Part shown: positions 1-60,969 of the stretch, in pieces
How positions within the stretch are numbered: the first letter of the stretch is position 1
Layout of the letters: every line of letters starts with the position of its first letter
NCBI RefSeq assembly: GCF_006351005.1
Contig: NZ_VENP01000015.1
Span: 1 to 60,969 of the forward strand
Source: Miniimonas arenae
GTDB taxonomy: Bacteria > Actinomycetota > Actinomycetes > Actinomycetales > Beutenbergiaceae
Direction: 5' to 3'
DNA: 60,969 nucleotides
The notes under the pieces: generated by a model
Databases searched by the model: none
What the model was told of the DNA's origin: nothing
Seen by the model: the letters and a program-made list of their open reading frames with translations, nothing else
Translations under genes and position numbers: made by a program

Positions 1-19
1 CCGGCGCGCCGAGCGGGTC

Positions 20-2614
20 TCAGGCCCGCGACGTGGCCGGCTGCTCGCCGTCGTCCGCCGTTGCGGTGTCGCCGCCCGCGGCGTGCTTGCCGGCCGGCGA
101 CCGCTCGCCCTCGGGCGTGTGGTCGGGCGCGTGGTGGCGCCGCTCGAGCGACGCGCCCTCGACGTCGACGTCCGGCAGCAGCCGGTCCAGCCAGCGCGGC
201 AGCCACCACGCCTTCTCCCCGACGAGGTGCATGATCGCCGGCATCACGAGCATGCGCACGACGAACGCGTCCACGAGCACCCCGAACGCGAGGCCGAAGC
301 CGATCGGCCGGATGATCGCGGTGTGGGAGAAGATGAACCCGCCGAACACCGAGATCATGATGATCGCGGCGGCGGTGACGACGTGCCGGCCCGCGTGGAA
401 GCCCTCGGCGACGGCGCGCCGCGCGGGGGAGCCGTGCACGTACGCCTCACGCATGCCCGACGTGAGGAACAGCTGGTAGTCCATCGCCAGACCGAAGAGG
501 ATCCCGACGAGCAGGATCGGCAGGAAGCTGAGGATCGGCGCCGGGTCGTGGACGCCGAACACGTCCCCGAGCCAGCCCCACTGGTAGATCGCCGTGACGC
601 CGCCGAACGCGGCGAGCACCGAGAGCACGAACCCGCCCGTGGCGATGAGCGGCACCACGAGGGACCGGAACACCACCATGAGGATGAGCACCGACAGCCC
701 GACGACCACGACGAGGTAGAGCGGGAGCGCCGCGGAGAGCTTCTCCGAGACGTCGATGTTGCCGCTCGCGAAGCCCGCGACGCTGAGCGTGACGTCGTCG
801 TGCCCGTCGATCGAGAGGTCGCGCAGGGTGTGCACGAGGACCTCGGTCGACTCGCTGTTCGGGCCCTCCTGCGGGATCACCTGGAAGATCGCGAGCGAGC
901 CGTCCTCGGAGACGCCACCGGGCGCCACGGCCACGACGTCGTCCTGGGCCATGAGGTCGCCGACGATGTCCGCCTGGAGCACGGTCAGCCCGGCCTCGTC
1001 CAGCCCCGTCGGGATGTCCGCGACGACGACGAGCGGGCCGTTCACGCCCTCGCCGAACTCCTGCGCGGTGAGCGTGTAGGAGCGATACTGCGTGGAGTCG
1101 GTCGCCTCGGACGTGCCGTCGGGCAGGCCGAGCCGCATGGACGCGGCCGGGATCGCGACGATGCCGAGCACGGCGATGCCCGCGACGACGCGCAGCCACG
1201 CGCGGGGAGTGCTCATCGGGGCGACCTCGCCGTGCACGTGCGCGTGCCGGTCGGCGCGCTGCTTCCTGGGCAGCAGGCGCAGGCCCGCCAGGCCCAGCAG
1301 CGCGGGCGTGAGGGTCACGGCCACGAGCACCGCGATGACGACGCACGCCGCCGCGACGGTGCCCATCAGGCCGAGGAACGGGATCCCCGTGAGGTTGAGG
1401 GCGAGCAGCGCGATGACCACGGTCGAGCCGGCGAACACCACGGCGTTGCCGGACGTGCCGTTCGCGAGCCCGATCGACTCGTGCACGTCGGCGCCCTCGC
1501 GCAGCTGGCGCCGGTGCCTGTTGAGGATGAAGAGCGCGTAGTCGATCCCCACCGCGAGGCCGAGCATCACGCCGAGGATCGGCGTCACCGACATCATGTC
1601 GACCACGCCGGACAGCGCCAGCGCGCCGGCCGCGCCGACACCGACCCCGACGAGCGCGGTGACGAGCGGCAGGCCCGCACCGATCAGCGTGCCGAGCATG
1701 ACGAACAGGACGATGCCGGCGATCGCGACGCCGATGACCTCCGAGACGCCGCCGAGGGCCGGGAGGGTCTGGGTCAGCTCGTTGGAGAAGTCGGCCTCGA
1801 CGCCGGACGCGGGCAGGTCGGCGGCCTCGACGGCGTCGACGACGGCGCCCTTGGTGTCCGGGTCCACCTCGATCGCCGGGAGGCTGAACTGGACCGACGC
1901 GACCGCGGCGGAGCCGTCCTCGGAGACGGTGCGCAGACCGCTCGCGGCGTCGATGAGCTGCTGCCCGGCCGTCAGCGCCGGCTGCGCGGCGTCGAGCTGG
2001 GCGAACGTGGCGTCGAGCACCTGCTGCTGGCTGTCCAGCTCCGCCGCACCGGCGTCGAGGACGGCCTGCTGCGCGTCGAACGCGGCCTGCATCGTGACGA
2101 TGGTGCCGTCCGCCTCGGCAGCGGCCCGGGCGGCGTCGAGCGCGGCCTGGCCGGCCTCGGCATCGGCCCGCCCGGCGTCGAGCTGGGCCTGGCCCGCCTC
2201 GGCCTGGGTGCGGCCGTCGTCGGCCTGCGCCTGCTTGCTCTGCAGGTCGGCGGCCTGCGCCTCGCGGTCGGCCTCGGCCTGGAACGGGTCGACGACGCGC
2301 TGCACGCCGTCGAGCGCCGCGACGTCGGCGAGCGCGGCGCTGATGTCCGCGCGCTGGTCGTCGGTGAGCGCGCTGCCGTCGGCGGTGTGGAAGAGGATCG
2401 TGCCCGTGCCGCCGGAGGCGTCGGGGAACTCCGCCTGCAGGCGGTCGGTGACCTCCGCCGTCGCCGTCCCCGGGATGGTGACGGAGGAGCTGAGCGTGCC
2501 GCCGAACGCGAGATAGGACCCTCCCGCGACGAGGAGCGCCAGCAGCCACGCGACGATCGCGCGCCACGGGTGCAGGGACGAACCCTTGCCCAGGCGGTAC
2601 AACAGCTCGGCCAT
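20..2614 (-). CDS. MMPL/RND family transporter
   Basis: This 864-residue protein has the MMPL layout: a first membrane helix at about residues 18-38, a large extracytoplasmic loop, a block of helices at about 290-460, a second loop and a last helix block at about 640-800. MMPL proteins are proton-driven exporters of lipids or hydrophobic compounds in the cytoplasmic membrane. The first loop carries an alanine/glutamine-rich, heptad-like stretch at about residues 111-225 (repeats of the form AGQAxLDAG) that should form a long coiled coil. The ATG is preceded by GAGGAG at 7 nt spacing. The gene is monocistronic in this window. Its substrate cannot be told from sequence. The family call is firm. 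Confidence 0.93.
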   Translation of the reverse strand: MAELLYRLGKGSSLHPWRAIVAWLLALLVAGGSYLAFGGTLSSSVTIPGTATAEVTDRLQAEFPDASGGTGTILFHTADGSALTDDQRADISAALADVAALDGVQRVVDPFQAEADREAQAADLQSKQAQADDGRTQAEAGQAQLDAGRADAEAGQAALDAARAAAEADGTIVTMQAAFDAQQAVLDAGAAELDSQQQVLDATFAQLDAAQPALTAGQQLIDAASGLRTVSEDGSAAVASVQFSLPAIEVDPDTKGAVVDAVEAADLPASGVEADFSNELTQTLPALGGVSEVIGVAIAGIVLFVMLGTLIGAGLPLVTALVGVGVGAAGALALSGVVDMMSVTPILGVMLGLAVGIDYALFILNRHRRQLREGADVHESIGLANGTSGNAVVFAGSTVVIALLALNLTGIPFLGLMGTVAAACVVIAVLVAVTLTPALLGLAGLRLLPRKQRADRHAHVHGEVAPMSTPRAWLRVVAGIAVLGIVAIPAASMRLGLPDGTSEATDSTQYRSYTLTAQEFGEGVNGPLVVVADIPTGLDEAGLTVLQADIVGDLMAQDDVVAVAPGGVSEDGSLAIFQVIPQEGPNSESTEVLVHTLRDLSIDGHDDVTLSVAGFASGNIDVSEKLSAALPLYLVVVVGLSVLILMVVFRSLVVPLIATGGFVLSVLAAFGGVTAIYQWGWLGDVFGVHDPAPILSFLPILLVGILFGLAMDYQLFLTSGMREAYVHGSPARRAVAEGFHAGRHVVTAAAIIMISVFGGFIFSHTAIIRPIGFGLAFGVLVDAFVVRMLVMPAIMHLVGEKAWWLPRWLDRLLPDVDVEGASLERRHHAPDHTPEGERSPAGKHAAGGDTATADDGEQPATSRA

Positions 2615-2760
2615 ATGTGTGCTCCTCGCGTCGGGGGGCCGCGGCGCGGGGGACTCACGCGCCGGACAGAAGCGGATTAACAGTATCCGTATTCAGTCTA
2701 CGTCGACTCGCGCGGTGCTTCGAGATCGGGCTGCGGTGGCGCGCGTCACAACACGTCCGC
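2615..2760 (-). promoter_or_regulatory. Upstream region of the MMPL gene with an operator-like inverted repeat
   Basis: This is an AT-richer stretch in an otherwise GC-rich window. It holds an imperfect inverted repeat GGATTAACAGTATCC at 2674-2688 (arms GGAT/ATCC), followed by a partial copy TATCCGTAT. Such repeats before MMPL genes are often TetR-type operators, but no regulator gene is adjacent here. The promoter assignment is inference. Confidence 0.3.
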
Positions 2761-4068
2761 TCAGCCCGCGGGGGTGCCCTCACCGCCGTGGTCGGCACGA
2801 CCGCCGTGTCCGGGGTCCGCGAGCATGGGGGAGGCGACCAGCTCGTGGCGCCGCAGGTAGGTGTTGCCGACCGCCTGGATCGTGGCGGCGACCGGCAGGG
2901 CGAGGAACGCGCCGAGCGCTCCGAAAACGGCCCCGAACGCGAGCACGGCCACGAAGCTCACCGCGGGGTTCATCTCGAGCGCCTGGGCGGACACCTTGGG
3001 GGAGAGGTAGAGGTTCTCCACCTGCTGGTAGGCGATGACGAACGCGACGACGACGAGCGCCGTCGTCAGGCCGTTCGAGGTCAGGGCGACGACGGCGGGC
3101 AGCGCCCCGCCGAGGTAGGTCCCGATGGTCGGGACGAACTGGGAGACCAGGCCGGTGAAGAGGGCGAGCGGCAGTGCGTAGGGCACGCGGGCGATGAGCA
3201 GGAAGATCCCGGTCGCGACCGTGCAGAACGCCGCGAGCACGACGCGGGAGCTGATGAAGTCGGACACCTTCGCCTGGGTGATCTCCCACAGCCGCAGCAC
3301 CTCGGTCTGCCGGTTCGGTGTGAGGTAGCGGCAGATCGCGGCGCGGAACCGCGGCCCGGCGGCGAGCAGGTAGTAGGTCACGAGGCCGATCGTCAGGGCG
3401 GCGAAGACACCGCTGACGAGCGTGACCCCGACGAGCAGGGCGCCGGAGGCGACGTCCTGGCCCCACTGCGACACGATCTCGTCGAGCACCTCGTCCGAGC
3501 CCGGCACGACGACGTCGAAGTGACCCTCGATCCAGGCCGTGACGCTCGCGTAGGCCTCGGGGATCGCACCGAAGAGCTCAATGAGCTGTTGCACGAACAG
3601 GTTGCCGAAGAGCGCCATGACGACGATCACCACGACGATCGTGCCGAGCAGCGCGACCGCGGCCGCGGCACCCCGGCGCCAGCCGTGCCGCACCAGGCCG
3701 AGCACCATCGGCTCGAGCGCGAGGGCGACGAAGAAGGCGATGAGCAGGTTCACCAGGAGCCCGCTCAGCGAGGACATGGCGTTCCAGACGCCGATCGCGA
3801 CGAAGACCGTCAGGGCCGCCATCGCCAGCGCGCGCGGCAGCCAGCGGGGCGGGCGGTTCGCGGTGGGGTCGGCGTGCCGCGCGGGCTCCTCCGCGGGCAG
3901 CTCGTGGGGTGGCAGCGCGCGCGTGCCCTTCTCGGTGGCGGCCGTGTCGCGCTCGGCCCTGCCCGCCCGTCGCGTCCGCGCCGGCCACAGGTGGCGGCGG
4001 GCCTCGAGGTCCTCGGCGACGGCGCGCTCGACCCGGTCGTTCGTGCCGTCGCCGTCCGCGCCGCTCAT
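2761..4068 (-). CDS. AI-2E family transporter (putative permease)
   Basis: This 435-residue polytopic membrane protein belongs to the AI-2E/PerM family, whose members include autoinducer-2 exporters and Na+/H+ antiporters. The N-terminal ~90 residues are hydrophilic, then hydrophobic helices alternate with a soluble loop, and the C-terminal half has the family's LPLALFTGLVSQFVPTIG segment, with the conserved PTIG near residue 320. Residues AVFGALGAFLALPVAA near the end form the last re-entrant/helix region. The ATG at 4068 has no Shine-Dalgarno but is preceded 6 nt upstream by CATGAT, so a leaderless start is possible. The stop of the upstream oxidase lies only 7 bp away. The actual substrate is unknown. 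Confidence 0.9.
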   Translation of the reverse strand: MSGADGDGTNDRVERAVAEDLEARRHLWPARTRRAGRAERDTAATEKGTRALPPHELPAEEPARHADPTANRPPRWLPRALAMAALTVFVAIGVWNAMSSLSGLLVNLLIAFFVALALEPMVLGLVRHGWRRGAAAAVALLGTIVVVIVVMALFGNLFVQQLIELFGAIPEAYASVTAWIEGHFDVVVPGSDEVLDEIVSQWGQDVASGALLVGVTLVSGVFAALTIGLVTYYLLAAGPRFRAAICRYLTPNRQTEVLRLWEITQAKVSDFISSRVVLAAFCTVATGIFLLIARVPYALPLALFTGLVSQFVPTIGTYLGGALPAVVALTSNGLTTALVVVAFVIAYQQVENLYLSPKVSAQALEMNPAVSFVAVLAFGAVFGALGAFLALPVAATIQAVGNTYLRRHELVASPMLADPGHGGRADHGGEGTPAG

Positions 4069-4075
4069 GCGGCCA

Positions 4076-5485
4076 TCATGCCCGAAGGCCGACCCGGCGC
4101 AGGAGGGGTCCGGCGAACACGCCGTCGGGGTCGTACCTCAGGAACAGGTCCACCTGGTCGGCCCACCGCGGGTAGTGCGCGGCGAGGCCGGCAGGGTCGG
4201 GGTCGGCGAAGAGCTTGCCCCAGTGCGGACGTGGCGCGTACGGGGCGAGCGCCTCCTCCAGGCGCGGCAGGACGCCGGGGACGCGGGAGTCCTGACGCCA
4301 CGTGGTGTGCAGCCCGACGGTGTCGCGCCCGTAGGCGCCCGAGAGCCACAGGTCGTCCGCCGCCATGCTGCGCAGCTCGCTCACCAGCACGAGGTCGCGG
4401 GCCTCGGCGAGGACCGGCGCCGCGGCGCGGATCGCGTCGGCTGCGGCCTCGCGGGGCAGCAGGTACTCGCTCTGCAGCTCGGCGCCCGCCGACGGGGTGA
4501 ACTCGAGCCGGAAGTGCGGCAGGCGGGCGAACCAGGGTCCGGGCTCACCGAGCTGGGGCGTGCACGCCACCGGGTCGCCGTCGGGCAGCGGGTGGCGCGG
4601 TCCGTCCGCGTCCCGGCCGCCGAGGCCGCTGAGGTCGTCCAGCGAGGTGCGGTCGCCGAGGTCGCGGGCCGCCGCGCCCGGATCGGCATCGGTCCGCTGC
4701 TTGCGCCACACCGCGGCGCGGCCGTCCCACCGGGTGAACACGCTCACGCTCGTCGCGCCGGCGAACACCGCGTCGAGGTGGGCGAGCACGCCGTCGAGCG
4801 CCACGTCGTCGCGCACGGTCTGGGCGACCTCGTACGTGGGCTCGACGGCGAGCGTCACCGTGAGCACGAGGCCGAGCCCGCCGAGGGCGACCACCGCGCC
4901 GGCGAAGTCGGGATCGCCGCGGTGCAGGGCGCGCACGTCGCCCTGGGCGGTGAGCAGCTCGAGGCCGACGACGGCGCCCGCGAGCGTGCGGATCGCGTCG
5001 CCCGAGCCGTGGGTCGCCGTCGTGACGGCGCCGACGACGCTGATGTGGGGGAGCGAGGCGAGCGCCGCGAGGGCGTAGCCGCGCTCGTGCAGCCACGGCC
5101 CGAGGCGACCGTAGGTGGTGCCGGCGGACACGGTGACGGTGGCCGCGCCGTCGGGCGCGACGGCGAGCACCGGCTCGCGCTCGAGGTGGGTCAGCGTGAC
5201 GAGGGCGCCGTCGGAGTCGACCAGGTCGTTGAAGGAGTGCCGGCTGCCCACCGCGCGGACCGGCTCGCCGCTGGTGACCAGGCGCGCGAGCGCCTCGAGC
5301 GTGCGCGGCGCGAGCAGCGCGCGGCCCCCGTAGGTGCGGTGCCCCGCCCAGGCGCGCGGGACGGGCAGGACGTCGACCTCGTCCGCCGCCGTGGGCCCGG
5401 TCACCCGGCCGTGGTCGCCGGGCGCGGGCGGCTCGGCGGCGGGGGCGAGCGAGTCGGGCACGAGGGCGGCGGGGTCGTGGGTCAC
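4076..5485 (-). CDS. FAD-linked sugar-1,4-lactone oxidase-like protein (VAO family)
   Basis: This protein of about 469 residues is in the vanillyl-alcohol-oxidase flavoprotein superfamily. The N-terminal FAD-binding domain shows the VGSRHSFN motif, where the histidine typically carries FAD covalently, followed by VTVSAGTTYGRLGPWLHERG and a GAVTTATHGSG motif. The C-terminal part (HYPRWADQVDLFLRYDPDGVF) matches the ALO domain of D-arabinono-1,4-lactone oxidase and L-gulonolactone oxidase. It should oxidise a sugar lactone or alditol with O2 or another acceptor. I chose the GTG at 5485 because CAGGCT sits 7 nt upstream, a leaderless arrangement repeated elsewhere here; the open frame extends upstream only through low-complexity sequence. 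It is 7 bp from the AI-2E gene. Confidence 0.85.
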   Translation of the reverse strand: MTHDPAALVPDSLAPAAEPPAPGDHGRVTGPTAADEVDVLPVPRAWAGHRTYGGRALLAPRTLEALARLVTSGEPVRAVGSRHSFNDLVDSDGALVTLTHLEREPVLAVAPDGAATVTVSAGTTYGRLGPWLHERGYALAALASLPHISVVGAVTTATHGSGDAIRTLAGAVVGLELLTAQGDVRALHRGDPDFAGAVVALGGLGLVLTVTLAVEPTYEVAQTVRDDVALDGVLAHLDAVFAGATSVSVFTRWDGRAAVWRKQRTDADPGAAARDLGDRTSLDDLSGLGGRDADGPRHPLPDGDPVACTPQLGEPGPWFARLPHFRLEFTPSAGAELQSEYLLPREAAADAIRAAAPVLAEARDLVLVSELRSMAADDLWLSGAYGRDTVGLHTTWRQDSRVPGVLPRLEEALAPYAPRPHWGKLFADPDPAGLAAHYPRWADQVDLFLRYDPDGVFAGPLLRRVGLRA

Positions 5486-5586
5486 GCCGGTCAGCCTGCC
5501 ACGGGGTGTGGCGGCGTGGGTGGGCGGAGGCGTGAGGAGTGGGGGCGTGGTGCGAGACAGGCGTGGTGCGGGAGGGTACGCGTGGC

Positions 5587-5656
5587 GCCGGCCTTGCGCG
5601 AGCGGGCGCCCTGCGCGTGCCGCCGGCCTTGCGCGAGCGCGCGCCCTGCGCGCGCC
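5587..5656. repeat. Two tandem 35-bp repeats
   Basis: Two nearly identical head-to-tail 35-bp units (5587-5621 and 5622-5656) begin with GCCGGCCTTGCGCGAGCG. They lie upstream of the lactone-oxidase gene in non-coding sequence. No function is evident. Confidence 0.6.
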
Positions 5657-5660
5657 GCCG

Positions 5661-6218
5661 TCGACATGCACCCGCGTTGACTCGTGGGACAGGTAGTTGA
5701 CCTGGTTGAGTCACGTGGGTGTTCGAACACAGTTCGAACTGGCCCTCCGTGCTCCTGACTTGAGCGCCTCGTGGAGTCCCGTTCACATGACATGACCGTG
5801 CAACAAGTTGATCCGCCTCCGGTCGTCCGATCGCGGCGGCAGTAGTCAGCACCTCTGCGCGCCGGGCGGTACCGAGCCGGCGGCTGGGGAGAATGGACGG
5901 GCAACCATCTCCTCGGACCCTCGACGCTCTCACGCGCGGTCCACACGGCCAGGCAGTACTCCCGCACGAGCAAGCTCGCCAACGACGTCTGGGCGACCGT
6001 CGATCAGCCTCGCGGCCCGTTCGAGCCGAACGAGTACGGCGACGTGATCGTGCCGATGACGATCCCGCGCCGGTTGGACTGCATCCTGGCTCACGACCCG
6101 TGAGATCACCTGGGACCGCGCTGAGCGCGACCTTCGCGAGGAACTGCGCGAGGCGATGATCACGAAGCAGACGGGGCTGACGTTCTTGTCGACGTGCAGC
6201 CACGTTGACTCGCGCGAC
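5661..6218. repeat. Imperfect 30-bp direct repeats flanking a gene remnant
   Basis: The sequences at 5661-5690 and 6189-6218 match at 25 of 30 positions, sharing the core CGTTGACTCG. Both read on the plus strand as the tail of a protein (STC-x-x-VDS-x-D followed by a stop within 2 codons). They bracket the decayed HsdM remnant, which could reflect duplication of a gene end or a recombination scar. Between them, at 5721-5739, are two GTTCGAAC palindromes 3 bp apart. Confidence 0.5.
5882..6103 (+). pseudogene. Remnant of a type I restriction-modification methyltransferase gene (hsdM N-terminus)
   Basis: The plus strand reads without stops through about 73 codons ending in TGA at 6101-6103. The last ~45 residues (SKLANDVWATVDQPRG, then EYGDVIVPMTIPRRLDCIL) resemble the N-terminal region of HsdM, where family members have a VWSxADLLRG stretch followed by EYGKVILPMTVLRRLDCVL. 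No start codon with a Shine-Dalgarno is visible, and the methyltransferase catalytic domain (DPxGGSG, NPPF motifs) is absent. This is the debris of a type I system rather than a working gene. The HsdM assignment rests on one motif and is recognised from memory. Confidence 0.5.
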
Positions 6219-6224
6219 AACTAG
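6102..6224 (+). pseudogene. Tail fragment of an unidentified protein
   Basis: Overlapping the stop of the HsdM remnant, another frame reads 40 sensible residues (EITWDRAERDLREELREAMI, then KQTGLTFLSTCSHVDSRDN) to a TAG at 6222-6224. The helical charged segment and end look protein-like, and the end is mirrored at 5661-5690. I do not recognise the family. It has no plausible start and is probably a gene fragment. From 6225 to 6330 I see nothing identifiable. Confidence 0.3.
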
Positions 6225-6330
6225 CACCGAGCCCGGGGCGCTTCAGGAGATTGCCCAGCTGCGACGCCCGCCGCGGGCGTCGTCCACGGGAACGACGCGG
6301 CCGCGGCGCCCACACGTGACTCGAACGCCG

Positions 6331-6738
6331 TCACCAATCCGAGTCAACGGTAATCTCGTCTCCCGACGTCACGTCGAGCAGGGTCCGCTCACCCAAGGGG
6401 GCCTGCAGTCGAACCTCGACCATGTCCATACAATCTCCGCTGCCCGGACCGCCGATGGTGCGGGTGGAGACAACCGCTACCTCCACCGCGTCCTCCTGCT
6501 CGTCAAGGAGATCGACCTCGGGCTCATCGCCGCATGAACCGACCGCCAGGGCCAACACGTCCGACTGGAGAAGTACTGCCTGGCTAACGGGTACCCGGTC
6601 GCGCCAGGAGACCCCCCGGGTCAGGAAGAGCACCGCGGTGGCCACCACGGCCAAGACCATCAGGATGGCAACACCCCACCTCAGCAGGCGTCGCCGGCGA
6701 GTCGAGCCAGCCTTGCTGCGTGGGACCTTCGAGGACAT
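6331..6738 (-). CDS. Small single-pass membrane protein coupled to the serine protease
   Basis: This 135-residue protein has a basic N-terminus (SKAGSTRRRRLLRW), one hydrophobic helix at about residues 21-40 and an acidic extracytoplasmic domain with two cysteines (SCGDEP and GDCMD). The start codon overlaps the stop of the upstream protease (TGATG), so translation is probably coupled. I do not recognise the family. Its position and topology suggest an accessory or anchoring partner of the secreted protease, which is inference only. Confidence 0.75.
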   Translation of the reverse strand: MSSKVPRSKAGSTRRRRLLRWGVAILMVLAVVATAVLFLTRGVSWRDRVPVSQAVLLQSDVLALAVGSCGDEPEVDLLDEQEDAVEVAVVSTRTIGGPGSGDCMDMVEVRLQAPLGERTLLDVTSGDEITVDSDW

Positions 6739-8018
6739 CAGTTGGTGGCGATGTAGATGCCAAGGGCGTCATCGATCCGATCGGCACGCGCGAACTGATC
6801 TCGGTCGAACGGCGCGAACGGGTCGTACCTCCAACCCGAGTGCAGACCGTAAGCGGTGTTGCCCCAGTAGATCGGGCCGCCACTGTCACCTGGCCCCGCA
6901 AGGCGCGCGCCCATCTGCACCAGGTTGCACATGCTGTCCCGGCAGTCACCGAGCAGGCGCACCTCCTGGCAGCTCGCGTGGTTGGTCGCCCCGTTCTTGC
7001 ACAGGGTCTGACCGACCGTCGGTGCTCCAATGCCGGAAACGTCTCGAAGGGTCGTCTCGGTCACGGTCGCAGAGCCTGCGTAGAAGTCGTCCGCGTGGGC
7101 AACCCCTCCAGTGTGCCACTGGAAGTCACCATAGGTGCCCTGGTGCCCGCCCTGATAGGTGAGTGCGTACCCGTCGTCACTCTGGGAGTTGCCGCAGTGA
7201 CCAGCAGTTGCGACGCCTCGCGTCCCGCTCGTAGCGCTCGATGCCCTGGTCCCGAAGCCGGAGGTGCAGCCCGAGAGCACCTCACCTCCGTAGTGATAGC
7301 CCGCGCTGTCGTCGCCGCCGAGGGTTGCGCCCTGCGTGATGGTCACCGCAGCGGCGATGTCGGAGTCGCCTGTCGACACCGCAGCGAGGGCACCCTGGGC
7401 CGCCTCCTCCAGATCGAGGGCCAGCGACACCTTCTGCGGATCGGCCAGGACGACGGTGCTCACGATCGTGCGCGTGTCGGCATCAAACGACGTGGCAGCT
7501 TGGAGGACGCCGGGAGAACCGTAGATCGCGTAGTGGACATTCTCGATCGACCTCTCCAGCTCACGCTCCGAGTAGCCCTCGTCAGCGCGGAGCTCGACCT
7601 CGACGGCGGGCGCCGTCCTCTCGAACGCGTCCAGCACGACGCCTACGTCTGGTGCGGGGCCCTTGAACGAGATCCAGGCGTGGAACGCATCGACGATCTC
7701 CGCGCTTGTGAACGACTCGGGATGCGCTCTCCTCATCGTGTCGACCACCAACGCGAAGTTGTCGTTCCAGGCGTAGCGGGTGATCGCCTCGTCCAGCGAG
7801 ATGCCGTTCTGCTCCGCCACCAACCTCAAGTCCTGCATCTCGGCCGCGCTGATCGAGTCGTCGATCCGTAGCGCGGGAACATTCGGGACATCCGCAGGCT
7901 GAGCTCCGACGACGGGTCTCGCAGCGCCCTCGGCGTGAGCGATGGAACCCAGAAGCACCAGACTCCCGGCGGCGATGCACGTCGCAAGGGCTCGGAATGT
8001 CTGGAAGCAACTCATCAT
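6738..8018 (-). CDS. Secreted S1-family (trypsin/streptogrisin-like) serine protease
   Basis: This 426-residue protein has a signal peptide (hydrophobic residues about 10-28, AHA cleavage-like site), a long acidic pro-region to about residue 230 and a C-terminal chymotrypsin-fold domain. Visible catalytic elements are TAGHC (His274), a candidate Asp near 298 (GTYGDFQWH) and GPGDSGGP (Ser379). Cysteine pairs (C251/C275, C340/C350, C359/C364) fit secreted disulfides. It resembles alpha-lytic-protease and streptogrisin-type enzymes with a foldase pro-region. AGGAG precedes the first ATG by 5 nt; the second ATG follows immediately. A strong promoter lies at 8048-8076. Substrate is not predictable. 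Confidence 0.9.
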   Translation of the reverse strand: MMSCFQTFRALATCIAAGSLVLLGSIAHAEGAARPVVGAQPADVPNVPALRIDDSISAAEMQDLRLVAEQNGISLDEAITRYAWNDNFALVVDTMRRAHPESFTSAEIVDAFHAWISFKGPAPDVGVVLDAFERTAPAVEVELRADEGYSERELERSIENVHYAIYGSPGVLQAATSFDADTRTIVSTVVLADPQKVSLALDLEEAAQGALAAVSTGDSDIAAAVTITQGATLGGDDSAGYHYGGEVLSGCTSGFGTRASSATSGTRGVATAGHCGNSQSDDGYALTYQGGHQGTYGDFQWHTGGVAHADDFYAGSATVTETTLRDVSGIGAPTVGQTLCKNGATNHASCQEVRLLGDCRDSMCNLVQMGARLAGPGDSGGPIYWGNTAYGLHSGWRYDPFAPFDRDQFARADRIDDALGIYIATN

Positions 8019-8047
8019 GACTCCTTCGTCATATATCCAGATCGGCG

Positions 8048-8076
8048 AGAGTACTCAGCCAGAACTCGGGAGTCAA
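8048..8076 (-). promoter_or_regulatory. Sigma70-type promoter of the protease operon
   Basis: Reading the minus strand, TTGACT (-35, 8071-8076) and TACTCT (-10, 8048-8053) are separated by exactly 17 bp. They lie about 30 bp upstream of the protease start, leaving a short leader with an AGGAG ribosome-binding site. From 8077 to 8221 I see no gene. Confidence 0.65.
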
Positions 8077-8221
8077 CGGTCCTGTGGAACGACGTCGCTG
8101 CGGATCCCGGTCGCGGGTCGACTGTGCAACCGAGTCGGTGTGCGGCGTCGTCGCGGCGTTCGCGCAAGCCACGATCGCGCCCCGCGAAGGGCGTCACGAC
8201 GACTTCTCGACAGCCGCCGGC

Positions 8222-9142
8222 CTACTTCAGCAGGCGGGACATCCGCCGGTCGGCGAGCGGCGTGCCGCCGGTCTGGCAGGTGGCGCAGTACTGCAGCGAG
8301 GAGTCGGCGAACGACACCTCGCGCACCACGTCGCCGCAGACCGGGCAGGCCTGGCCGGTCCGCCCGTGCACCGCCATGCCGCGGCGCTTGGCGTCCTTGA
8401 GCTCGGCGGCGGGTCGGCCGCTCGCCTGCGCGAGGCCGGCGGCCAGCACCGAGGTGACGGCGTCGGCCAGGCGGGCCACGTCGTCGTCGGTGAACGAGCG
8501 GGTCAGCGCGAAGGGCGACATGCGCGCGGCGTGCAGGATCTCGTCGCTGTAGGCGTTGCCGATGCCAGCGACGAGGTGCTGGTCCCGCAGCGCGCCCTTG
8601 ACCTGCTGGTTGCGCGTGCGCAGCGCCGCGCCGAGGAGGTCGGTCAGCTCGCCGTCGGCCGCGGCGCGGATCGGGTCGAAGCCGAGCGAGGCGACGAGCG
8701 GCACCTCGGCGGGGTCCGCGACCAGGTGGACCGCGAGGCGTTTGCGGGTGCCGGCCTCGGTGAGGTCGAAGCCGCCGTCGTCGAGCCACACCCGCAGCGC
8801 GACCGGTCCGGCGCTGCGGCCCATCGGCCTGCCCTTGGGACTGGCGGACGGGGGCATGTCCTCGCGCCAGCGCAGCCAGCCCGCCTTCGACAGGTGGAAC
8901 ACGAGGTACAGCTGCGCGCCCTCGGGGCGGGCGTCGAGCTCGCCGCGCGGGCCGAGCCCCAGGGCGAGCCACTTGCCGTACCGGGCGACGCCGACGACGG
9001 CGCGGCCCACCGCGTCCTCGAGCGGCGGCGCGTAGGTCTTGAGCGCGCCGATCTGCGCCACGTGGGTGGCGACCACGACGTGCCCCACGGCGCGCTCGCG
9101 CAGGAACGCGCCTAACGCCTCGACCTCCGGCAGCTCCGGCAT
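8222..9142 (-). CDS. Fpg/Nei family DNA glycosylase (AP lyase)
   Basis: This 306-residue base-excision-repair enzyme begins MPELPEVE, with the catalytic N-terminal proline and Glu of the formamidopyrimidine-DNA glycosylase / endonuclease VIII family. It has the H2TH region (QVKGALRDQHLVAGIGNAYS) and a C-terminal zinc finger of two CxxC pairs (CPVCGD ... CATCQT). Such enzymes excise oxidised bases and nick the abasic site. The frame continues upstream, but the MPELPEVE start is decisive because the proline must be residue 2 after Met removal. CAGGCT 6 nt upstream may serve as a leaderless -10. It is probably transcribed separately from the thyA operon just upstream. Confidence 0.93.
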   Translation of the reverse strand: MPELPEVEALGAFLRERAVGHVVVATHVAQIGALKTYAPPLEDAVGRAVVGVARYGKWLALGLGPRGELDARPEGAQLYLVFHLSKAGWLRWREDMPPSASPKGRPMGRSAGPVALRVWLDDGGFDLTEAGTRKRLAVHLVADPAEVPLVASLGFDPIRAAADGELTDLLGAALRTRNQQVKGALRDQHLVAGIGNAYSDEILHAARMSPFALTRSFTDDDVARLADAVTSVLAAGLAQASGRPAAELKDAKRRGMAVHGRTGQACPVCGDVVREVSFADSSLQYCATCQTGGTPLADRRMSRLLK

Positions 9143-9198
9143 GCGCCCAGCCTGCCACCCCGCGCCGACATCGACGGCTCGGCTCTGGAGCTCGGCAT

Positions 9199-9912
9199 CT
9201 ACGCCTCGGGCCGCACCGCCCCCGGCCGGGGTCGCAGCACGAGCCACACGAGCACCGCCGCGCCCACGAGGGCCGCGACCGTCACCCACGGCGCCGACCC
9301 GCCCCACGGGCGCCAGACCACGAGCGCGAGGAGCTGGCCGAGCAGCTGGGGTGGCCAGAACGCCGCGAGTCGACCCCGGAGCACGCCGAGCGCGATCGGG
9401 GAGCGCGGCCGCAGCAGCTCCACGAGCCGGGCGGCGACGACGCTCAGATGCACGCCGAGCACGAGGCCGGCCAGGGCGAGCGCGTCGCCCGTGCCGGTCG
9501 AGGACGTCAGCACCGCCGTTCCCGACGATCCGGCGGTCGCCTCCGTGACCCCGCTGAGCGGGACACCGGCCAGCGTGATGAGCCCGACCACCCCGACCCA
9601 GAAGCCGGCGGCGACGCCCCGCGGCCGCACGAGGAGGGCGACGAGCGCGGCGCCCAGCACGACCCGGCCGAGGATGCCCGTCGGGGCGCAGACCAGGACG
9701 AGCACGCCGGCGACGGCGGCCACGCCCCACAGCAGCCAGGCCGGCACCGCGGGACCCACCTCGAGCGCGACGCGCGGCGCGATCACGCCGCCGCGCGCTC
9801 GCGGCGTACCGGGCTCGGCCCGCCAGCGCGCCGGCCACCACGACCGGATCCGGCGGCCGAGGTGCCCGCCGGCGCTGGACCTGGAGCGGGTCCGGGCGGC
9901 CCCCGCGCTCAT
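9199..9912 (-). CDS. Membrane protein, last gene of the MoxR/DUF58 operon
   Basis: This 237-residue protein has a basic N-terminal ~40 residues and then about five or six hydrophobic segments (AWLLWGVAAVAGVLVLV, VLGAALVALLV, GFWVGVVGLITLAGV, LALAGLVLGVHLSVV, VTVAALVGAAVLVWLVL). I do not recognise a named family. Its ATG overlaps the DUF58 stop (ATGA), so it belongs to the same transcript and probably acts with the MoxR-DUF58-DUF4129 set at the membrane. Confidence 0.8.
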   Translation of the reverse strand: MSAGAARTRSRSSAGGHLGRRIRSWWPARWRAEPGTPRARGGVIAPRVALEVGPAVPAWLLWGVAAVAGVLVLVCAPTGILGRVVLGAALVALLVRPRGVAAGFWVGVVGLITLAGVPLSGVTEATAGSSGTAVLTSSTGTGDALALAGLVLGVHLSVVAARLVELLRPRSPIALGVLRGRLAAFWPPQLLGQLLALVVWRPWGGSAPWVTVAALVGAAVLVWLVLRPRPGAVRPEA

Positions 9913-11246
9913 GGCAGCCACCTCCGCAGCTCCACACCGGACCCGCGCAGGTCCGCCAGTCGCGCGTCGCGCTGGACGAGCACGACGCGGGCGGCCAGCA
10001 GCTCCTCGGGCGAGAGGCGGTGCAGCGCGAGGTCGGGCAGCACGTCCACGGCCACGACGGGATGCCCCTGCTGGGCCCAGCCGCGCGCCGCGGCGGCCGC
10101 GTCGTCGTCGAGGAAGGTCGAGACCACCACCACGAGCGCGCCCGAGGTGACCCGCGGTGCCCGGACCAGCGGGGCGGGCTCGCCGAGCGGCGCCGACGTG
10201 CTGATCGCCTGCACGACCCGGCGCAGGTGCCGCCGTCCGGCGCCGGGCGGCACCGGCAGGCCGCGGGCCGCGAGGTCGGTGAACGCCACGCGGTCGCCCG
10301 CCTCCACGTAGGCGCGGGCGTAGGACGCGGCCGCCTGGCGTGCCACGTCGAGCGAGGTCGCCTGCGTCGGCAGCACCGCCGTCCCGCCGGCCCAGGTGCG
10401 CACGTCGGGCCCGACGTCGTCGCGCGAGTCGAGCACCACGACGGCGACGGCCTCGGCGTCCGCGTACCTCCGGCGCACCCACAGGCGCGTGCCGAGCCGA
10501 GGATCGGTGGTGCCGCGGCGGGCGGTGACGCGCCAGTCCACCGAGCGCAGCCGGTCCCCGGGTGCGAACGGCGCGATGTCGTGCAGGTCCTCACCCTCGC
10601 CGCGGCGCCGGGACCGGTGGGTGCCCGTGAGGCCGACGAGGTGCGCGGGCACGGGTAGCGCCGCGGTCGGTGCCGCGACCGGCTCGACGACGAGGGCCGG
10701 TGCGGTGACGGTGCCCGGCTCGCTCTCCTGGGCGCCGTCGGGGGTGACCTCGGCCCAGTCCACCCGCAGGGGCGGCAGCACGCCGGTGCGGGCGGACTCG
10801 ATCGCGACCTCGACCTCGCCCGGCACGGCGAGGGCGCGCGCCTCCTGGTAGCCGGGCACGACGGCGCGCACCCGCACCGCACCTCGCTCGCCCGCGGCGA
10901 GGGTGACCGCCGTGACGTGCCGCCCGGGCTCGGGCTGGCCGACCGCCTCGGTGCGCGGCGGCGTCGGGTCCGGTCGCCAGCCGCGTGCTCGCATCGCCGC
11001 CGCCAGCACGAGCGGCGCCGCCACGACGACGAGGTCGGGCCGCGCGAGTGCGACCCCCGCGAGGACGAGGACCAGGGCGACCACGGCGACGGCGACGCCG
11101 CTGCGCGTGGTGACCGCTCGCCGTCGTGCGCGGCCGTCCTCCGGCAGGAGGCCGACGGGTCGCCCACGCGGGGCGACCCGCTCGGGCGGACGCCCGAGCG
11201 GGTCGCGGGGCGAGGTCGGCCAGGTCGGCCCGGTCGGCCCGATCAC
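9909..11246 (-). CDS. DUF58 domain protein
   Basis: This 445-residue protein has two adjacent hydrophobic helices at about residues 50-85, a beta-rich middle and the DUF58 core (EGEDLHDIAPFAPGDRLRSV, then DWRVTARRG), followed by a von Willebrand A-like fold with VVVLDSRDD. DUF58 proteins occur beside MoxR ATPases and are thought to act with them as chaperone-like modules on membrane or secreted complexes. The GTG at 11246 follows the MoxR stop by 4 bp; no good Shine-Dalgarno is visible, consistent with coupling. The 3' end overlaps the next gene by 4 bp. Confidence 0.9.
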   Translation of the reverse strand: MIGPTGPTWPTSPRDPLGRPPERVAPRGRPVGLLPEDGRARRRAVTTRSGVAVAVVALVLVLAGVALARPDLVVVAAPLVLAAAMRARGWRPDPTPPRTEAVGQPEPGRHVTAVTLAAGERGAVRVRAVVPGYQEARALAVPGEVEVAIESARTGVLPPLRVDWAEVTPDGAQESEPGTVTAPALVVEPVAAPTAALPVPAHLVGLTGTHRSRRRGEGEDLHDIAPFAPGDRLRSVDWRVTARRGTTDPRLGTRLWVRRRYADAEAVAVVVLDSRDDVGPDVRTWAGGTAVLPTQATSLDVARQAAASYARAYVEAGDRVAFTDLAARGLPVPPGAGRRHLRRVVQAISTSAPLGEPAPLVRAPRVTSGALVVVVSTFLDDDAAAAARGWAQQGHPVVAVDVLPDLALHRLSPEELLAARVVLVQRDARLADLRGSGVELRRWLP

Positions 11247-11250
11247 GTCG

Positions 11251-12360
11251 TCACCGCAGCGAGGCGGTCGCGCCCGGGGTGGGCACGTGGTCGAGCAGGT
11301 CGGCGACGACGGCGACCGGCGACGTCCCCGCGGCCCACGCCTGCGGCGTGAGCACGAGCCGGTGCGCGAGGGCGGGCACGGCGACCGACTTCACGTCCTC
11401 GGGCGTGGTGTAGTCGCGCCCCGCCATCACGGCGCGCGCCCGGGCGAGCAGCACGAGGGCCTGCGTGCCGCGCGGCGACGCGCCGACCTCGACCGAGCGC
11501 GCCGACCGGGTCGCGGCCGTGAGGTCGACGCAGTAGCGCAGCACGTCGCGCTCCACGGCGACCTGCTCGACCCCCGCCTGCAGCGCGGCGAGCTCGCCCG
11601 GACGCAGGACCGTGCGCACGGGCGCCGCCTCCTGCCGCCGCGCGAGACGCCGCTCGAGCAGCGCGGTCTCGCCCTCGCCGTCGAGGTACCCGACGGCGAG
11701 GCGCGCCATGAAGCGGTCCAGCTGCGCCTCGGGCAGGGGGTAGGTGCCCTCGTGCTCGACCGGGTTCGACGTCGCGATGACGTGGAACGGGTGCGGCAGC
11801 GGACGGGTCACGCCCTCGACCGTGACCTGGCGCTCGGCCATCGCCTCGAGCAGGGCCGACTGCGTCTTCGGGGGCGTCCGGTTGATCTCGTCGGCGAGCA
11901 GCATGCCCGTGAACACCGGGCCGGGGCGGAACTCGAACGCCGTGCGGGCCGGGTCGAAGACCATCGAGCCGGTGACGTCGGAGGGCAGCAGGTCGGGCGT
12001 GCACTGCACGCGCGCGAAGTCGAGCCCGAGCGCGGTGGCGAGGCTGCGCGCGGCGAGCGTCTTGCCGGTGCCCGGCACGTCCTCGAGCAGGAGGTGCCCG
12101 CCCGCGAGCACGCACGCGAGCGCCGTGCTCAGGGCGGGCATGCCGACGACGGCGGTGCGCACCTCCGCGAGGACGGCCTCGCTCGCGCGGGCGATCTCGT
12201 CCGCGGTGGCGGGCTGCGAGGCGGCCGGCCGCGGGGCGGCGGACGAGGGGGGCGCGGTGGGCGAGGTGGGCCTGGTGGGCGCGGCGTGCTCGCCGGGTCC
12301 GTCCGCCTCGACGTCATCGTGGTGGTGCGTGGGTGGGTGTCCGGCGTCGTGCTCGGTCAT
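11251..12360 (-). CDS. MoxR family AAA+ ATPase
   Basis: This 369-residue ATPase has a disordered, His/Pro-rich N-terminal ~50 residues, then the AAA_3 domain with Walker A EDVPGTGKT, Walker B LLADEINRTPPKTQSALLEAM and sensor-1 VIATSNPVEHEGTYPLPEAQLDRF, followed by the AAA lid. MoxR proteins remodel or activate partner proteins, usually encoded with DUF58 genes as here. The ATG at 12360 overlaps the preceding stop (ATGA). The frame is open upstream, but that extension reads as low-complexity Arg/Pro sequence in the shadow of the neighbouring gene. Confidence 0.93.
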   Translation of the reverse strand: MTEHDAGHPPTHHHDDVEADGPGEHAAPTRPTSPTAPPSSAAPRPAASQPATADEIARASEAVLAEVRTAVVGMPALSTALACVLAGGHLLLEDVPGTGKTLAARSLATALGLDFARVQCTPDLLPSDVTGSMVFDPARTAFEFRPGPVFTGMLLADEINRTPPKTQSALLEAMAERQVTVEGVTRPLPHPFHVIATSNPVEHEGTYPLPEAQLDRFMARLAVGYLDGEGETALLERRLARRQEAAPVRTVLRPGELAALQAGVEQVAVERDVLRYCVDLTAATRSARSVEVGASPRGTQALVLLARARAVMAGRDYTTPEDVKSVAVPALAHRLVLTPQAWAAGTSPVAVVADLLDHVPTPGATASLR

Positions 12361-12815
12361 CGTGCGCTCCCTCTCGGGCCGTCGGGTCGGGGGGACGCGC
12401 CGTCGCGGCGCGCCATGGCTTCGAGGTCCTCGAGGACCCGCTGGACGGCGGCGCCCTCGCGCCGGTCCAGCTGTCCGGCGAGCCGGTCCAGTTCCTCGGC
12501 CTGCTCCGGGGCCGCCGACCGGCGCCGCAGCGCGATCGCCTGCCGCAGCCGGAGCACCGCGCCGCTCGCGGCCGCGCCGTCTCGGCCCGTCTGCCAGGAC
12601 AGGCGGTACACCTCGGCGCGGCGGCCGCCGCGCTCGGGCGCGGGCAGCCGCGGCCAGGCGGTCTCGTCGGAGTCGGGGATCAGGTGCCCGAGCGCGGCGA
12701 GCGCGGCGACGGCGAGAACCGTGACCACGACCCCGGGCGCGGGGGCGCCCAGCGCGAACGCGAGCGCGCCGGCGGCGACGACGGCCGCCGCCTCGCCGAG
12801 CAGTCGGCGGGTCAT
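12357..12815 (-). CDS. Small membrane protein of the MoxR operon
   Basis: This 152-residue protein has two N-terminal hydrophobic helices (about residues 7-45), then a cytoplasmic helical region rich in Arg, Glu and Leu with coiled-coil character (RLRQAIALRRRSAAPEQAEE). It overlaps both neighbours by 4 bp (ATGA at each end). The family is not recognised; position between the DUF4129 and MoxR genes is typical for these clusters in actinobacteria. Confidence 0.8.
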   Translation of the reverse strand: MTRRLLGEAAAVVAAGALAFALGAPAPGVVVTVLAVAALAALGHLIPDSDETAWPRLPAPERGGRRAEVYRLSWQTGRDGAAASGAVLRLRQAIALRRRSAAPEQAEELDRLAGQLDRREGAAVQRVLEDLEAMARRDGASPRPDGPRGSAR

Positions 12816-13573
12816 CGGGCGTCCTGCCAGGCGCGCGCGATCGCATCCAGCGCGACCTGGGCACGCGCCACGTCGTCGTGGGTGACGGGGTGCTCGGAGA
12901 ACCGCGCGGCGAGGTACACGTCACGCAGGTGCGTCACCGCCTCGGCGTCGGCGCCTCGGCGCAGCACACCGACGGCGAACTCGGTGGGCGTCTGGCTGGC
13001 CGCGCGGACGATGCCGTGGTCGGCGGCGGCCTCCTCCAGCGCGACCCAGGCCGCGATCACGGCGTCGCGCGGCGCCGAGCGCTCGCGCAGCCGCGCCTGT
13101 GCCTCGGCGAACGCGTCGGTGAGGTCGGGCACGGCGTCCTGCACCACGCTGACCCCGCCGGCCACGTCCGGGCCCTCGATCGCCGGCTCGCGCTGGAGCT
13201 GGCTGAGCAGCCTGCGCAGCACCAGAGCCAGCACGAGCGCGGCGGCGGCGATCGCGACCCACATCAGCACCTGGCCCACCACGGCGGGCACCTCGAACGG
13301 CTCGAACGGCGGCAGCGTGGGCTGGTCGCTCGGGTCCTGGGGCGGGAACGTGAGCTGCACGGTGCTCAGGCTCGTCGGGTTCTCTTCGCCGTCGCTTCCC
13401 GTCCAGCGCGGCTCGGCCTCCAGCGGCCCGCGGACGGCGGCACCCACGATGGCGAGCGCGAGCAGTCCCGCCGTCACCCACGGCAGAGCGCGGCCCGTCC
13501 GTGCGGGCCGTGGCGCCGGCGGCGCCACGTCCGCGGGGCCGGCCGACCCGCAGGTCGCTCTGTCGGACACCAC
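12812..13573 (-). CDS. DUF4129 domain-containing membrane protein
   Basis: This 253-residue protein has a helix at about residues 30-48, an extracytoplasmic proline-rich linker, a second helix at about 100-118, and a C-terminal DUF4129 domain (AVIAAWVALEEAAADHGI, TPTEFAVGVL, LRDVYLAARFSEHPVT, DDVARAQVALDAI). DUF4129 resembles the C-terminal domain of transglutaminase-fused membrane proteins and is usually linked with DUF58 and MoxR. Two adjacent GTG codons can start it; folA ends 3 bp upstream, so translation may be coupled. Confidence 0.85.
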   Translation of the reverse strand: MVSDRATCGSAGPADVAPPAPRPARTGRALPWVTAGLLALAIVGAAVRGPLEAEPRWTGSDGEENPTSLSTVQLTFPPQDPSDQPTLPPFEPFEVPAVVGQVLMWVAIAAAALVLALVLRRLLSQLQREPAIEGPDVAGGVSVVQDAVPDLTDAFAEAQARLRERSAPRDAVIAAWVALEEAAADHGIVRAASQTPTEFAVGVLRRGADAEAVTHLRDVYLAARFSEHPVTHDDVARAQVALDAIARAWQDAR

Positions 13574-13576
13574 CGC

Positions 13577-14089
13577 TCAGCGCCGCCGCAGACGCCGCAC
13601 GCGCCAGCGCGTCCCGGTGCTCGACCAGCGCCAGCCCGACTCCGAGCCCTCCTCGACCCACCCGGTGGTGACGTCGGGGCCGAGGGTGAGCTCGCCGTCG
13701 GGCTCGGGCACGTCGATCTCGCTGATGACGAGGAGGTCGGCGACCTCGGCGCCGAGCACGTAGACCTCGCCGCCGCCCATGATCCAGACGTCGCCGGTGG
13801 CCTCCTCCTCGGCGAGAAGCGCGAGGGCGTCGGCCATGGAGGAGGCGCGCTCGGCGTCCTCGTCGGCCTCGGGGCGCCAGTCCGCGGACCGGGTGAGGAC
13901 CACGGACCGGGCGGCGCGCTTGCGGCGCCACGCGGGCGGCATCGACTCCCACGTCGGGCGGCCCACGATGACGGGGCGCCCGCTCACGATCTCGCGGAAG
14001 TGCTGGAGGTCCTCGGGCACGTCCCAGGGCAGCTCGCCGTCGGCCGCGATGACCCCGCCGGGCGTCTGCGCCCACACCATCCCGATCAC
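13577..14089 (-). CDS. folA: Dihydrofolate reductase
   Basis: This enzyme of about 170 residues reduces dihydrofolate to tetrahydrofolate with NADPH. Diagnostic motifs are VIGMVWAQTPGGVIAADGEL at the N-terminus, WDVPEDLQHFR (the Asp that protonates the substrate), VIVGRPTWESMP and the IMGGGEVY NADPH motif. I chose the GTG at 14089 because it gives the standard DHFR beginning; it lies 10 bp after the thyA stop. Linkage to thyA is logical because thymidylate synthase produces dihydrofolate. Confidence 0.95.
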   Translation of the reverse strand: MIGMVWAQTPGGVIAADGELPWDVPEDLQHFREIVSGRPVIVGRPTWESMPPAWRRKRAARSVVLTRSADWRPEADEDAERASSMADALALLAEEEATGDVWIMGGGEVYVLGAEVADLLVISEIDVPEPDGELTLGPDVTTGWVEEGSESGWRWSSTGTRWRVRRLRRR

Positions 14090-14099
14090 GCGCCGCGCC

Positions 14100-14900
14100 T
14101 CAGACCGCGATCGGGGCCGCGATGGCCGGGTGGTGGCGGTAGTCCACGATCTGCACACTCTCGCCGGTGTAGTCGAAGATCGAGGGGGCCGGAGTGAGCT
14201 CGAGCGTCGGGAACGGGTACGGCTCGCGCGTGAGCTGCTCGCGCACCTGGTCGACGTGGTTGTCGTAGATGTGGCAGTCGCCGCCGGTCCAGACGAAGTC
14301 GCCGACCTCGAGCCCGACCTGCTGCGCGACCATGTGGGTGAGCAGCGAGTAGCTCGCGATGTTGAAGGGGACGCCGAGGAAGAGGTCGGCGCTGCGCTGG
14401 TAGAGCTGGCAGGACAGCCGGCCCTCGGCCACGTAGAACTGGAAGAGCGCGTGGCAGGGCGCGAGCGCCATGTCGTCCAGCGCGGCGACGTTCCAGGCGG
14501 AGACGAGGTGCCGGCGGCTGTCAGGGTTGCTGCGCAGGTCCGCGAGGAGCTTGCTGATCTGGTCGATGTGCCCGCCGTCGGGCGTCGGCCACGAGCGCCA
14601 CTGGACGCCGTAGACCGGGCCGAGCTCGCCGTCGGCGTCGGCCCACTCGTTCCAGATCCGCACGCCGTGCTCCTGGAGGTAGCGCACGTTGCTCTCGCCG
14701 CGCAGGAACCACAGCAGCTCGTGCACGACCGACCTCACGTGCACCCGCTTGGTGGTGACGAGCGGGAAGCCCTGGCTCAGGTCGTAGCGCAGCTGACGGC
14801 CGAAGACGCTGCGGGTCCCGGTGCCGGTGCGGTCGCCCTTGCGGGCGCCGGTGGCGAGCACGTCGGTGAGCAGCGCCTCGTACTGGGTGTCGACGGGCAT
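14100..14900 (-). CDS. thyA: Thymidylate synthase
   Basis: This 266-residue enzyme makes dTMP from dUMP and methylene-tetrahydrofolate. It has the catalytic Cys149 in [12 protein letters not shown], the [10 protein letters not shown] phosphate-binding region, LPFN-like [14 protein letters not shown] and the DNHVDQV motif. The ATG at 14900 is preceded 7 nt upstream by TACGAT, suggesting a leaderless transcript; an ATG 9 bp further upstream (14909) would overlap that element. The gene heads an operon that continues through folA into the MoxR/DUF58 genes. Confidence 0.96.
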
Positions 14901-14907
14901 GGCAGCC

Positions 14908-14913
14908 ATCGTA
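14908..14913 (-). promoter_or_regulatory. -10-like TACGAT of leaderless thyA
   Basis: TACGAT on the minus strand ends 7 nt before the ATG at 14900. The spacing would place the transcription start on the A of the start codon. Confidence 0.5.
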
Positions 14914-14974
14914 GGTGGCGGGACGGGGCCTGCCGGTGCTCCGTGGACGCCGGCCGGGTGGGTGGCGAGGCGCC

Positions 14975-15148
14975 TCAGGCCTTGCGCGGCTTGAGCGCCT
15001 CGATCGCCTGGGCGACCTCGGGGTCGTCGAGGTGGCTCACGATCCGGTCGCCGGACTCGAGGTCGTCCGCGACGGCATCCTGGTCGAGGTCGAACGGGAC
15101 GGTCTGCATCGGAAGGGCCACCGGGCCCATCTCGTTGGTGAACTGCAT
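14975..15148 (-). CDS. 57-residue acidic protein of unknown function
   Basis: A short gene with an excellent ribosome-binding site (AGGAGG, 6 nt before the ATG at 15148) encodes [20 protein letters not shown] followed by an acidic stretch, and ends EALKPRKA. Composition is soluble, with Asp/Glu-rich middle and basic tail. The SD, the codon pattern and its place between thyA and the OsmC gene support a real gene. I do not recognise the family. Confidence 0.7.
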
Positions 15149-15186
15149 CGCGAACCTCCTGGTGGTGGTGCGGGTGATGGTGCTGG

Positions 15187-15708
15187 TCAGGCGGGTGGGG
15201 CGGACGGTGCGGCGGTTCCGCCCTCGGCGGTGAGCGAGAGCGCGACGGCGGCGCTCGCCTCGAGCGTGCGGCTCACCGTGCAGTACTGCTCGATCGCCTT
15301 GCGCGCCGTGGCGAGCATGCGCTGCTGACGCGCGACGTCCTGGTGCGGGGCGGTGACCACCAGCTCGACGGCGAAGCGCTCGTACCGGTTCTCGCCCTCC
15401 GCCTTGACCCGGCTCACGCCGACGGAGATCGGCACGTCGTCGCCGAGCTCCCAGGACACGCGCGAGTCCGCGCTCATGCCGGTGCACGCGGCGACGGCGA
15501 CGGCGAGCAGCTCGCCGGGGGAGAACACGCCGTCGTCACCCTCGGGGCCGATCCGGACGGTGGCGCCGCGCTCGTTGCGGCCCACGTAGGTGGCCTTGCC
15601 GACGCGCTCGGCGACGAGGAACGGGGCCGGGGCGTCGGCTGTGCTGTCGGTCGAGGCCGCGGTCTGCTCGTCGTCGCGGGGCGTGTCGTCGTCGCCGTCG
15701 TCGCCCAT
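15187..15708 (-). CDS. OsmC/Ohr family protein
   Basis: This protein of about 173 residues contains the OsmC fold: a beta-rich N-terminal half ([28 protein letters not shown]) and a helix with the second cysteine ([12 protein letters not shown]). The two cysteines, in AACTGM and QYCTV, match the redox pair that reduces organic hydroperoxides. The first ~35 residues are acidic and disordered. The start is uncertain: ATG 15708 is chosen, but a GTG at 15744 is in frame and neither has a textbook ribosome-binding site. The 57-residue gene follows 38 bp downstream. Confidence 0.85.
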
Positions 15709-15783
15709 GGGGACATCTTGACCTACCTGCGATGCGGAGGACACCAGTTCGTGGTGAACGCCCGCGCGGGAGCCTCGTGACAG

Positions 15784-16027
15784 GAGCGACTGCGCGTGAC
15801 GGGAGAGCGACTGTCTGTGACGGGAGAGCGACTGCGCGTGACGGGAGAGCGACTGCGCGTGACGGGAGAGCGACTCGCCGGGGGCTCGCCGGCCGCCGGT
15901 CGAGCGACGGTGCTGGTCAGAGCGCCGAGCCGAGGGCAGCGTCCGAGCTGAGTCGCCGTGGCGTTACGGGCAGTCGCTGTGGCGTGAGGGAGAGTCGCTG
16001 TGACGGAACAGGGAGTCGCTGCGGTGG
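15784..16027. repeat. Two arrays of 21-bp tandem repeats
   Basis: From 15784 to 15867 there are four head-to-tail 21-bp units, each beginning GAGCGACTG and ending GTGACGGGA, plus partial copies on each side. From 15951 to 16027 there are about 3.6 more units of the same period starting AGTCGC(C/T)GTGGCG, clearly degenerate relatives. They fill the space between the GNAT and OsmC genes. No spacers, so not CRISPR. A 21-bp period keeps frame, but no convincing gene runs through. Confidence 0.75.
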
Positions 16028-16055
16028 AAGGCCGTGGTCGCGCCGCGGGCGGCCG

Positions 16056-16580
16056 TCAGTCGACGACGTCCGAGCGGCGCTCCAGCAGCACGAGGTCGCG
16101 CCAGACGCCTGCCATCGGGCCGTGCGTCATCTTGCCCACGCGCTCGCGCACCCCGACGGTCCGGAACCCGGCCTCCTCGTGCAGCCGGATGCTCGCGGTG
16201 TTCTCCGGGAACACCGAGGACTGCAGCGTCCAGAACCCCGCCTGCTCACTCTCCACGACGAGGTTCTGCAGCAGCGCACGGCCGACACCCTGGCGGCGGT
16301 GGTCCGGGTGGACGTACACCGACACCTCGAGCACGCCGACGAACACCAGTCGGCGCGAGTGCGGCGTGCAGGCGAGCCAGCCGATCACTCGCTCCGCGTC
16401 GTCCAGGGCGACGGTGCGCAGCAGCGGGAGCTTGTCGGTGTCGAACTTCTGCCAGGTCGGCGGGGTGTCGGAGAACGTCGCGTGGCCGGTGGCGATGCCC
16501 GCCGCGTAGATCGCGTGCACCTGGTCCCAGTGCGTGGCGTTGAGCGGAGCGAGGCGGACACCGGCCGTCGTGGCGGACAT
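16056..16580 (-). CDS. GNAT N-acetyltransferase, phosphinothricin-acetyltransferase-like (PAT/YncA group)
   Basis: This 174-residue protein has the GNAT acetyl-CoA motif A (VSVYVHPDHRRQGVGRALLQ, Q/RxxGxG/A type) and the PAT/YncA-type ends: an N-terminal IYAAGIATGHATF and a C-terminal FRTVGVRERVGKM with WRDLVLLERR. Members acetylate small amines or amino-acid analogues such as phosphinothricin or methionine sulfone. The start ATG 16580 is preceded by CACCCT at 7 nt, compatible with a leaderless message. From 16581 to 16755 I see nothing beyond the regulator's 3' flank. Confidence 0.85.
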   Translation of the reverse strand: MSATTAGVRLAPLNATHWDQVHAIYAAGIATGHATFSDTPPTWQKFDTDKLPLLRTVALDDAERVIGWLACTPHSRRLVFVGVLEVSVYVHPDHRRQGVGRALLQNLVVESEQAGFWTLQSSVFPENTASIRLHEEAGFRTVGVRERVGKMTHGPMAGVWRDLVLLERRSDVVD

Positions 16581-16755
16581 GAGCACGAGGGTGCCGGGGT
16601 GGCGTGTCGTGCTCGCTCCCGGATCGTTACGTTCCTGTGACACGGGCAACGCCCACCGTTGGTCCTGGCGCGCGGCCGGAGGCCCGCTGCTGTGTCGCGC
16701 CGGTGTCGGGCAGGTTCGCGGGGCCGCGTCGCGTCCTCCCGGATGTCCGGGGCGG

Positions 16756-17535
16756 TCAGTCCGTGGGCGCCGTGCGCCGCTCCCGACGGCGGAACTGGGC
16801 CGGCGTCTCGCCCGCGAGCCGGGCGAACTGCCGGGAGAACGCGGCCTGGTCGTAGAACCCGGTCGCGTGGGCGATGTCGGCGATCGGCGTCGCGGTCGTC
16901 GCGAGCAGTCGCGCCGCGGCGTCGATGCGCGTGCGCAGCACGAGCTGCGTGGTGCTGAGCCCGGTGACGCGGCGCAGCCGCCGGGACAGCGCCGTCGTGC
17001 TCGTGCCTGCGATCGCGGCGAGGTCGGCGGCCGAGGGCGGGTCCGCGACGTGCGCCGCGATGTGGTCGATCACGCGCGCGACGGCGGGGAACGTCGCCGC
17101 GTCGCGCTGCTCGCCGAGGTCCTGCGAGACGGAGACGACGCCGACGACCCGGCCCTCGCCGTCGCGCACCGGCAGCTTGGTGGTGAGGTGCCACGTGGCC
17201 GCGGCGGCCTCGCCCGGCCCGAGCGCTCGGATCAGCTCGAGCTCGTGGCGCAGCTCGGTGCCTGCGAGCACGCGCGCGTCCTGCTCGGCGTAGCGCTCCG
17301 CGAGGTCGGGCACGAAGAGGTCCTCGGCGCGCCGACCCAGGACGTCGCGGCGCGACGTGCGACCGGCCCGGCGCACGAACGTGGGGTTGACCGTGACGTA
17401 GCGGCCCTGCGCGTCCTTGACGCAGAACATGGTGGTGCGCAGCTCGTCGAGCAGCGTGAGGAGGACGGGTGCGAGGTGGGCCGGGTCGAGGCGCACCTCG
17501 AGGCACTGCGCGTCGGGATGCTCGGGCGTGGCCAC
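16756..17535 (-). CDS. AraC-family regulator with N-terminal PAS domain
   Basis: This protein of about 259 residues has a PAS_4-type sensor domain at about residues 20-135 (FCVKDAQGRYVTVNPTFVRR, GVVSVSQDLGE) and a C-terminal AraC double helix-turn-helix (AIAGTSTTALSRRLRRVTGL ... DIAHATGFYDQAAFSRQF). The gene is divergent from putA with 135 bp between starts, so it probably controls proline catabolism. The GTG at 17535 is inferred; it begins just before the PAS domain. The ligand is not evident. Confidence 0.88.
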   Translation of the reverse strand: MATPEHPDAQCLEVRLDPAHLAPVLLTLLDELRTTMFCVKDAQGRYVTVNPTFVRRAGRTSRRDVLGRRAEDLFVPDLAERYAEQDARVLAGTELRHELELIRALGPGEAAAATWHLTTKLPVRDGEGRVVGVVSVSQDLGEQRDAATFPAVARVIDHIAAHVADPPSAADLAAIAGTSTTALSRRLRRVTGLSTTQLVLRTRIDAAARLLATTATPIADIAHATGFYDQAAFSRQFARLAGETPAQFRRRERRTAPTD

Positions 17536-17670
17536 CTGGCCATCGTCGCGCACGGCGCGGGCGCCGGCCGCACGGACGCCGCGCGATGGCGCCGTCGTGT
17601 CGCGAACGGACGCGACCGGAGGCGCTGGGTGACAAGACGCGCGCCGCGACCCGCGCGCACACTGCTCGGT

Positions 17671-20600
17671 ATGACGGCCACACCCAGCCTGCTCGCCCCG
17701 GACTCCCTCGTGACCTCCGCCCTGGCGCTCGCCGAGGAGTGGCAGCGCGCCTCCGGCGACGGCGCCTCGCGGGCCGAGCAGGCGGCGTCGGACCGCCTCG
17801 GCCAGCTCGTGGCGAACCGCGCCGGGCTCGACCTCGCCGTCGCCTTCGTGGACGAGGTCGCGCGGCCCGAGGACACGACGGTCGCCGCGCGGGCCCTGGC
17901 CGACCTCGACGCCGCGGCAGCGTCGGCGTTCCTCACGCCGGTGGACCGGGCGATGTTCGCCGTCGGGCAGCGCGTCGCGCCTCTCGCCCCCTCGCTCGTG
18001 GTGCCGCTCGCGCGGGCGCGGCTGCGCCAGCTGGTGGGCCACCTCGTCGTCGACGCCGACCGCGGCCTCGCCGGGCACATGGCGCGGGCACGCGCCGCGG
18101 GCTACCGGCTCAACGTCAACCTCCTCGGCGAGGCCGTGCTCGGCGAGGCCGAGGCCGCCTCGCGGGTGGAGCGCACGATCGCGCTCGTGCGGCGGCCGGA
18201 CGTCGACTACGTCTCGATCAAGGTGTCCTCGCTCGTCTCGCAGATCTCGACGTGGGACACCCCCGGCACCGTGGCGCGCGTGCTCGAGCGGCTGCGCCCG
18301 CTGTACCGCGCCGCGCTGGAGACCGGCTCCTTCGTCAACCTCGACATGGAGGAGTACCGCGACCTCGACCTCACCCTCGAGGTGTTCGAGGCGATCCTGG
18401 CCGAGCCGGCGTTCGAGCGGCTCGAGGCCGGCATCGTGCTCCAGGCCTACCTGCCGGACGCCCCCGCGGCGTTCGAGCGGCTCGTCGCCCTCGCGACCCG
18501 GCGGGTCGCCGCGGGCGGCACGCGGATCAAGGTGCGCCTGGTCAAGGGCGCGAACCTCGCGATGGAGCGCGTGGAGTCGCAGCTGCACGGCTGGCCTCAG
18601 GCCCCGCACACGTCCAAGGCGGAGACCGACGCGACCTACGTGCGGATCCTGGACCGCGCGCTCACCCCGGAGGTCGCGGGCGTGCTGCGGCTCGGCGTCG
18701 CAGGCCACAACCTCTACCACCTGGCGCTCGCGCACCTGCTCGCCACCGAGCGCGGCGTCGCCGCGGCGATGGACGTCGAGATGCTGCAGGGCATGGCGCC
18801 GGCGCAGGCCCGCGCGGTGCGCGACACCGTCGGCTCGGTGCTCCTGTACACCCCGGTCATCGCGCGCGCCGACTTCGACGTCGCCGTCTCCTACCTCGTG
18901 CGGCGCCTCGAGGAGAACGCCGCGCCGGAGAACTACCTGCACCAGAGCGTCGCCGACGGCGGCCAGGCCGAGGCCCGGACGCGTTTCCTCGCCTCGGTGC
19001 GTGACGCCGCCACGGTGACCACGCAGCCACGCCGCACCTCAGCGCCGATCGAGGTCGCGGGCGTCCCGACGCACGCGACGTTCGAGAACGCCGCGGACGC
19101 CGACCCGGCTGTCGCCTGGGTGCGCGAGCGCACGACGGCGGCGCTCGCCGTCGCGCCCGACCTCACCCCGCGCGCGCCGCACCTGGGCAGCACGGGCGAG
19201 GTCGACGACGTCGTGGCCCGGGCGCGCGCGCTCGCACCGGCGTGGGGGGCGACCGACGTCGCGCGCCGGGCCGCGGTGCTCGCGGACGTCGCCGAGCGCA
19301 TCGAGGCGGCCCGGTTCGAGCTGATCGCGGTGATGGCGCACGAGGCGGGCAAGACCGCCGGCGAGGCCGACCCGGAGGTGAGCGAGGCGGTCGACTTCGC
19401 GCGCTGGTACGCGGGGTCGGCGCTCGCGCTGGCCGCGGATCCCGAAGACACGGCGGCGACGGAGCACGACGGGGCGGGCGCCCGGTTCGTCCCCGTCCCC
19501 GTCACGCTCGTCACCCCGCCGTGGAACTTCCCGGTGGCCATCGCCGTCGGTGGCGTGCTCGCGGCGCTCGCCGCGGGATCCGCCGTCGTGATGAAGCCCT
19601 CGCCGAGCGCCACGCGGTGCGGCGAGGTCGTCGCGGGCCTGGTCCGCGAGGCGCTCACCGCGGCCGGGTTCGACGCCGACCTCGTGCAGGTCGTCGCGGT
19701 CGACGAGGACGAGGTCGGGGCACACCTCGTGGCGCACGACGGCGTGGACCAGGTCGTGCTCACCGGCTCGCTCGAGACCGCGCGCCTGTTCGCGTCCTGG
19801 CGCGCCGGGCACCCCGGCGGACCGCGGGTCTTCGCCGAGACGTCCGGAAAGAACGCGATCGTCGTGACGCCGAGCGCCGACCTCGACCTCGCCGTCGCCG
19901 ACGTGGTGCGCTCGGCCTTCGGGCACGCCGGCCAGAAGTGCTCGGCCGCCTCGCTCGTCATCCTCGTGGGGTCGATCGGGCGCTCGCGGCGGTTCCACGA
20001 CCAGCTCGTCGACGCCGTGCGCTCGCTGCGCGTCGGCGTGCCCGACGACCTCGGCACCGGCATGGGTCCGGTCGTGGAGGTGCCGAGCGGCAAGCTGCTG
20101 CGCGGGCTCACCACCCTGGAACCCGGCGAGCGCTGGGTCCTCGCGCCGCGCGAGCTCACCCCGCCGCCGGGCGGGGAGCGCTGGGCCGGGCGGCTGTGGA
20201 GCCCGGGCGTCCGCGCGGGGGTCGTGCCGGGCTCGTGGTTCCACCGCACCGAGTGCTTCGGACCCGTGCTCGGGATCATGCGGGCCGACACGCTCGAGGA
20301 GGCGATCGACTGGCAGAACGCCACGGCGTACGGGCTCACCGGCGGCCTGCACTCGCTCGACCCCGACGAGATCGCGCTCTGGCGCGAGCGGGTCGAGGTC
20401 GGCAACGCGTACGTCAACCGGCACATCACCGGTGCGGTCGTGCAGCGGCAGCCGTTCGGCGGCTGGAAGGGCTCCGTCATGGGGCCCGGCGCCAAGGCCG
20501 GCGGTCCGCACTACGTGGCGCAGCTGGGGCGGTGGGTCGAGGAGGGGCCCGTCGAGCCGGAGGCCGCACGGGCCGCACGCCAGGAGGCGGACCGCGCGCT

Positions 20601-21012
20601 CGCCGCGCAGTGGCGCACGGGCGCGGATCCCTCGGCGCTGGCGTGCGAGGAGAACACGCTGCGCCTCGTCCCGGTCCCGGCCGTCACGGTGCACGTGGCG
20701 CCCGACGCACCCGCCGGCTCGGCCGACCGCGCTCGCGACGCGGCGGACGCCGCGGGCGTGCCGACGGTCGTCGTCACGCACGGCGACGGCGCCGCGCTCG
20801 CCGCCGACATCGCCGCCGGGCGCACGGCCGACCGCGTGCGCTGGGTCGGTCCCGCCGGGGCGCCCGAGGAGGTGTGGCGGGCCGCGATCGAGGCCGGCGT
20901 CACGGTGCTCGACGACCCCGTGCTCGCCGACGGCCGCCGCGAGCTGCTCACGATGCTGCGCGAGCAGGCGATCTCGCGGACCAGGCACCGGTTCGGCCAC
21001 GTGCACGCCTGA
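17671..21012 (+). CDS. putA: Bifunctional proline dehydrogenase / L-glutamate-gamma-semialdehyde dehydrogenase
   Basis: This 1113-residue enzyme oxidises proline to glutamate in two steps. The N-terminal PRODH barrel shows NVNLLGEAVLGEAEA, YVSIKVSSL, FVNLDMEEYRDL, IKVRLVKGANLA and a C-terminal RRLEENAAPEN motif. The following aldehyde dehydrogenase domain has PPWNFPVAIAVGG, the NAD-binding VVMKPSP, the general base FAETSGKN and nucleophile GQKCSAA (Cys near residue 757). No DNA-binding ribbon-helix-helix precedes PRODH, unlike enterobacterial PutA. The ATG at 17671 has no SD; CACACT lies 7 nt upstream. The divergent AraC gene is a likely regulator. Confidence 0.96.
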   Translation: MTATPSLLAPDSLVTSALALAEEWQRASGDGASRAEQAASDRLGQLVANRAGLDLAVAFVDEVARPEDTTVAARALADLDAAAASAFLTPVDRAMFAVGQRVAPLAPSLVVPLARARLRQLVGHLVVDADRGLAGHMARARAAGYRLNVNLLGEAVLGEAEAASRVERTIALVRRPDVDYVSIKVSSLVSQISTWDTPGTVARVLERLRPLYRAALETGSFVNLDMEEYRDLDLTLEVFEAILAEPAFERLEAGIVLQAYLPDAPAAFERLVALATRRVAAGGTRIKVRLVKGANLAMERVESQLHGWPQAPHTSKAETDATYVRILDRALTPEVAGVLRLGVAGHNLYHLALAHLLATERGVAAAMDVEMLQGMAPAQARAVRDTVGSVLLYTPVIARADFDVAVSYLVRRLEENAAPENYLHQSVADGGQAEARTRFLASVRDAATVTTQPRRTSAPIEVAGVPTHATFENAADADPAVAWVRERTTAALAVAPDLTPRAPHLGSTGEVDDVVARARALAPAWGATDVARRAAVLADVAERIEAARFELIAVMAHEAGKTAGEADPEVSEAVDFARWYAGSALALAADPEDTAATEHDGAGARFVPVPVTLVTPPWNFPVAIAVGGVLAALAAGSAVVMKPSPSATRCGEVVAGLVREALTAAGFDADLVQVVAVDEDEVGAHLVAHDGVDQVVLTGSLETARLFASWRAGHPGGPRVFAETSGKNAIVVTPSADLDLAVADVVRSAFGHAGQKCSAASLVILVGSIGRSRRFHDQLVDAVRSLRVGVPDDLGTGMGPVVEVPSGKLLRGLTTLEPGERWVLAPRELTPPPGGERWAGRLWSPGVRAGVVPGSWFHRTECFGPVLGIMRADTLEEAIDWQNATAYGLTGGLHSLDPDEIALWRERVEVGNAYVNRHITGAVVQRQPFGGWKGSVMGPGAKAGGPHYVAQLGRWVEEGPVEPEAARAARQEADRALAAQWRTGADPSALACEENTLRLVPVPAVTVHVAPDAPAGSADRARDAADAAGVPTVVVTHGDGAALAADIAAGRTADRVRWVGPAGAPEEVWRAAIEAGVTVLDDPVLADGRRELLTMLREQAISRTRHRFGHVHA

Positions 21013-21037
21013 CGACCGCCCGTCCGCTGCCCGTCGC

Positions 21038-21061
21038 GCGCCGCCGAGGTGTCCGCGGCGC
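21038..21061. terminator. GC hairpin between convergent putA and phosphodiesterase genes
   Basis: GCGCCGC (21038-21044) pairs perfectly with GCGGCGC (21055-21061) across a 10-nt loop in the 81-bp convergent gap. There is no U-tract; terminator function is inference from position. Confidence 0.35.
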
Positions 21062-21093
21062 AGACCTTCGGGCGCTCGTGCTCCGCGTTCGCC

Positions 21094-21867
21094 TCAGGCC
21101 CGCAGGAACGCGAGCATCGCGGCCGGGTCGTCGGTGCACACGGCCTCGACGCCGAGGCGCGTCAGCCGCGCCCAGTCCTCGGGCCGGTTCGCGGTGTACA
21201 CCCACAGACGCAGTCCGGCGCGCCCGACGGCGAGCGCTCCCTCCTCCGTCAGCGTCACGTGGTTCGTGGCGAGCACCGCGACGCCCGACGCCGCGAGCTC
21301 GGCGAGGTCGTCGGCGTCCGGCACGTCCTCGACGAGCAGACCGATCGGCACGCCCATCGGCGCGAGGACCTCGAGCGACTCGGCGACCACGAACGGGTCG
21401 AACGAGGTGACGACGAGACGTCCCTGCGCGACGACGTCGTGCCACACCTGCGACGACAGCGTCTCCCCGAGCGCGGCCACCACCTCGGCAGCCGGCCGGC
21501 TGGGCGCCTTCACCTCGAGGTCGAGGCTGCCCCCGGTCGCCTGGAGCAGGGCGCCGAGCTCGTCCAGGTGCGGCACCCGCTCGCCAGCGAAGGCCGCACC
21601 CCGGCGGGCCCCGGCGTCCACGCGACGGATCTGCGACCAGGGCAGCGACTCGACGTCCGCCTCGGCGTCCACCCCGGCGTCCGCGGCGTCCGTGGTGCGG
21701 GCGAGGGAGTCGTCGTGCAGGAGGAACGGCACGCCGTCGGCGCTGAGGTGGACGTCGGTCTCCACCCAGCGCGCGCCGGCGTCGAATGCGGCGCGGAAGG
21801 AGGCGAGAGTGTTCTCGGGGGCGACGGCGGGTGCGCCCCGGTGACCGACGACGAGGGGGGTGCTCAC
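21094..21867 (-). CDS. Glycerophosphodiester phosphodiesterase
   Basis: This 257-residue enzyme hydrolyses glycerophosphodiesters to glycerol-3-phosphate and an alcohol. It has the GDPD signatures VVGHRGAPAVAPENTLASF (catalytic His-Arg), WVETDVHLSADGVPFLLHDD (metal-binding Glu/Asp and His), and DLEVK later in the barrel, ending with GVEAVCTDDPAAM. No signal peptide is seen, so it is cytoplasmic. The GTG at 21867 is chosen because TAGCGT lies exactly 7 nt upstream, a pattern also seen before feoA and the esterase gene. Confidence 0.94.
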   Translation of the reverse strand: MSTPLVVGHRGAPAVAPENTLASFRAAFDAGARWVETDVHLSADGVPFLLHDDSLARTTDAADAGVDAEADVESLPWSQIRRVDAGARRGAAFAGERVPHLDELGALLQATGGSLDLEVKAPSRPAAEVVAALGETLSSQVWHDVVAQGRLVVTSFDPFVVAESLEVLAPMGVPIGLLVEDVPDADDLAELAASGVAVLATNHVTLTEEGALAVGRAGLRLWVYTANRPEDWARLTRLGVEAVCTDDPAAMLAFLRA

Positions 21868-21874
21868 CCGACCC

Positions 21875-21880
21875 ACGCTA
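21875..21880 (-). promoter_or_regulatory. -10-like TAGCGT of leaderless phosphodiesterase gene
   Basis: TAGCGT on the minus strand followed by 7 nt and GTG. No -35 is obvious. Confidence 0.5.
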
Positions 21881-21973
21881 GAGGGGAGCGTGCGCGGGGT
21901 CGACCGGTTCGCCGTCGGGCGCGGGCGGGTCCGGTCGTGCCGACGCAACCGCCGACGCGACCGGCGGCGCGAC

Positions 21974-21979
21974 TACCCT
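21974..21979 (+). promoter_or_regulatory. -10-like TACCCT of leaderless pdtaS
   Basis: TACCCT ends 6 nt before the GTG at 21986. Confidence 0.5.
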
Positions 21980-21985
21980 GCTGTG

Positions 21986-23476
21986 GTGTCCACGATGAGC
22001 GACCTCGTCGCGTCCCACGGCCGCCTCAGCGCTGCGGAGGTCGACTGGCTGCACCTGCTGGTGGGGGACTGGCAGGTGCTCTCCGACCTCGCGTTCGCCG
22101 ACCTCGTGCTGTGGCTGCCGGACGAGGAGGGGCGCTTCGTCGCCGTCGCGCACTGCCGCCCCTCGACGGGCGGCACCGTCCACTACGACGACATCGTCGG
22201 CAAGCCGGCGCCGGAGGGGCAGGTCCCTGCCCTCGCCGCCGCGCTCGCGCGCAAGGAGATCCGCCGCTCGCGCGTGCCGCGGTGGAACGGGTCGTACGCG
22301 ATCCGCGAGGAGGCCGTTCCCGTGGTTCGCGACGGCAAGGCGCTGGCGGTGCTCGGCCGGGAGACCAACCTCGGCGAGGCGCGCACACCCGGGCGGCTCG
22401 AGATCAACTACATCGAGGCTGCGGACGAGCTCTGCGGCATGATCGCGCGCGGGGAGTACCCGTCGCCGAACGCCGCGACGGGGCGGTTGCGCGGCGCCCC
22501 GCGCGTGGGCGACGGCCTGGTGCGGCTCAACGCGGAGGGCGAGGTCCTGTACTCCAGCCCCAACGCGATGTCCTGCTTCCACCGCCTCGGTGTCCTCGGG
22601 GACATGGTGGGCCGGTCCCTCGCGCAGGTGATCGCCGACCACGTCGAGGACGGCGAGGCCGTCGACGAGGCGCTACCGCTGGTGGCGATGGGGCGCGCGG
22701 CGTGGCGCACCGACGTGGAGAGCCGCGGCGTGTGCGTGTCGTTGCGCGCGATTCCCATGACGAACGAGGGCGAGCGCATCGGGGCGGTGGTGCTCTGCCG
22801 CGACGTGTCGGAGCTGCGCCGGCGCGAGCAGGAGCTCATCACCAAGGACGCCACGATCCGCGAGATCCACCACCGCGTGAAGAACAACCTGCAGACCGTG
22901 GCCGCGCTGCTGCGGCTGCAGGCGCGGCGGACCACCTCGAGCGACGCGCGTTCGGCGCTGGACGAGGCGATGCGGCGGGTGGCGACGATCGCGTCGGTGC
23001 ACGAGGCGCTCTCGCAGACCATCGACGAGATCGTCGACTTCGACGCCGTGTTCGGCCGGACGCTCCGGCTCGCGGTGGACGTCGCGGCCGCCGAGCAGCC
23101 GGTCCGGATGGTCCGCGAGGGCTCGTTCGGCCGCGTCGCCGCCACGGAGGCGACGGCGCTCGCGGTGGTGCTCACCGAGCTGGTCTCCAACGCCGTCGAG
23201 CACGGGCTCGCCAAGATGGGCGGCACGGTGGCGATCCGGTCGGAGCGTCGGGGTCGTGACCTCGTGGTCGTGGTGGAGGACGACGGCGTGGGCATCGACC
23301 CCTCGGCGCCGCCCACCGGGACGGGGCTGGGGATGCAGATCGTCCGCACGCTCGTGGCGGGGGAGCTGCACGGGAGCATGGAGTGGCGCCCGCGCGCCGA
23401 GGGTGGCACCGAGGTGCGGATCCAGGCGCGGCTCGGCTTCGGCCCGCCGTCCGACGGCGAGGTCGACACGTTCTGA
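21986..23476 (+). CDS. pdtaS: PdtaS-type cytosolic sensor histidine kinase
   Basis: This kinase of about 496 residues has an N-terminal GAF-like domain beginning MSTMSDLVASHG, with DWLHLLVGDWQVLSDLAFAD typical of PdtaS; a PAS domain at about 175-275; a HisKA_2 region EIHHRVKNNLQTVAALLRLQ (phosphoacceptor at His295/296); and a HATPase with ELVSNAVEHG and DDGVGIDP. PdtaS signals to PdtaR, an ANTAR RNA-binding response regulator that controls antitermination; no pdtaR is in the window. The GTG at 21986 lacks an SD but follows TACCCT at 6 nt, indicating a leaderless start. Confidence 0.9.
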   Translation: MSTMSDLVASHGRLSAAEVDWLHLLVGDWQVLSDLAFADLVLWLPDEEGRFVAVAHCRPSTGGTVHYDDIVGKPAPEGQVPALAAALARKEIRRSRVPRWNGSYAIREEAVPVVRDGKALAVLGRETNLGEARTPGRLEINYIEAADELCGMIARGEYPSPNAATGRLRGAPRVGDGLVRLNAEGEVLYSSPNAMSCFHRLGVLGDMVGRSLAQVIADHVEDGEAVDEALPLVAMGRAAWRTDVESRGVCVSLRAIPMTNEGERIGAVVLCRDVSELRRREQELITKDATIREIHHRVKNNLQTVAALLRLQARRTTSSDARSALDEAMRRVATIASVHEALSQTIDEIVDFDAVFGRTLRLAVDVAAAEQPVRMVREGSFGRVAATEATALAVVLTELVSNAVEHGLAKMGGTVAIRSERRGRDLVVVVEDDGVGIDPSAPPTGTGLGMQIVRTLVAGELHGSMEWRPRAEGGTEVRIQARLGFGPPSDGEVDTF

Positions 23477-23626
23477 GTCCCGCGCGGGGCGGGGCGTGCG
23501 CCAGGCGTGGGCCGGCCGTGGGCGCGGCGTGCGTGCGTGTGCGGCGTGCGGTGCGACGCGCCGCGGTGCGCGGGCGCGGGTGCGCGAGGGGTCGGTGAGA
23601 GCGCGGCGAGCCGGGCGCGGACGCGA

Positions 23627-23660
23627 GACGGCCGCCGCACCCGAGGGTGCGACGGCCGTC
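23627..23660. terminator. Strong GC hairpin between convergent pdtaS and whiB
   Basis: GACGGCCG and CGCACC (separated by one bulged C) pair with GGTGCG and CGGCCGTC (one bulged A) around a CGAG loop, giving 14 bp of stem. It lies in the 202-bp convergent gap and likely terminates whiB and/or pdtaS, although no U-tract follows on either strand. The rest of the gap shows nothing. Confidence 0.6.
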
Positions 23661-23678
23661 GTCAGCGTGGTGCGGGAC

Positions 23679-23927
23679 TCAGCCGGCCCGGCGAGCGCGG
23701 GCGGTGCGGCGCTTGAGCGCGCGGCGCTCGTCCTCCGACAGGCCGCCCCAGACGCCCGAGTCCTGACCGGTCTCGATGGCCCACTTGAGGCAGGAGCTCA
23801 CGACGTCGCACCGGTTGCACACGGCCTTCGCCTCCTCGATCTGAGCGAGGGCGGGGCCGGTGTTCCCGATCGGGAAGAACAGCTCCGGGTCCTCGGTGAG
23901 GCAGGCAGCATCGTGACGCCAGTCCAT
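23679..23927 (-). CDS. whiB1: WhiB1/WblE-type [4Fe-4S] transcriptional regulator
   Basis: This 82-residue Wbl protein has the four cluster-binding cysteines (C9, C37, C40, C46), the GVWGG turn (58-62) and a basic C-terminal DNA-binding tail (RRALKRRTARARRAG). The sequence MDWRHDAACLTEDPELFFPI is the hallmark of the WhiB1/WblE branch, an essential nitric-oxide-sensitive regulator that contacts the primary sigma factor. AAGGAG lies 8 nt before the ATG. Confidence 0.95.
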   Translation of the reverse strand: MDWRHDAACLTEDPELFFPIGNTGPALAQIEEAKAVCNRCDVVSSCLKWAIETGQDSGVWGGLSEDERRALKRRTARARRAG

Positions 23928-24397
23928 GGTGGCGGCTCCTTGGGCGCAGAGGGTCCCCGTCCGTAGTGGGGGAGGGACCGCATGTCGAACAGTTCCTGTG
24001 GACAACTGTCACACGGGATGCGCGCGCGCACAAGGGTTACGGAGACGTTGCATCCGCTTCGCCGTGAGGTGAACGTCACAGCAGCACACAGGAGCGGTTC
24101 CACGCAAATCCTCGCGTGTCGCCACGCGGGCGGTGACCAGAGGGTGACGGTGCGGCAAACGGGCAGGTCACGCGTGTGAGCGTTCACGGCGTGGGCGCTT
24201 CCGGCTCGGCGCGCGGTCGGCTCGCCGGCTCCCGCGACACGAAGGACCGTCTCGAAACACCGACGGGCACCAAGGGGCACCGAGGGACACCGAGCGGAAC
24301 CGAGGAGCACCAGCGCCGCCGGGAAGCCCGCACCGGTGCGCGTCCGCCCGCTCGGAAGCGCCGCCAGCGGACTGCGTGGCACCTCTACAGTGGCGGG
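23928..24397. other. whiB upstream region with short repeats, no gene
   Basis: This region contains the whiB leader on the minus strand, a palindrome-like GTGAACGTCAC at 24069-24079 that could be an operator, and a purine-rich run at about 24262-24315 with several CACCGAG-like repeats. No convincing coding sequence is seen. GC falls locally around 23980-24100, as expected for a promoter region. Confidence 0.3.
24386..24391 (+). promoter_or_regulatory. -10-like TACAGT of a leaderless gene
   Basis: TACAGT ends 6 nt before the ATG at 24398, which has no Shine-Dalgarno. Confidence 0.45.
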
Positions 24398-24844
24398 ATG
24401 CCTGCTGTCCCCACGCCGGAGGAGCCGGACCCTGGCCGCGTCGGGGGGATCCGGACGAGGACAGCCCGGCCACGCACGTTGGTCCTGGCCGTCGTGCTGC
24501 TCCTGCTCCAGGCGATCGGGTTCGCGGCGCTCGCGGTCGGCGTCCTCGTCACCACCGCCGGTGACGAGCGCGTCGCCAGCCTCCCGGTGCTCGCCTTCGC
24601 GCTGCTCGCCGCGGTCGCGGTCGCGGCGGTGGGCAGGTCCCTGTGGCGCCGGCGCCGATGGGCGCGCGGGGCCGCCGTCGCGTGGTCGCTCCTGCTCGTG
24701 CTCACGGGCCTGTCCCAGCTGAGCGTGAACGCCCCCGTCGCGGTCGGCCTCGCCGTCCTGGGACTCGCGACGGCGGCGGCCGCGGTCGCCCCGGCGACGC
24801 GCCTCGCCCTCGGGTCCGGCGAGGACGACCAGCCCCACGGCTGA
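24398..24844 (+). CDS. Four-helix membrane protein of unknown function
   Basis: This 148-residue protein has a short proline/glutamate-rich cytoplasmic N-terminus and four hydrophobic helices (LVLAVVLLLLQAIGFAALAV, LPVLAFALLAAVAVAAVG, GAAVAWSLLLVLTGLSQL, APVAVGLAVLGLATAAAAV), ending with an acidic tail. It ends 13 bp before the convergent FHA-FtsK gene. The frame is open far upstream, but the -10-like TACAGT and composition favour the ATG at 24398. The family is not recognised. Confidence 0.7.
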   Translation: MPAVPTPEEPDPGRVGGIRTRTARPRTLVLAVVLLLLQAIGFAALAVGVLVTTAGDERVASLPVLAFALLAAVAVAAVGRSLWRRRRWARGAAVAWSLLLVLTGLSQLSVNAPVAVGLAVLGLATAAAAVAPATRLALGSGEDDQPHG

Positions 24845-24857
24845 CCCGACCCTCGCG

Positions 24858-27800
24858 TCACGGCGGCTGCGCGACCTGGAGCGCGAGCGTGCCGCGCGGC
24901 GTGACCAGCAGGGCGCGGCCCGGCGGCACGGGCAGAGGGAGCCGAGGCGTGCCGGGGTGCGCGTGCGAGGGAACGTGACCGCCGAGCGCGAGCACCGTGC
25001 GCGCCTCGCGTACCCCACCGAGGACGCCCTGGAAGGCCGTGAGCAGCGCGGCGGGGGTCGTCGCGACGACGACCCGGCCCCGCAGCCGCGGGACGAGTGC
25101 CACCGACTCCGCGGTATCGAGCTGGTCGGCGTCGTCGACGAGCAGGACCTCCTCGGCGTCGTCGGTCGGGCGGGCGTCTTCGGTCGGGCGGGGGTCCCCG
25201 GTCGGCCCGGGGCGGTCGTGCGGGCCGGAGCGGTCGGGGTGGTGGCTCCCGTCGCCGTCGACACGGACCACCCGCAGCCCCGCCGCCCGTGCCGCGTCCG
25301 CGACGGCGCCGAGCGCCGTGGTGCGGCCCGACCCGGGCGGACCCACCACGAGCCACGGCCGACCCGGCTCGAGCACGGCGCCCACCGGACCGGCGTCGTC
25401 ACCGCCGCGTCCGACGGCGAGCACACCGGCGGGTGCTCCGGTCACCGGCCCACGGACGTGGGCGGGAACGGGAGCCAGCCGAAGCAACGGCTCGGTGCCG
25501 GCCGACTCCGCCGCCGTCCCCAGCGGGAGGTCGTCGACGACCACCTGGGCGAGCCGTGCGACGCCGCGATCGAGCAGCACGCCGCGCCCGGGTGGGGCCT
25601 GCGGGTCGACGAGGGCGCGGGGGATCCCGAGCATGGCCGCGGTTCCGGCGTCGCGGACGTGCAGGGTGAGGTGCGTGGCGACCGATGGCGCCCAGCGGTG
25701 CGCGGTCCCGACGACGAAGGCCATGTCGTCTCGCACCTGCAGCAGCGTGGCGATCAGGTCCTGCCCGGTGCCGAGGCGCGTCGCGCCGTCGACGGCGTCG
25801 AGCACCGCCTCAGTGTCGTCGAGCACGAGCTTGGCTCCCGGGTCGCTGCCCTGCGCCAGCAGCATGAGCAGTCGGACCAGCCGATCGGGTTCGGCCGTCG
25901 TCACCGTGGTGCCGAGGCCCGGGTGGATCACATGTCCGGAGTCGCGGCCGGTGGCGGTCCAGCGGGGCCACGGCTCGCGGGAGATCACGTGGCACGGGCG
26001 TCCGGCGCGCAGCGCGTCGCCGACGAGGGCGCGCAACGCGGTGCTGCGCCCGCTGCGGGGCGGCCCGCTGACGAGCAGGCGTCCGCCCGCCCAGCGCCAC
26101 GGAGCGTGCCTCGTCTCCTCGGGGACGTCGAGCAGCAGCGGGGCCCGGACCGCGCTGCGCCCGACCTGCGCGGGCAGCGCGGGCGTCCACGGCCGGTGCA
26201 CGGTGAGCAGGTCACCGCGTCGCGCACGTCGCACGCGCTCGGCGGCCTCCCGCACGGCGGCCACCACGCGGGCCGCGTCGGGCGCCGTCAGTCTGCCGAG
26301 CTGTGTGACGCCGTCGTGCGCCGTTCCGGTCACCACCGCCTGGCCCGGTCGCGTGAACGTGCTCGCGTCGCCGCGGCCGACGACGTCGAGCGAGTCCGTC
26401 GCGTCCAGCACCCGCAGGCACACCCGCAGCGGCAGGTTGGCGCGCAGCTGCGGCTCCAGCACGCCCGCCGGACGCTGGGTCGCGAGCACGAGGTGCAGCC
26501 CGAGCGAGCGGCCGAGCGTCGCGACCGCCGTGAGGTCGGCGAGCCGGGCGGCGTCATCCTCCACGAGCGCGCGGACCTCGTCGACCACGACCACGAGCCG
26601 GCCCAGGTGGCCGCCGCGGGCGAGCAGGTCGGCGCGGTCGCGCGCGCCCGCCGCGGCGAGCAGCCGCTCGCGGCGGCGCAGCTCGTGCCGCAGCGCGGTG
26701 AGGGCCCGGGCGCTCGCGGCGGCGTCGAGGTCGGTGAGCAGGCCCACGCAGTGCGGCAGGCCGGCGGCCACGCCGAACGTGGCGCCGCCCTTGTAGTCGA
26801 CGAGCAGCATCGTGAGGTCACGTGGGGCGTGCCCGAGCGCCAGCGCGAGCACCCAGGACTGCAGCAGCTCCGACTTGCCGGACCCGGTGGTGCCCGCGAC
26901 CAGGGCGTGCGGACCGTGCTCGGCCAGGTCGAGTCCGCTCGCCGGACCGGGGCCGAGGTGCACCGGCAGTCCGGCCGCGGGGTCCAGCCACGCGCGCGCG
27001 ACCCGCGCCGGGTCTGGGTCGAGGACACGCACGAGCGCGCCGTCGGGGAGGGCGTCCCCGACGGCGTGGCACACGGCGGCCACCCAGGCGGGTGAGACGC
27101 CGAGGCGCCCCCGCGCGCCGATGACCGGCCACGGCCCCGGCTCCAGCGCGCCGCGAGTGGGCGCTGCGCGCCGCACGACCCCCGGCTGTTGCACCTCGAG
27201 CCAGCGCGCCAGCCCCTGCTCGTCCGGCCCGACCACCGCGACGCCCTCGGTCCCGATCCGCAGCGGTGCACCCGCCGCGCCGCCGTGCACCAGGACGCCC
27301 GCGCCCTCGGCAGCTCCCGGCGGCACGGAGCCGCCGGGTCGGGCGACCGCCGCCACGGCGTGCGCAAGCGCAGGAAGGGCGCCGACCCCTGCCGCCCAGA
27401 CCGCTGCTGCCGCGGGATCCGGCGGGTCCGTGCCCGGCGGGGAGGGCGGCCGGCGACGGCGCCCGACCAGTGCGACGACGACGGCCCCCACGGCGCCGAC
27501 CCCGATCGCGCCCACCAGCCACCAGCGCGACGCGTGGCCCGCGAGCAGCAGCGGGAGCATGCCGAGCATCGGCAGCAGGGCGAGGAGGGAGCGCCACCGA
27601 CCAGCGCCCGACGACGTCGCGCGGCCGGCGGGCTCCCCGGCTGCGGTGGGCGCCGGGGGAGGTGAGGGACGTGACCGCCGCGGCGGTCGGCGCGGCGCCG
27701 TGAACCGCGGCGCACCGGCGTCGTCGGGCTCCGGCGTGCCGCGCACCTCGAGCCGGGTGGACCCCAGGAGCAGCGCGTCACCCACGCGCAGCAGGGCGCG

Positions 27801-28154
27801 GCGGCGGACCCGTCGCACGCGCTCCCGGCTGCCGGTGCTGCCAGTGCCTCCGGTGTCACCAGGGCCGCCGGGTCGGCGACGGCCGCGGCGCCTCGGCCGC
27901 ACCACGGCGGAAGGCGCGGCGACGCGCACGAGGTAGCGCTCGCCGTCGGGCATCGGTGCGACGCAGGCGTGCAGCCGGGAGACCGACGGGTCCGCGAGCG
28001 TGAGGTCGGCCGACGGCGCGCGGCCCACGCTCACCCGCGCGGACGTGAGCGGCACGGCCCAGCCCGCATCCGGACCGTGCACGACGGCGAGGTGCGCCGG
28101 CGCGTGCCAGCAGGCGCGCCAGCGTGCGACGACGGCGGCCGGGTCGGTGTCCAC
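24858..28154 (-). CDS. FHA-domain FtsK/SpoIIIE ATPase, EccC/EssC-like
   Basis: This protein of about 1098 residues has an N-terminal FHA domain (residues about 32-135: VSVGRAPSADLTLADPSVSR), a Pro-rich linker, two membrane helices near 190-235, then a first FtsK ATPase with Walker A AGTTGSGKS (~residue 423) and Walker B VVVVDEVRALVE (~521), a second nucleotide-binding fold (SGPPRSGRST, ~700, with LVLDDTEAVL) and a third (VGPPGSGRTT, ~940, with LLVDDADQL). This is the order of type VII secretion EccC/EssC motors. No WXG100, EccB/D/E or mycosin gene is adjacent. The GTG at 28154 follows CAGGCT at 7 nt and starts just before the FHA domain. FHA binds phosphothreonine, suggesting kinase control. 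Confidence 0.88.
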   Translation of the reverse strand: MDTDPAAVVARWRACWHAPAHLAVVHGPDAGWAVPLTSARVSVGRAPSADLTLADPSVSRLHACVAPMPDGERYLVRVAAPSAVVRPRRRGRRRPGGPGDTGGTGSTGSRERVRRVRRRALLRVGDALLLGSTRLEVRGTPEPDDAGAPRFTAPRRPPRRSRPSPPPAPTAAGEPAGRATSSGAGRWRSLLALLPMLGMLPLLLAGHASRWWLVGAIGVGAVGAVVVALVGRRRRPPSPPGTDPPDPAAAAVWAAGVGALPALAHAVAAVARPGGSVPPGAAEGAGVLVHGGAAGAPLRIGTEGVAVVGPDEQGLARWLEVQQPGVVRRAAPTRGALEPGPWPVIGARGRLGVSPAWVAAVCHAVGDALPDGALVRVLDPDPARVARAWLDPAAGLPVHLGPGPASGLDLAEHGPHALVAGTTGSGKSELLQSWVLALALGHAPRDLTMLLVDYKGGATFGVAAGLPHCVGLLTDLDAAASARALTALRHELRRRERLLAAAGARDRADLLARGGHLGRLVVVVDEVRALVEDDAARLADLTAVATLGRSLGLHLVLATQRPAGVLEPQLRANLPLRVCLRVLDATDSLDVVGRGDASTFTRPGQAVVTGTAHDGVTQLGRLTAPDAARVVAAVREAAERVRRARRGDLLTVHRPWTPALPAQVGRSAVRAPLLLDVPEETRHAPWRWAGGRLLVSGPPRSGRSTALRALVGDALRAGRPCHVISREPWPRWTATGRDSGHVIHPGLGTTVTTAEPDRLVRLLMLLAQGSDPGAKLVLDDTEAVLDAVDGATRLGTGQDLIATLLQVRDDMAFVVGTAHRWAPSVATHLTLHVRDAGTAAMLGIPRALVDPQAPPGRGVLLDRGVARLAQVVVDDLPLGTAAESAGTEPLLRLAPVPAHVRGPVTGAPAGVLAVGRGGDDAGPVGAVLEPGRPWLVVGPPGSGRTTALGAVADAARAAGLRVVRVDGDGSHHPDRSGPHDRPGPTGDPRPTEDARPTDDAEEVLLVDDADQLDTAESVALVPRLRGRVVVATTPAALLTAFQGVLGGVREARTVLALGGHVPSHAHPGTPRLPLPVPPGRALLVTPRGTLALQVAQPP

Positions 28155-28354
28155 GCCGCCGAGCCTGCGCCCGGGCACCGACAGCGGCGAGCGGACCTGT
28201 GGATGCCGCACGGGCGGGTGTCGCCGCACGGATCTGGGGACAACGTGCGCACCAGGCCGACCCCGACCGTCCGGGCCGCGAGCGGCCGATCGCGCGCCGA
28301 GTGCCGCGTCCACCGCGCCTCGAGTGCCCCGAGTGCCCCGAGGTGCCGCGCGGC
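28155..28354. other. Intergenic region with short CGAGTGCCC repeats
   Basis: The 200 bp between the FHA-FtsK start and the response-regulator stop contain 2.5 tandem 10-bp CGAGTGCCCC-type units near 28320-28345 and the CAGGCT element of the ATPase gene. No gene is seen. Confidence 0.4.
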
Positions 28355-29056
28355 TCAGGTCCCCGGCGAGACCAGCCCCGTCTCGTACGCGAGCACCACG
28401 AGCTGCACCCGGTCCCGGGCCCCGAGCTTGGCGAGGACGCGGCCGACGTGCGTCTTCACGGTCGCCTCGGCCACGAACAGGTCCGAGGCGATCTCGGTGT
28501 TCGTCCGGCCCCGGGCGATGAGCTCGAGCACCTCGCGCTCGCGCTCGGTGAGGTCCGCGAGCGCGTCGGGCGGCGTGCGGTTCTCCAGCGGCATGCGCGT
28601 CGCGACGTGCTCGATGAGGCGCCGCGTGGAGGACGGCGCGATCACGGCGTCGCCCGCGTGGACCGTGCGGATCGCGGCGAGCATCTCCTCCGGCTGGGCG
28701 TCCTTGAGCAGGAACCCGCTCGCGCCGGCGCGGATCGCGGCGAACACGTACTCGTCGAGGTCGAACGTCGTGAGGATGATGATCCGGGGGACGGGGCGGC
28801 CCGGCGGGCGCGGCGCGGCGAGCAGCCGGCGGGTCGCCTCGATGCCGTCCAGGCCCGGCATGCGCACGTCCATGAGCACGACGTCGACGTCGAACCCCGG
28901 CAGCAGGCGCAGCGCCTGCGCGCCGTCGCCCGCCTCGGCGACGACGGCCATGTCCGGCTGGCTCGAGATCACCATGGAGAAGCCGGCGCGGACCAGCTGC
29001 TGGTCGTCGACGAGGGCGACGCGGATCTGGTGGCTCGCGGTGGCGGGCTGGGTCAT
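28355..29056 (-). CDS. NarL/LuxR-family response regulator
   Basis: This 233-residue regulator has a receiver domain with acidic pocket VDDQ (D17/D18), phosphorylation site Asp63 (VVLMDVRMPGLDG) and conserved Lys in FLLKDAQPEE, then a LuxR-type HTH near residues 168-225 (LTEREREVLELIARGRTNTE, VKTHVGRVLAKL). Its start overlaps the stop of the histidine kinase gene (ATGA), so the two form a two-component system. The target genes are unknown. Confidence 0.95.
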   Translation of the reverse strand: MTQPATASHQIRVALVDDQQLVRAGFSMVISSQPDMAVVAEAGDGAQALRLLPGFDVDVVLMDVRMPGLDGIEATRRLLAAPRPPGRPVPRIIILTTFDLDEYVFAAIRAGASGFLLKDAQPEEMLAAIRTVHAGDAVIAPSSTRRLIEHVATRMPLENRTPPDALADLTEREREVLELIARGRTNTEIASDLFVAEATVKTHVGRVLAKLGARDRVQLVVLAYETGLVSPGT

Positions 29057-30363
29057 CGTGCGGACTCCTGGAGGATCGGGGAGGGTGGCAGCGGGAACGT
29101 GGCGTGCACACGGAAACCACCACCGGGCCGAGGCCCCGCGTGCAGCGCGCCCCCGAAGAGCGCGGCGCGCTCGCGCATGCCGGTCAGGCCGTTCCCGGCG
29201 CCGTCGGGTGCCGCGGCGGCGCCGCGACCGTCGTCGTCCACCTGGAGCACGAGGGCGGTCGGGTGCCACGCGACGTCCACGCGGGCGTGCACGGTGCCGG
29301 GCTCGCCGGCGTGCTTGAGGACGTTGGTGAGCGCCTCCTGGCAGATCCGGAACGCCGCGAGGTCGGTGGCCGCGGGCAGGTCGCGCGGCTCGCCCCAGGT
29401 GACCAGCTCGACGGCGGGCCCGGACGCGCGCACGCGGGCCACGAGGTCCGGCAGGTCGGCGAGGCCTTCCTGCGGGCGGTGCGGCACCGAGCCGTCCTCC
29501 CGGAGCACCCCGAGGATCCGCCGGGTGTCTGCCAGCGCCGCGCGCGCCGTCGTCGCGATCGTGTCGAGGGCCTGTGCGGCGAGCGCCGGGTCGGTCCGCG
29601 CGGCATACCGCCCGCCGTCGGCCTGAGCGACGACGACGGCGAGGGAGTGCGCCACGACGTCGTGCATCTCGCGCGCGATCCGGGTGCGCTCCGCGGCGAC
29701 GGCGAGCCGCGCCTGCTGGTCGCGCTCGTACTCCAGGCGGGCCGCGCGCTCGCGCAGCGACTCCCAGCGCTGCGAGCTGGAGCGGCGCAGGAGTCCGGCG
29801 ACCCACGCGAGCAGGGCGGGGACGGCGGCCGCGACGAACAGGAACGTGGCAGTCAGCAAGCCGTCGCGGCCCATGTCGAGCGACATGGAGACGGCGATGA
29901 GCGCGCTGCCGAGTACGGCCGAGCCCAGGCTGACCCGGCGCGCCCAGATCGGGGCGTGCACGGTCGTGGAGTAGACGGAGACGTAGATGAGCAGGTCGAT
30001 CGGGAGCAGACCCGTGCCGGCGAGGAAGTGCCCGAGCGCGAGAGCGTTGACCGCCACGGCCGACCCGATCGGCCAGCGGCGACGGCAGGCGATCGCGACC
30101 GGCATCCCGATCGACGCGGTCCACATGGTCAGCACCGCGACCGGCGACGCGGTCGACCCCGTGCCCGTGAGGATCGAGAGGCTGCCGAGCAGGAGGAACG
30201 CGGCGGCGGCGAGCACGCCGTCCAGCCAGGCTCCGTTGCGGCTGAGCCAGGCGTCGAGCTGGAGGACCGGCCCGCCGGCCGCGACGTCGCGGGACCCGAC
30301 GCCGCCTCCGGCCACGGGAGCGCCGAGAGGCGCACCGCTGGCGGGGGAGGCAGGAGAGGTCAC
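29053..30363 (-). CDS. Two-component sensor histidine kinase (HisKA_3)
   Basis: This 436-residue membrane kinase has about five or six N-terminal helices between residues 45 and 195, a dimerisation helix with the HisKA_3 phosphoacceptor motif AREMHDVVAHSLAVVV (His near 233), and an HATPase with QEALTNVLKHAG and GNGLTGMRERAALFGG. It phosphorylates the adjacent NarL-type regulator. The GTG at 30363 is preceded by TACCCT with 6 nt spacing, so the operon probably begins with a leaderless message. The signal sensed cannot be inferred. Confidence 0.94.
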   Translation of the reverse strand: MTSPASPASGAPLGAPVAGGGVGSRDVAAGGPVLQLDAWLSRNGAWLDGVLAAAAFLLLGSLSILTGTGSTASPVAVLTMWTASIGMPVAIACRRRWPIGSAVAVNALALGHFLAGTGLLPIDLLIYVSVYSTTVHAPIWARRVSLGSAVLGSALIAVSMSLDMGRDGLLTATFLFVAAAVPALLAWVAGLLRRSSSQRWESLRERAARLEYERDQQARLAVAAERTRIAREMHDVVAHSLAVVVAQADGGRYAARTDPALAAQALDTIATTARAALADTRRILGVLREDGSVPHRPQEGLADLPDLVARVRASGPAVELVTWGEPRDLPAATDLAAFRICQEALTNVLKHAGEPGTVHARVDVAWHPTALVLQVDDDGRGAAAAPDGAGNGLTGMRERAALFGGALHAGPRPGGGFRVHATFPLPPSPILQESAR

Positions 30364-30369
30364 CGTCCG

Positions 30370-30375
30370 AGGGTA
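30370..30375 (-). promoter_or_regulatory. -10-like TACCCT of the two-component operon
   Basis: TACCCT on the minus strand, 6 nt before the GTG start at 30363. Confidence 0.45.
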
Positions 30376-30415
30376 GGCCGCGGCCGTCGGCGGCGCGGTC
30401 CGCCGAGGGTCTGAC

Positions 30416-31180
30416 CTAGACGGGCTCGATCAGACCGGCGTCGTCGTTGCGCACGGAGCCCACGCGCGCGGAGACCTCGTGCCAGACGAGCTCGGGCGGA
30501 GGACCTGCGAGGATCGCCAGCGCGGCGTCGGCGTCGGTCATCGCGGGGTCGAGCCACTCGTCGACGCGCGCGTGCGGGAGCGCGACGGGTTCGCGGTCGT
30601 GGATCGCCTCGAGGCCGTCTCGCGCCGCCTGGGTGACGATCGTCGTCGACAGCAGCCAGCGCGCGGGGTCGTCCTCCTCGCGCGTGGGGTCGCGCCACCA
30701 CGCGTACAGACCCGCGAAGGCGAGCGAGGAGCCGTCGGCCGGGTGGATGTAGAACGGGGTCTTCGCGGGCAGTCCCGAGCCCTCGGGGTTCTTGCGCCAC
30801 TCGTAGTACCCGTCCGCCGGCACGAGGCAGCGTCGCGTGACGAGCGACTTGGCGAACGCGGGCTTGTCCGCCACGGTCTCCAGGCGGGCGTTGAACATCG
30901 GGGCGCCCTTGGCGCCCGGTCCCGACGACCACGCGGGCAGCAGTCCCCAGCGCGCCAGGTGCAGCTCGCGGAGCACCCCCGTGCCGGCACCGTCCGCAGC
31001 GGACTCGCGTGCGTCCTCGCTGCCCACGAGGCGTGGGCGGTCGAGCACGACGCGCGCGCCATCGGTGGGCGCGACGTTCCAGGACGCCGCGCGGTCCGCG
31101 GCGTCCTCGCTCACCACGTCGACGTCGAACTCCGCCGCCAGCTCGTCGGCCGCCCGGACGGCCGCGTACCTCCCGCACAT
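30416..31180 (-). CDS. SRAP domain protein (YedK/HMCES family)
   Basis: This 254-residue protein starts MCGRYA, with the catalytic Cys2 that forms a thiazolidine crosslink to abasic sites in single-stranded DNA. It also shows WNVAPT, MFNARLET, the GYYEWRK glutamate and the IHDREPVALP histidine, all conserved in the SOS response-associated peptidase family. It shields abasic sites during replication. TAGGGT sits 7 nt upstream of the ATG; the frame is open 10 codons further, but Cys must be residue 2. Confidence 0.95.
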   Translation of the reverse strand: MCGRYAAVRAADELAAEFDVDVVSEDAADRAASWNVAPTDGARVVLDRPRLVGSEDARESAADGAGTGVLRELHLARWGLLPAWSSGPGAKGAPMFNARLETVADKPAFAKSLVTRRCLVPADGYYEWRKNPEGSGLPAKTPFYIHPADGSSLAFAGLYAWWRDPTREEDDPARWLLSTTIVTQAARDGLEAIHDREPVALPHARVDEWLDPAMTDADAALAILAGPPPELVWHEVSARVGSVRNDDAGLIEPV

Positions 31181-31187
31181 GCCGCCG

Positions 31188-31193
31188 ACCCTA
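31188..31193 (-). promoter_or_regulatory. -10-like TAGGGT of leaderless SRAP gene
   Basis: TAGGGT on the minus strand, 7 nt before the ATG at 31180; it overlaps the end of the aminotransferase gene (stop at 31191). Confidence 0.45.
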
Positions 31194-32480
31194 CGTCGCG
31201 CCACCCCCATCGCCGCCGCCGACCCGATCGACCGGATCGGCCGACGCGAGTGCTGCGAGCGCCGCCCGCAGCCCCGCGAGCCGCGTCAGCGCGACGTCGA
31301 GCGTCGCCTCGTCCTTCACGAACGTGAACCGCAGCCACGAGGACAGGGCCTGCGCCGTCGCGGATCCCGCGCGGCAGAAGGCGGTGAGCGGCACGCACGC
31401 CACGCCCACAAGGTGCGGCAGCGCGCGGGCGAGGGCGTCGCCGTCGGGCACGGTGGGCGAGAGGAAGGGCGCGGCGTCCGCGCAGACGAAGTACGTCCCC
31501 TGCGGGACCACGACGGCGAACCCCGCCTCGCGCAGCCCGCGCACCAGGGCGTCGCGGCGCTCGGCGAGCGAGGCCGCGAGCGTGGCGACGTCGGCGTCGC
31601 CCTCCTCGAGCGCGCGGGCGACCGCCGGCTGCAGCGGCGCGGCGCTCACGTAGGTGAGGAACTGCTTGACGGTGCGCACGGCCGTGACCAGCTCCGCCGG
31701 CCCGCTGATCCAGCCGACCTTCCAGCCCGTCAGCGAGAACGACTTGCCGACCGAGGAGATCGTCAGGGTGCGCTCGCGCATCCCGGGCAGCGTCGCGAAC
31801 GGGACGTGCGTCGCACCGTCGAACGTGAGGTGCTCGTACACCTCGTCGGTGACCACGATCGCGTCCACCCGCGCGGCGTGCGCGGCGACGACGGCGAGCT
31901 CGGCCGGGGTGAGGACTGTTCCGGTCGGGTTGTGCGGGGTGTTGAGGAGGACGACGCGCGTGCGCGGCGTCACGGCCGACGCGAACGCCTCGACGTCGAG
32001 GCGCCAGCCCTCACGGGTCGGGCCCAGGGGAGCGGTGGTGTGCGTCGCGCCGGCCATCGCGATCGTCGCGGCGTAGGAGTCGTAGTACGGCTCGAGCGTG
32101 AGCACCTCGTGGCCCGGTCCGGCGAGGGCGAGCACGGCGGCGGCGATCGCCTCGGTGGCGCCCGCGGTCACGAGGATCTCGGAGTCGGGATCGAGCTGTA
32201 TTCCGTAGTGCCGGTGCTGGTGGGCGGCGACCGCACGGCGCAGCGCCGGGATACCGGGACCGGGCGGGTACTGGTTCGCGCCGGTGCGCAGCGCCTCGAC
32301 CGCGGCCTCGCGCACCCACTCGGGGCCGTCGGTGTCCGGGAAGCCCTGGCCGAGGTTGGCCGAGCCGGTGGCCGTGGCCAGGGCGGACATCTCGGCGAAG
32401 ATCGTGGGGCGGACGGCGCCGTCGGGCGCCAGGAGACCGGACGCGCGCGCGACGGCGAGCCAGCGCGGGGTGCTCGTCAT
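31191..32480 (-). CDS. PLP-dependent aminotransferase, class I/II
   Basis: This 429-residue fold-type I enzyme has NLGQGFPDTDGP near the N-terminus, NQYPPGPGIPALRRAVA, the NTPHNPTGTVL motif, DEVYEHL and the PLP lysine in SSVGKSFSLTGWKVGW, with a final arginine (SSWLRFTFVK) binding the substrate carboxylate. The pattern resembles methionine or kynurenine aminotransferases (YbdL/KAT group), but the substrate is not decided by sequence alone. TACGCT occurs 7 nt before the ATG at 32480, so the message may be leaderless. It is divergent from the TPP-riboswitch operon. Confidence 0.92.
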   Translation of the reverse strand: MTSTPRWLAVARASGLLAPDGAVRPTIFAEMSALATATGSANLGQGFPDTDGPEWVREAAVEALRTGANQYPPGPGIPALRRAVAAHQHRHYGIQLDPDSEILVTAGATEAIAAAVLALAGPGHEVLTLEPYYDSYAATIAMAGATHTTAPLGPTREGWRLDVEAFASAVTPRTRVVLLNTPHNPTGTVLTPAELAVVAAHAARVDAIVVTDEVYEHLTFDGATHVPFATLPGMRERTLTISSVGKSFSLTGWKVGWISGPAELVTAVRTVKQFLTYVSAAPLQPAVARALEEGDADVATLAASLAERRDALVRGLREAGFAVVVPQGTYFVCADAAPFLSPTVPDGDALARALPHLVGVACVPLTAFCRAGSATAQALSSWLRFTFVKDEATLDVALTRLAGLRAALAALASADPVDRVGGGDGGGAT

Positions 32481-32487
32481 GCGGACG

Positions 32488-32493
32488 AGCGTA
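32488..32493 (-). promoter_or_regulatory. -10-like TACGCT of leaderless aminotransferase gene
   Basis: TACGCT on the minus strand ends 7 nt before the ATG at 32480. Confidence 0.45.
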
Positions 32494-32531
32494 GGGCGGG
32501 CCGCACATCGGCCGCCGCCACCCGCTAGCCT

Positions 32532-32630
32532 CGAGCCAGCACGGGAGTCCGGTGGGCCGGGCTGAGAGGGAGTACTCCAACTCCGACCGTTGAACCTGAT
32601 CCGGATCATGCCGGCGCAGGGAGCTCCGCC
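32532..32630 (+). ncRNA. TPP riboswitch (THI element)
   Basis: The conserved TPP aptamer parts are present in order: ACGGGAGTCCGG, GGGCTGAGAGGG, ACCGTTGAACCTGATCCGG and ATCATGCCGGCGCAGGGA. P1 can form between GAGC (32533-32536) and GCTC (32623-32626). The 10-nt CCAGCACGGG at 32536-32545, overlapping P1, is exactly complementary to CCCGTGCTGG at 32649-32658, just before the ykoF ribosome-binding site. This suggests mutually exclusive structures coupling TPP binding to expression. The downstream genes encode a thiamine-precursor transporter, as expected. Confidence 0.93.
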
Positions 32631-32674
32631 AGGCGAACGTCGTCTGAGCCCGTGCTGGTCCCGAGAGGGTACGC

Positions 32675-33457
32675 ATGAGCCAGACCTCGCTCGCCACCGC
32701 CTCGCAGCTCGACGATCCCGCCGCCGTGCGGCATTCCGACGCCGCCCCAAGCCCGACGGCCGGCCCCCTCACGTTCGGCGTCGGCGCCCGGATCACGGCG
32801 GCCGTCATGGCCGGGGACTACGTCGACGTCCTCACCCGCGCGCTCGCGGCGACCCCGACCGGTGACCTCGTCGTCGTCACGGGCGACGTCTCCACCTACG
32901 TCGGCGGCGCCGAGGACGACCTGCTGCGCTACGTCACCGACCTGGGTGCCACGCTGGCGGCGACCGGTCATCACGTCACGCTCGTCGTCCACCTGTCCCG
33001 CGGCTGCCCGGGCGAGGTCGTCTGCGCGCTGCCGGGCGGCGCCGGCCCGCGCGTCGTGGCGCCCCCGACGACCGACCGCACCGGCGCCTGGGCCGCCGCG
33101 GAGTGGGCGCTCTACCCGCTCGCCGACGGCGTCGGTGCCGGTGGCGGCGTCGGCCCAGCCGCCGGCGCGGCCGCTGCGTCGGATCAGCAGCCGGACCACA
33201 TGCGCGACATCGAGGCCGCCATCGCCCACGCCCGCGACCTCGGCACGTTCCGCGGCAGCGAGCACTTCGTCACCCGCCTCGAGGGCGACCTCGCCGACGT
33301 CCTCGCCACGGCGTTCGCCGGCTGGCTGCTCGCGGGCCGCACCGTGCAGCACGTGACGAGCCACCTCACGGTGTCGATCAACAGCCCGAGCCACGCCGCG
33401 CGCGACGGCGAGCCCTCGATCGCGCCCACGTCGGCGCGCGCCGGGGACGCAGCATGA
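32675..33457 (+). CDS. ykoF: YkoF-like thiamine/hydroxymethylpyrimidine-binding protein
   Basis: This 260-residue protein contains a YKOF domain pair: FGVGARITAAVMAGDYVDVL followed by VVVTGDVSTYVGGAEDDLLR and HHVTLVVHLSRGCPGE, and a more divergent C-terminal half (HFVTRLEGDLADVLATAFAG). YkoF binds thiamine and its pyrimidine moiety and accompanies the YkoEDC ECF transporter in Bacillus subtilis. The gene follows the TPP riboswitch with a GAGAGGG element 5 nt before ATG. Its stop overlaps the ykoE start (ATGA). Confidence 0.9.
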   Translation: MSQTSLATASQLDDPAAVRHSDAAPSPTAGPLTFGVGARITAAVMAGDYVDVLTRALAATPTGDLVVVTGDVSTYVGGAEDDLLRYVTDLGATLAATGHHVTLVVHLSRGCPGEVVCALPGGAGPRVVAPPTTDRTGAWAAAEWALYPLADGVGAGGGVGPAAGAAAASDQQPDHMRDIEAAIAHARDLGTFRGSEHFVTRLEGDLADVLATAFAGWLLAGRTVQHVTSHLTVSINSPSHAARDGEPSIAPTSARAGDAA

Positions 33458-34167
33458 GCGCGGCCGGCGGATCGCCCCGCCCGACCCGCCCGGATGGTGC
33501 GCCGACGGCTCGAGGCGCCGCTCGCCGTCGCCCGCTGGCGATGCGCGACCTCGTGCTCCTCGTGGTGCTCGGCGTGGTGTTCGGGTTCCTCTACTGGGTG
33601 CTCGTGCAGGCGTGGACCGCGCTGTCGATCGCGATGGGGCCGGCCGGAGACCTCGCGCAGCACGTCCTGTTCGGCGGCTGGCTGCTGGTGGCCCCGCTCG
33701 CCGTCGCGATCCTGCGCCGCCCGGGCGTGGGGATCCTCGCCGAGCTGCTGGCCGCGGTGATCGAGGTCGTGTTCCTCGGCAGTCCGGTCGGCCCGCTGCT
33801 CCTGATCGCCGGCTTCCTCCAGGGCCTGGGCAGCGAGCTGCCGTTCGCGCTCGGGCGGTACCGCTCGTTCGGCTGGGTGCGGTTCGCGGTCTCGGGGCTG
33901 CTGGGCGCGAGTCTCGTGTTCTTCTGGTCGGCGTTCCGGTTCGGCTGGTACGGCCAGGACCTGCTGCTCCTGCGGTTCGGGATCCAGGCGCTGTCCGGCG
34001 TGCTGCTCGGCGGCCTGGTCGCCAAGGTCATCGTGGACGCACTGCTGCGCACCGGGGTGCTCGCGAGCTTCCCGATCGCGGCCGCGTCGCGGTCTGCCGC
34101 GTCAGCAGGCTCGACGGCGCCGGGCGGCGGCGCCGGTGACCCCGACCTGGTACGGCGTGAGCGCTGA
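33454..34167 (+). CDS. ykoE: ECF transporter S component, YkoE-like
   Basis: This 237-residue membrane protein has a basic cytoplasmic N-terminus (~30 residues) and about five or six helices (LVLLVVLGVVFGFLYWVLVQ, VLFGGWLLVAPLAVAIL, ILAELLAAVIEVVFLGSP, PLLLIAGFLQGLGSELPFAL, ALSGVLLGGLVAKVIV). The GSELPFALGRY segment and neighbours identify it as the substrate-binding S component for hydroxymethylpyrimidine/thiamine. It is translationally coupled to ykoF (ATGA) and overlaps ykoD. Confidence 0.92.
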   Translation: MSAAGGSPRPTRPDGAPTARGAARRRPLAMRDLVLLVVLGVVFGFLYWVLVQAWTALSIAMGPAGDLAQHVLFGGWLLVAPLAVAILRRPGVGILAELLAAVIEVVFLGSPVGPLLLIAGFLQGLGSELPFALGRYRSFGWVRFAVSGLLGASLVFFWSAFRFGWYGQDLLLLRFGIQALSGVLLGGLVAKVIVDALLRTGVLASFPIAAASRSAASAGSTAPGGGAGDPDLVRRER

Positions 34168-35821
34168 GCCGGCGATCGAGGCTCGCGACCTCGAGATCGT
34201 GCTCCCCGGGGGCGACGGCGTCGGTCCGCTGACCGCGTCGCTCGCCCCCGGGGAGGCGGTGCTGCTGCTCGGGCCGTCCGGCTCCGGCAAGTCCACGCTG
34301 CTGCGCACGCTCGCGGGCGCGATCCCGCAGACGGTCGGCGCGCGGGTCGCCGGCGAGGCGCGGGTCTGCGGCCTCGACCCGGTCGTGGCGGGCGTGGTCG
34401 TCACCGCCGCGCACGTCGGGGTCGTGGCGCAGGACCCGACGAGCGGGGTCTGCTTGCCCGACGTCCTCGACGAGGTCGCGCTGCCCCTGGAGAACAGGGC
34501 CGTGCCGCGCGCGGACATCGGCCCGCGCGTGGCGGCGGCACTCGCGGGCGTCGAGCTCGGGGCGTACGCCGGGCGCGGCACGCAGGGCCTGTCCGGCGGG
34601 GAGCTGCAGCGGCTCGCGCTCGCGGCCGCGACCGTCGCCCGGCCCGACGTGCTGCTCCTGGACGAGCCCACCGCGATGCTGGACGCGCCGGGCGTCGCGG
34701 CGGTGCGCGCCGCCGTCGGGCGCGTGGCGGGTCGCGCGACGGTGCTGCTCGTCGAGCACCGTCTCGCGGAGTACGCGGGCGAGGACGGCCTGGCGGCGCT
34801 CCCGCCGCGCACGATCGCTCTCGACCGCGGCGGCCGGGTGCTCGGCGACGGCCCCACGGCGCAGGTCCTCGCCCGGCACGGCGCGGCGCTCCTCGCGCAG
34901 GGCTGCTGGCTTCCGGTCGAGGTGGAGCTCGACGTGCTCGGTCTCGACGTCGCCACGCTGGCGCGCCGCACCCTCGACGCGCTGCGTGCGACCGACGCCG
35001 AACCCGCCCCACCGTGCCCGACGGCGTCGCTCGCCCCGTGCGCGGACGCATCGCCCGCCGCGGTGCTCACCGCGCGCGGGCTCGGCGTCGACGTCGGCGG
35101 CCGCGCCCTGCTGCGGGACGTCGACCTGGACCTGCGGGCCGGCGAGGTCGTCGCGCTGCTGGGCGCGAACGGCGCCGGAAAGTCGACGCTGCTGGCCGTG
35201 CTCGCCGGGCTCGTGCCGCCGGCGGCGGGGCGGGTCGCGGGGCCGCGTGCGGGGCTGGTGTTCCAGCACCCCGAGCACCAGTTCGCCGCGCACACGGTCA
35301 CGGCCGAGATCGGGTTCGGGCTGCCCGCGGCGCGGCGCGAGGCGGTCGTTCGGGCGCGGCTGCGCGAGCTCGACCTCGAGCCGTGGGCGGACCGCTCGCC
35401 GTGGACGCTGTCGGGCGGGCAGCAGCGTCGGCTCTCGCTCGCGGCCATGCGCGCTCACGATCGCCCCGTGCTGCTCGCCGACGAGCCGACCTTCGGCCTG
35501 GACCGGGACGGCGCGCACCGAGCGCTGCGGGCGCTGCGGGAGGCGGCCGACGGCGAGCGTCGCGCCGTCGCGTTCACGTCGCACGACCTGCGCCAGGTCG
35601 CCGCGTGGGCCGATCGGGTGGTGCTGATCGCCGACGGCGGCGTGCTGGCCGAGACCACGCCCGCGGCGCTTCTGCAGCGACCCGATCTGCTCGCCGCCGT
35701 CGGCATGCGGGCCACGCCGTGGCTCGGGCACCTGGCGAGGCACGGCGACGCGGTGGTGCGGCATGCGCTGCGCTCGCTCGACGCCGCGGTGCCCGCGCCG
35801 CTCCCGGAGGCCGCGCGATGA
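34157..35821 (+). CDS. ykoD: ECF transporter ATPase with two ABC domains, YkoD-like
   Basis: This protein of about 554 residues fuses two ABC ATPases: the first with Walker A LGPSGSGKST, signature LSGGELQRLALA and Walker B LLLDEPT; the second with LGANGAGKST, LSGGQQRRLSLA and LLADEPTFGLD. Together they power the energy-coupling-factor complex with YkoC and YkoE. The start is uncertain: GTG 34157 overlaps ykoE by 11 bp; an in-frame GTG at 34136 would extend the overlap to 32 bp. Neither has a clear SD, so translational coupling is likely. It ends ATGA into the next reading frame. Confidence 0.93.
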   Translation: MSAEPAIEARDLEIVLPGGDGVGPLTASLAPGEAVLLLGPSGSGKSTLLRTLAGAIPQTVGARVAGEARVCGLDPVVAGVVVTAAHVGVVAQDPTSGVCLPDVLDEVALPLENRAVPRADIGPRVAAALAGVELGAYAGRGTQGLSGGELQRLALAAATVARPDVLLLDEPTAMLDAPGVAAVRAAVGRVAGRATVLLVEHRLAEYAGEDGLAALPPRTIALDRGGRVLGDGPTAQVLARHGAALLAQGCWLPVEVELDVLGLDVATLARRTLDALRATDAEPAPPCPTASLAPCADASPAAVLTARGLGVDVGGRALLRDVDLDLRAGEVVALLGANGAGKSTLLAVLAGLVPPAAGRVAGPRAGLVFQHPEHQFAAHTVTAEIGFGLPAARREAVVRARLRELDLEPWADRSPWTLSGGQQRRLSLAAMRAHDRPVLLADEPTFGLDRDGAHRALRALREAADGERRAVAFTSHDLRQVAAWADRVVLIADGGVLAETTPAALLQRPDLLAAVGMRATPWLGHLARHGDAVVRHALRSLDAAVPAPLPEAAR

Positions 35822-35928
35822 CCCGCGCCGTGCACGGTGGCTGGTCGCCCGTGCGCACTGCCTGGTCGCCCCGCCGGCGTGAGCCCGCTCCCCAGGGCGC
35901 CCGGGCCCCCGGGAGGTGCGTCTCGTGA
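35818..35928 (+). CDS. Possible 36-residue bridging peptide in the yko operon
   Basis: An ATG overlaps the ykoD stop (ATGA), and its frame ends TGA overlapping the ykoC GTG start (GTGA). The peptide is basic and Trp/Pro/Arg-rich (MTRAVHGGWSPVRTAWSPRR ...). It may be a real tiny protein or simply a short frame that carries ribosomes from ykoD to ykoC. Evidence is the precise overlap at both ends only. Confidence 0.3.
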   Translation: MTRAVHGGWSPVRTAWSPRRREPAPQGARAPGRCVS

Positions 35929-36662
35929 GCGCGTCCTTCCTCGGCGCCTGCAACCCGGCGGTCAAGCTCGCGGTGCTCACGCTGTGCTCGGCTGGGGTCC
36001 TGTTCCTCACCGACCCCGCGGTGCTGGCGGCGCTCTGTGCGGCGCTGCTGCTCGCCGTCGTGCTCGCGGGCCGTGTCCCGCCGCGCGACCTGGCGCGGGC
36101 GATGGTCCCGTTCCTCGCGTTCGGCGTCGGCACGCTGCTCGTCAACGCGCTCGCGCGCCCCGGCACGCTGCTCTGGCCCGACCTGCCGGTGCGGGTGACG
36201 GCCGAGGGCGTCCGGATCGGCGCGATGCTCGCGCTGCGCACACTCGTGATCGGCACGACGGCGGTGGTGTTCGCCGCCACCACGCCGCCGCAGCGGCTGC
36301 TCACGAGCCTCGTCGAGCACGCGCGGGTGCCGCCGCGGGTGGCGTTCGCGCTGCTCGCCGGGCACCGGATGCTGCAGACGCTGCCGGAGCAGTGGACGAC
36401 GATCCGGCGGGCCCACGCGGTCCGGGCGCCGCTGCGCCGCGACGGTCGCGCGCGGTTCGGCCCGCGCGAGTACGCCCGGTGCGCGTTCGCGCTGCTCGTG
36501 ACGTCGATCCGGGCCGGTGAGCGGGTCGCGTTCGCGCTGGAGTCCCGCGGGCTCGCCGACGGGCCGCGCACGATCTGGCGGCCGACGTCGCTCGGGGTGC
36601 GCGACGTCGCGCTCGTCGGCGTGGTGCTCGGCGCGCTCGGGGTCGCGATCGGCCTCAGCTGA
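35925..36662 (+). CDS. ykoC: ECF transporter T component, YkoC-like
   Basis: This 245-residue membrane protein is the energy-coupling T subunit (EcfT/CbiQ type). It has NPAVKLAVLTLCSAGVLFL, several helices and the cytoplasmic coupling segments with Ala-Arg-Gly-like signatures (ALESRGLADGPRT; RRAHAVRAPLRRDGR). The GTG at 35925 has GGAGG at 8 nt and is preferred over the GTG at 35916. The 3' end overlaps the convergent MMPL gene by 8 bp. Confidence 0.9.
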   Translation: MSASFLGACNPAVKLAVLTLCSAGVLFLTDPAVLAALCAALLLAVVLAGRVPPRDLARAMVPFLAFGVGTLLVNALARPGTLLWPDLPVRVTAEGVRIGAMLALRTLVIGTTAVVFAATTPPQRLLTSLVEHARVPPRVAFALLAGHRMLQTLPEQWTTIRRAHAVRAPLRRDGRARFGPREYARCAFALLVTSIRAGERVAFALESRGLADGPRTIWRPTSLGVRDVALVGVVLGALGVAIGLS

Positions 36663-38985
36663 GTGCGCGCGACTCCTCACCGGTGCCCGCAGCGGCACCG
36701 GCCGCCGACGTCCGCCCCGGCACCCCGCGCCCGGGCAGCCACCAGTTCCACCGCCCGAGGAGCCGCATCGATGCCGGCACCACCACGAGCCGCACCACCG
36801 TCGCGTCCAGCGCGATCCCGATCGCGAGCCCGAACCCGAGCTGCTGGATCGGCAGGATGCCCGCGAACGCGAACGCCCCGAACACCACCACCATGAGCAG
36901 CGCGGCGCCCGAGATGAGCGGCGCGGTCCGGGCGAGCCCGCGTGCCACGGAACCCACGTCGTCGCCCGTGCGCACGTAGTCCTCCCGGACCCGGTTGAGC
37001 AGGAACACCTCGTAGTCGGTGCTGAGACTGAACAGCAGCGTGAGCAGCAGCACGGGCACGAAGTTCTGGACGTAGTCGGAGGACTCGAACCCGAAGAGCG
37101 ACGCCCCGATGCCGTCCTGGAAGACGAGCACGAGCACGCCGTACGTGGCGCCCACCGACAGCAGGTTCACCGCGATCGCCTTGAGCGGCAGCAGCACCGA
37201 GCGGAACGTCACGAGCAGGAGCACGAAGATCACGGCGAGCATCGCGAGGACCACGGTGGGCAGCGTGTCGGCGATGACCTCGTTGCTGTCCACGCCCTGC
37301 GCGGTCTCGCCGCCCACGTCGATCGAGAGCGTCGCGACTCCGGCCCCCGTCCCCGACCCCGCGACGGCCTGCGTCGCAGCATCGCGCACCTGCGCGAGCA
37401 GGTCCTGCGTCGCGGGGTCCGCGGCGGTGGCCTCCGGCACGACGTCGAGCACGAGCCGCAGGTCGTCCGCGGCCACGAAGTGGTCCACGGTCTGGCGCAC
37501 GTCGCCCGGCAGTGCCTCGCGCACGTCGGGTGCGGTCGCCGCGAGCGGGTCGCCCGGCGAGACGAGCGTGAGCACGTCGAGCGCGGAGTCCAGGCCGGCC
37601 ACGCCGTCGAGCGCACGCAGGTCCTCGGCGAGGGCGAGCACGGCGGGCGTGGCGGCGCCGTCGGACAGCGGCGTCGTGGCCGTGACGACCACCCGGATCG
37701 GCGCCGTCGCGCCCGGGCCGAACTCCTGCGCCACGAGGTCGAACCCGGCGCGCACCGGCGAGGACGTCGGGATGATCCGCGCGTCCGGGGTGAAGGTGCT
37801 CATCCCGGCGGCGGGGACGGCAAGCGCGAGCAGCAGCGCCACCGCCCCGGCGAGGAACGCCACCGGGCGGCGCATCACCGTGCGCGCGAAGGCGTCCCAC
37901 CGCCGCGACCCGGCCCGCGGGTGGCTCGAGCGCCCGGCACGCATGCTGCGCTGCAGCCGCGGACCGAGCAGCGCGAGCAGCATCGGCAGCAGCAGGAGGC
38001 TCACGAGCACCGCGGACGCGACCACGAGGACGGCCCCGAGCGCGATCGACCGGATGACGCCGAGCGGCACGAGCACGAGCGTGCACATCGCCGCGACCAC
38101 CGTGATCCCGGAGAACAGCACCGTCTCCCCGGAGGTGCGCAGCGTGGTCGCGAGCGCCTCGTCCTGGTCGCGCCCGGCCGCCAGCTCCTCGCGGAACCGG
38201 GTGATGAGGAAGAGGGAGTAGTCGACGCCGACGCCGAGCCCCAGCATCGTCGCGGCGTTCTGCACGAAGACCGACAGCTCCACCTGTCCCGCGATCAGCG
38301 AGAGCACCGCGAACGTGAGCAGGATCGCCGTGACCCCGACGGCGAGTGCGGCCAGGGCCGCGAGCGCGCCGCCGAAGAGCAGCACCACGACGAGCACGAT
38401 GAGCGGCAGCGCGATGAGCTCGGCGCGGAACAGGCTCGTCTCGCTGAGGTGGTTGACCTCGCCCCAGAACGGCGCGGCGCCGACGAGGGAGACCTCGAGG
38501 CCGTCCGGTGCGAAGCGTTCGGTGAGGTCGTGCTGGACGCCCGTCAGCAGCTGGCGAGCCTCGCCGTCCGGCAGCGCAAGCGCGACGGCGTTCACCACCG
38601 TCCGGCCGTCCTCGCCGAGGAACGCGCCCCGCGCCTCGGGCGACAGCGTGGACCAGCCGTAGGCGCTCGTGGCCTGCAGCACCGGGTCGGTCATGACGGC
38701 GTCGAACGCCTCGGCGACGCGCGTCTCGAACGCGGCGTCGGCGGCGGTGTGCGCGGTGTCGTGCACGACCAGCGTGAGCGACGTGGGTCCTCGTCCCAGG
38801 AACCCCTGCGCCACGGCCTCCTCCACGCGCTGCGACGCCGAGTCCGGCACCGCCCAGCCGCCGCCGCTCAGGCGCGCCGGCAGTCCGGAGGCGAGCAGGC
38901 CGGCGACGGCGAGCAGCGCCACCCAGGCGACCACCCCCACCCAGCGCCACCGGCGGGCGGCCACCGCGATCGCGTGCAGCCTCAT
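36655..38985 (-). CDS. MMPL family lipid exporter
   Basis: This 776-residue RND/MMPL protein has a first helix at about residues 15-35, a large extracytoplasmic loop, helices around 175-370 (including GVDYSLFLITRFREELAAGR, the proton-relay region) and a second repeat with STDYEVFLLNRVREDYVRTG in the C-terminal helix block. It begins MRLHAIAVAARRWRW; the ATG overlaps the ThiF stop (ATGA), so it is the last gene of the acyl-metabolism operon and likely exports that operon's product. Substrate assignment is inference from context. Confidence 0.92.
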   Translation of the reverse strand: MRLHAIAVAARRWRWVGVVAWVALLAVAGLLASGLPARLSGGGWAVPDSASQRVEEAVAQGFLGRGPTSLTLVVHDTAHTAADAAFETRVAEAFDAVMTDPVLQATSAYGWSTLSPEARGAFLGEDGRTVVNAVALALPDGEARQLLTGVQHDLTERFAPDGLEVSLVGAAPFWGEVNHLSETSLFRAELIALPLIVLVVVLLFGGALAALAALAVGVTAILLTFAVLSLIAGQVELSVFVQNAATMLGLGVGVDYSLFLITRFREELAAGRDQDEALATTLRTSGETVLFSGITVVAAMCTLVLVPLGVIRSIALGAVLVVASAVLVSLLLLPMLLALLGPRLQRSMRAGRSSHPRAGSRRWDAFARTVMRRPVAFLAGAVALLLALAVPAAGMSTFTPDARIIPTSSPVRAGFDLVAQEFGPGATAPIRVVVTATTPLSDGAATPAVLALAEDLRALDGVAGLDSALDVLTLVSPGDPLAATAPDVREALPGDVRQTVDHFVAADDLRLVLDVVPEATAADPATQDLLAQVRDAATQAVAGSGTGAGVATLSIDVGGETAQGVDSNEVIADTLPTVVLAMLAVIFVLLLVTFRSVLLPLKAIAVNLLSVGATYGVLVLVFQDGIGASLFGFESSDYVQNFVPVLLLTLLFSLSTDYEVFLLNRVREDYVRTGDDVGSVARGLARTAPLISGAALLMVVVFGAFAFAGILPIQQLGFGLAIGIALDATVVRLVVVPASMRLLGRWNWWLPGRGVPGRTSAAGAAAGTGEESRALS

Positions 38986-40043
38986 CGCGCGGCTCCCGTG
39001 GTCGACGGCGCGGCCTGCGCTGCGCGGGCCAGCGAGGCGGGTGGCGACGCCGGGGCGGGTGGCGACGCCGGGGCGGGTGGCGGCACCGACCGCTGCGACC
39101 GCGCGAGGTCGCGCAGCGCGAGCAGCGCCTGCACCGGCCGGCCCCACTGGGCCGACATCCGTCGACCCGCGGTGCGGACCGCCTGGTGCGCGTCGATGAC
39201 GGTATGCCGCCGCACGCGCTCGCCGGCGAGCAGGTCGACGACGATGCGCGAGGCGAGCGCCCCGAACAGCAGCGAGGTGTAGACGAGCTGGGACAGCGGC
39301 GCGTCGGGGTCGGCGAGCGAGGCGCGCGCGCTCACGAACATCTCGACGGGCACGGTGCGCAGCGGGACGATCCGGCGCAGCAGCGTCCAGGTGTGCTCGT
39401 GCTGCACCTGGGCGCGGGTGAGCCGGCCGTCGAACGGGGCGTCGCCGGGCGCGTAGTCGTAGACGCGGACGTACTGCGTGCCGGCCATGTCGTAGCCCGA
39501 GACGACCGGACGACCCAGGCGCGCGGCCGCCTCGTGCAGCGCGTACTTGGCGAGCCAGCCCGCGCGCTCGGTGACGTCGACGCCGTCGATCACGACGTCG
39601 CAGCCCTCCACCAGCGCGGTCACGCCGGTGCGGGTGATGCCGCGCTCGTGGACGGCGACGGCGGCCGCCGGGTTGATCGCGAGGACCCGCTCGGCCCCGA
39701 CCACGGCCTTGTTCCGGCCGAGGTCGCCGCGGACGGCGTGCTGGCGGTTGAGGTTGTTCAGCTCGTAGCTGCCGTTGTCGGCGAGCACGAGGTGCTGCAC
39801 GCCGAGCCGGGCGAGCGGCTCGATCACGGCGCCGCCGGTCGAGCCGCAGCCCGCGACCAGGACGACCGCCTCGGCCAGCCGCCGCTGGGTGCGCGCCGGG
39901 ACGAAGCCGCGGTTGCGGCGGGTGAGCTCCACGTAGTCGGCGCTGGGGGAGAGGCGGTGCTCGCCGTCGTGCCCGCGACGGGGGGCGGGGGACGGGCGGC
40001 GGCTCTCGGCCGAGGGCCGTGCGGTGGGGGGCGCGGTGGTCAT
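38982..40043 (-). CDS. ThiF/E1-like adenylyltransferase of the acyl cluster
   Basis: This 353-residue protein has a disordered N-terminus (about 35 residues) and an E1/ThiF/MoeB fold: ATP-binding GCGSTGG (65-71), LADNGSYELNNLNRQ with the Arg finger R100, NKAVVGAERV (K112), and the Mg-binding VIDGVD (D153/D156). It lacks the CxxC zinc motifs and an obvious catalytic cysteine of sulfur-transfer E1 enzymes, and the C-terminus is Ala/Pro-rich. E1 enzymes activate a carboxylate as acyl-AMP. Neighbours suggest the carboxylate is not a ubiquitin-like protein but part of a small molecule. GGAG precedes ATG at 9 nt. Confidence 0.85.
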   Translation of the reverse strand: MTTAPPTARPSAESRRPSPAPRRGHDGEHRLSPSADYVELTRRNRGFVPARTQRRLAEAVVLVAGCGSTGGAVIEPLARLGVQHLVLADNGSYELNNLNRQHAVRGDLGRNKAVVGAERVLAINPAAAVAVHERGITRTGVTALVEGCDVVIDGVDVTERAGWLAKYALHEAAARLGRPVVSGYDMAGTQYVRVYDYAPGDAPFDGRLTRAQVQHEHTWTLLRRIVPLRTVPVEMFVSARASLADPDAPLSQLVYTSLLFGALASRIVVDLLAGERVRRHTVIDAHQAVRTAGRRMSAQWGRPVQALLALRDLARSQRSVPPPAPASPPAPASPPASLARAAQAAPSTTGAAR

Positions 40044-40085
40044 GGGTTCTGCTCCGGTGCTGGTCAGGGGCGGATCAGGGGCGGG

Positions 40086-41075
40086 TCAGGCGGCGACGCG
40101 GTTGGTCGCGCCGTGCAGGTGCTCGCCGAGCCCGGTGGTGGCGGCGAACAGGTCGGGCGAGGCGAGGGTCTGCGTGAGCAGGTCCGCGCGCAGCTGCAGG
40201 TCGGCGCGGGAGGGCAGGTGCGAGACGAACGGCTTCACCTCACCGCGCGCGGTGTAGACCAGGTGCATGAGGTCGGTGCCGGGCAGGACGGGCGTGGTGT
40301 GCTCCACGAGCTGCACCTCGAGCCCGGCGAGCAGCAGGTGGCGCAGCGCGACCTTCTCCTCGACGTCGCCCACGAGCGTGCGGACGGGCGGGTCGCTCGC
40401 GAGCACGGCCTGCGCCACCCCGAGGAGCAGCTCGAGGGTGATCCGCAGGCGCTGCGCCTTGTCGGTCACGGTGCGGGCGCGGACGAACCGCTTGAGCTCG
40501 CGGACCTCGTGGCTCGTCGTGCCGGGCAGCGGCGCCACCTTCTCGAACACGTTGAGCCCGTGCGCGGTCTCCACCGGGAAGGGCGCCCGTGCGGGGTCGA
40601 GGAGCGGGCGCGGGGCCTCGTCCCGTGAGGAGGCCAGGCAGACGTAGCCGAGGATCCGGCCCGTGGCGCCGTCGAGTGTGAGCACGTGCACGTCGTTCGG
40701 GCCGAGCGCGGAGACCGGCTCGCAGAACCAGCCCGACGAGCGCACCACGTCGCCGCACGCCCAGCCGAGCTGGAGGTACTGCGCGAGCCGGAAGCCCTGC
40801 ATCGCGAGCGCGTAGCGGTGCGGGAGGTCCCGCGTGCGGATCGCCAGCGTGGTCAGCCCGTCGCCGCGCACCGCGAGGTGGTCCAGCGCGCCGGGCGGCA
40901 CGTGGTCCAGCAGCCGCCGGCAGCTGAGCGAGCCGTGCAGCCCGATGATGTCGCGCGTGAAGCGCTCGGTGGCGCCGACGGCGAGCATCGCGTCCGCGCG
41001 GTCGACGCCGAGCCCGCCGCGGGGCACGTCGGCAGCGGCGGACGGGTCGGTCGCGGCGAGAGTCGGGTGGCACAT
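40086..41075 (-). CDS. Putative GNAT/LuxI-like acyltransferase
   Basis: This 329-residue protein is not a family I can name with certainty. Residues 125-270 follow the layout of N-acyl amino-acid / N-acyl-homoserine-lactone synthases and related GNATs: a beta strand HVLTLDGATGRILGYVCLAS, FPVE (166-169) before a variable loop, EVRELKRFVR (190-199), a long helix ITLELLLGVAQAVL and a final RHLLLAGLEVQLVEH. In that family the enzyme moves an acyl chain from acyl-CoA/ACP to an amine. The N-terminal ~100 residues are extra. CGGAGA is 5 nt before ATG. It sits between an acyl-CoA dehydrogenase and an adenylyltransferase, which fits an acyl-ligation role. Confidence 0.6.
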   Translation of the reverse strand: MCHPTLAATDPSAAADVPRGGLGVDRADAMLAVGATERFTRDIIGLHGSLSCRRLLDHVPPGALDHLAVRGDGLTTLAIRTRDLPHRYALAMQGFRLAQYLQLGWACGDVVRSSGWFCEPVSALGPNDVHVLTLDGATGRILGYVCLASSRDEAPRPLLDPARAPFPVETAHGLNVFEKVAPLPGTTSHEVRELKRFVRARTVTDKAQRLRITLELLLGVAQAVLASDPPVRTLVGDVEEKVALRHLLLAGLEVQLVEHTTPVLPGTDLMHLVYTARGEVKPFVSHLPSRADLQLRADLLTQTLASPDLFAATTGLGEHLHGATNRVAA

Positions 41076-41242
41076 GGCGGTCTCCGGGTGGTGGTCGGAC
41101 TGGGCGTGGTGTCTGGTCGGCCGGCGGTGGTGGCGGTGGCGGAGGTGGCGCTGGCGGCGTCGACGGTGCGGCTGCGGTGGTGCGCTGCGGCGGCAGTGGC
41201 GGGCTCGAGGCGGGCGACGCGGAGGTGAGCCGCGCGCCCGAC

Positions 41243-42499
41243 TCAGAAGTCGCCGTCGTCCTCGGTGTAGATCGCGTCGGTGACGGCGAGCGCGAGCACC
41301 TCGGGGGTGCCCTCGTAGATGCGGGACCCGAGTGCCTCGCGCAGGTACTTCTCCATGCCCCAGTCGCGCACGTAGCCGCGAGCGCCCATGAGGGACATGC
41401 CCTCCTCGGCGACCTCGATCGCGATGCGGTCGGCGAAGAGCTTCGCGGTCGCGGTCTCGAAGACGGGTGCGGGCACCCGGGTGTCCGCGAGGTGCGCGGC
41501 GCGCAGGTACATCAGGCGCGAGGCCTCGACCTTCGCGGCCATCTCGGCGAGCTTGCGCGCGGTGAACTGGTGCTCGCGCAGGCGCTTGCCACCCTGGACG
41601 CGCTCGTCGCACCACGCGATCGCGAGGTCGAGGGCGCCGCGTGCGACGCCGGTCGCGATGGCCGCGACGGCGGCGCGTGCCATGTTCATCTGCGCGATGT
41701 TGATGAAGACGCCGCCGCCCTCGCCGCCGATCATGTTCTCGGCGGGCACGCGCACACCGTCGAACTGCAGCTCGGTGCCGAGGCAGGCGCGGTAACCCAT
41801 CTTGTCGGCAACGGCGCCGCGGGTGACGCCCGGGGCGTCCAGCGGGATGACGAAACAGGTCAGTCCGCTCGCGCCGGGGTGGCCCTCGAGGTTGGCGAAG
41901 ACGGTGCCGTAGTGGGCGACCTTGCCGTTGGTGATGAACATCTTCGCGCCGTCGACCACGTAGTGGTCGCCCTCGCGGCGCGCCCGGGTGACCCCGATCG
42001 CGTGCTCGGCGGCCTCGGGGATGAGCAGGTCGCAGCCGGCGCGCTCCTCGGTGATCGCGTTGCACGCGAGCACGGGGTCGTCGCCCGCGAAGAGGGGCAG
42101 GAATCGCGCCTGCACACCGGCGTCGCCCGAGAGCAGCAGCGGCGCCTGGCCGAGCATCGTGGCGCCGAAGATGAGTGCGAAGCCCGCGTCGACGGCGGCC
42201 AGCTCCTCGAGCGCCACGGCGACGCCGAGCTCCCCGTAGCCGAGGCCGCCCAGGTGGCGGGGGATGACGAGCCGGGTGAGGCCGAGCTGGTGGGCCTCGG
42301 TGACGAGCTCCCAGTCGAAGTCGGCGGCGTCGGCCTCGTCGAGGCGTCGCACGGCCGGGCGCAGCCGGGTCTGGGCGAACTCGCGGACCAGCCGGCGCAG
42401 CTCCTCGGCGTGCGCGGGCAGCGAGGTGAAGGTCGGCTCGGTGAGCGTCGGCTCGGTGAGTGAGGTGTCGGCGAAGGCGTGGACGTCGACGGCGGTCAT
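41243..42499 (-). CDS. Acyl-CoA dehydrogenase
   Basis: This 418-residue flavoenzyme has the three ACAD domains: N-terminal helices (LVREFAQTRLRPAVRRLDEA), the FAD/substrate segments NAITEERAGCDL and VDGAKMFITNGKVAHYGTVF, and the C-terminal helical domain with the MGARGYVRDWGMEKYLREAL and RIYEGTPEV motifs. Glu396 in YEGTPEV is the position of the catalytic base in short/medium-chain enzymes. It should introduce an alpha-beta double bond into an acyl thioester. AGGAG lies 6 nt before ATG. The 167 bp downstream to the acyltransferase gene are a GGCGGTGGT-type low-complexity run with no gene. Confidence 0.94.
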   Translation of the reverse strand: MTAVDVHAFADTSLTEPTLTEPTFTSLPAHAEELRRLVREFAQTRLRPAVRRLDEADAADFDWELVTEAHQLGLTRLVIPRHLGGLGYGELGVAVALEELAAVDAGFALIFGATMLGQAPLLLSGDAGVQARFLPLFAGDDPVLACNAITEERAGCDLLIPEAAEHAIGVTRARREGDHYVVDGAKMFITNGKVAHYGTVFANLEGHPGASGLTCFVIPLDAPGVTRGAVADKMGYRACLGTELQFDGVRVPAENMIGGEGGGVFINIAQMNMARAAVAAIATGVARGALDLAIAWCDERVQGGKRLREHQFTARKLAEMAAKVEASRLMYLRAAHLADTRVPAPVFETATAKLFADRIAIEVAEEGMSLMGARGYVRDWGMEKYLREALGSRIYEGTPEVLALAVTDAIYTEDDGDF

Positions 42500-42579
42500 G
42501 GCGCTCTCCTGGCTCTGGCGGATCGAGATGCGGGATCGAGGTGCGGGCGGATGGTGAACAGCGGCAGTGGCGGCGCGGC

Positions 42580-42969
42580 TCAGGCCGCGACGCCGGCCTC
42601 ACGGGCGATGGCCGGGTAGCGGTCGAACGCCGGCTGCAGCAGCGGCGCGAACTCGATGACCTTGGCCACGCTGCCCTTGATGCGGATGCGGCCCATCGCG
42701 ACGGCGACCGGCATGAGCAGGTGGCCGGACCAGAGGGCGTGCGCGGTGTCGCACGACATCTTGATCGCGAGCGCGGCGGTGGCCGGGGAGTCGTCGATCC
42801 GGACGCCGTCCGGGTCCACGTACATCTCGAACTCGGGCGCCGTGTGCACGAACCGGACGGACAGCCCGTCGCGGCGCATCGTCGAGGTGAAGGTCTCGTC
42901 CCGCAGCATGATCTCGAACAGGTGGGAGAACACGGCGACGGCCTGCTCCCGGGTGGTGTACGTGCTCAT
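42580..42969 (-). CDS. SCP2 sterol-carrier-like lipid-binding protein
   Basis: This 129-residue protein matches the SCP2 fold: an N-terminal helix (QAVAVFSHLFEIMLRDE), a beta sheet (LSVRFVHTAPEFEMYVDPDG) and the hydrophobic C-terminal part ending with a helix (MGRIRIKGSVAKVIEFAPLL). SCP2 domains bind fatty acyl-CoAs or other lipids. AAGGAG lies 5 nt before ATG, and the ATG overlaps the stop of the upstream NTF2-like gene. It probably presents acyl substrates to the following dehydrogenase; this is inference. Confidence 0.85.
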   Translation of the reverse strand: MSTYTTREQAVAVFSHLFEIMLRDETFTSTMRRDGLSVRFVHTAPEFEMYVDPDGVRIDDSPATAALAIKMSCDTAHALWSGHLLMPVAVAMGRIRIKGSVAKVIEFAPLLQPAFDRYPAIAREAGVAA

Positions 42970-43709
42970 CGGTGCTCCTTGGGCGTGATCGGTCGTGCGT
43001 GGTGAGTGGTGCGGCGCAGGTGCGCCGTCCCGAGCAGGGCGAGCAGTGCGCCGATCGCGGCGCGCGCGGTGTCGGCGCGTCGCGTGACCCCGACGGCGAG
43101 GCGCAGCGCCGCACCGCCGAGCGCGGTGTCCGCGACGGTGAGGGGCGGCAGGAGGCCGGCCTGGTGCAGGACGGAGGCGACGTCGAAGGAGAAGTGGTCC
43201 TCGAGCAGCTTCCCGTCGCGGAACTCCACGACGCTGAGGCAGCGGATCTCCAGGCGCCGGCCGGTCGGCGGGAGCCCGAAGAGGGTGCCGGCGTGGGTGC
43301 CGCGGATGACGTACTCCTCGGCGACGAACCGCCCGCGGGGCAGGCGCTGCGTGACCTCGAGCGTGAGGTCCGGCAGGCCGGCCATGAGCCGCTCCAGGTA
43401 CGCCCCGACCTCGGCCTTGCCGCGGTAGCGACGCCCGGCCGCGACGTCGTGCCACACGATCTCGTCGTCGTAGTGCGCGAGGATCCCGGGCACGTCGTGC
43501 GCGTTCCAGCGCGGCACGACCAGCGCGAACGCGGCCATGTTGGCGCGCTCGCCCTCGAGGAGGTGCGCCGAGGGACCCCAGGCGGCTGCGCCGTCGGGCG
43601 TCTGATCGGGGGCGACGGAGGCGACGGAGCCGACGGTGCGGGCAACGGGACCGGGACCGCTGGTGCGGCCTCGGTCGGGCTGCGCGGCGGTGGTGGCCGT
43701 CGTGGTCAT
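42966..43709 (-). CDS. NTF2/SnoaL-like protein
   Basis: This 247-residue protein has a disordered N-terminus (~50 residues), an NTF2-like cone fold at about 55-185 (WNAHDVPGILAHYDDEIVWH, YRGKAEVGAYLERLMAGLPD, FVAEEYVIRGTHAGTL, VVEFRDGKLLEDHFSFD) and a C-terminal helical tail of about 60 residues. The fold occurs in polyketide cyclases (SnoaL), ketosteroid isomerases and dehydratases; the active residues are not clear here. GGGAG is 5 nt before ATG. It is the first gene of the operon running to the MMPL exporter. Confidence 0.8.
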   Translation of the reverse strand: MTTTATTAAQPDRGRTSGPGPVARTVGSVASVAPDQTPDGAAAWGPSAHLLEGERANMAAFALVVPRWNAHDVPGILAHYDDEIVWHDVAAGRRYRGKAEVGAYLERLMAGLPDLTLEVTQRLPRGRFVAEEYVIRGTHAGTLFGLPPTGRRLEIRCLSVVEFRDGKLLEDHFSFDVASVLHQAGLLPPLTVADTALGGAALRLAVGVTRRADTARAAIGALLALLGTAHLRRTTHHARPITPKEHR

Positions 43710-43838
43710 CTCGTCTCCCGGGTCGGGGCCGCTGAGGGCTGCTCAGCGCCGCGTCGGTCTGGCTGTGTCCTGCTGGGTCACGCTCGTTCTCGCTCGGTCG
43801 CACCGAGCGCGTACCCCTCGTGAGCACGAGCCGGCGCT

Positions 43839-43868
43839 GCTGATACGTCCGGCGCACGCGGTATCAGC
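43839..43868. promoter_or_regulatory. Perfect inverted repeat in the divergent promoter region
   Basis: GCTGATAC (43839-43846) and GTATCAGC (43861-43868) form a perfect 8-bp inverted repeat with a 14-bp spacer (22 bp centre to centre). It lies between the SnoaL-like gene (start 43709, minus) and the hydrolase (start 43985, plus). The left arm with its flank, TGATACGTC, recurs at 46570-46578 before the CrtI-like gene. It could be a shared operator or promoter element. Confidence 0.5.
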
Positions 43869-43984
43869 CGGTACGGCGCGCGCTCGTTCACCGGCAACAG
43901 CCGCGCACGTCTGCGCGGCACGTGCTGAGGCCGCGTGCGCACCCCGCTGGTGCGCGGCGAGCCCACGACCGCCGGAGGCGATAG

Positions 43985-44767
43985 GTGACCGAGCCGAGCG
44001 CCGCCGTCGATCGTCTCGCCCGCGCCCGCGAGCTCGGTGCCGTGGCGGGCTCGGTGGTGCGCGGATCGGTCCGGCTGCTCGCCGCGCCGCTGCGGGAGCC
44101 GAGCCGCGCCGCGGCCTGCTGCGCCACCTCGGGCACTCGTGCCAGGTCGGTGTCGCTCACCCCGGTCGTGCTCCTGCACGGCTACGGGGGCGACCCCCGG
44201 GACTGGGCGCCGCTCGCGCGGGTGCTCGCGGCCGGCGGCTACGTGCACCGCGACGCGATGGCCTACGACTGGGTGCGGCACGACGTGCCGAGCATCGCCG
44301 CTGCCCTGGTCGAGCGCTGCGAGCGCGCGCGGGAGGGCGCCGGGTCACCTCGGGTGCACGTCGTGGGGCACAGCCTCGGCGGGGTCGCGGTGCGCTACGC
44401 CGTGCAGCGCCTCGGCCTGGCCGAGACGGTCGGCGTCGCCGCGACCGTGGCGGCGCCGCACCGCGGCACCCGGGTGGCGCGGCTCGGCCTCGGCGCCGCG
44501 GTCGCGGCGATCCGGCCCGGCTCGCCGGAGCTCGCGCTGCTCGCGAGCACGCAGGCGCCCGACGGCGTGCGCTGGCTCGCGTACTGGTCCGACCTCGACC
44601 GCGTGGTCGAGCCGGCGTCGGCGCGGCTGGAGGTCCCCGGGCTGCGCGTCACGCGGGTGCGCGTGCCCGGGGTCGGGCACACCGCGATCCTGCGCTCGCG
44701 GGCGCTCGCGGTGAGCCTGCTCGGCGAGCTGCTGGTCGCCGACGCCGAGGACGCGGCCGCCGCGTGA
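43985..44767 (+). CDS. Alpha/beta hydrolase (lipase-like)
   Basis: This 260-residue protein has an alpha/beta-hydrolase fold with oxyanion motif VVLLHGYGGDPRDW, nucleophile elbow VVGHSLGGVAVRYAV and a C-terminal GVGHTAIL histidine. The architecture and the GHSLGG elbow resemble bacterial class-2 lipases and PGAP1-like esterases. The N-terminal 55 residues are cytoplasmic-looking rather than a signal peptide. GGAGG is 6 nt before the GTG start. It is divergent from the acyl operon and likely co-regulated through the inverted repeat between them. Confidence 0.86.
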   Translation: MTEPSAAVDRLARARELGAVAGSVVRGSVRLLAAPLREPSRAAACCATSGTRARSVSLTPVVLLHGYGGDPRDWAPLARVLAAGGYVHRDAMAYDWVRHDVPSIAAALVERCERAREGAGSPRVHVVGHSLGGVAVRYAVQRLGLAETVGVAATVAAPHRGTRVARLGLGAAVAAIRPGSPELALLASTQAPDGVRWLAYWSDLDRVVEPASARLEVPGLRVTRVRVPGVGHTAILRSRALAVSLLGELLVADAEDAAAA

Positions 44768-44791
44768 GTCAGGCCGGTCTGCGGCGGTGAG

Positions 44792-46513
44792 TCACGCCGT
44801 CGTGCGCCCCGCGCCTCGCCGGCTGCGCGCCCGGTCGGCGATGACCGTGCCGGCGGTGTTGTACCCCGAGAGCATCACCCACGGCACGCCGGCGGTCGGC
44901 TGCGACCAGTGCCCCGCGAGGTAGAGGCTCGGCACGGGCGTGCGCTGCGCGGGCCGTTCGCGGGAGAGCAGCTCTGGGCTGAACGCCCAGCCGGCGAACG
45001 CGCCCTCGGCGTTGCCGGTGTCGCGTGCGAGGTCGGCCGGCGTGCGCACCTGCCGCACCACCACGTGCTCCGACAGGCCCGGGATGAGCGCCTCCGCGCG
45101 GCGGACGAACACGTCGGCGATGTGCTCGGCGTCGCGCTCCCAGTCGATGCCCGCCGAGGCGAGGCGGGTGGGGCACTCGAGCTTGATCGAGTGCATGCCG
45201 GGCGGCGCCATCTCCGGCTGGTGGAACGTGGCGACGTAGACGTAGAAGGCGGCGTGCTCCACGTCGCCGGCCGGGAAGCGCGCCATCGACGCGTCGATGT
45301 CGACCTCGGGGTAGACGAACGTGAGGCGCTTGACGGCGTCGCGGTAGGGCTCGAGGTCCATGTCCACCCCGAGCTGCACCTGGAAGAACGACGGCGTCGT
45401 CGCCATCGTCGGGAGCCTGCGACGCAGCGCCGCCGTGCTGCGCAGGGGCGGCAGCAGCTCGGTGAACGTGCGGCGGGCGTCGCCCGCCGAGACCACGGCG
45501 TCGGCCGTGAACGTCCGCCCGTCCGCGGTGCGCACGCCGGTCGCGCGGCCGTCGGTGGTGAGGATGCGGGTCACCTCAGCGTCGCGCACGACGGCGCCGC
45601 CCGCCTCCGCGATCGTGCTCAGCAGCGCGTCGCGCAGCGCGGAGAAGCCACCGCGGGGCATCCACTGCGTGCGCAGCGCGTGCGTGAAGAAGACCCCGGC
45701 GATCACCGCGGACAGCTCCGAGGGCGCCGACGCGATGCCGACGCACAGCATGGAGAAGTACGCCTTGAGGGTCGGGTCGACGAGGTGCTCGTCGAGGAGG
45801 TCCTGCAGCGTGCGGCCCTGGTACCTCGCGAGCGTCGCGCCCGGCAGGTGCAGCGCGTTCATCGCCGGCGCGAGCGCGCGGCTCACCCACGGGCGCTGGA
45901 ACTGCTCGAAGACGGGGTCGAGGAGGCGGCGCTCGCCGGGGTGGGCCTGCACACGGAAGGACGGCACGAACACGTCGAGGTCGGCGACCATCTGCTCCAT
46001 CGCGAGGAAGACCGCCTCGATGCCCTCGCGTTCGCGGGGGAACCGGCGGGTGAACTCCTCGGCGGCGGCGCTCAGGTCGGCCGGCACGGCGACGGAGTCC
46101 TCGGGCAGCACGCACCGGTAGTCGTGGGTGTGCGGCTCCATGACGACCTTCTCGTCCAGGCCCAGCCGCTTGAACACCTCGCGCGCCTGCCCGCCGAGGC
46201 GGTAGGCCAGGAAGATGTGGCCGCCGTGGTCCCAGTGGAACCCGTGCGCGTCGTGGCCGTCGGAGTAGCCGCCCGCGACGGGCTGCTTCTCCAGCAGCAC
46301 GACGTCGAGTCCCGCCCGGGCGAGCGTCGCCGCCGAGGTGAGGCCCGCGATCCCACCGCCGACGACGACGGCGTCGTGGTGGGTGCCGCCGAGGTGGTGC
46401 TCGCCGTCGGACACGCCGGCGTGCTCGTCGGACAAGGGGCGGGCCGTTCGCGCGGCGTCGGATGCTCGCGGCGCGGGGCGGGAGACGGGGGGCGGCGTAC
46501 GGGTGCTGGACAT
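44792..46513 (-). CDS. CrtI-like FAD-dependent oxidoreductase (phytoene desaturase / carotenoid isomerase family)
   Basis: This 573-residue protein has a disordered N-terminal ~45 residues, then the dinucleotide-binding motif VVVGGGIAGLTSAATLARAG with the ribose-binding Glu75 (LLEKQPVAGG), a GFHWDHGGHIF segment and the C-terminal FAD motif LYLAGHWSQPTAGVPWVMLS. The family contains phytoene desaturases, CrtISO isomerases and retinol saturases, all acting on long hydrophobic chains. No other carotenoid gene is nearby, so the substrate may instead be the cluster's acyl product. ATG 46513 has AGAGG at 7 nt; a GTG 30 bp upstream is less likely. Confidence 0.88.
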   Translation of the reverse strand: MSSTRTPPPVSRPAPRASDAARTARPLSDEHAGVSDGEHHLGGTHHDAVVVGGGIAGLTSAATLARAGLDVVLLEKQPVAGGYSDGHDAHGFHWDHGGHIFLAYRLGGQAREVFKRLGLDEKVVMEPHTHDYRCVLPEDSVAVPADLSAAAEEFTRRFPREREGIEAVFLAMEQMVADLDVFVPSFRVQAHPGERRLLDPVFEQFQRPWVSRALAPAMNALHLPGATLARYQGRTLQDLLDEHLVDPTLKAYFSMLCVGIASAPSELSAVIAGVFFTHALRTQWMPRGGFSALRDALLSTIAEAGGAVVRDAEVTRILTTDGRATGVRTADGRTFTADAVVSAGDARRTFTELLPPLRSTAALRRRLPTMATTPSFFQVQLGVDMDLEPYRDAVKRLTFVYPEVDIDASMARFPAGDVEHAAFYVYVATFHQPEMAPPGMHSIKLECPTRLASAGIDWERDAEHIADVFVRRAEALIPGLSEHVVVRQVRTPADLARDTGNAEGAFAGWAFSPELLSRERPAQRTPVPSLYLAGHWSQPTAGVPWVMLSGYNTAGTVIADRARSRRGAGRTTA

Positions 46514-46568
46514 CGCGTGGCCTCTCGACGGTGGTGGGTCCACCAGAGATGACCCGTGAGGGTGGGCG

Positions 46569-46868
46569 GTGATACGTCAGGAGGGCGCTCCGTCTCGGCT
46601 CGCGGCGCTGCCCACTCGGGCAGACATGTCGGGCAACATGCCCTCGACCCGCGGCGAGAACGATGGGCGCATGCCACATGCGCGCGCCGGGGACAGCGAG
46701 CACGTCGAGGAGCACGCGAGTGGCGCGCGGGTCCGCTCCAGTGGCCCGCCGGAGCGGGCGATAGGTGCCACGGCGCTGCTGGCTCCGCGCGCACCCGACG
46801 TCGCCGCTGTCCAGCGGCTCCAGGCCCTCGTGGGAAACGAGCGCATGGCGGCGGTGTTGCCCGAGTAG
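46569..46868 (+). CDS. Small protein ending in an eCIS-type LQxLxGN motif (uncertain)
   Basis: A 99-residue frame (GTG 46569, or ATG 46626 for an 80-residue form) ends VAAVQRLQALVGNERMAAVL plus PE. The VLxLQRxxGNxAVxxLL-like motif is found in proteins linked to extracellular contractile injection systems (often with DUF4157). Codon third positions are GC-rich, but so are those of an opposite-strand frame (46577-47002) that starts with a signal-peptide-like segment, so only one can be real. No injection-system genes are in the window. Confidence 0.3.
   Translation: MIRQEGAPSRLAALPTRADMSGNMPSTRGENDGRMPHARAGDSEHVEEHASGARVRSSGPPERAIGATALLAPRAPDVAAVQRLQALVGNERMAAVLPE
46570..46578 (-). promoter_or_regulatory. 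Second copy of the cluster motif TGATACGTC
   Basis: The 9-mer TGATACGTC, identical to 43841-43849, occurs 57 bp upstream of the CrtI-like start. On the minus strand it reads GACGTATCA, the same orientation relative to this gene as the 43841 copy has to the SnoaL-like gene. No inverted partner is seen here. Confidence 0.4.
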
Positions 46869-47326
46869 GCGTCGACGAAGAGGCCGTACGCCGCCTCGCG
46901 AGGGGCGATCGGCGACGCGTCCGAGGGTGCGGCAGCGGCGGCAACGGCGGCGCCGCCCGTCGCGAGGACGGTGGTCAGGGCGAGCGCGACGCCGCGCCGC
47001 ACGTGATGGTGGGGGATCCGGTGGCGTGCCGTCGGCAGTCCTGCAGTCGTGTCTCTCCTCAGCTCTGAGCAGGCGCGCGTCAGCAGGAGACGAGCGCCGG
47101 GGACTCGTGCAGAGTATCAAATGTCTGGACAAGCACTGCTGAGAGGGATGCTCGCGAGCGCGTCGAGATCTGACGCGAGCAGCGGTCCGTTTCGCTGCCG
47201 CAGCGCCGGTCCCGGCGCAGCCTCGAGAACAGCCGACACGAGTCGGCCAAGGCGCAGGAACGACGGCGTTCCGCCCGCGGCATCGATGCCGCGCGGACGC
47301 GGTTCCGCACGAGAGAGGAGCCTGGC
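46869..47326. other. Low-confidence intergenic region upstream of the SDR gene
   Basis: About 460 bp with weaker codon bias. It includes an AT-richer stretch (47110-47140) with GAGTATCAAATGTCTGGACA, a possible operator or promoter element (arms TGTC/GACA). I see no gene I can support on the plus strand; a minus-strand signal-peptide-like frame runs in from 47002. Confidence 0.3.
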
Positions 47327-48082
47327 ATGGCCACGTACGACGTCTCCGACCGGTCCGCGATCGTCACGGGTGCCGGGTCCGGGATCGGGAAGGCGGTGGC
47401 GCTGCTGCTCGCGGCGAACGGTGCCGCAGTGGTGGTCGCCGACGTGAACGGCGAGGCCGCCGAGGCGGTCGTCGGTGAGATCGAGGCGGCGGGCGGCTCC
47501 GCCGTCGCGCACGTCGGCGACGTGACCGACCCGGCGGACGCCCAGGCGTGCGTCGAGGCGGCCTCGGCGCTCGCGCCGCTGCGCGTCGCGGTGAACAACG
47601 CGGGGATCGGCGGACCGATCGCGCCCACGGGGGAGTACCCGGTCGAGGGGTGGCAGAAGGTGCTCGGCATCAACCTGTCCGCGGTGATGTACGGGATCCG
47701 CGCGCAGGCGCCCGCGATGGCGAAGGCCGGCGGCGGGTCGATCGTCTCGACGTCCTCGATCCTCGGTTCGGTGGGGTTCGCGGGCTCGGTCGCCTACGTG
47801 GCCGCCAAGCACGGCGTCGTCGGCCTGACCCGGACCGCGGCGCTCGAGTACGCCCCGCAGAGGGTGCGCGTGAACGCCGTCGGACCGGGCTTCATCCGCA
47901 CGCCGATGGTGTCCGCCTCGCTCGACGAGGCCACGCTCACGTTCCTCGAGGGCAAGCACGCGCTCGGCCGGCTCGGCGAGCCCGAGGAGGTCGCCGCGCT
48001 CGTGGCGTTCCTCGCCTCGGACGCGGCGAGCTTCGTCACCGGCGGCTACTACGTCGTGGACGGCGGGTACACCGCGCAGTAG
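47327..48082 (+). CDS. Short-chain dehydrogenase/reductase
   Basis: This 251-residue classical SDR has the NAD(P) motif TGAGSGIG, Asp39-like VVVADVNGE (favouring NAD), NNAG, catalytic Ser in VSTSSILGS, and YVAAK, ending DGGYTAQ. It oxidises or reduces an alcohol/ketone substrate that sequence cannot specify. AGGAG lies 6 nt before ATG 47327. It stands alone, convergent with the tad operon. Confidence 0.93.
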   Translation: MATYDVSDRSAIVTGAGSGIGKAVALLLAANGAAVVVADVNGEAAEAVVGEIEAAGGSAVAHVGDVTDPADAQACVEAASALAPLRVAVNNAGIGGPIAPTGEYPVEGWQKVLGINLSAVMYGIRAQAPAMAKAGGGSIVSTSSILGSVGFAGSVAYVAAKHGVVGLTRTAALEYAPQRVRVNAVGPGFIRTPMVSASLDEATLTFLEGKHALGRLGEPEEVAALVAFLASDAASFVTGGYYVVDGGYTAQ

Positions 48083-48165
48083 GTGACGCGCTCAGCGAGA
48101 GGTGACGCGCTCAGCGAGAGGTGAGCGCGAGCGGGCCGGGTGGGGCGGCCCGCCCGCGCTCGCGC
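48082..48165. terminator. Tandem 19-bp repeats followed by a GC hairpin
   Basis: Two exact 19-bp units starting GGTGACGCGCTCAGCGAGA (48082-48119) are followed by a structure in which GCGGGCCG (48131-48138) pairs with CGGCCCGC (48146-48153) around a 7-nt loop; alternative outer pairing GCGCGAGCG/CGCTCGCGC also exists. It lies between the convergent SDR and tad genes, so terminator function is likely but inferred. Confidence 0.5.
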
Positions 48166-48173
48166 CTCGCCGG

Positions 48174-48686
48174 TCAGCCCCCGCCGCCGCGTGCGGTGAC
48201 GGTGACGCGCAGCGCGATGCCGTCGGACCACGGTGCCAGCGCCCAGGGCAGCCACGCGGGACGGGAGAAGGCGACGAGGGTGACCTCCGCCGTCGTGGCG
48301 TCGATCGCGCCGGTGGGATCGGCGACGGCGAGGCCCGGCGCGTCCGTGACGCCCGCCGGGGCGGACGCGAGGAAGTCGCGTGCGGCGGCGCGGACGGCGT
48401 CGTCGGTGAGGGTGATCTCGCCGCCGTAGTAGGAGTCGGTGTCGATGGCCGCGGCGGCGTCGGCCGCGGTCGCGTCGGCGAGGGCCAGGAGGTCGCGGCG
48501 GTCGAGATAGACCGCGCTCGCGACGGCGATCGTCACGATGAGCGCGGCGGCGACGGCGAGCGCGCCGAGGGTGAGGACGAGGATGCCGCCGCGCTCGCCG
48601 TCGGGCGTGTGCTGCTCGTCGGGCGCGTGCTGGTCGTCCGCGTGGTGGTCGGACGCGTGGCCGCGGGACCGAACAGGCGCGCTCAC
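48174..48686 (-). CDS. TadG-like protein (membrane-anchored, N-terminal GG-type segment)
   Basis: This protein of about 170 residues has a His/Asp-rich cytoplasmic start, then ERGGILVLTLGALAVAAALI-type helix (residues about 33-60) typical of TadE/G pseudopilins and Rv3660c-adjacent Flp pilus assembly proteins, followed by a secreted domain (YYGGEITLTDDAVRAAARDF). The GTG at 48686 overlaps the stop of the upstream TadE gene (GTGA). It is the last gene of the tad operon. Confidence 0.75.
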   Translation of the reverse strand: MSAPVRSRGHASDHHADDQHAPDEQHTPDGERGGILVLTLGALAVAAALIVTIAVASAVYLDRRDLLALADATAADAAAAIDTDSYYGGEITLTDDAVRAAARDFLASAPAGVTDAPGLAVADPTGAIDATTAEVTLVAFSRPAWLPWALAPWSDGIALRVTVTARGGGG

Positions 48687-49225
48687 GGCCGGTCCCGGAA
48701 GGGGTCGATCGTCGTCCACGTCTCGGCGTGGACCGGCACGGTGATCCCGCCGCCGGGCACGTACGGCAGGGGCACGTCCACGTCCACGCTGACGTGCACT
48801 CGCTCCCCGGGCTCGCACGTGGTCTCGCACGCGACGGCGAGCGCCGCGGCGCCGTCGACCTGGAGTCCGTGGTCGGCGAACGCGAGCGTCACGGCGCTCG
48901 CGGCGAGGTCGCCCGCCTGCTCGGGGTCCGCCGTCGCGACGAGACGGCCGGCGTCGCGCGCGGCGGCCTGCGCGGCGAAAGTGCCGGCCTGCAGCTGCGC
49001 CAGCGTGAGGACGAGGTAGACGAGCGGCACCAGGAGCACGACCGCGCCGCCGAGGAACTCCACCACGGCGGAGCCACGCTCGCGGTCGGCGGCGTCGTCG
49101 GTACGGGCGTCGATGCCGCCGGGGGAGTGCGGTGTGGCGCGCGGACGGCGGGTTCGAAGGGCGTGCGGACCGTCCCGCAGCAGCCGCGCAAGCCCACCGC
49201 TCCGGGACTTCGCCAGGTGGGTCAT
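48683..49225 (-). CDS. TadE-like pseudopilin
   Basis: This 180-residue protein has a basic N-terminus, the prepilin-like ERGSAVVEFLGGAVVLLVPL motif (Gly before the hydrophobic helix and Glu at +5-like position) and a secreted C-terminal domain with two cysteines (VACETTCEPGERV). TadE proteins are minor pilins of the Flp/Tad apparatus. The ATG at 49225 overlaps the preceding stop (ATGA). Confidence 0.8.
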   Translation of the reverse strand: MTHLAKSRSGGLARLLRDGPHALRTRRPRATPHSPGGIDARTDDAADRERGSAVVEFLGGAVVLLVPLVYLVLTLAQLQAGTFAAQAAARDAGRLVATADPEQAGDLAASAVTLAFADHGLQVDGAAALAVACETTCEPGERVHVSVDVDVPLPYVPGGGITVPVHAETWTTIDPFRDRP

Positions 49226-49659
49226 CGCTCCGCCACCGCACGACCGGTCGCGGTGAGCGAGCCGGACGGCCCGAGCAGCCCGATCACCGGGAGGGGTGCC
49301 CGGACCTCGACGACCACGACGTCGTACCCGGCGCCCGACTCGACCCGCGCCGTCGCCGACTCGGCGTAGCCCGGCGTCAGGCTCATCCCGACCACCTCGA
49401 GGGCGCGGTCCGTGCCGGCGGCGAGGTCGCCGTCGTACATCGCGGCCGTCCGTGCGCCCTCCGCCGCGGCGTCGATCAGCGCCGTGCGTACCCACAGCGC
49501 GAGCGCGAGCTGGACGAGGCCGAGCACGAGCACGACGACGAGCGCCCCCACCATGACGACCTCGGCCACGGCGGAGCCTCGCTCGCCGTCTCGAACATCG
49601 CCGTCGCGGCCGGCAGGTGGGCGGTCGATCGCCGCCCGCGGCGGGTGCGACGCGCCCAG
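49222..49659 (-). CDS. TadE-like pseudopilin lacking a standard start codon
   Basis: The frame encodes a clear TadE protein: ERGSAVAEVVMVGALVVVLV, a single helix, then a soluble domain with DAAAEGARTAAMYDGDLAAG. No in-frame ATG, GTG or TTG occurs between the upstream pilin stop (49671) and the ERGSAV motif. The nearest near-cognate is CTG at 49659, used here as a provisional start; other possibilities are a sequence error or translation reinitiation from another codon. The 3' end overlaps the next gene (ATGA). Confidence 0.65.
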   Translation of the reverse strand: MGASHPPRAAIDRPPAGRDGDVRDGERGSAVAEVVMVGALVVVLVLGLVQLALALWVRTALIDAAAEGARTAAMYDGDLAAGTDRALEVVGMSLTPGYAESATARVESGAGYDVVVVEVRAPLPVIGLLGPSGSLTATGRAVAER

Positions 49660-49670
49660 GACGGTCGCGG

Positions 49671-49898
49671 CTACGGCCCGCTCACCCGGTCGACGGCCTG
49701 CTGGAAGAGCTGGCGCAACCAGTCGTCGGCGAGCACCCAGACGACGGCGACCAGTCCGGCCGACATCAGCGTCACCATCACCCAGCCGGGCACGTCGCCG
49801 CGCTGGGGCTGGGCGGTGATCGTCAGCAGTCGGCGCTGCGTCCAGGCCAGGACGCGGACGGCGAACGCGAGCAGGGGGGTCAGGGTGTCCTGCCACAT
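49671..49898 (-). CDS. Flp/TadE-type small pilin-like protein
   Basis: This 75-residue protein carries a basic stretch (AWTQRRLLTITAQPQRGDVPG), then one hydrophobic helix (WVMVTLMSAGLVAVVWVLAD) and an amphipathic tail. The layout is that of Flp-type pilins in actinobacterial tad operons, between tadC and tadE genes. AGAGGA precedes the ATG at about 6 nt. It is likely the major fibre subunit. Confidence 0.7.
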   Translation of the reverse strand: MWQDTLTPLLAFAVRVLAWTQRRLLTITAQPQRGDVPGWVMVTLMSAGLVAVVWVLADDWLRQLFQQAVDRVSGP

Positions 49899-50005
49899 GG
49901 GGTTCCTCTCGGTCGAGCGGTGGGGCTCGTGGGGGTCGGTGTCGAGCGGACGGGGGCGGGCGGGCTGGTCAGGGCGCGGCGCCATCCCGGGCGGTGGTCG
50001 CGAGG

Positions 50006-50929
50006 TCAGGGTCCGAGCTGCAGCATCGCGATCCCGGGGAAGAGGGCGAACAGGACGGTCAGGGGAAGAAGAACGAACACGACGGGCACGAGCATCCCGA
50101 TCTCGCGCCGCCCACCGGACTCCATGAGCTCGCGCTTCGCGCTCTCGCGGGCGTCGGCGGCCTGGGCGCGCAGCACCTCACCGAGGGGCGAGCCGCGCTC
50201 CACGGCCACGGCCACGCCGTCGGCGAACCGCGTGAGGGCGGGCAGGTCGACGCGACGCGCCAGCGCGTCGAACGCGGCCGTCACCGTGGCCCCGGCGCGG
50301 ACGTCGGCGAGGGTGCGCGCGATCTCGCGCGAGAGGTCGCCGTCGGTGCTGCGGGCGATGCGGTCGAGCGCGGCTGCCGGCGACTCCCCGGCGCCGACGG
50401 CGAGGGCCAGGAGCTCTGCGACGGTCGGCAGCTCCGCGGCGATGCGCCGTTCGCGGCTCTCGACGGCGTGCGTGAGGGCGCGGTCCCGCGCCAGCGCGCC
50501 GCCCACCGCCGCGACGGCGACGAGCACGGCGAGCGGTCCGATCGCGACCCCGCGTGTCGTGGCGAGCAGTGTCCCGACGGCGACGCCGACGCCGAGCCCG
50601 ATCGCCGCCCAGCCCAGCTGCTCGAGCCGGAACTGCTCGAGGGTCGTGGTGCCGCCCAGACGCTGGAGGCGTCGGCGCACGGTGCTGGCGGAGCTGCCGA
50701 GATGCTCGAGCGCGCGCGAGGCGTCCTGAACGAGCGGGACGAGGAGGCGGTGCAGGCCCGTGGCGGTCCGGTTGTCGGGGGCGCCGAGCAGGGTCGACGT
50801 CGAGGCGCGCGCGGTGACGTAGGGCGCGACGCGGTCGACGAGGGAGGGCCGGGCAGCTCGCCACGCCGACGCGATGACGAGCAGCCCGCTCGCCGCGACG
50901 AGACCGGTGAGAGCGCCGACGGCGTTCAT
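50006..50929 (-). CDS. tadC: TadC-like type II/IV secretion F family membrane protein
   Basis: This 307-residue protein is a T2SSF/TadC platform protein: an N-terminal helix, a cytoplasmic domain with AAALDRIARSTDGDLSREIA, TVTAAFDALARRVDLPALTR and VAVERGSPLGEVLRAQAADA, and two C-terminal helices (IGMLVPVVFVLLPLTVLFAL). It forms the inner-membrane pilus-assembly platform with TadB. A GAGGA overlaps the TadB stop before its ATG. Confidence 0.9.
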   Translation of the reverse strand: MNAVGALTGLVAASGLLVIASAWRAARPSLVDRVAPYVTARASTSTLLGAPDNRTATGLHRLLVPLVQDASRALEHLGSSASTVRRRLQRLGGTTTLEQFRLEQLGWAAIGLGVGVAVGTLLATTRGVAIGPLAVLVAVAAVGGALARDRALTHAVESRERRIAAELPTVAELLALAVGAGESPAAALDRIARSTDGDLSREIARTLADVRAGATVTAAFDALARRVDLPALTRFADGVAVAVERGSPLGEVLRAQAADARESAKRELMESGGRREIGMLVPVVFVLLPLTVLFALFPGIAMLQLGP

Positions 50930-50939
50930 CGTGTCGTCC

Positions 50940-51803
50940 TCATGGTCCGGCCCTCAGCACGCGGGGCTCCTCGGGCAGCCGGCCGATGCGCAGCATCGCG
51001 GCGTACGCGATCGCGGACAGCACGGCCCCGAGCACGAGGACCGCGACCCCCGCGGGGGTGTCGAACGCGGCGGAGGTCGACCCGCGTCCGCTCATCAGCA
51101 GGAGCACGACCCAGGGGGCGGCGACGGCGAGGCGCGCGCCGTTGACGGTCCAGCTCTGCCGAGCCTCGAGCTCCCCGCGCGTGCGCAGGTCGGCCCGGAG
51201 GAACTCGGACAGCGTCCGCAGCGTGCGGCCCAGGTCGGTGCCGCCGACCTCGGTGGCCAGGCGGAGCGTGACGGCGAGCCGGTCCGCGACGGGGTCGGCC
51301 AGGCGGGTCTGCCACACCTCGAGCGCGCCCACGAAGCGGCCGGTCGCGCGGTACTCGGCGGCGAAGGCGGCCATGTCGGCCCGCAGCTCGACCGGGCCGC
51401 GCTCTGCCTGCGCGATGAGCGCCTCGGGAAGCGTGAGACCGGCGCGGACGGCGGAGGTGAGGTCGTCCACGACGTCGGGCCACAGCGTGCGCAGCTCCAC
51501 CCGCCTGCGCTGGGCGCGGCTGCGCAGGTAGAGCAGCGGCACGGCGGAGGCGAGGAGGGCGAAGGCGACGGCGACCGACACGGCGGTGCCGAGCCCGAGC
51601 GCGACCAGCCCGACGACGAGCGCGAGCCCGGCCGACGCCGCGGCGAACGGCCCGAGTCCGAGGCGGTGGAGCCCGGCCTGCGCCGTGAGGTCCTGCCATC
51701 CGCGGACCAGCCGGGAGGTGGGCCGCGGGGGCGCCGGTGCCCAGGTCGAGGACCACACGAGCAGCAGCCCCGCGCCCAGCAGCAGCCCCGCCACGGTTCC
51801 CAT
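50940..51803 (-). CDS. tadB: TadB-like type II/IV secretion F family membrane protein
   Basis: This 287-residue protein has two N-terminal helices (VAGLLLGAGLLLVWSS; PFAAASAGLALVVGLVALGLG), the T2SSF domain (VDDLTSAVRAGLTLPEALIA; GTDLGRTLRTLSEFLRADLR) and two C-terminal helices. It partners TadC. The ATG at 51803 lies 29 bp downstream of the tadA stop. In the same operon as the ATPase. Confidence 0.9.
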   Translation of the reverse strand: MGTVAGLLLGAGLLLVWSSTWAPAPPRPTSRLVRGWQDLTAQAGLHRLGLGPFAAASAGLALVVGLVALGLGTAVSVAVAFALLASAVPLLYLRSRAQRRRVELRTLWPDVVDDLTSAVRAGLTLPEALIAQAERGPVELRADMAAFAAEYRATGRFVGALEVWQTRLADPVADRLAVTLRLATEVGGTDLGRTLRTLSEFLRADLRTRGELEARQSWTVNGARLAVAAPWVVLLLMSGRGSTSAAFDTPAGVAVLVLGAVLSAIAYAAMLRIGRLPEEPRVLRAGP

Positions 51804-51832
51804 CGCGTCGTCGCTTCCGTGTCCCGCGTGCC

Positions 51833-53089
51833 TCAGGCAGCCCAGCCGGCGTGCAGCAGCCGGGGCAGGTCGTAGCCCATCGCCTCGAAGCGTTCCGGCT
51901 GGGGCGGGTAGCCGTTGCCGCGCACGAGGGTGCCGGGCGGCGCGCCGTCGGGCCGGTGGAAGAGGTCCGCGGTCTCGACGACGCCGCCCTCGCTGCGACC
52001 CGTGACGGCGACGACCTCCCGCACGGACCGTCGCCCGCTGCGGTCGAGGTCGACGTGGACCACGAGGTGCAGCGCCGTCGCGACGGTGGGGACCACGAAC
52101 GCCGGCGTGACGTTCTCGCCCGCGAGGAGCGGCAGGATGCACAGCTTCGCGATGGCGTCGCGTGCGGAGTTCGCGTGGACGGTGCCCATGCCCGGAACCC
52201 CGGCGTTCAGTGCGATGAGCAGGTCGAGGCTCTCGGCCTCCCTCACCTCGCCGACGACGAGCCGGTCCGGCCGCATCCGCAGCGCCTCCTTGACGAGCCG
52301 CCGCAGCGTGATCTCGCCGGTGCCCTCGAGGTTGGGCTGGCGGCACTGCAGGCCCACGTGGTCGCGGGTCGCGGGTTGGAGCTCGAACACCTCCTCGCAG
52401 GTGACCAACCTTTGCGTGGGCGGGATGGAGCCCGTCAGCGCTCCCAACGTCGTGGTTTTCCCCGCCTGCGTTCCCCCGCTCACGAGGATGTTCAGCCCGA
52501 CGGCGACGGAGGCGTCGAGGAACGTCGCCACGTTCTGGGGGAGCGACCCGACGGCGACGAGATCGTCCAGATGCTTCGCCCGCGTCACGTACTTGCGGAT
52601 GTTGACGGCCATGTGCCGCCGGGTGACGTCGGGGATCACGACGTGCACGCGCTCACCCGACGGCAGCGTCGCGTCGACGAACGGCTGGCTCAGGTCCAGC
52701 CGCCGTCCGCTGGGACGGAGCATCCGCTCGACCAGGTCGCGCACCGCCTCCTCGCCGAGCAGCAGCGTGGTCAGCTCGGGCACGCCACGCCGGGCCACGA
52801 AGACGCGGCCCGGGCCGTTGATCCAGATCTCCTCGACCTGCGGGTCCTCGAGGTAGGGCTGCAGCGGGCCGAGGCCGGCGACGGCGTCCGTGACGGCCTT
52901 GGCGGCCAACTCCGGGTCCGGCAGCGGGAGCAGGCGGCCGGCGAGCGCTCGCTCCTCGTAGTCGACCACGGCCTCGGCGACCAGGCGCCGAAACTCCTCG
53001 GGCTGCCCGACGGGGTCGACGCCGCGCAGCCGGACGAGCTCGCGCACCTCGGACTCGAGCCGCCGCGCACCGTCGTCGCTTCCGCTCAC
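51833..53089 (-). CDS. tadA: TadA/CpaF family secretion ATPase
   Basis: This 418-residue hexameric ATPase powers Flp pilus assembly. It has the N-terminal all-alpha domain, the motif EIWINGPGRVFVARRG, Walker A SGGTQAGKTTT (about 206-213), the Asp box VTCEEVFELQPA, Walker B LRMRPDRLVVGEVRE and the His box VPGMGTVHANSARDAI. GGAG lies 5 nt before the GTG at 53089; the frame extends 33 codons further upstream but without SD. No TadZ/CpaE gene precedes it. Confidence 0.95.
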   Translation of the reverse strand: MSGSDDGARRLESEVRELVRLRGVDPVGQPEEFRRLVAEAVVDYEERALAGRLLPLPDPELAAKAVTDAVAGLGPLQPYLEDPQVEEIWINGPGRVFVARRGVPELTTLLLGEEAVRDLVERMLRPSGRRLDLSQPFVDATLPSGERVHVVIPDVTRRHMAVNIRKYVTRAKHLDDLVAVGSLPQNVATFLDASVAVGLNILVSGGTQAGKTTTLGALTGSIPPTQRLVTCEEVFELQPATRDHVGLQCRQPNLEGTGEITLRRLVKEALRMRPDRLVVGEVREAESLDLLIALNAGVPGMGTVHANSARDAIAKLCILPLLAGENVTPAFVVPTVATALHLVVHVDLDRSGRRSVREVVAVTGRSEGGVVETADLFHRPDGAPPGTLVRGNGYPPQPERFEAMGYDLPRLLHAGWAA

Positions 53090-53290
53090 TTCGTCTCCGC
53101 CCTCGTGGAATCCCGGCAGCGTACGGGCCAGCCACGGAGGAGCGAAAGGTGCGGCGGACTGGATCTGTGGACAGCCTGCGTCGCGCACCGTGCCTACCCG
53201 GCTTGCGGGGCTCGAGAGCTCGGACCCTCGCCGTCATGCGTCGCCGCCGACGGCCGTGCGTCGATGTGAACCGTCGCCCTCCCCGTCACT

Positions 53291-53329
53291 GGCGACGGTT
53301 GCGGAGCGCAGGGCTCCGAAACCGTCGCC
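53291..53329. repeat. Near-perfect 17-bp-arm hairpin between divergent tadA and esterase genes
   Basis: GGCGACGGTTGCGGAGC (53291-53307) pairs with GCTCCGAAACCGTCGCC (53313-53329), one mismatch, loop GCAGG. A third arm, AACCGTCGCC at 53269-53278, can pair with the left arm instead. Since tadA is transcribed leftward and the esterase rightward, this is not a terminator of either. The rest of the 293-bp gap (53090-53382) shows only the TAGCGT promoter element. Confidence 0.7.
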
Positions 53330-53369
53330 AACGATGGGCGTCGCCCGCCGCATCGCGATCAGACGCGAC

Positions 53370-53375
53370 TAGCGT
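53370..53375 (+). promoter_or_regulatory. -10-like TAGCGT of leaderless esterase gene
   Basis: TAGCGT ends 7 nt before the GTG at 53383, the same element and spacing as before feoA and the phosphodiesterase gene. Confidence 0.5.
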
Positions 53376-53382
53376 GCGGACC

Positions 53383-54489
53383 GTGGTGACACCGGTGCCG
53401 ACACCCCCCGTTCCCCAGGCGGGCCTGCGCCCGACGCTGCTCTCCTGGCTGAGCACGCCGCGGCACGCCCTCACTTCGGGTGAGGTGAATCGGGCCGAGG
53501 CCCTCGCGTGGCAGCACCGCGCCCGCGCCCGCCTCGCCGCGCTGCTCGCCGTCCCGTTCGACCCCGTGCCGCTCGACCCGCGCGCGCTCGAGACCGTCCA
53601 GCTCGACGGCTACCGCCGCACGATGCTCGCGTTCGACACGGCGCCCGGGACGTCGGCGATCGCCTGGTGGGTCGTGCCCGACGGCGTGGATCCGGCCGAG
53701 CAGCCCGGTGGCACGCCCGCCCTGATCGCCACACCCGGCCACGGCATCGGTGCGCGCGACCTGCTGGCGATGGACGCCGTCGGGCATCCGCGCCCCGAGG
53801 GCGAGGGCTACCAGCAGGACTACGCGCTGCGCGCGGTGCGCCTCGGCGTGCCGACGCTCGTGGTGGAGCCGCTCGGGTTCGGCGTGCGCCGCGACCACGC
53901 GGCCGGGACGCCCGACGACGACGCGAGCGAGTGCGCGGCCGGCTCGCTGCTGGCGAGCATGCTCGGCACGAGCCTGCCCGCGCTGCGGGTCAACGACCTG
54001 CGTCGCGCCGTCGACCTGCTGCCCGCCCTCGGCGCCGATCCGGACCGGATCGGGCTCGTCGGCATCTCCGGCGGCGGCCAGCTCGCGCTCTGGACGGGCG
54101 CGCTCGACCCCCGGATCGCCGTCGTCGGCGTGAGCTGCTACCTCAACACCTTCGCCACGAGCGTCCTGGCGATGGAGCACTGTGCGTGCAACGCGGCGCC
54201 GGGGCTCGCCGTCGAGCTCGACATGCCCGACCTCGCCGCGCTCGTCGCGCCGCGACCCCTGCTGGTCGAGGCGGGGCTGCGCGACCCGATCTTCCCGATC
54301 CAGGGCACGCGGGCGGCGCTCGACGTCGTGCGGCGCGCGTACGCGGCGCTCGACGCCACCGACCTGCTGCTCGAGGACGTGTTCGACGGCGGGCACGCGT
54401 GGTCCGGGCGGCTCCTGCCGGAGCTGCTCGCGCACCTCCAGCCGCGCGACACCCGTCCACGTCCGTCCTTGCCCGAACGGTTAGCCTGA
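53383..54489 (+). CDS. Alpha/beta hydrolase (acetyl-xylan-esterase/dienelactone hydrolase-like)
   Basis: This protein of about 368 residues has an alpha/beta-hydrolase domain: oxyanion/His-Gly region ALIATPGHGIGARDLL, nucleophile elbow GLVGISGGGQLAL (Ser) and a C-terminal DVFDGGHAWSG histidine. Its N-terminal ~100 residues form a lid-like domain. It resembles the 7-stranded family of secreted or cytoplasmic esterases acting on acylated sugars; no signal peptide is seen. Start GTG 53383 (or the adjacent 53386) follows TAGCGT by 7 nt, so it is probably leaderless. Confidence 0.8.
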   Translation: MVTPVPTPPVPQAGLRPTLLSWLSTPRHALTSGEVNRAEALAWQHRARARLAALLAVPFDPVPLDPRALETVQLDGYRRTMLAFDTAPGTSAIAWWVVPDGVDPAEQPGGTPALIATPGHGIGARDLLAMDAVGHPRPEGEGYQQDYALRAVRLGVPTLVVEPLGFGVRRDHAAGTPDDDASECAAGSLLASMLGTSLPALRVNDLRRAVDLLPALGADPDRIGLVGISGGGQLALWTGALDPRIAVVGVSCYLNTFATSVLAMEHCACNAAPGLAVELDMPDLAALVAPRPLLVEAGLRDPIFPIQGTRAALDVVRRAYAALDATDLLLEDVFDGGHAWSGRLLPELLAHLQPRDTRPRPSLPERLA

Positions 54490-54525
54490 GCGAGCCCTTC
54501 CACACCAGCCCCTGGAGGATCCCCG

Positions 54526-55476
54526 ATGCCGTCCGGCCTCGCCGCCCTGCTCGACGACGTCGCGGCACTCGCGAAGCTCGCCGCAGCCTCCGTCGACGAC
54601 GTCGGTGCCGCCGCAGCTCGCGCCAGCGCGAAGGCGGCCGGCGTGGTGGTGGACGACACCGCTGTCACCCCGCGCTACCTCAACGGCGTGCTCGCGAAGC
54701 GGGAGATCCCGATCGTGCGGCGGATCGCGATCGGATCGCTGCGCAACAAGCTCCTCATCATCCTGCCGGTGGCGCTCGTGCTCAGCGAGTTCCTGCCGTG
54801 GCTGCTCACCCCGATCCTCATGCTCGGCGGGTTCTACCTGTGCTTCGAGGGCGCCGAGAAGCTGTGGGAGAAGGTCGCCCACCACGAGATGGCCAACGCC
54901 GAGCCCGCGGCGATCGAGGGACCGGAGGCGGAGAAGAAGGTGGTCTCGGGAGCGATCCGGACCGACCTCATCCTGTCGGCCGAGATCATGGTCATCGCGC
55001 TCAACGACGTCGCCGACGAGGGGCTGCTGACCCGCGCGCTCGTGCTCGTCGTCGTCGCGGTGCTCGTGACGGCGCTCGTCTACGGCGTCGTGGCGCTCAT
55101 CGTGAAGATGGACGACATCGGGCTGCACCTCACCCAGCGCGACTCGCCACGCGTCCAGCGCATCGGGCACGCCCTCGTGCGGGCGATGCCGAAGGTGCTC
55201 GCGGCGCTCTCGCTGATCGGGATGATCGCGATGCTCTGGGTCGGCGGGCACATCCTGCTGGTCGGCGCCGACGAGCTCGGCTGGCACGGGCCGTACGGAC
55301 TCGTGCACCACCTCGAGGTCGCGGTGCACGACGCCACCGGCGCCGTCGGCGGCGTGCTCGGCTGGCTCGTCAACACGCTCGGGTCCGCGCTCGTCGGTCT
55401 CGTCGTCGGCGCTGTGGCCGTCGCCGTGGTCGAGACGATCCGCCGGCGGCGCTCCGCGGGCCACCCGGCGCACTAA
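54526..55476 (+). CDS. DUF808 (YedI-like) membrane protein
   Basis: This 316-residue protein belongs to the DUF808 family: MPSGLAALLDDVAALAKLAA at the N-terminus, NGVLAKREIPIVRRIAIGSL, GGFYLCFEGAEKLWEKV, IRTDLILSAEIMVIALNDVA and several C-terminal helices. The family is membrane-embedded and of unknown function. GGAGG lies 8 nt before ATG. Its TAA stop (55474-55476) overlaps the likely -10 of the following aminotransferase gene. Confidence 0.9.
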   Translation: MPSGLAALLDDVAALAKLAAASVDDVGAAAARASAKAAGVVVDDTAVTPRYLNGVLAKREIPIVRRIAIGSLRNKLLIILPVALVLSEFLPWLLTPILMLGGFYLCFEGAEKLWEKVAHHEMANAEPAAIEGPEAEKKVVSGAIRTDLILSAEIMVIALNDVADEGLLTRALVLVVVAVLVTALVYGVVALIVKMDDIGLHLTQRDSPRVQRIGHALVRAMPKVLAALSLIGMIAMLWVGGHILLVGADELGWHGPYGLVHHLEVAVHDATGAVGGVLGWLVNTLGSALVGLVVGAVAVAVVETIRRRRSAGHPAH

Positions 55477-55479
55477 CCT
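55474..55479 (+). promoter_or_regulatory. -10-like TAACCT overlapping the DUF808 stop
   Basis: TAACCT contains the DUF808 stop codon and ends 6 nt before the aminotransferase GTG (55486). Confidence 0.45.
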
Positions 55480-55485
55480 GCCCCC

Positions 55486-56652
55486 GTGCCTTCGCTCGCC
55501 GACCACATCACGGAAGTTCCGCCGTCGGGCGTCCGCGCGATCTTCAACACCGCCCTCGCGATGAGCGCGGCGGGCGAGCGGGTGACGCACCTCGCCGTCG
55601 GCGAGCCGGACCTCGCGCCCGAGCCGCACGTGGTCGAGGCGGCGCGCGCCGCCTGGGCGCGCGGGGAGGTGCGGTACGCGCCGAACGGTGGGCTGCCGGC
55701 GCTGCGCGAGCACCTCGCGCGGGTCACGACGGCGCAGCGCGGCACCGAGGTCACGCCCGACCAGATCTGGGTCACGATCGGCGGGACGCAGGCGCTGTAC
55801 CTCGCGTTCACGCTCGTGCTCGGCCGCCGCGACAAGGTGCTCGTGCCCGACCCGGGCTACACGACGTTCACGATGGCGCCCGCGGCGCTCGGCGCGCGGC
55901 CGGTGCCCTACCCGCTGCGACCCGAGCGCGGGTTCGCGCCGAGCCTGGCCGATATCGCGCCCCTCCTGACGCGTCGCACCCGCGCGATCGTGGTCAACTC
56001 GCCGTCGAACCCGCTGGGCACGGTGCTCTCGCGCGGGCGGCTGCAGCAGATCGTCGACATCGCCTCCGCGTCCGACCTGTGGATCATCAGCGACGAGGTC
56101 TACTCGGGTCTCGTGCACGACGGCGAGCACGTGTCGATCGCGTCGCTCCCGGGGGCCGAGGGTCGGGTCCTGTCCGTGCACTCGGTGTCCAAGACGTACG
56201 CGCTCACCGGGGCGCGGGTGGGGTGCCTCGTGACGCCGCCGGGATGGTCGGACGTGCTGAACGCCGTGCAGGAGGCGATGGTCAGCTGCGTCGCGCCGCC
56301 CGACCAGCACGCGGCGCTCGCGGCGCTGACCGGGCCGCAGGAGGGCGTCGCGCGGGCTCGGGCGCACTACGCCGAGAACCTGCGCCTGGCGACGGGGCTG
56401 CTCGCCGAGCGCGGGTTCGAGTGGCTGCCGCCGAAGGGCGGGTTCTACGTGTGGGTCGACGTGCGCGAGCGGGTCGCGGCGTCGGGGCTGGGCTCCGTGG
56501 CCGCGTGGGCCCGGGAGCTGCTCGTGCAGCGACGGGTCTCGGTCGCGCCCGGAAGCGCGTTCGGTGCGTCGGGCGAGGGCTGGGCGCGGCTGTGCGTGGC
56601 GGCGTCGCCCGAGGCGATCACGACGGGGATCGACGCGCTCGCGACGTTCTAG
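55486..56652 (+). CDS. PLP-dependent aminotransferase, class I/II
   Basis: This 388-residue fold-type I aminotransferase has VGEPDLAPEPHVVEAARAAW, RYAPNGGLPALREHL, the NSPSNPLGTVL motif, SDEVYSGLVHDGEH and the PLP lysine in SVSKTYALTGARVGCL, ending with the substrate-binding ARLCVAAS arginine. It is similar to but distinct from the aminotransferase at 31191. The GTG start has no SD; it follows TAACCT, so the mRNA may start on the GTG. Confidence 0.92.
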   Translation: MPSLADHITEVPPSGVRAIFNTALAMSAAGERVTHLAVGEPDLAPEPHVVEAARAAWARGEVRYAPNGGLPALREHLARVTTAQRGTEVTPDQIWVTIGGTQALYLAFTLVLGRRDKVLVPDPGYTTFTMAPAALGARPVPYPLRPERGFAPSLADIAPLLTRRTRAIVVNSPSNPLGTVLSRGRLQQIVDIASASDLWIISDEVYSGLVHDGEHVSIASLPGAEGRVLSVHSVSKTYALTGARVGCLVTPPGWSDVLNAVQEAMVSCVAPPDQHAALAALTGPQEGVARARAHYAENLRLATGLLAERGFEWLPPKGGFYVWVDVRERVAASGLGSVAAWARELLVQRRVSVAPGSAFGASGEGWARLCVAASPEAITTGIDALATF

Positions 56653-56676
56653 GGACTGCGCCCGCTCCGCCCCCCG

Positions 56677-56823
56677 TTCGCGAGGTGATCTTCGTCCTTT
56701 CGCGAGGTGATCTTCGTCCTTTGATGAGGTGATGTCGGTCGTCTCGCGACGACCGACTTCCTCTCGCGAAAGGACGGACTTCCTCTCGCGAAAGGACGGA
56801 CTTCCTCTCGCGAAAGGACGGAC
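56677..56823. repeat. Opposed 22-bp tandem repeats around a perfect hairpin
   Basis: On the left are two 22-bp units (56679-56700, 56701-56722) reading CGCGAGGTGATCTTCG plus TCCTTT; on the right are three exact 22-bp units (56758-56823) reading TTCCTCTCGCG plus AAAGGACGGAC, roughly in inverted orientation. Between them GTCGGTCGTC (56734-56743) pairs perfectly with GACGACCGAC (56748-56757) around TCGC. The element sits between the convergent aminotransferase and feo genes, so it may terminate both, but repeat units are far more elaborate than a terminator needs. Confidence 0.85.
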
Positions 56824-56824
56824 A

Positions 56825-57103
56825 TCACCTCGCGAAGGGGCAGGTGGCGCAGACCGCGCCGGATGCCGCGTCAGCGCCGCCCGCGCCCGCCGCACCAGTG
56901 CTGCCCCCCGAGCCACCGACGGCAACCACGCCGCACCCTGCGCACAGCCCCACGAGCGTCCCCGCGGGAGTGACGACGCCGAGCCGGACCCAGTGATCGA
57001 GCGCCGCCTCCACCAGCCCCACCGGCACGCCGAGCGCGTCGGCCGTCCGCGCCGGCGTGAGCCCGGACCGCGTCGAGTCCAGCACCGCCCCGAGCAGGCT
57101 CAC
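56825..57103 (-). CDS. FeoC-like winged-helix protein with CxxC pairs
   Basis: This 92-residue protein begins with a winged-helix-like segment (LTPARTADALGVPVGLVEAA, LDHWVRLGVVTPAGTL) and has four cysteines in two CxxC pairs (C54/C57 and C85/C88) separated by a Gly/Ala/Ser linker. FeoC proteins are small winged-helix partners of FeoB, some binding an Fe-S cluster, which fits. Its GTG overlaps the FeoB stop (GTGA). Stop lies 1 bp past the repeat array. Confidence 0.75.
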   Translation of the reverse strand: MSLLGAVLDSTRSGLTPARTADALGVPVGLVEAALDHWVRLGVVTPAGTLVGLCAGCGVVAVGGSGGSTGAAGAGGADAASGAVCATCPFAR

Positions 57104-59095
57104 GACCCGCCCCCGAGCAGCCCGGCCACCAGCACACCCACGCGGAACACCGCGACGGCGAGCACCCACGCGAGCGCGAGCTGCGCCGCCGTCGCCCCGA
57201 GCGTCCACCGCCAGCCGAACAGCCGGCGCTGCTCGCCGAGCGTCGCCAGGCAGGGCGTGTACGCGAGCACGAAGACCATGAACGCCGCGCCCGCCAACGC
57301 CGGGAAGCCGTCCGACGTGCGCTCCAGCGTCGCCACGATCTGCGCCCCGAGGTCACCGGGTGCGCTCGGGTCCTCCGGCTCGGCGACCGCGTACGTCTGC
57401 GCGAACGAGCCGACCACCACCTCCTTGGCCACGAACCCGGTCGCGAGCGCCGCGGAAAAGTGCCACTCCGCGAAGCCCGCCGGCTCGAAGACGGGCGCGA
57501 CGGCGTGCGCGGCCGCCCCGTACAGCGAGTCCGCCACCGGCACGTCGGCCACCGCGTGGCCCGGCGTCACCGGCACGGCCATGAGCACCCAGACCACCGA
57601 CAGCGTCCCGACGATGATGACGCCCGCCTTGCGCACGAACGACGCGCACCGGCTCCACACCGAGCGCGCGAGCATCCCGACCCGCGGCCGTTGGTAGGCC
57701 GGCAGCGCGAGCACGAGGCCCTCGCGTCGCACGTCGCGGAACAGCGTGTGCCGCAGCACGAGCCCGCCGAGCACCACGAGCGCGATGCTGAGGACGTACA
57801 TGAGGAACACCGCGGTGCCGGCCTGGTCGGGGAACACCGCCGAGGCGATGAGCAGGTACACCGTCAGCCGCGCGGGGCACGAGGTGAACGGGATGAGCAG
57901 TCCCACCAGCAGCCGCGAGCGCGCGCGGGTCAACGTGCGCGTCGCCGTGAGCGCGGGGACGTTGCAGCCGAAGCCGATGACCAGCGGCAGCATCGCCCGG
58001 CCGTCCAGGCCGAGCGCGGCCATCGCGCGGTCGGCGACGACGGCGGCGCGCGCCAGGTAGCCGGAGTCCTCCAGCAGCGCGATCGCGCCGAACACGATCG
58101 CGAGCAGCGGCACGAACGACAGGACCGTCGCGAACCCGGCGAGCACGCCGTCCACCACGAACGAGACCAGCCACGACGGCGAGCCCACCGACTCCAGCGC
58201 ACTCGCCACCCAGGGGGCGAGGCCACCGGAGACCAGCGAGTCCGCCGCGTCCATGACGGGCGCGGCGACCGCCGTCGCCAGCTGGAACAGGCCCCACATG
58301 ACCGCAAGGAACACGGGGATGCCCACCCACGGGTTGAGCAGCACACGGTCGATCCGGTCCGACCGCGTCACCCGGGTCGCCGCCGCCGCGTGGTCGGCGC
58401 GCAGCGCGCCGAGCGAGGCGAGCACGTCCTCGACCCAGGCGAAGACGGCCTCCGCCTCGGCGTCGGCCGGGGCGTGGGGGTGCTGCTCGCCGTCGAGAGC
58501 GTGCACGACGGCGAGCGCCAGCTCCTCGAGGCCGGCGCCCGTTCGCGGGTCGGTCGCCACGACCGGGACCCGCAGGGTCGCGGCGAGCTGCGCGGCCTTG
58601 GGCCGGATGCCGCGGGCGTCGGCGACGTCGACCATCGTGAGCGCGACGACGACGCGCGCCCGGGTTGGGTGTGCTGACTCGCCTGGCGCGGTCTCGGCGG
58701 CCAGCAGCTGCCCGAGGAGGTAGAGCGAGCGGGGGAGCGCGCCCGCCTCGAGCACGACGATGACGACGTCGGGGGCGGGCAGGGTGCTGGCGCCGGTGAC
58801 GACGTCGGTGGCGACCTGCTCGTCGGCGGAGCGAGCAAGGAGGCTGTACGTGCCCGGAAGGTCGACGAGGGTGGCTGTGGTGGTGGCCGTACGCCGGGCG
58901 CCACGTGCCGGTCTGCAGCTCCACGGTGGTGCCCGGCGCGTTCATGACCCGCTGGCGCGCGCCCGTGAGGGCGTTGAACAGCGTGGACTTGCCGACGTTC
59001 GGGCTGCCCAGCAGCGCGACGTGCGGCGTCCGGGTCAGCGTCGCGGTGGCGGCCGGTGCGGTGGAGGCAGCCGAGGGGTCGCCGTGGCAGCTCAT
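57100..59095 (-). pseudogene. feoB: feoB, ferrous iron transporter GTPase/permease, with an apparent frameshift
   Basis: The protein would be FeoB. The first ~65 residues read from ATG 59095 ([16 protein letters not shown], then [17 protein letters not shown]). The continuation of the G domain ([36 protein letters not shown]) and the whole permease part (FEWHF-like [43 protein letters not shown]) lie in another frame, up to 57100. The shift lies at the GGG run 58896-58898 (CCC on the coding strand); removing one C restores the reading frame. It could be a sequencing or assembly error, a real mutation or programmed shifting. It sits between feoA and the feoC-like gene. Confidence 0.85.
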
Positions 59096-59117
59096 CGCGA
59101 GACCCCGACGCGCGGGG

Positions 59118-59342
59118 TCACGGCGTCACCTGGCCGGCGGCGGCGACTTCGATGCCGCGGCACGTGGCGCCGTCGAGGGCGAACCGGTCGGCGCCGAGCG
59201 CCACGACCTTCGCCCCGTGCGCGGCGGCCTGGACCACGCGGATGGCGCCGCCCGGGCGGACGCCGAGCTCGGCCAGCCGTGGCGGCCCCTCGACGTTCCG
59301 GATCAGCGCGTCCCTGCCCACTGGCCACTCGTCGAGGTTCAC
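59118..59342 (-). CDS. feoA: FeoA, ferrous iron transport accessory protein
   Basis: This 74-residue SH3-like protein begins [20 protein letters not shown] and has [20 protein letters not shown] and [20 protein letters not shown], the FeoA family core. It stimulates the FeoB channel. The GTG at 59342 is preferred because TAGCGT lies exactly 7 nt upstream (59350-59355); a GTG at 59351 and TTG at 59372 are upstream alternatives. The gene starts the feo operon behind a DtxR-like box. Confidence 0.9.
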
Positions 59343-59349
59343 GCTCGTC

Positions 59350-59378
59350 ACGCTAGAAGTCAGGACAGCCAAACCTCA
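59350..59378 (-). promoter_or_regulatory. feo promoter with DtxR/IdeR-like box
   Basis: On the minus strand TGAGGTTTGGCTGTCCTGA (59360-59378) matches the DtxR/IdeR consensus TTAGGTTAGSCTAACCTAA at 14 of 19 positions, and it abuts the -10-like TAGCGT (59350-59355) of the leaderless feoA. Iron-loaded DtxR/IdeR binding there should block the operon. The consensus is from memory. Confidence 0.6.
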
Positions 59379-59462
59379 TGGGTCCTTCGTCCCGAGCGGG
59401 GGCGCCCGCGAGGCGATTCCGTCCCTGGTACGGGCCGGTCGACACGGGCACCCACGCTCGCG

Positions 59463-59543
59463 TCAGGCGCTGGCGTGGTGGGGGATCTCGTCGAGGCCGC
59501 TCTGGGCGAGCAGGCGGAGGCCGGCTTCGGCGGCGTGTTCGGG
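59463..59543 (-). pseudogene. Truncated gene tail at the IS edge
   Basis: Directly at the left end of the insertion sequence, the minus strand reads PEHAAEAGLRLLAQSGLDEI followed by PHHASA and a stop (59463-59465). This looks like the true C-terminus of an alpha-helical protein cut by the element. The family is unknown. 59379-59462 contains nothing I recognise. Confidence 0.45.
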
Positions 59544-59552
59544 TGTCCCGCG

Positions 59553-60548
59553 TCAAGCAGATGGCAGGGTTTCGGGTTCGGGAAAGTTGGGGGTGAGGGG
59601 GTCGGCGAGGCCGAGGTGGACGTCCAGGGGGCGGTTCCAGGCGATGGCCTCGTGCGGGCGGACGGTGTTGTACTCGACGCGGTAGTCCTCGGCGTGGGCG
59701 ACCAGGTCCAGGGCGTCGTTGATCTCTTCGAGATAGAGGCGTTCGTACTTCAGGCAGCCGAAGCCGCGTTCGCGTGAGCCGTTCTGGCCCGGGCTCTTGA
59801 CGGCGGTGCGGACGTGGCGGATCTCGGGGTGGGTGGCGATGAACGCCTCGAACCGGAAGGACCGGAACGGTCCGCCGTTGTCGGTGACGAGCGTGAGGGC
59901 GGGGATGGCGTTGCCGTCGTCGTCGACGTCGCAGGCTTCGATCAGCGGGCGGCCGAACGTGGCCTCGTAGTCGGCCAGGGCGAGCTCGACCGCGGCGATC
60001 GCGTCATGCTGGTTCGCAGTCGGGGACGTGTGCCAGGGGTGCTCGTACTTGGAGTAGTAGTCCCGGCACCCGGCCAGGCGCCACGTCCCGCCGGTGGTGG
60101 TCTCGAACTCGGAGAAGTCCAGCTGCCAGACCTGGTTCGGGCCGGTCGGTTCGGTCGCGAACGCGGCCTTGCGCCGGGCGGCGTGCTGGCGCCGTTCGCG
60201 CTGGTAGTTCGCCTCCAGCAGCAGGCCCTCGTCCCGCAGCAGGCGCAGCACGGTGGACTCACCGACCCGGTGCCCGTCGTAGCGGCACATCGCCCAGACC
60301 TTGCGGTGCCCCCATGCCGGGTGCTCCAGCGCATGCCGGCGGGCCGCGTCCCGGACGCCTTCGCGGGCCGGGCGCGGCCAGGGGCCCTTGACCGGTGCGC
60401 CGTCGCGGGCGCGGGCCTGGTGGCGGCGCCAGGTCCGTTCGGGCACGCCGATCAGCGCGCAGAACCTCGTGGTCGGCATGCCCGCGTCGGTGCGGATCAC
60501 CTCGAGGTCCTCGAAGGGCCCAGGCGGCCCTCTGCGCTCTTCTTCCAC
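59553..60548 (-). CDS. IS3-family transposase OrfB (DDE integrase)
   Basis: This 331-residue frame has an N-terminal HTH_21-like region (RALGVPERTWRRHQ-type: ALIGVPERTWRRHQARARDG) and an rve integrase core with the acidic triad: Asp in VWQLDFSEFET, Asp in LTLVTDNGGPFRS and Glu in NGSRERGFGCLK. It overlaps orfA by 52 bp in the -1 frame, near an AAGAAGAG run, so an OrfAB fusion by frameshifting is probable. Confidence 0.9.
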   Translation of the reverse strand: MEEERRGPPGPFEDLEVIRTDAGMPTTRFCALIGVPERTWRRHQARARDGAPVKGPWPRPAREGVRDAARRHALEHPAWGHRKVWAMCRYDGHRVGESTVLRLLRDEGLLLEANYQRERRQHAARRKAAFATEPTGPNQVWQLDFSEFETTTGGTWRLAGCRDYYSKYEHPWHTSPTANQHDAIAAVELALADYEATFGRPLIEACDVDDDGNAIPALTLVTDNGGPFRSFRFEAFIATHPEIRHVRTAVKSPGQNGSRERGFGCLKYERLYLEEINDALDLVAHAEDYRVEYNTVRPHEAIAWNRPLDVHLGLADPLTPNFPEPETLPSA

Positions 60549-60814
60549 ACCCGGATCTCCACCGCGGCCTCACCCAGCGCCTGGGTCAGCTCGGTGACCT
60601 CGGCCTCCAGCCGCTGCTCACGGGTCGAGGGCCCGGACTTGCCCGCGACCAGCCCCGCGCGCCCGGACTCCAGGAACTGCCGCTTCCAGTTCCCCACCGA
60701 CTGCTCGGAGACCTTCGCCCGGCGGGCGGCCTCAGCCACGCTCAATTCACCGGCCAGGATCGACAACACGATCCGGACCTTCTCCTCAGCCGGGAACGCC
60801 GGCGGCCTCGCCAT
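60497..60814 (-). CDS. IS3-family transposase OrfA (HTH)
   Basis: This 105-residue protein has a helix-turn-helix (VRIVLSILAGELSVAEAARR, AKVSEQSVGNWKRQFLESGR) followed by a leucine-zipper-like helix (EQRLEAEVTELTQALGEAAV). It is the upstream DNA-binding partner of OrfB. AAGGAG is 11 nt before ATG. Confidence 0.9.
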   Translation of the reverse strand: MARPPAFPAEEKVRIVLSILAGELSVAEAARRAKVSEQSVGNWKRQFLESGRAGLVAGKSGPSTREQRLEAEVTELTQALGEAAVEIRVWKKSAEGRLGPSRTSR

Positions 60815-60884
60815 GATCGATCAGACTCCTTCGCAGGTCAGACCCGCAAGAAGCGGGTCCTGCCACTAAGTCTGACGCGCGACA

Positions 60885-60969
60885 CATCGACTCGAACACT
60901 CGGATACGGGCGGGTAGCGTTCACCACGAAGGTGCTCCTCGTTCTGGTCTGATCTGTCCGTCGCAAGAC
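60885..60969. other. Right flank of the IS, possible start of an interrupted gene
   Basis: On the minus strand, GAGGAG is followed by GTGGTGAACGCTACCCG, which would begin a protein VVNATRPYPSVRVD cut by the element. This could be the N-terminus whose C-terminus is the tail at 59463-59543, but the two cannot be joined in frame without a gap. Evidence is weak. Confidence 0.25.

Follow-up and report, generated by a model that had tools for sequence, protein, structure and literature searches.

A six-gene operon of Miniimonas arenae with a ThiF-type enzyme and a predicted LuxI-fold acyltransferase, and its candidate role in the synthesis and export of N-acyl amino acid products

Within a 60,969-nucleotide stretch of the Miniimonas arenae genome (contig NZ_VENP01000015.1; hereafter the window) an E1-type adenylating enzyme is encoded next to an orphan acyltransferase (AT), an ACAD-family flavoprotein and an MMPL exporter, which raises the question of what these genes might make together. 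An earlier note on this DNA suggested the synthesis and export of an acylated, possibly signalling or envelope, molecule and knew of no described pathway with this gene combination. However, an N-acyltransferase of FeeM/BjaI-like fold together with a ThiF protein forms the core of the acyl-oxazolone pathways OxzAB, TyzABC and TrzAS (PMC10404671, PMC12856293). Acyl-oxazolones are lipids that were reported from bacteria not long ago and still lack an established role, and oxazolones are broken down by acid and by alcohols (PMC12856293).

Organisation of the operon

The operon is real and is formed of six consecutive genes on the minus strand (36655-43709), in the order SnoaL-like, SCP2-like, ACAD, AT, E1/ThiF and MMPL, with codon-position G+C as expected for genes in all six. 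Four-base overlaps (ATGA) are present at the SnoaL/SCP2 and E1/MMPL junctions and AT and E1 are separated by 42 bases, which agrees with the three overlapping or near junctions described before, while the SCP2/ACAD and ACAD/AT gaps are 80 and 167 bases, respectively. A GGAG-type motif was found 5' of the start in all six genes (GGGAG upstream of the SnoaL-like gene), compared with 6 of the 40 genes that were called automatically across the window, in a crude count. The motifs fit the ribosome-binding sites reported earlier, but because automatic gene starts are unreliable, the contrast drawn with "leaderless" genes elsewhere is no more than suggestive.

The first gene (42966..43709) encodes a SnoaL-like (NTF2-fold) protein of 247 aa (PF12680, 73 bits; PF07366, 69 bits), and is followed by genes for the SCP2-like protein (42580..42969; 129 aa), the ACAD family flavoprotein, a proposed desaturase (41243..42499; 418 aa; PF00441/PF02771/PF02770, with a Y-E-G-T loop), AT (40086..41075; 329 aa; assigned from a structure model), the E1/ThiF adenylating enzyme (38982..40043; 353 aa; PF00899, 100 bits) and the MMPL/RND-superfamily exporter (36655..38985; 776 aa; PF03176, 275 bits). 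Pfam, which was given 49 window frames in all, part of them with the E limit set to 1e-5 or 1e-3, upheld the earlier SnoaL, ACAD, ThiF and MMPL assignments. The SCP2 assignment is weak (PF02036, 14.6 bits, short of the 21.3 cut-off), with no meaningful PDB sequence match and an uninformative single-sequence structure model.

A divergent intergenic region (43710..43984), which from its layout is a probable promoter region, separates the operon from an alpha/beta hydrolase gene on the plus strand (43985..44767; 260 aa; PF12697, 38 bits). Beyond this, on the minus strand, is a CrtI-family-like FAD oxidoreductase of the Amino_oxidase type (44792..46543; 583 aa; PF01593, 111 bits; TIGR02734, 176 bits against a cut-off of 238). 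Both flanking genes were confirmed by Pfam, but neither was found in the gammaproteobacterial modules described below, and they are at most candidate members of the cluster. A generic short-chain dehydrogenase lies further along at 47327-48082.

The adenylating enzyme and the orphan acyltransferase

The E1 protein retains the nucleotide-site residues and is 41-51% identical to its 15 best relatives. It has no CxxC motif, whereas E. coli MoeB and ThiF have two such zinc pairs each, and Pfam recognised no ubiquitin-like partner among the 49 window frames scanned, so that neither feature of the MoeB/ThiF sulfur-carrier enzymes is seen here. Its NCBIfam matches were all below cut-off (PRK08223, 92 bits; ThiF models, 81 bits; Rv1355c/TrzS model, 65 bits). 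In a tree with long branches, in which a TrzS-type protein represents the acyl-oxazolone cyclases, it clusters with that protein and with ThiF proteins that Ensifer/Shinella encode in nitroreductase-bearing gene runs, and this grouping sits apart from MoeB, ThiF and the E1 proteins of order relatives, with support of 98/91 in 50 rows and 100/99 in 35 rows from which most of the longest branches had been dropped. Judged by sequence, E1 therefore groups with the TrzS-type ThiF proteins, apart from MoeB/ThiF; TyzB and TrzS themselves carry out the ATP-dependent cyclisation of N-acyl amino acids (PMC10404671, PMC12856293). Across the phylum, E1 profile matches numbered 8 of 396 at 1e-25, its own included, and the AT profile gave no match in the sequence inspected near the other seven. 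An N-acyltransferase-like gene does lie beside or near E1 at loci L131, L132 and L134, while L133 appears to be an unrelated cluster.

Searches of Pfam, NCBIfam and PDB by sequence gave no match to AT. Its predicted structure (pLDDT 75.8) has acyl-homoserine-lactone (AHL) synthases and FeeM as best PDB matches, with Z scores of 14.4 for BjaI, 13.6 for LasI and 13.1 for the N-acyl amino acid synthase FeeM (2G0B; 12% identity), and ordinary GNATs reach at most 12.7, which puts the AHL synthases ahead by a clear though modest margin. The modelled fold is thus closest to the AHL-synthase/FeeM type, and the label "LuxI-like" used earlier holds for the predicted fold but not for sequence matching: BjaI, LasI and EsaI resemble the model with Z scores of 11.0-14.4 at 12-18% identity, and unlike these enzymes AT is paired with an ATP-using E1. 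The nearest structures to TyzA are likewise FeeM and BjaI (PMC10404671). AT is also homologous to the C-terminal half of gammaproteobacterial E1-AT fusions (22-29% identity). Residues D128, E193 and R196 are invariant across 14 aligned rows and may be reminiscent of the LuxI pattern of SAM-binding and catalytic residues.

When 394 genomes sampled from the class were searched by profile, AT turned up in its own genome only, and no relative was recovered in a first scan of genome contigs with AT, in a scan of viral contigs or by tblastn of plasmids with AT, a gammaproteobacterial AT and the L115 AT. Weak matches from single-sequence searches (2/149 and 7/394 genomes, own included) were rejected: three fall inside an ACAD gene, and G043, one of the weakly matching genomes, had no match in the profile search of the 394. 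Proteins encoded upstream of ThiF in Ensifer/Shinella were considered as AT homologues, but profile comparison gave no similarity, so that their parallel with this operon consists of ThiF and nitroreductase only.

Recurrence of the core in Gammaproteobacteria

Thirteen of the 15 closest E1 relatives (L031-L043), which come from about three lineages of Gammaproteobacteria, have E1 and AT fused in one protein. E1 and AT, fused there, are neighbours in M. arenae. In each of these 13 loci the fusion is followed by genes for an ACAD, an RND/MMPL exporter, an unknown protein, a LolA-like protein and a DUF1302 protein, with families assigned by Pfam on L037 (LolA_like, PF17131; DUF1302, PF06980) and by similarity to L037 in the other loci. 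Counting the window, an ACAD stands beside E1-AT in all 14 loci having both, from about four lineages. The other two closest relatives, L044 and L045, have E1 without AT or ACAD, and an ACAD was likewise not found in L008, L009, L010, L131, L132 or L134, or in the 6.8 kb of L118 (the E1 genes of L044 and L010 were missed by the gene caller and placed by tblastn). An ACAD and an exporter downstream of the fusion in 13 of the 15 nearest E1 loci indicate an association beyond chance. Recurrence of this core of E1, AT, ACAD and exporter as a unit in another phylum fits the earlier proposal that an acylated product would be made and exported. The eight best plasmid matches of the thymidylate synthase encoded in the window are all actinobacterial.

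We considered orthology of the whole operon between the phyla and rejected it. The gammaproteobacterial ACAD is of another subfamily than the window ACAD and ranked 6th of 13, 7th of 13 and 3rd of 3 among the ACAD matches in three genomes, the window MMPL and gammaproteobacterial RND/MMPL proteins are distant relatives only, and phmmer gave no match to the SnoaL-like or SCP2-like proteins in the 13 loci. As the ACADs are not nearest kin and the exporters are distant, the operon was not inherited whole. Sets of RND, LolA-like and DUF1302 proteins are a general kind of lipid export in diderms, and the gammaproteobacterial modules end in such a set, whereas in the window one MMPL protein takes their place.

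Compared with tyzABC of Mycobacterium tuberculosis, the operon shares an acyltransferase of FeeM/BjaI-like (here predicted) fold, a stand-alone ThiF protein and an adjoining MMPL gene, mmpL9 in the case of tyz; however, the desaturase TyzC is a nitroreductase-family flavin oxidase (PMC10404671), which is absent from the window operon, and the ACAD, SnoaL-like and SCP2-like genes are extra. The trzAS and oxzAB systems also combine an N-acyltransferase with a ThiF domain, but there ThiF is fused to a nitroreductase-type oxidase (PMC12856293), whereas in the gammaproteobacterial relatives it is fused to the acyltransferase. Pfam, which detected the Ensifer nitroreductase at 28 bits, found no nitroreductase among the 49 window frames scanned, which include all genes of the operon and both of its flanking genes, nor among the genes of the L037 module and ten proteins that flank gammaproteobacterial loci. 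Phmmer also found none in the gammaproteobacterial loci, although this search is insensitive, as the Ensifer nitroreductase escaped its TrzS-side reference. The sole PF00881 match in the M. arenae genome is on contig 74, in a frame of ~205 aa from its likely start, by eye smaller than the ~340 aa oxidases. The core chemistry is thus of a known kind, while for an ACAD in the place of the nitroreductase and for the E1-AT fusion we found no description in the literature searched, nor any mention there of a FeeM-E1 fusion.

Proposed function and alternatives

Our preferred reading, held with moderate confidence, is that the operon serves the synthesis and export of a small N-acyl amino acid that is cyclised (oxazolone-like) or has its carboxyl group activated in some other way. 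It draws on the gene content, the predicted AT fold, the relationship of E1, the E1-AT fusion and its recurrence with an ACAD and an exporter; from these we infer each reaction and the sequence of steps, as well as which amino acid is used and that the product is exported. AT would transfer an acyl group from acyl-CoA or acyl-ACP onto an amino acid, and E1 would then adenylate the carboxylate of the N-acyl amino acid, leading to ring closure as with TyzB and TrzS. The ACAD would introduce a C=C bond, most likely between C-alpha and C-beta of the N-acyl amino acid in its cyclised or free form, and so take the role held by the nitroreductase-family oxidase in oxz/tyz/trz. The product would be exported by MMPL, perhaps handed over by the SCP2-like protein. 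Against this, the ACAD could desaturate a fatty acyl chain before transfer, and absence of the nitroreductase desaturase from the operon leaves the oxazolone parallel incomplete. As a similar set with E1 and AT fused is present in distantly related bacteria, the operon is probably a variant route to small exported acyl-amino-acid lipids or signals. A bolder and rather doubtful extension is that the LuxI-fold acyltransferase and E1 act as one machine and form a signal or lipid synthase of a new class, with SAM-free N-acylation, ATP-driven ring closure, an ACAD that each phylum recruited independently, a dedicated exporter and LuxR-type sensing in at least one lineage.

Because the E1-acyltransferase fusion recurs together with an ACAD and a complete set of export genes, the product, its transport and its role could be studied in organisms other than mycobacteria. 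The recurrence also suggests that a different enzyme family can perform the desaturation step, and the LuxR-type gene next to the module in one lineage (L039, below), a hint of signalling, raises a testable link between such lipids and quorum sensing.

The operon might instead encode an ATP-driven LuxI-type signal synthase, in which AT acylates homoserine or a related amino acid, E1 forms the ring, whether a lactone, a lactam or another kind, and the ACAD sets acyl-chain unsaturation, giving an AHL-like signal sensed by a LuxR-type protein. The better match of AT to AHL synthases than to GNATs favours this, as does locus L039 (Chromatiales), where a LuxR-type gene lies directly upstream on the same strand (Autoind_bind, 60 bits; GerE, 59 bits). 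However, the other 12 of the 13 gammaproteobacterial loci have a PAS-domain protein upstream instead, neither Autoind_bind nor GerE was matched among the 49 window frames, and the nearest characterised acyltransferase-ThiF systems yield oxazolones, so we consider this reading unlikely. Less likely still is a structural N-acyl amino acid envelope lipid, which E1 would couple to another molecule and MMPL, or in diderms the RND, LolA-like and DUF1302 proteins, would move to the outer envelope; the ending of the gammaproteobacterial modules is suited to such outer-membrane lipid transport, but published acyltransferase-ThiF pairs make small cyclic products and there is no sign of a second coupling partner.

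A further view, that these genes serve ordinary breakdown of fatty acids or are lipid genes brought together by chance, would account for the ACAD and possibly SCP2, both common in lipid catabolism, yet it appears very improbable given that E1, AT, ACAD and exporter recur in L031-L043 with E1 and AT fused. Furthermore, no thiolase, hydratase or 3-hydroxyacyl-CoA dehydrogenase was matched by Pfam in the operon or the neighbours scanned. Modification of a protein or peptide by E1 and AT, through ubiquitin-like or MccB-like chemistry, is the least probable of these readings: E1 folds also act on such substrates, and the PDB matches of E1 include MccB and PaaA, but no ubiquitin-like or precursor-peptide gene was recognised in the operon, in a search that covered short peptides unsystematically, and E1 groups with small-molecule cyclases.

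Operon layout and predicted acyltransferase fold

The window starts at base 1 of contig 56 from a 3.4 Mb genome (99.7% complete), for which thymidylate synthase matches suggest an actinobacterial origin, and its reading frames and codon-position G+C confirmed that the six consecutive minus-strand genes described in the earlier note are real. From 43709 to 36655 these encode SnoaL-like and SCP2-like proteins, an acyl-CoA dehydrogenase family protein (ACAD; 41243-42499), an orphan acyltransferase (AT; 40086-41075), a ThiF adenylating enzyme (E1; 38982-40043) and an MMPL protein. The ribosome-binding sites claimed for each gene were likewise recovered, with a GGAG-type motif 5' of all six starts. 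Close junctions held in part, as the first and last (SnoaL-like/SCP2-like and E1/MMPL) are 4-base ATGA overlaps and AT and E1 lie 42 bases apart, but SCP2-like/ACAD and ACAD/AT are separated by 80 and 167 bases, respectively. A divergent alpha/beta hydrolase gene borders the operon on one side, while its 3' end overlaps a CbiQ-type transporter gene tail to tail. A second MMPL-family gene lies apart from the operon at the window start (20-2614). Pfam and NCBIfam concurred with the gene identities assigned previously, except that SCP2 fell below cut-off and AT matched neither resource.

AT also had no sequence match in the PDB, and an AlphaFold model was built with 13 relatives (mean pLDDT 75.8; residues 1-49 of low confidence). 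Using Foldseek and VIA-align, AHL synthases ranked first against this model (BjaI, Z 14.4; RpaI, 14.0; TofI, 13.8; LasI, 13.6; MesI, 13.1), and FeeM, which synthesises N-acyl amino acids, also reached 13.1, against 12.7 for the best ordinary GNAT. At the level of predicted fold, this agrees with the LuxI-like acyltransferase proposed earlier. D128, E193 and R196 are invariant across 14 aligned rows, and we take these to resemble the E-x-x-R pattern of LuxI proteins.

Distribution of AT and of the E1-AT fusion

By profile, AT was detected in one of 394 sampled genomes of the window's class, this being the M. arenae genome itself. The earlier note had proposed co-occurrence of the ThiF, acyltransferase and SCP2 genes as a check. 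An E1-AT/ACAD/exporter unit was present in gammaproteobacteria. Searching genome contigs with E1 gave 97 confirmed loci, with 80 kept, and the best 15 (L031-L045) share 41-51% identity with the window E1. In 13 of these (L031-L043; the gamma loci) E1 runs on into an AT domain as a single protein of 568-587 residues, the hosts being nine Pseudomonas, one Chromatiales, and records named Thalassolituus, Saccharospirillaceae and Thalassobium. The fusion is followed in all 13 by ACAD, RND/MMPL, an uncharacterised protein, LolA-like and DUF1302 genes, although many loci are near-copies of one another and so represent approximately three independent lineages in addition to the window. The protein between the RND and LolA-like genes (295-381 aa; L037:15469-16506 and equivalents) gave no Pfam family above cut-off in the three tested, and judging by its N-terminus is probably exported.

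In the remaining two best loci, L044 and L045, E1 has neither AT nor ACAD nearby, and a search of both genomes found no AT. Within the class of Thalassolituus, AT occurs in 2 of 369 genomes, the query genome and one other, whose distant AT is linked to a cNMP-binding domain (L115:7613-9043). A gene identified by eye as acyl-CoA/ACP synthetase-like adjoins this AT, and the 10.9 kb of sequence read there contained no E1. Separately, three E1 loci from the window's phylum (L131, L132 and L134; G+C 44-49%) have an N-acyltransferase-like gene beside or near E1, with no nitroreductase or ACAD matches nearby.

Directly 5' of the fusion, the Chromatiales locus (L039) carries a LuxR-type regulator with Autoind_bind and GerE domains (8752-9606), while the other 12 gamma loci carry a PAS-domain protein with a called length of 225-319 aa (L031:8925-9803 and equivalents), assigned by Pfam in two and by similarity in the rest. 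The C-terminal portion of this protein carries no assigned domain. No LuxR-type autoinducer-binding gene was found among 49 window frames scanned; one such neighbour in 13 gamma loci is a hint of signalling and not a pattern.

ACAD and comparison with acyl-oxazolone pathways

ACAD lies beside E1-AT in both phyla, yet is of different kinds. The window ACAD has Y-E-G-T near its C-terminus, whereas the gamma ACADs (5 of 13 aligned) have A-G-G-T at this position and, nearer the N-terminus, an L-V-E-R segment; we take these to be the two sites at which ACADs are known to place the catalytic Glu (MCAD type and IVD/LCAD type). When matches to the window ACAD were ranked in three gamma genomes, the module ACAD came 6th of 13, 7th of 13 and 3rd of 3. 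The simplest reading is that ACAD was independently recruited, or replaced, for the same pathway in the two phyla. No ACAD was found at the E1 loci without AT (L044, L045, L008, L009, L010, L131, L132 and L134, and L118 with 6.8 kb covered), which suggests that ACAD belongs to the pathway chemistry, whether acting on the amino acid or the acyl chain.

The cluster would work like an acyl-oxazolone-type pathway. In PMC10404671, the tyz genes adjoin mmpL9, TyzB is a ThiF cyclase, TyzC is a nitroreductase-family desaturase, and the nearest structures to TyzA are FeeM and BjaI, both also among the top matches to the predicted AT fold. PMC12856293 describes TrzA and TrzS, the latter a ThiF-oxidase fusion requiring D217 for cyclisation, and two ThiF subclusters in which most genes adjoin an oxidase, an acyltransferase or both; PMC12479983 links dehydro-N-acyl-tyrosines to ThiF plus nitroreductase. 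However, the nitroreductase desaturase that defines acyl-oxazolone pathways gave no Pfam match among the 49 window frames scanned, the operon genes included, and for this reason we do not class the cluster as a member. The term 'acyl-CoA dehydrogenase' has no occurrence in these three papers, and the literature outside subscription journals yielded no description of this gene combination. What is new is the pairing of E1 with a predicted LuxI-fold acyltransferase, as a single protein in one phylum and as neighbouring genes in the other, together with ACAD and an exporter.

E1 relationships and active-site residues

In a 50-row E1 tree, including 12 of the 13 fusions (L034 was left out), one side (98/91) held the window E1, the 12 fusions, L044, L045 and a TrzS-type protein (annotated Rv1355c family), along with Ensifer, Shinella, Rhodococcus and Staphylococcus ThiF proteins and one order relative. 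E. coli MoeB, ThiF and TcdA, most order relatives, and archaeal and other rows fell on the opposite side. The same split was recovered (100/99) in a 35-row tree that omitted the majority of the longest branches, although the nearest kin of the window E1 differed, being the fusions with 50 rows (94/38) and L044/L045 with 35 (83/38). Counting against the grouping with TrzS-type proteins, NCBIfam scored the window E1 at 92 bits for PRK08223, 81 for ThiF models and 65 for the Rv1355c model, all below cut-off. The window E1 retains the G-x-G-x-x-G, N-R-Q, Lys and Asp positions, the Asp aligning with that of MoeB, and its sequence has no CxxC pair. The Staphylococcus ThiF protein on its side of the tree (L009:5953-7712) has a long branch and is encoded on a small S. 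epidermidis plasmid, with two genes without assigned function downstream and an MFS gene nearby.
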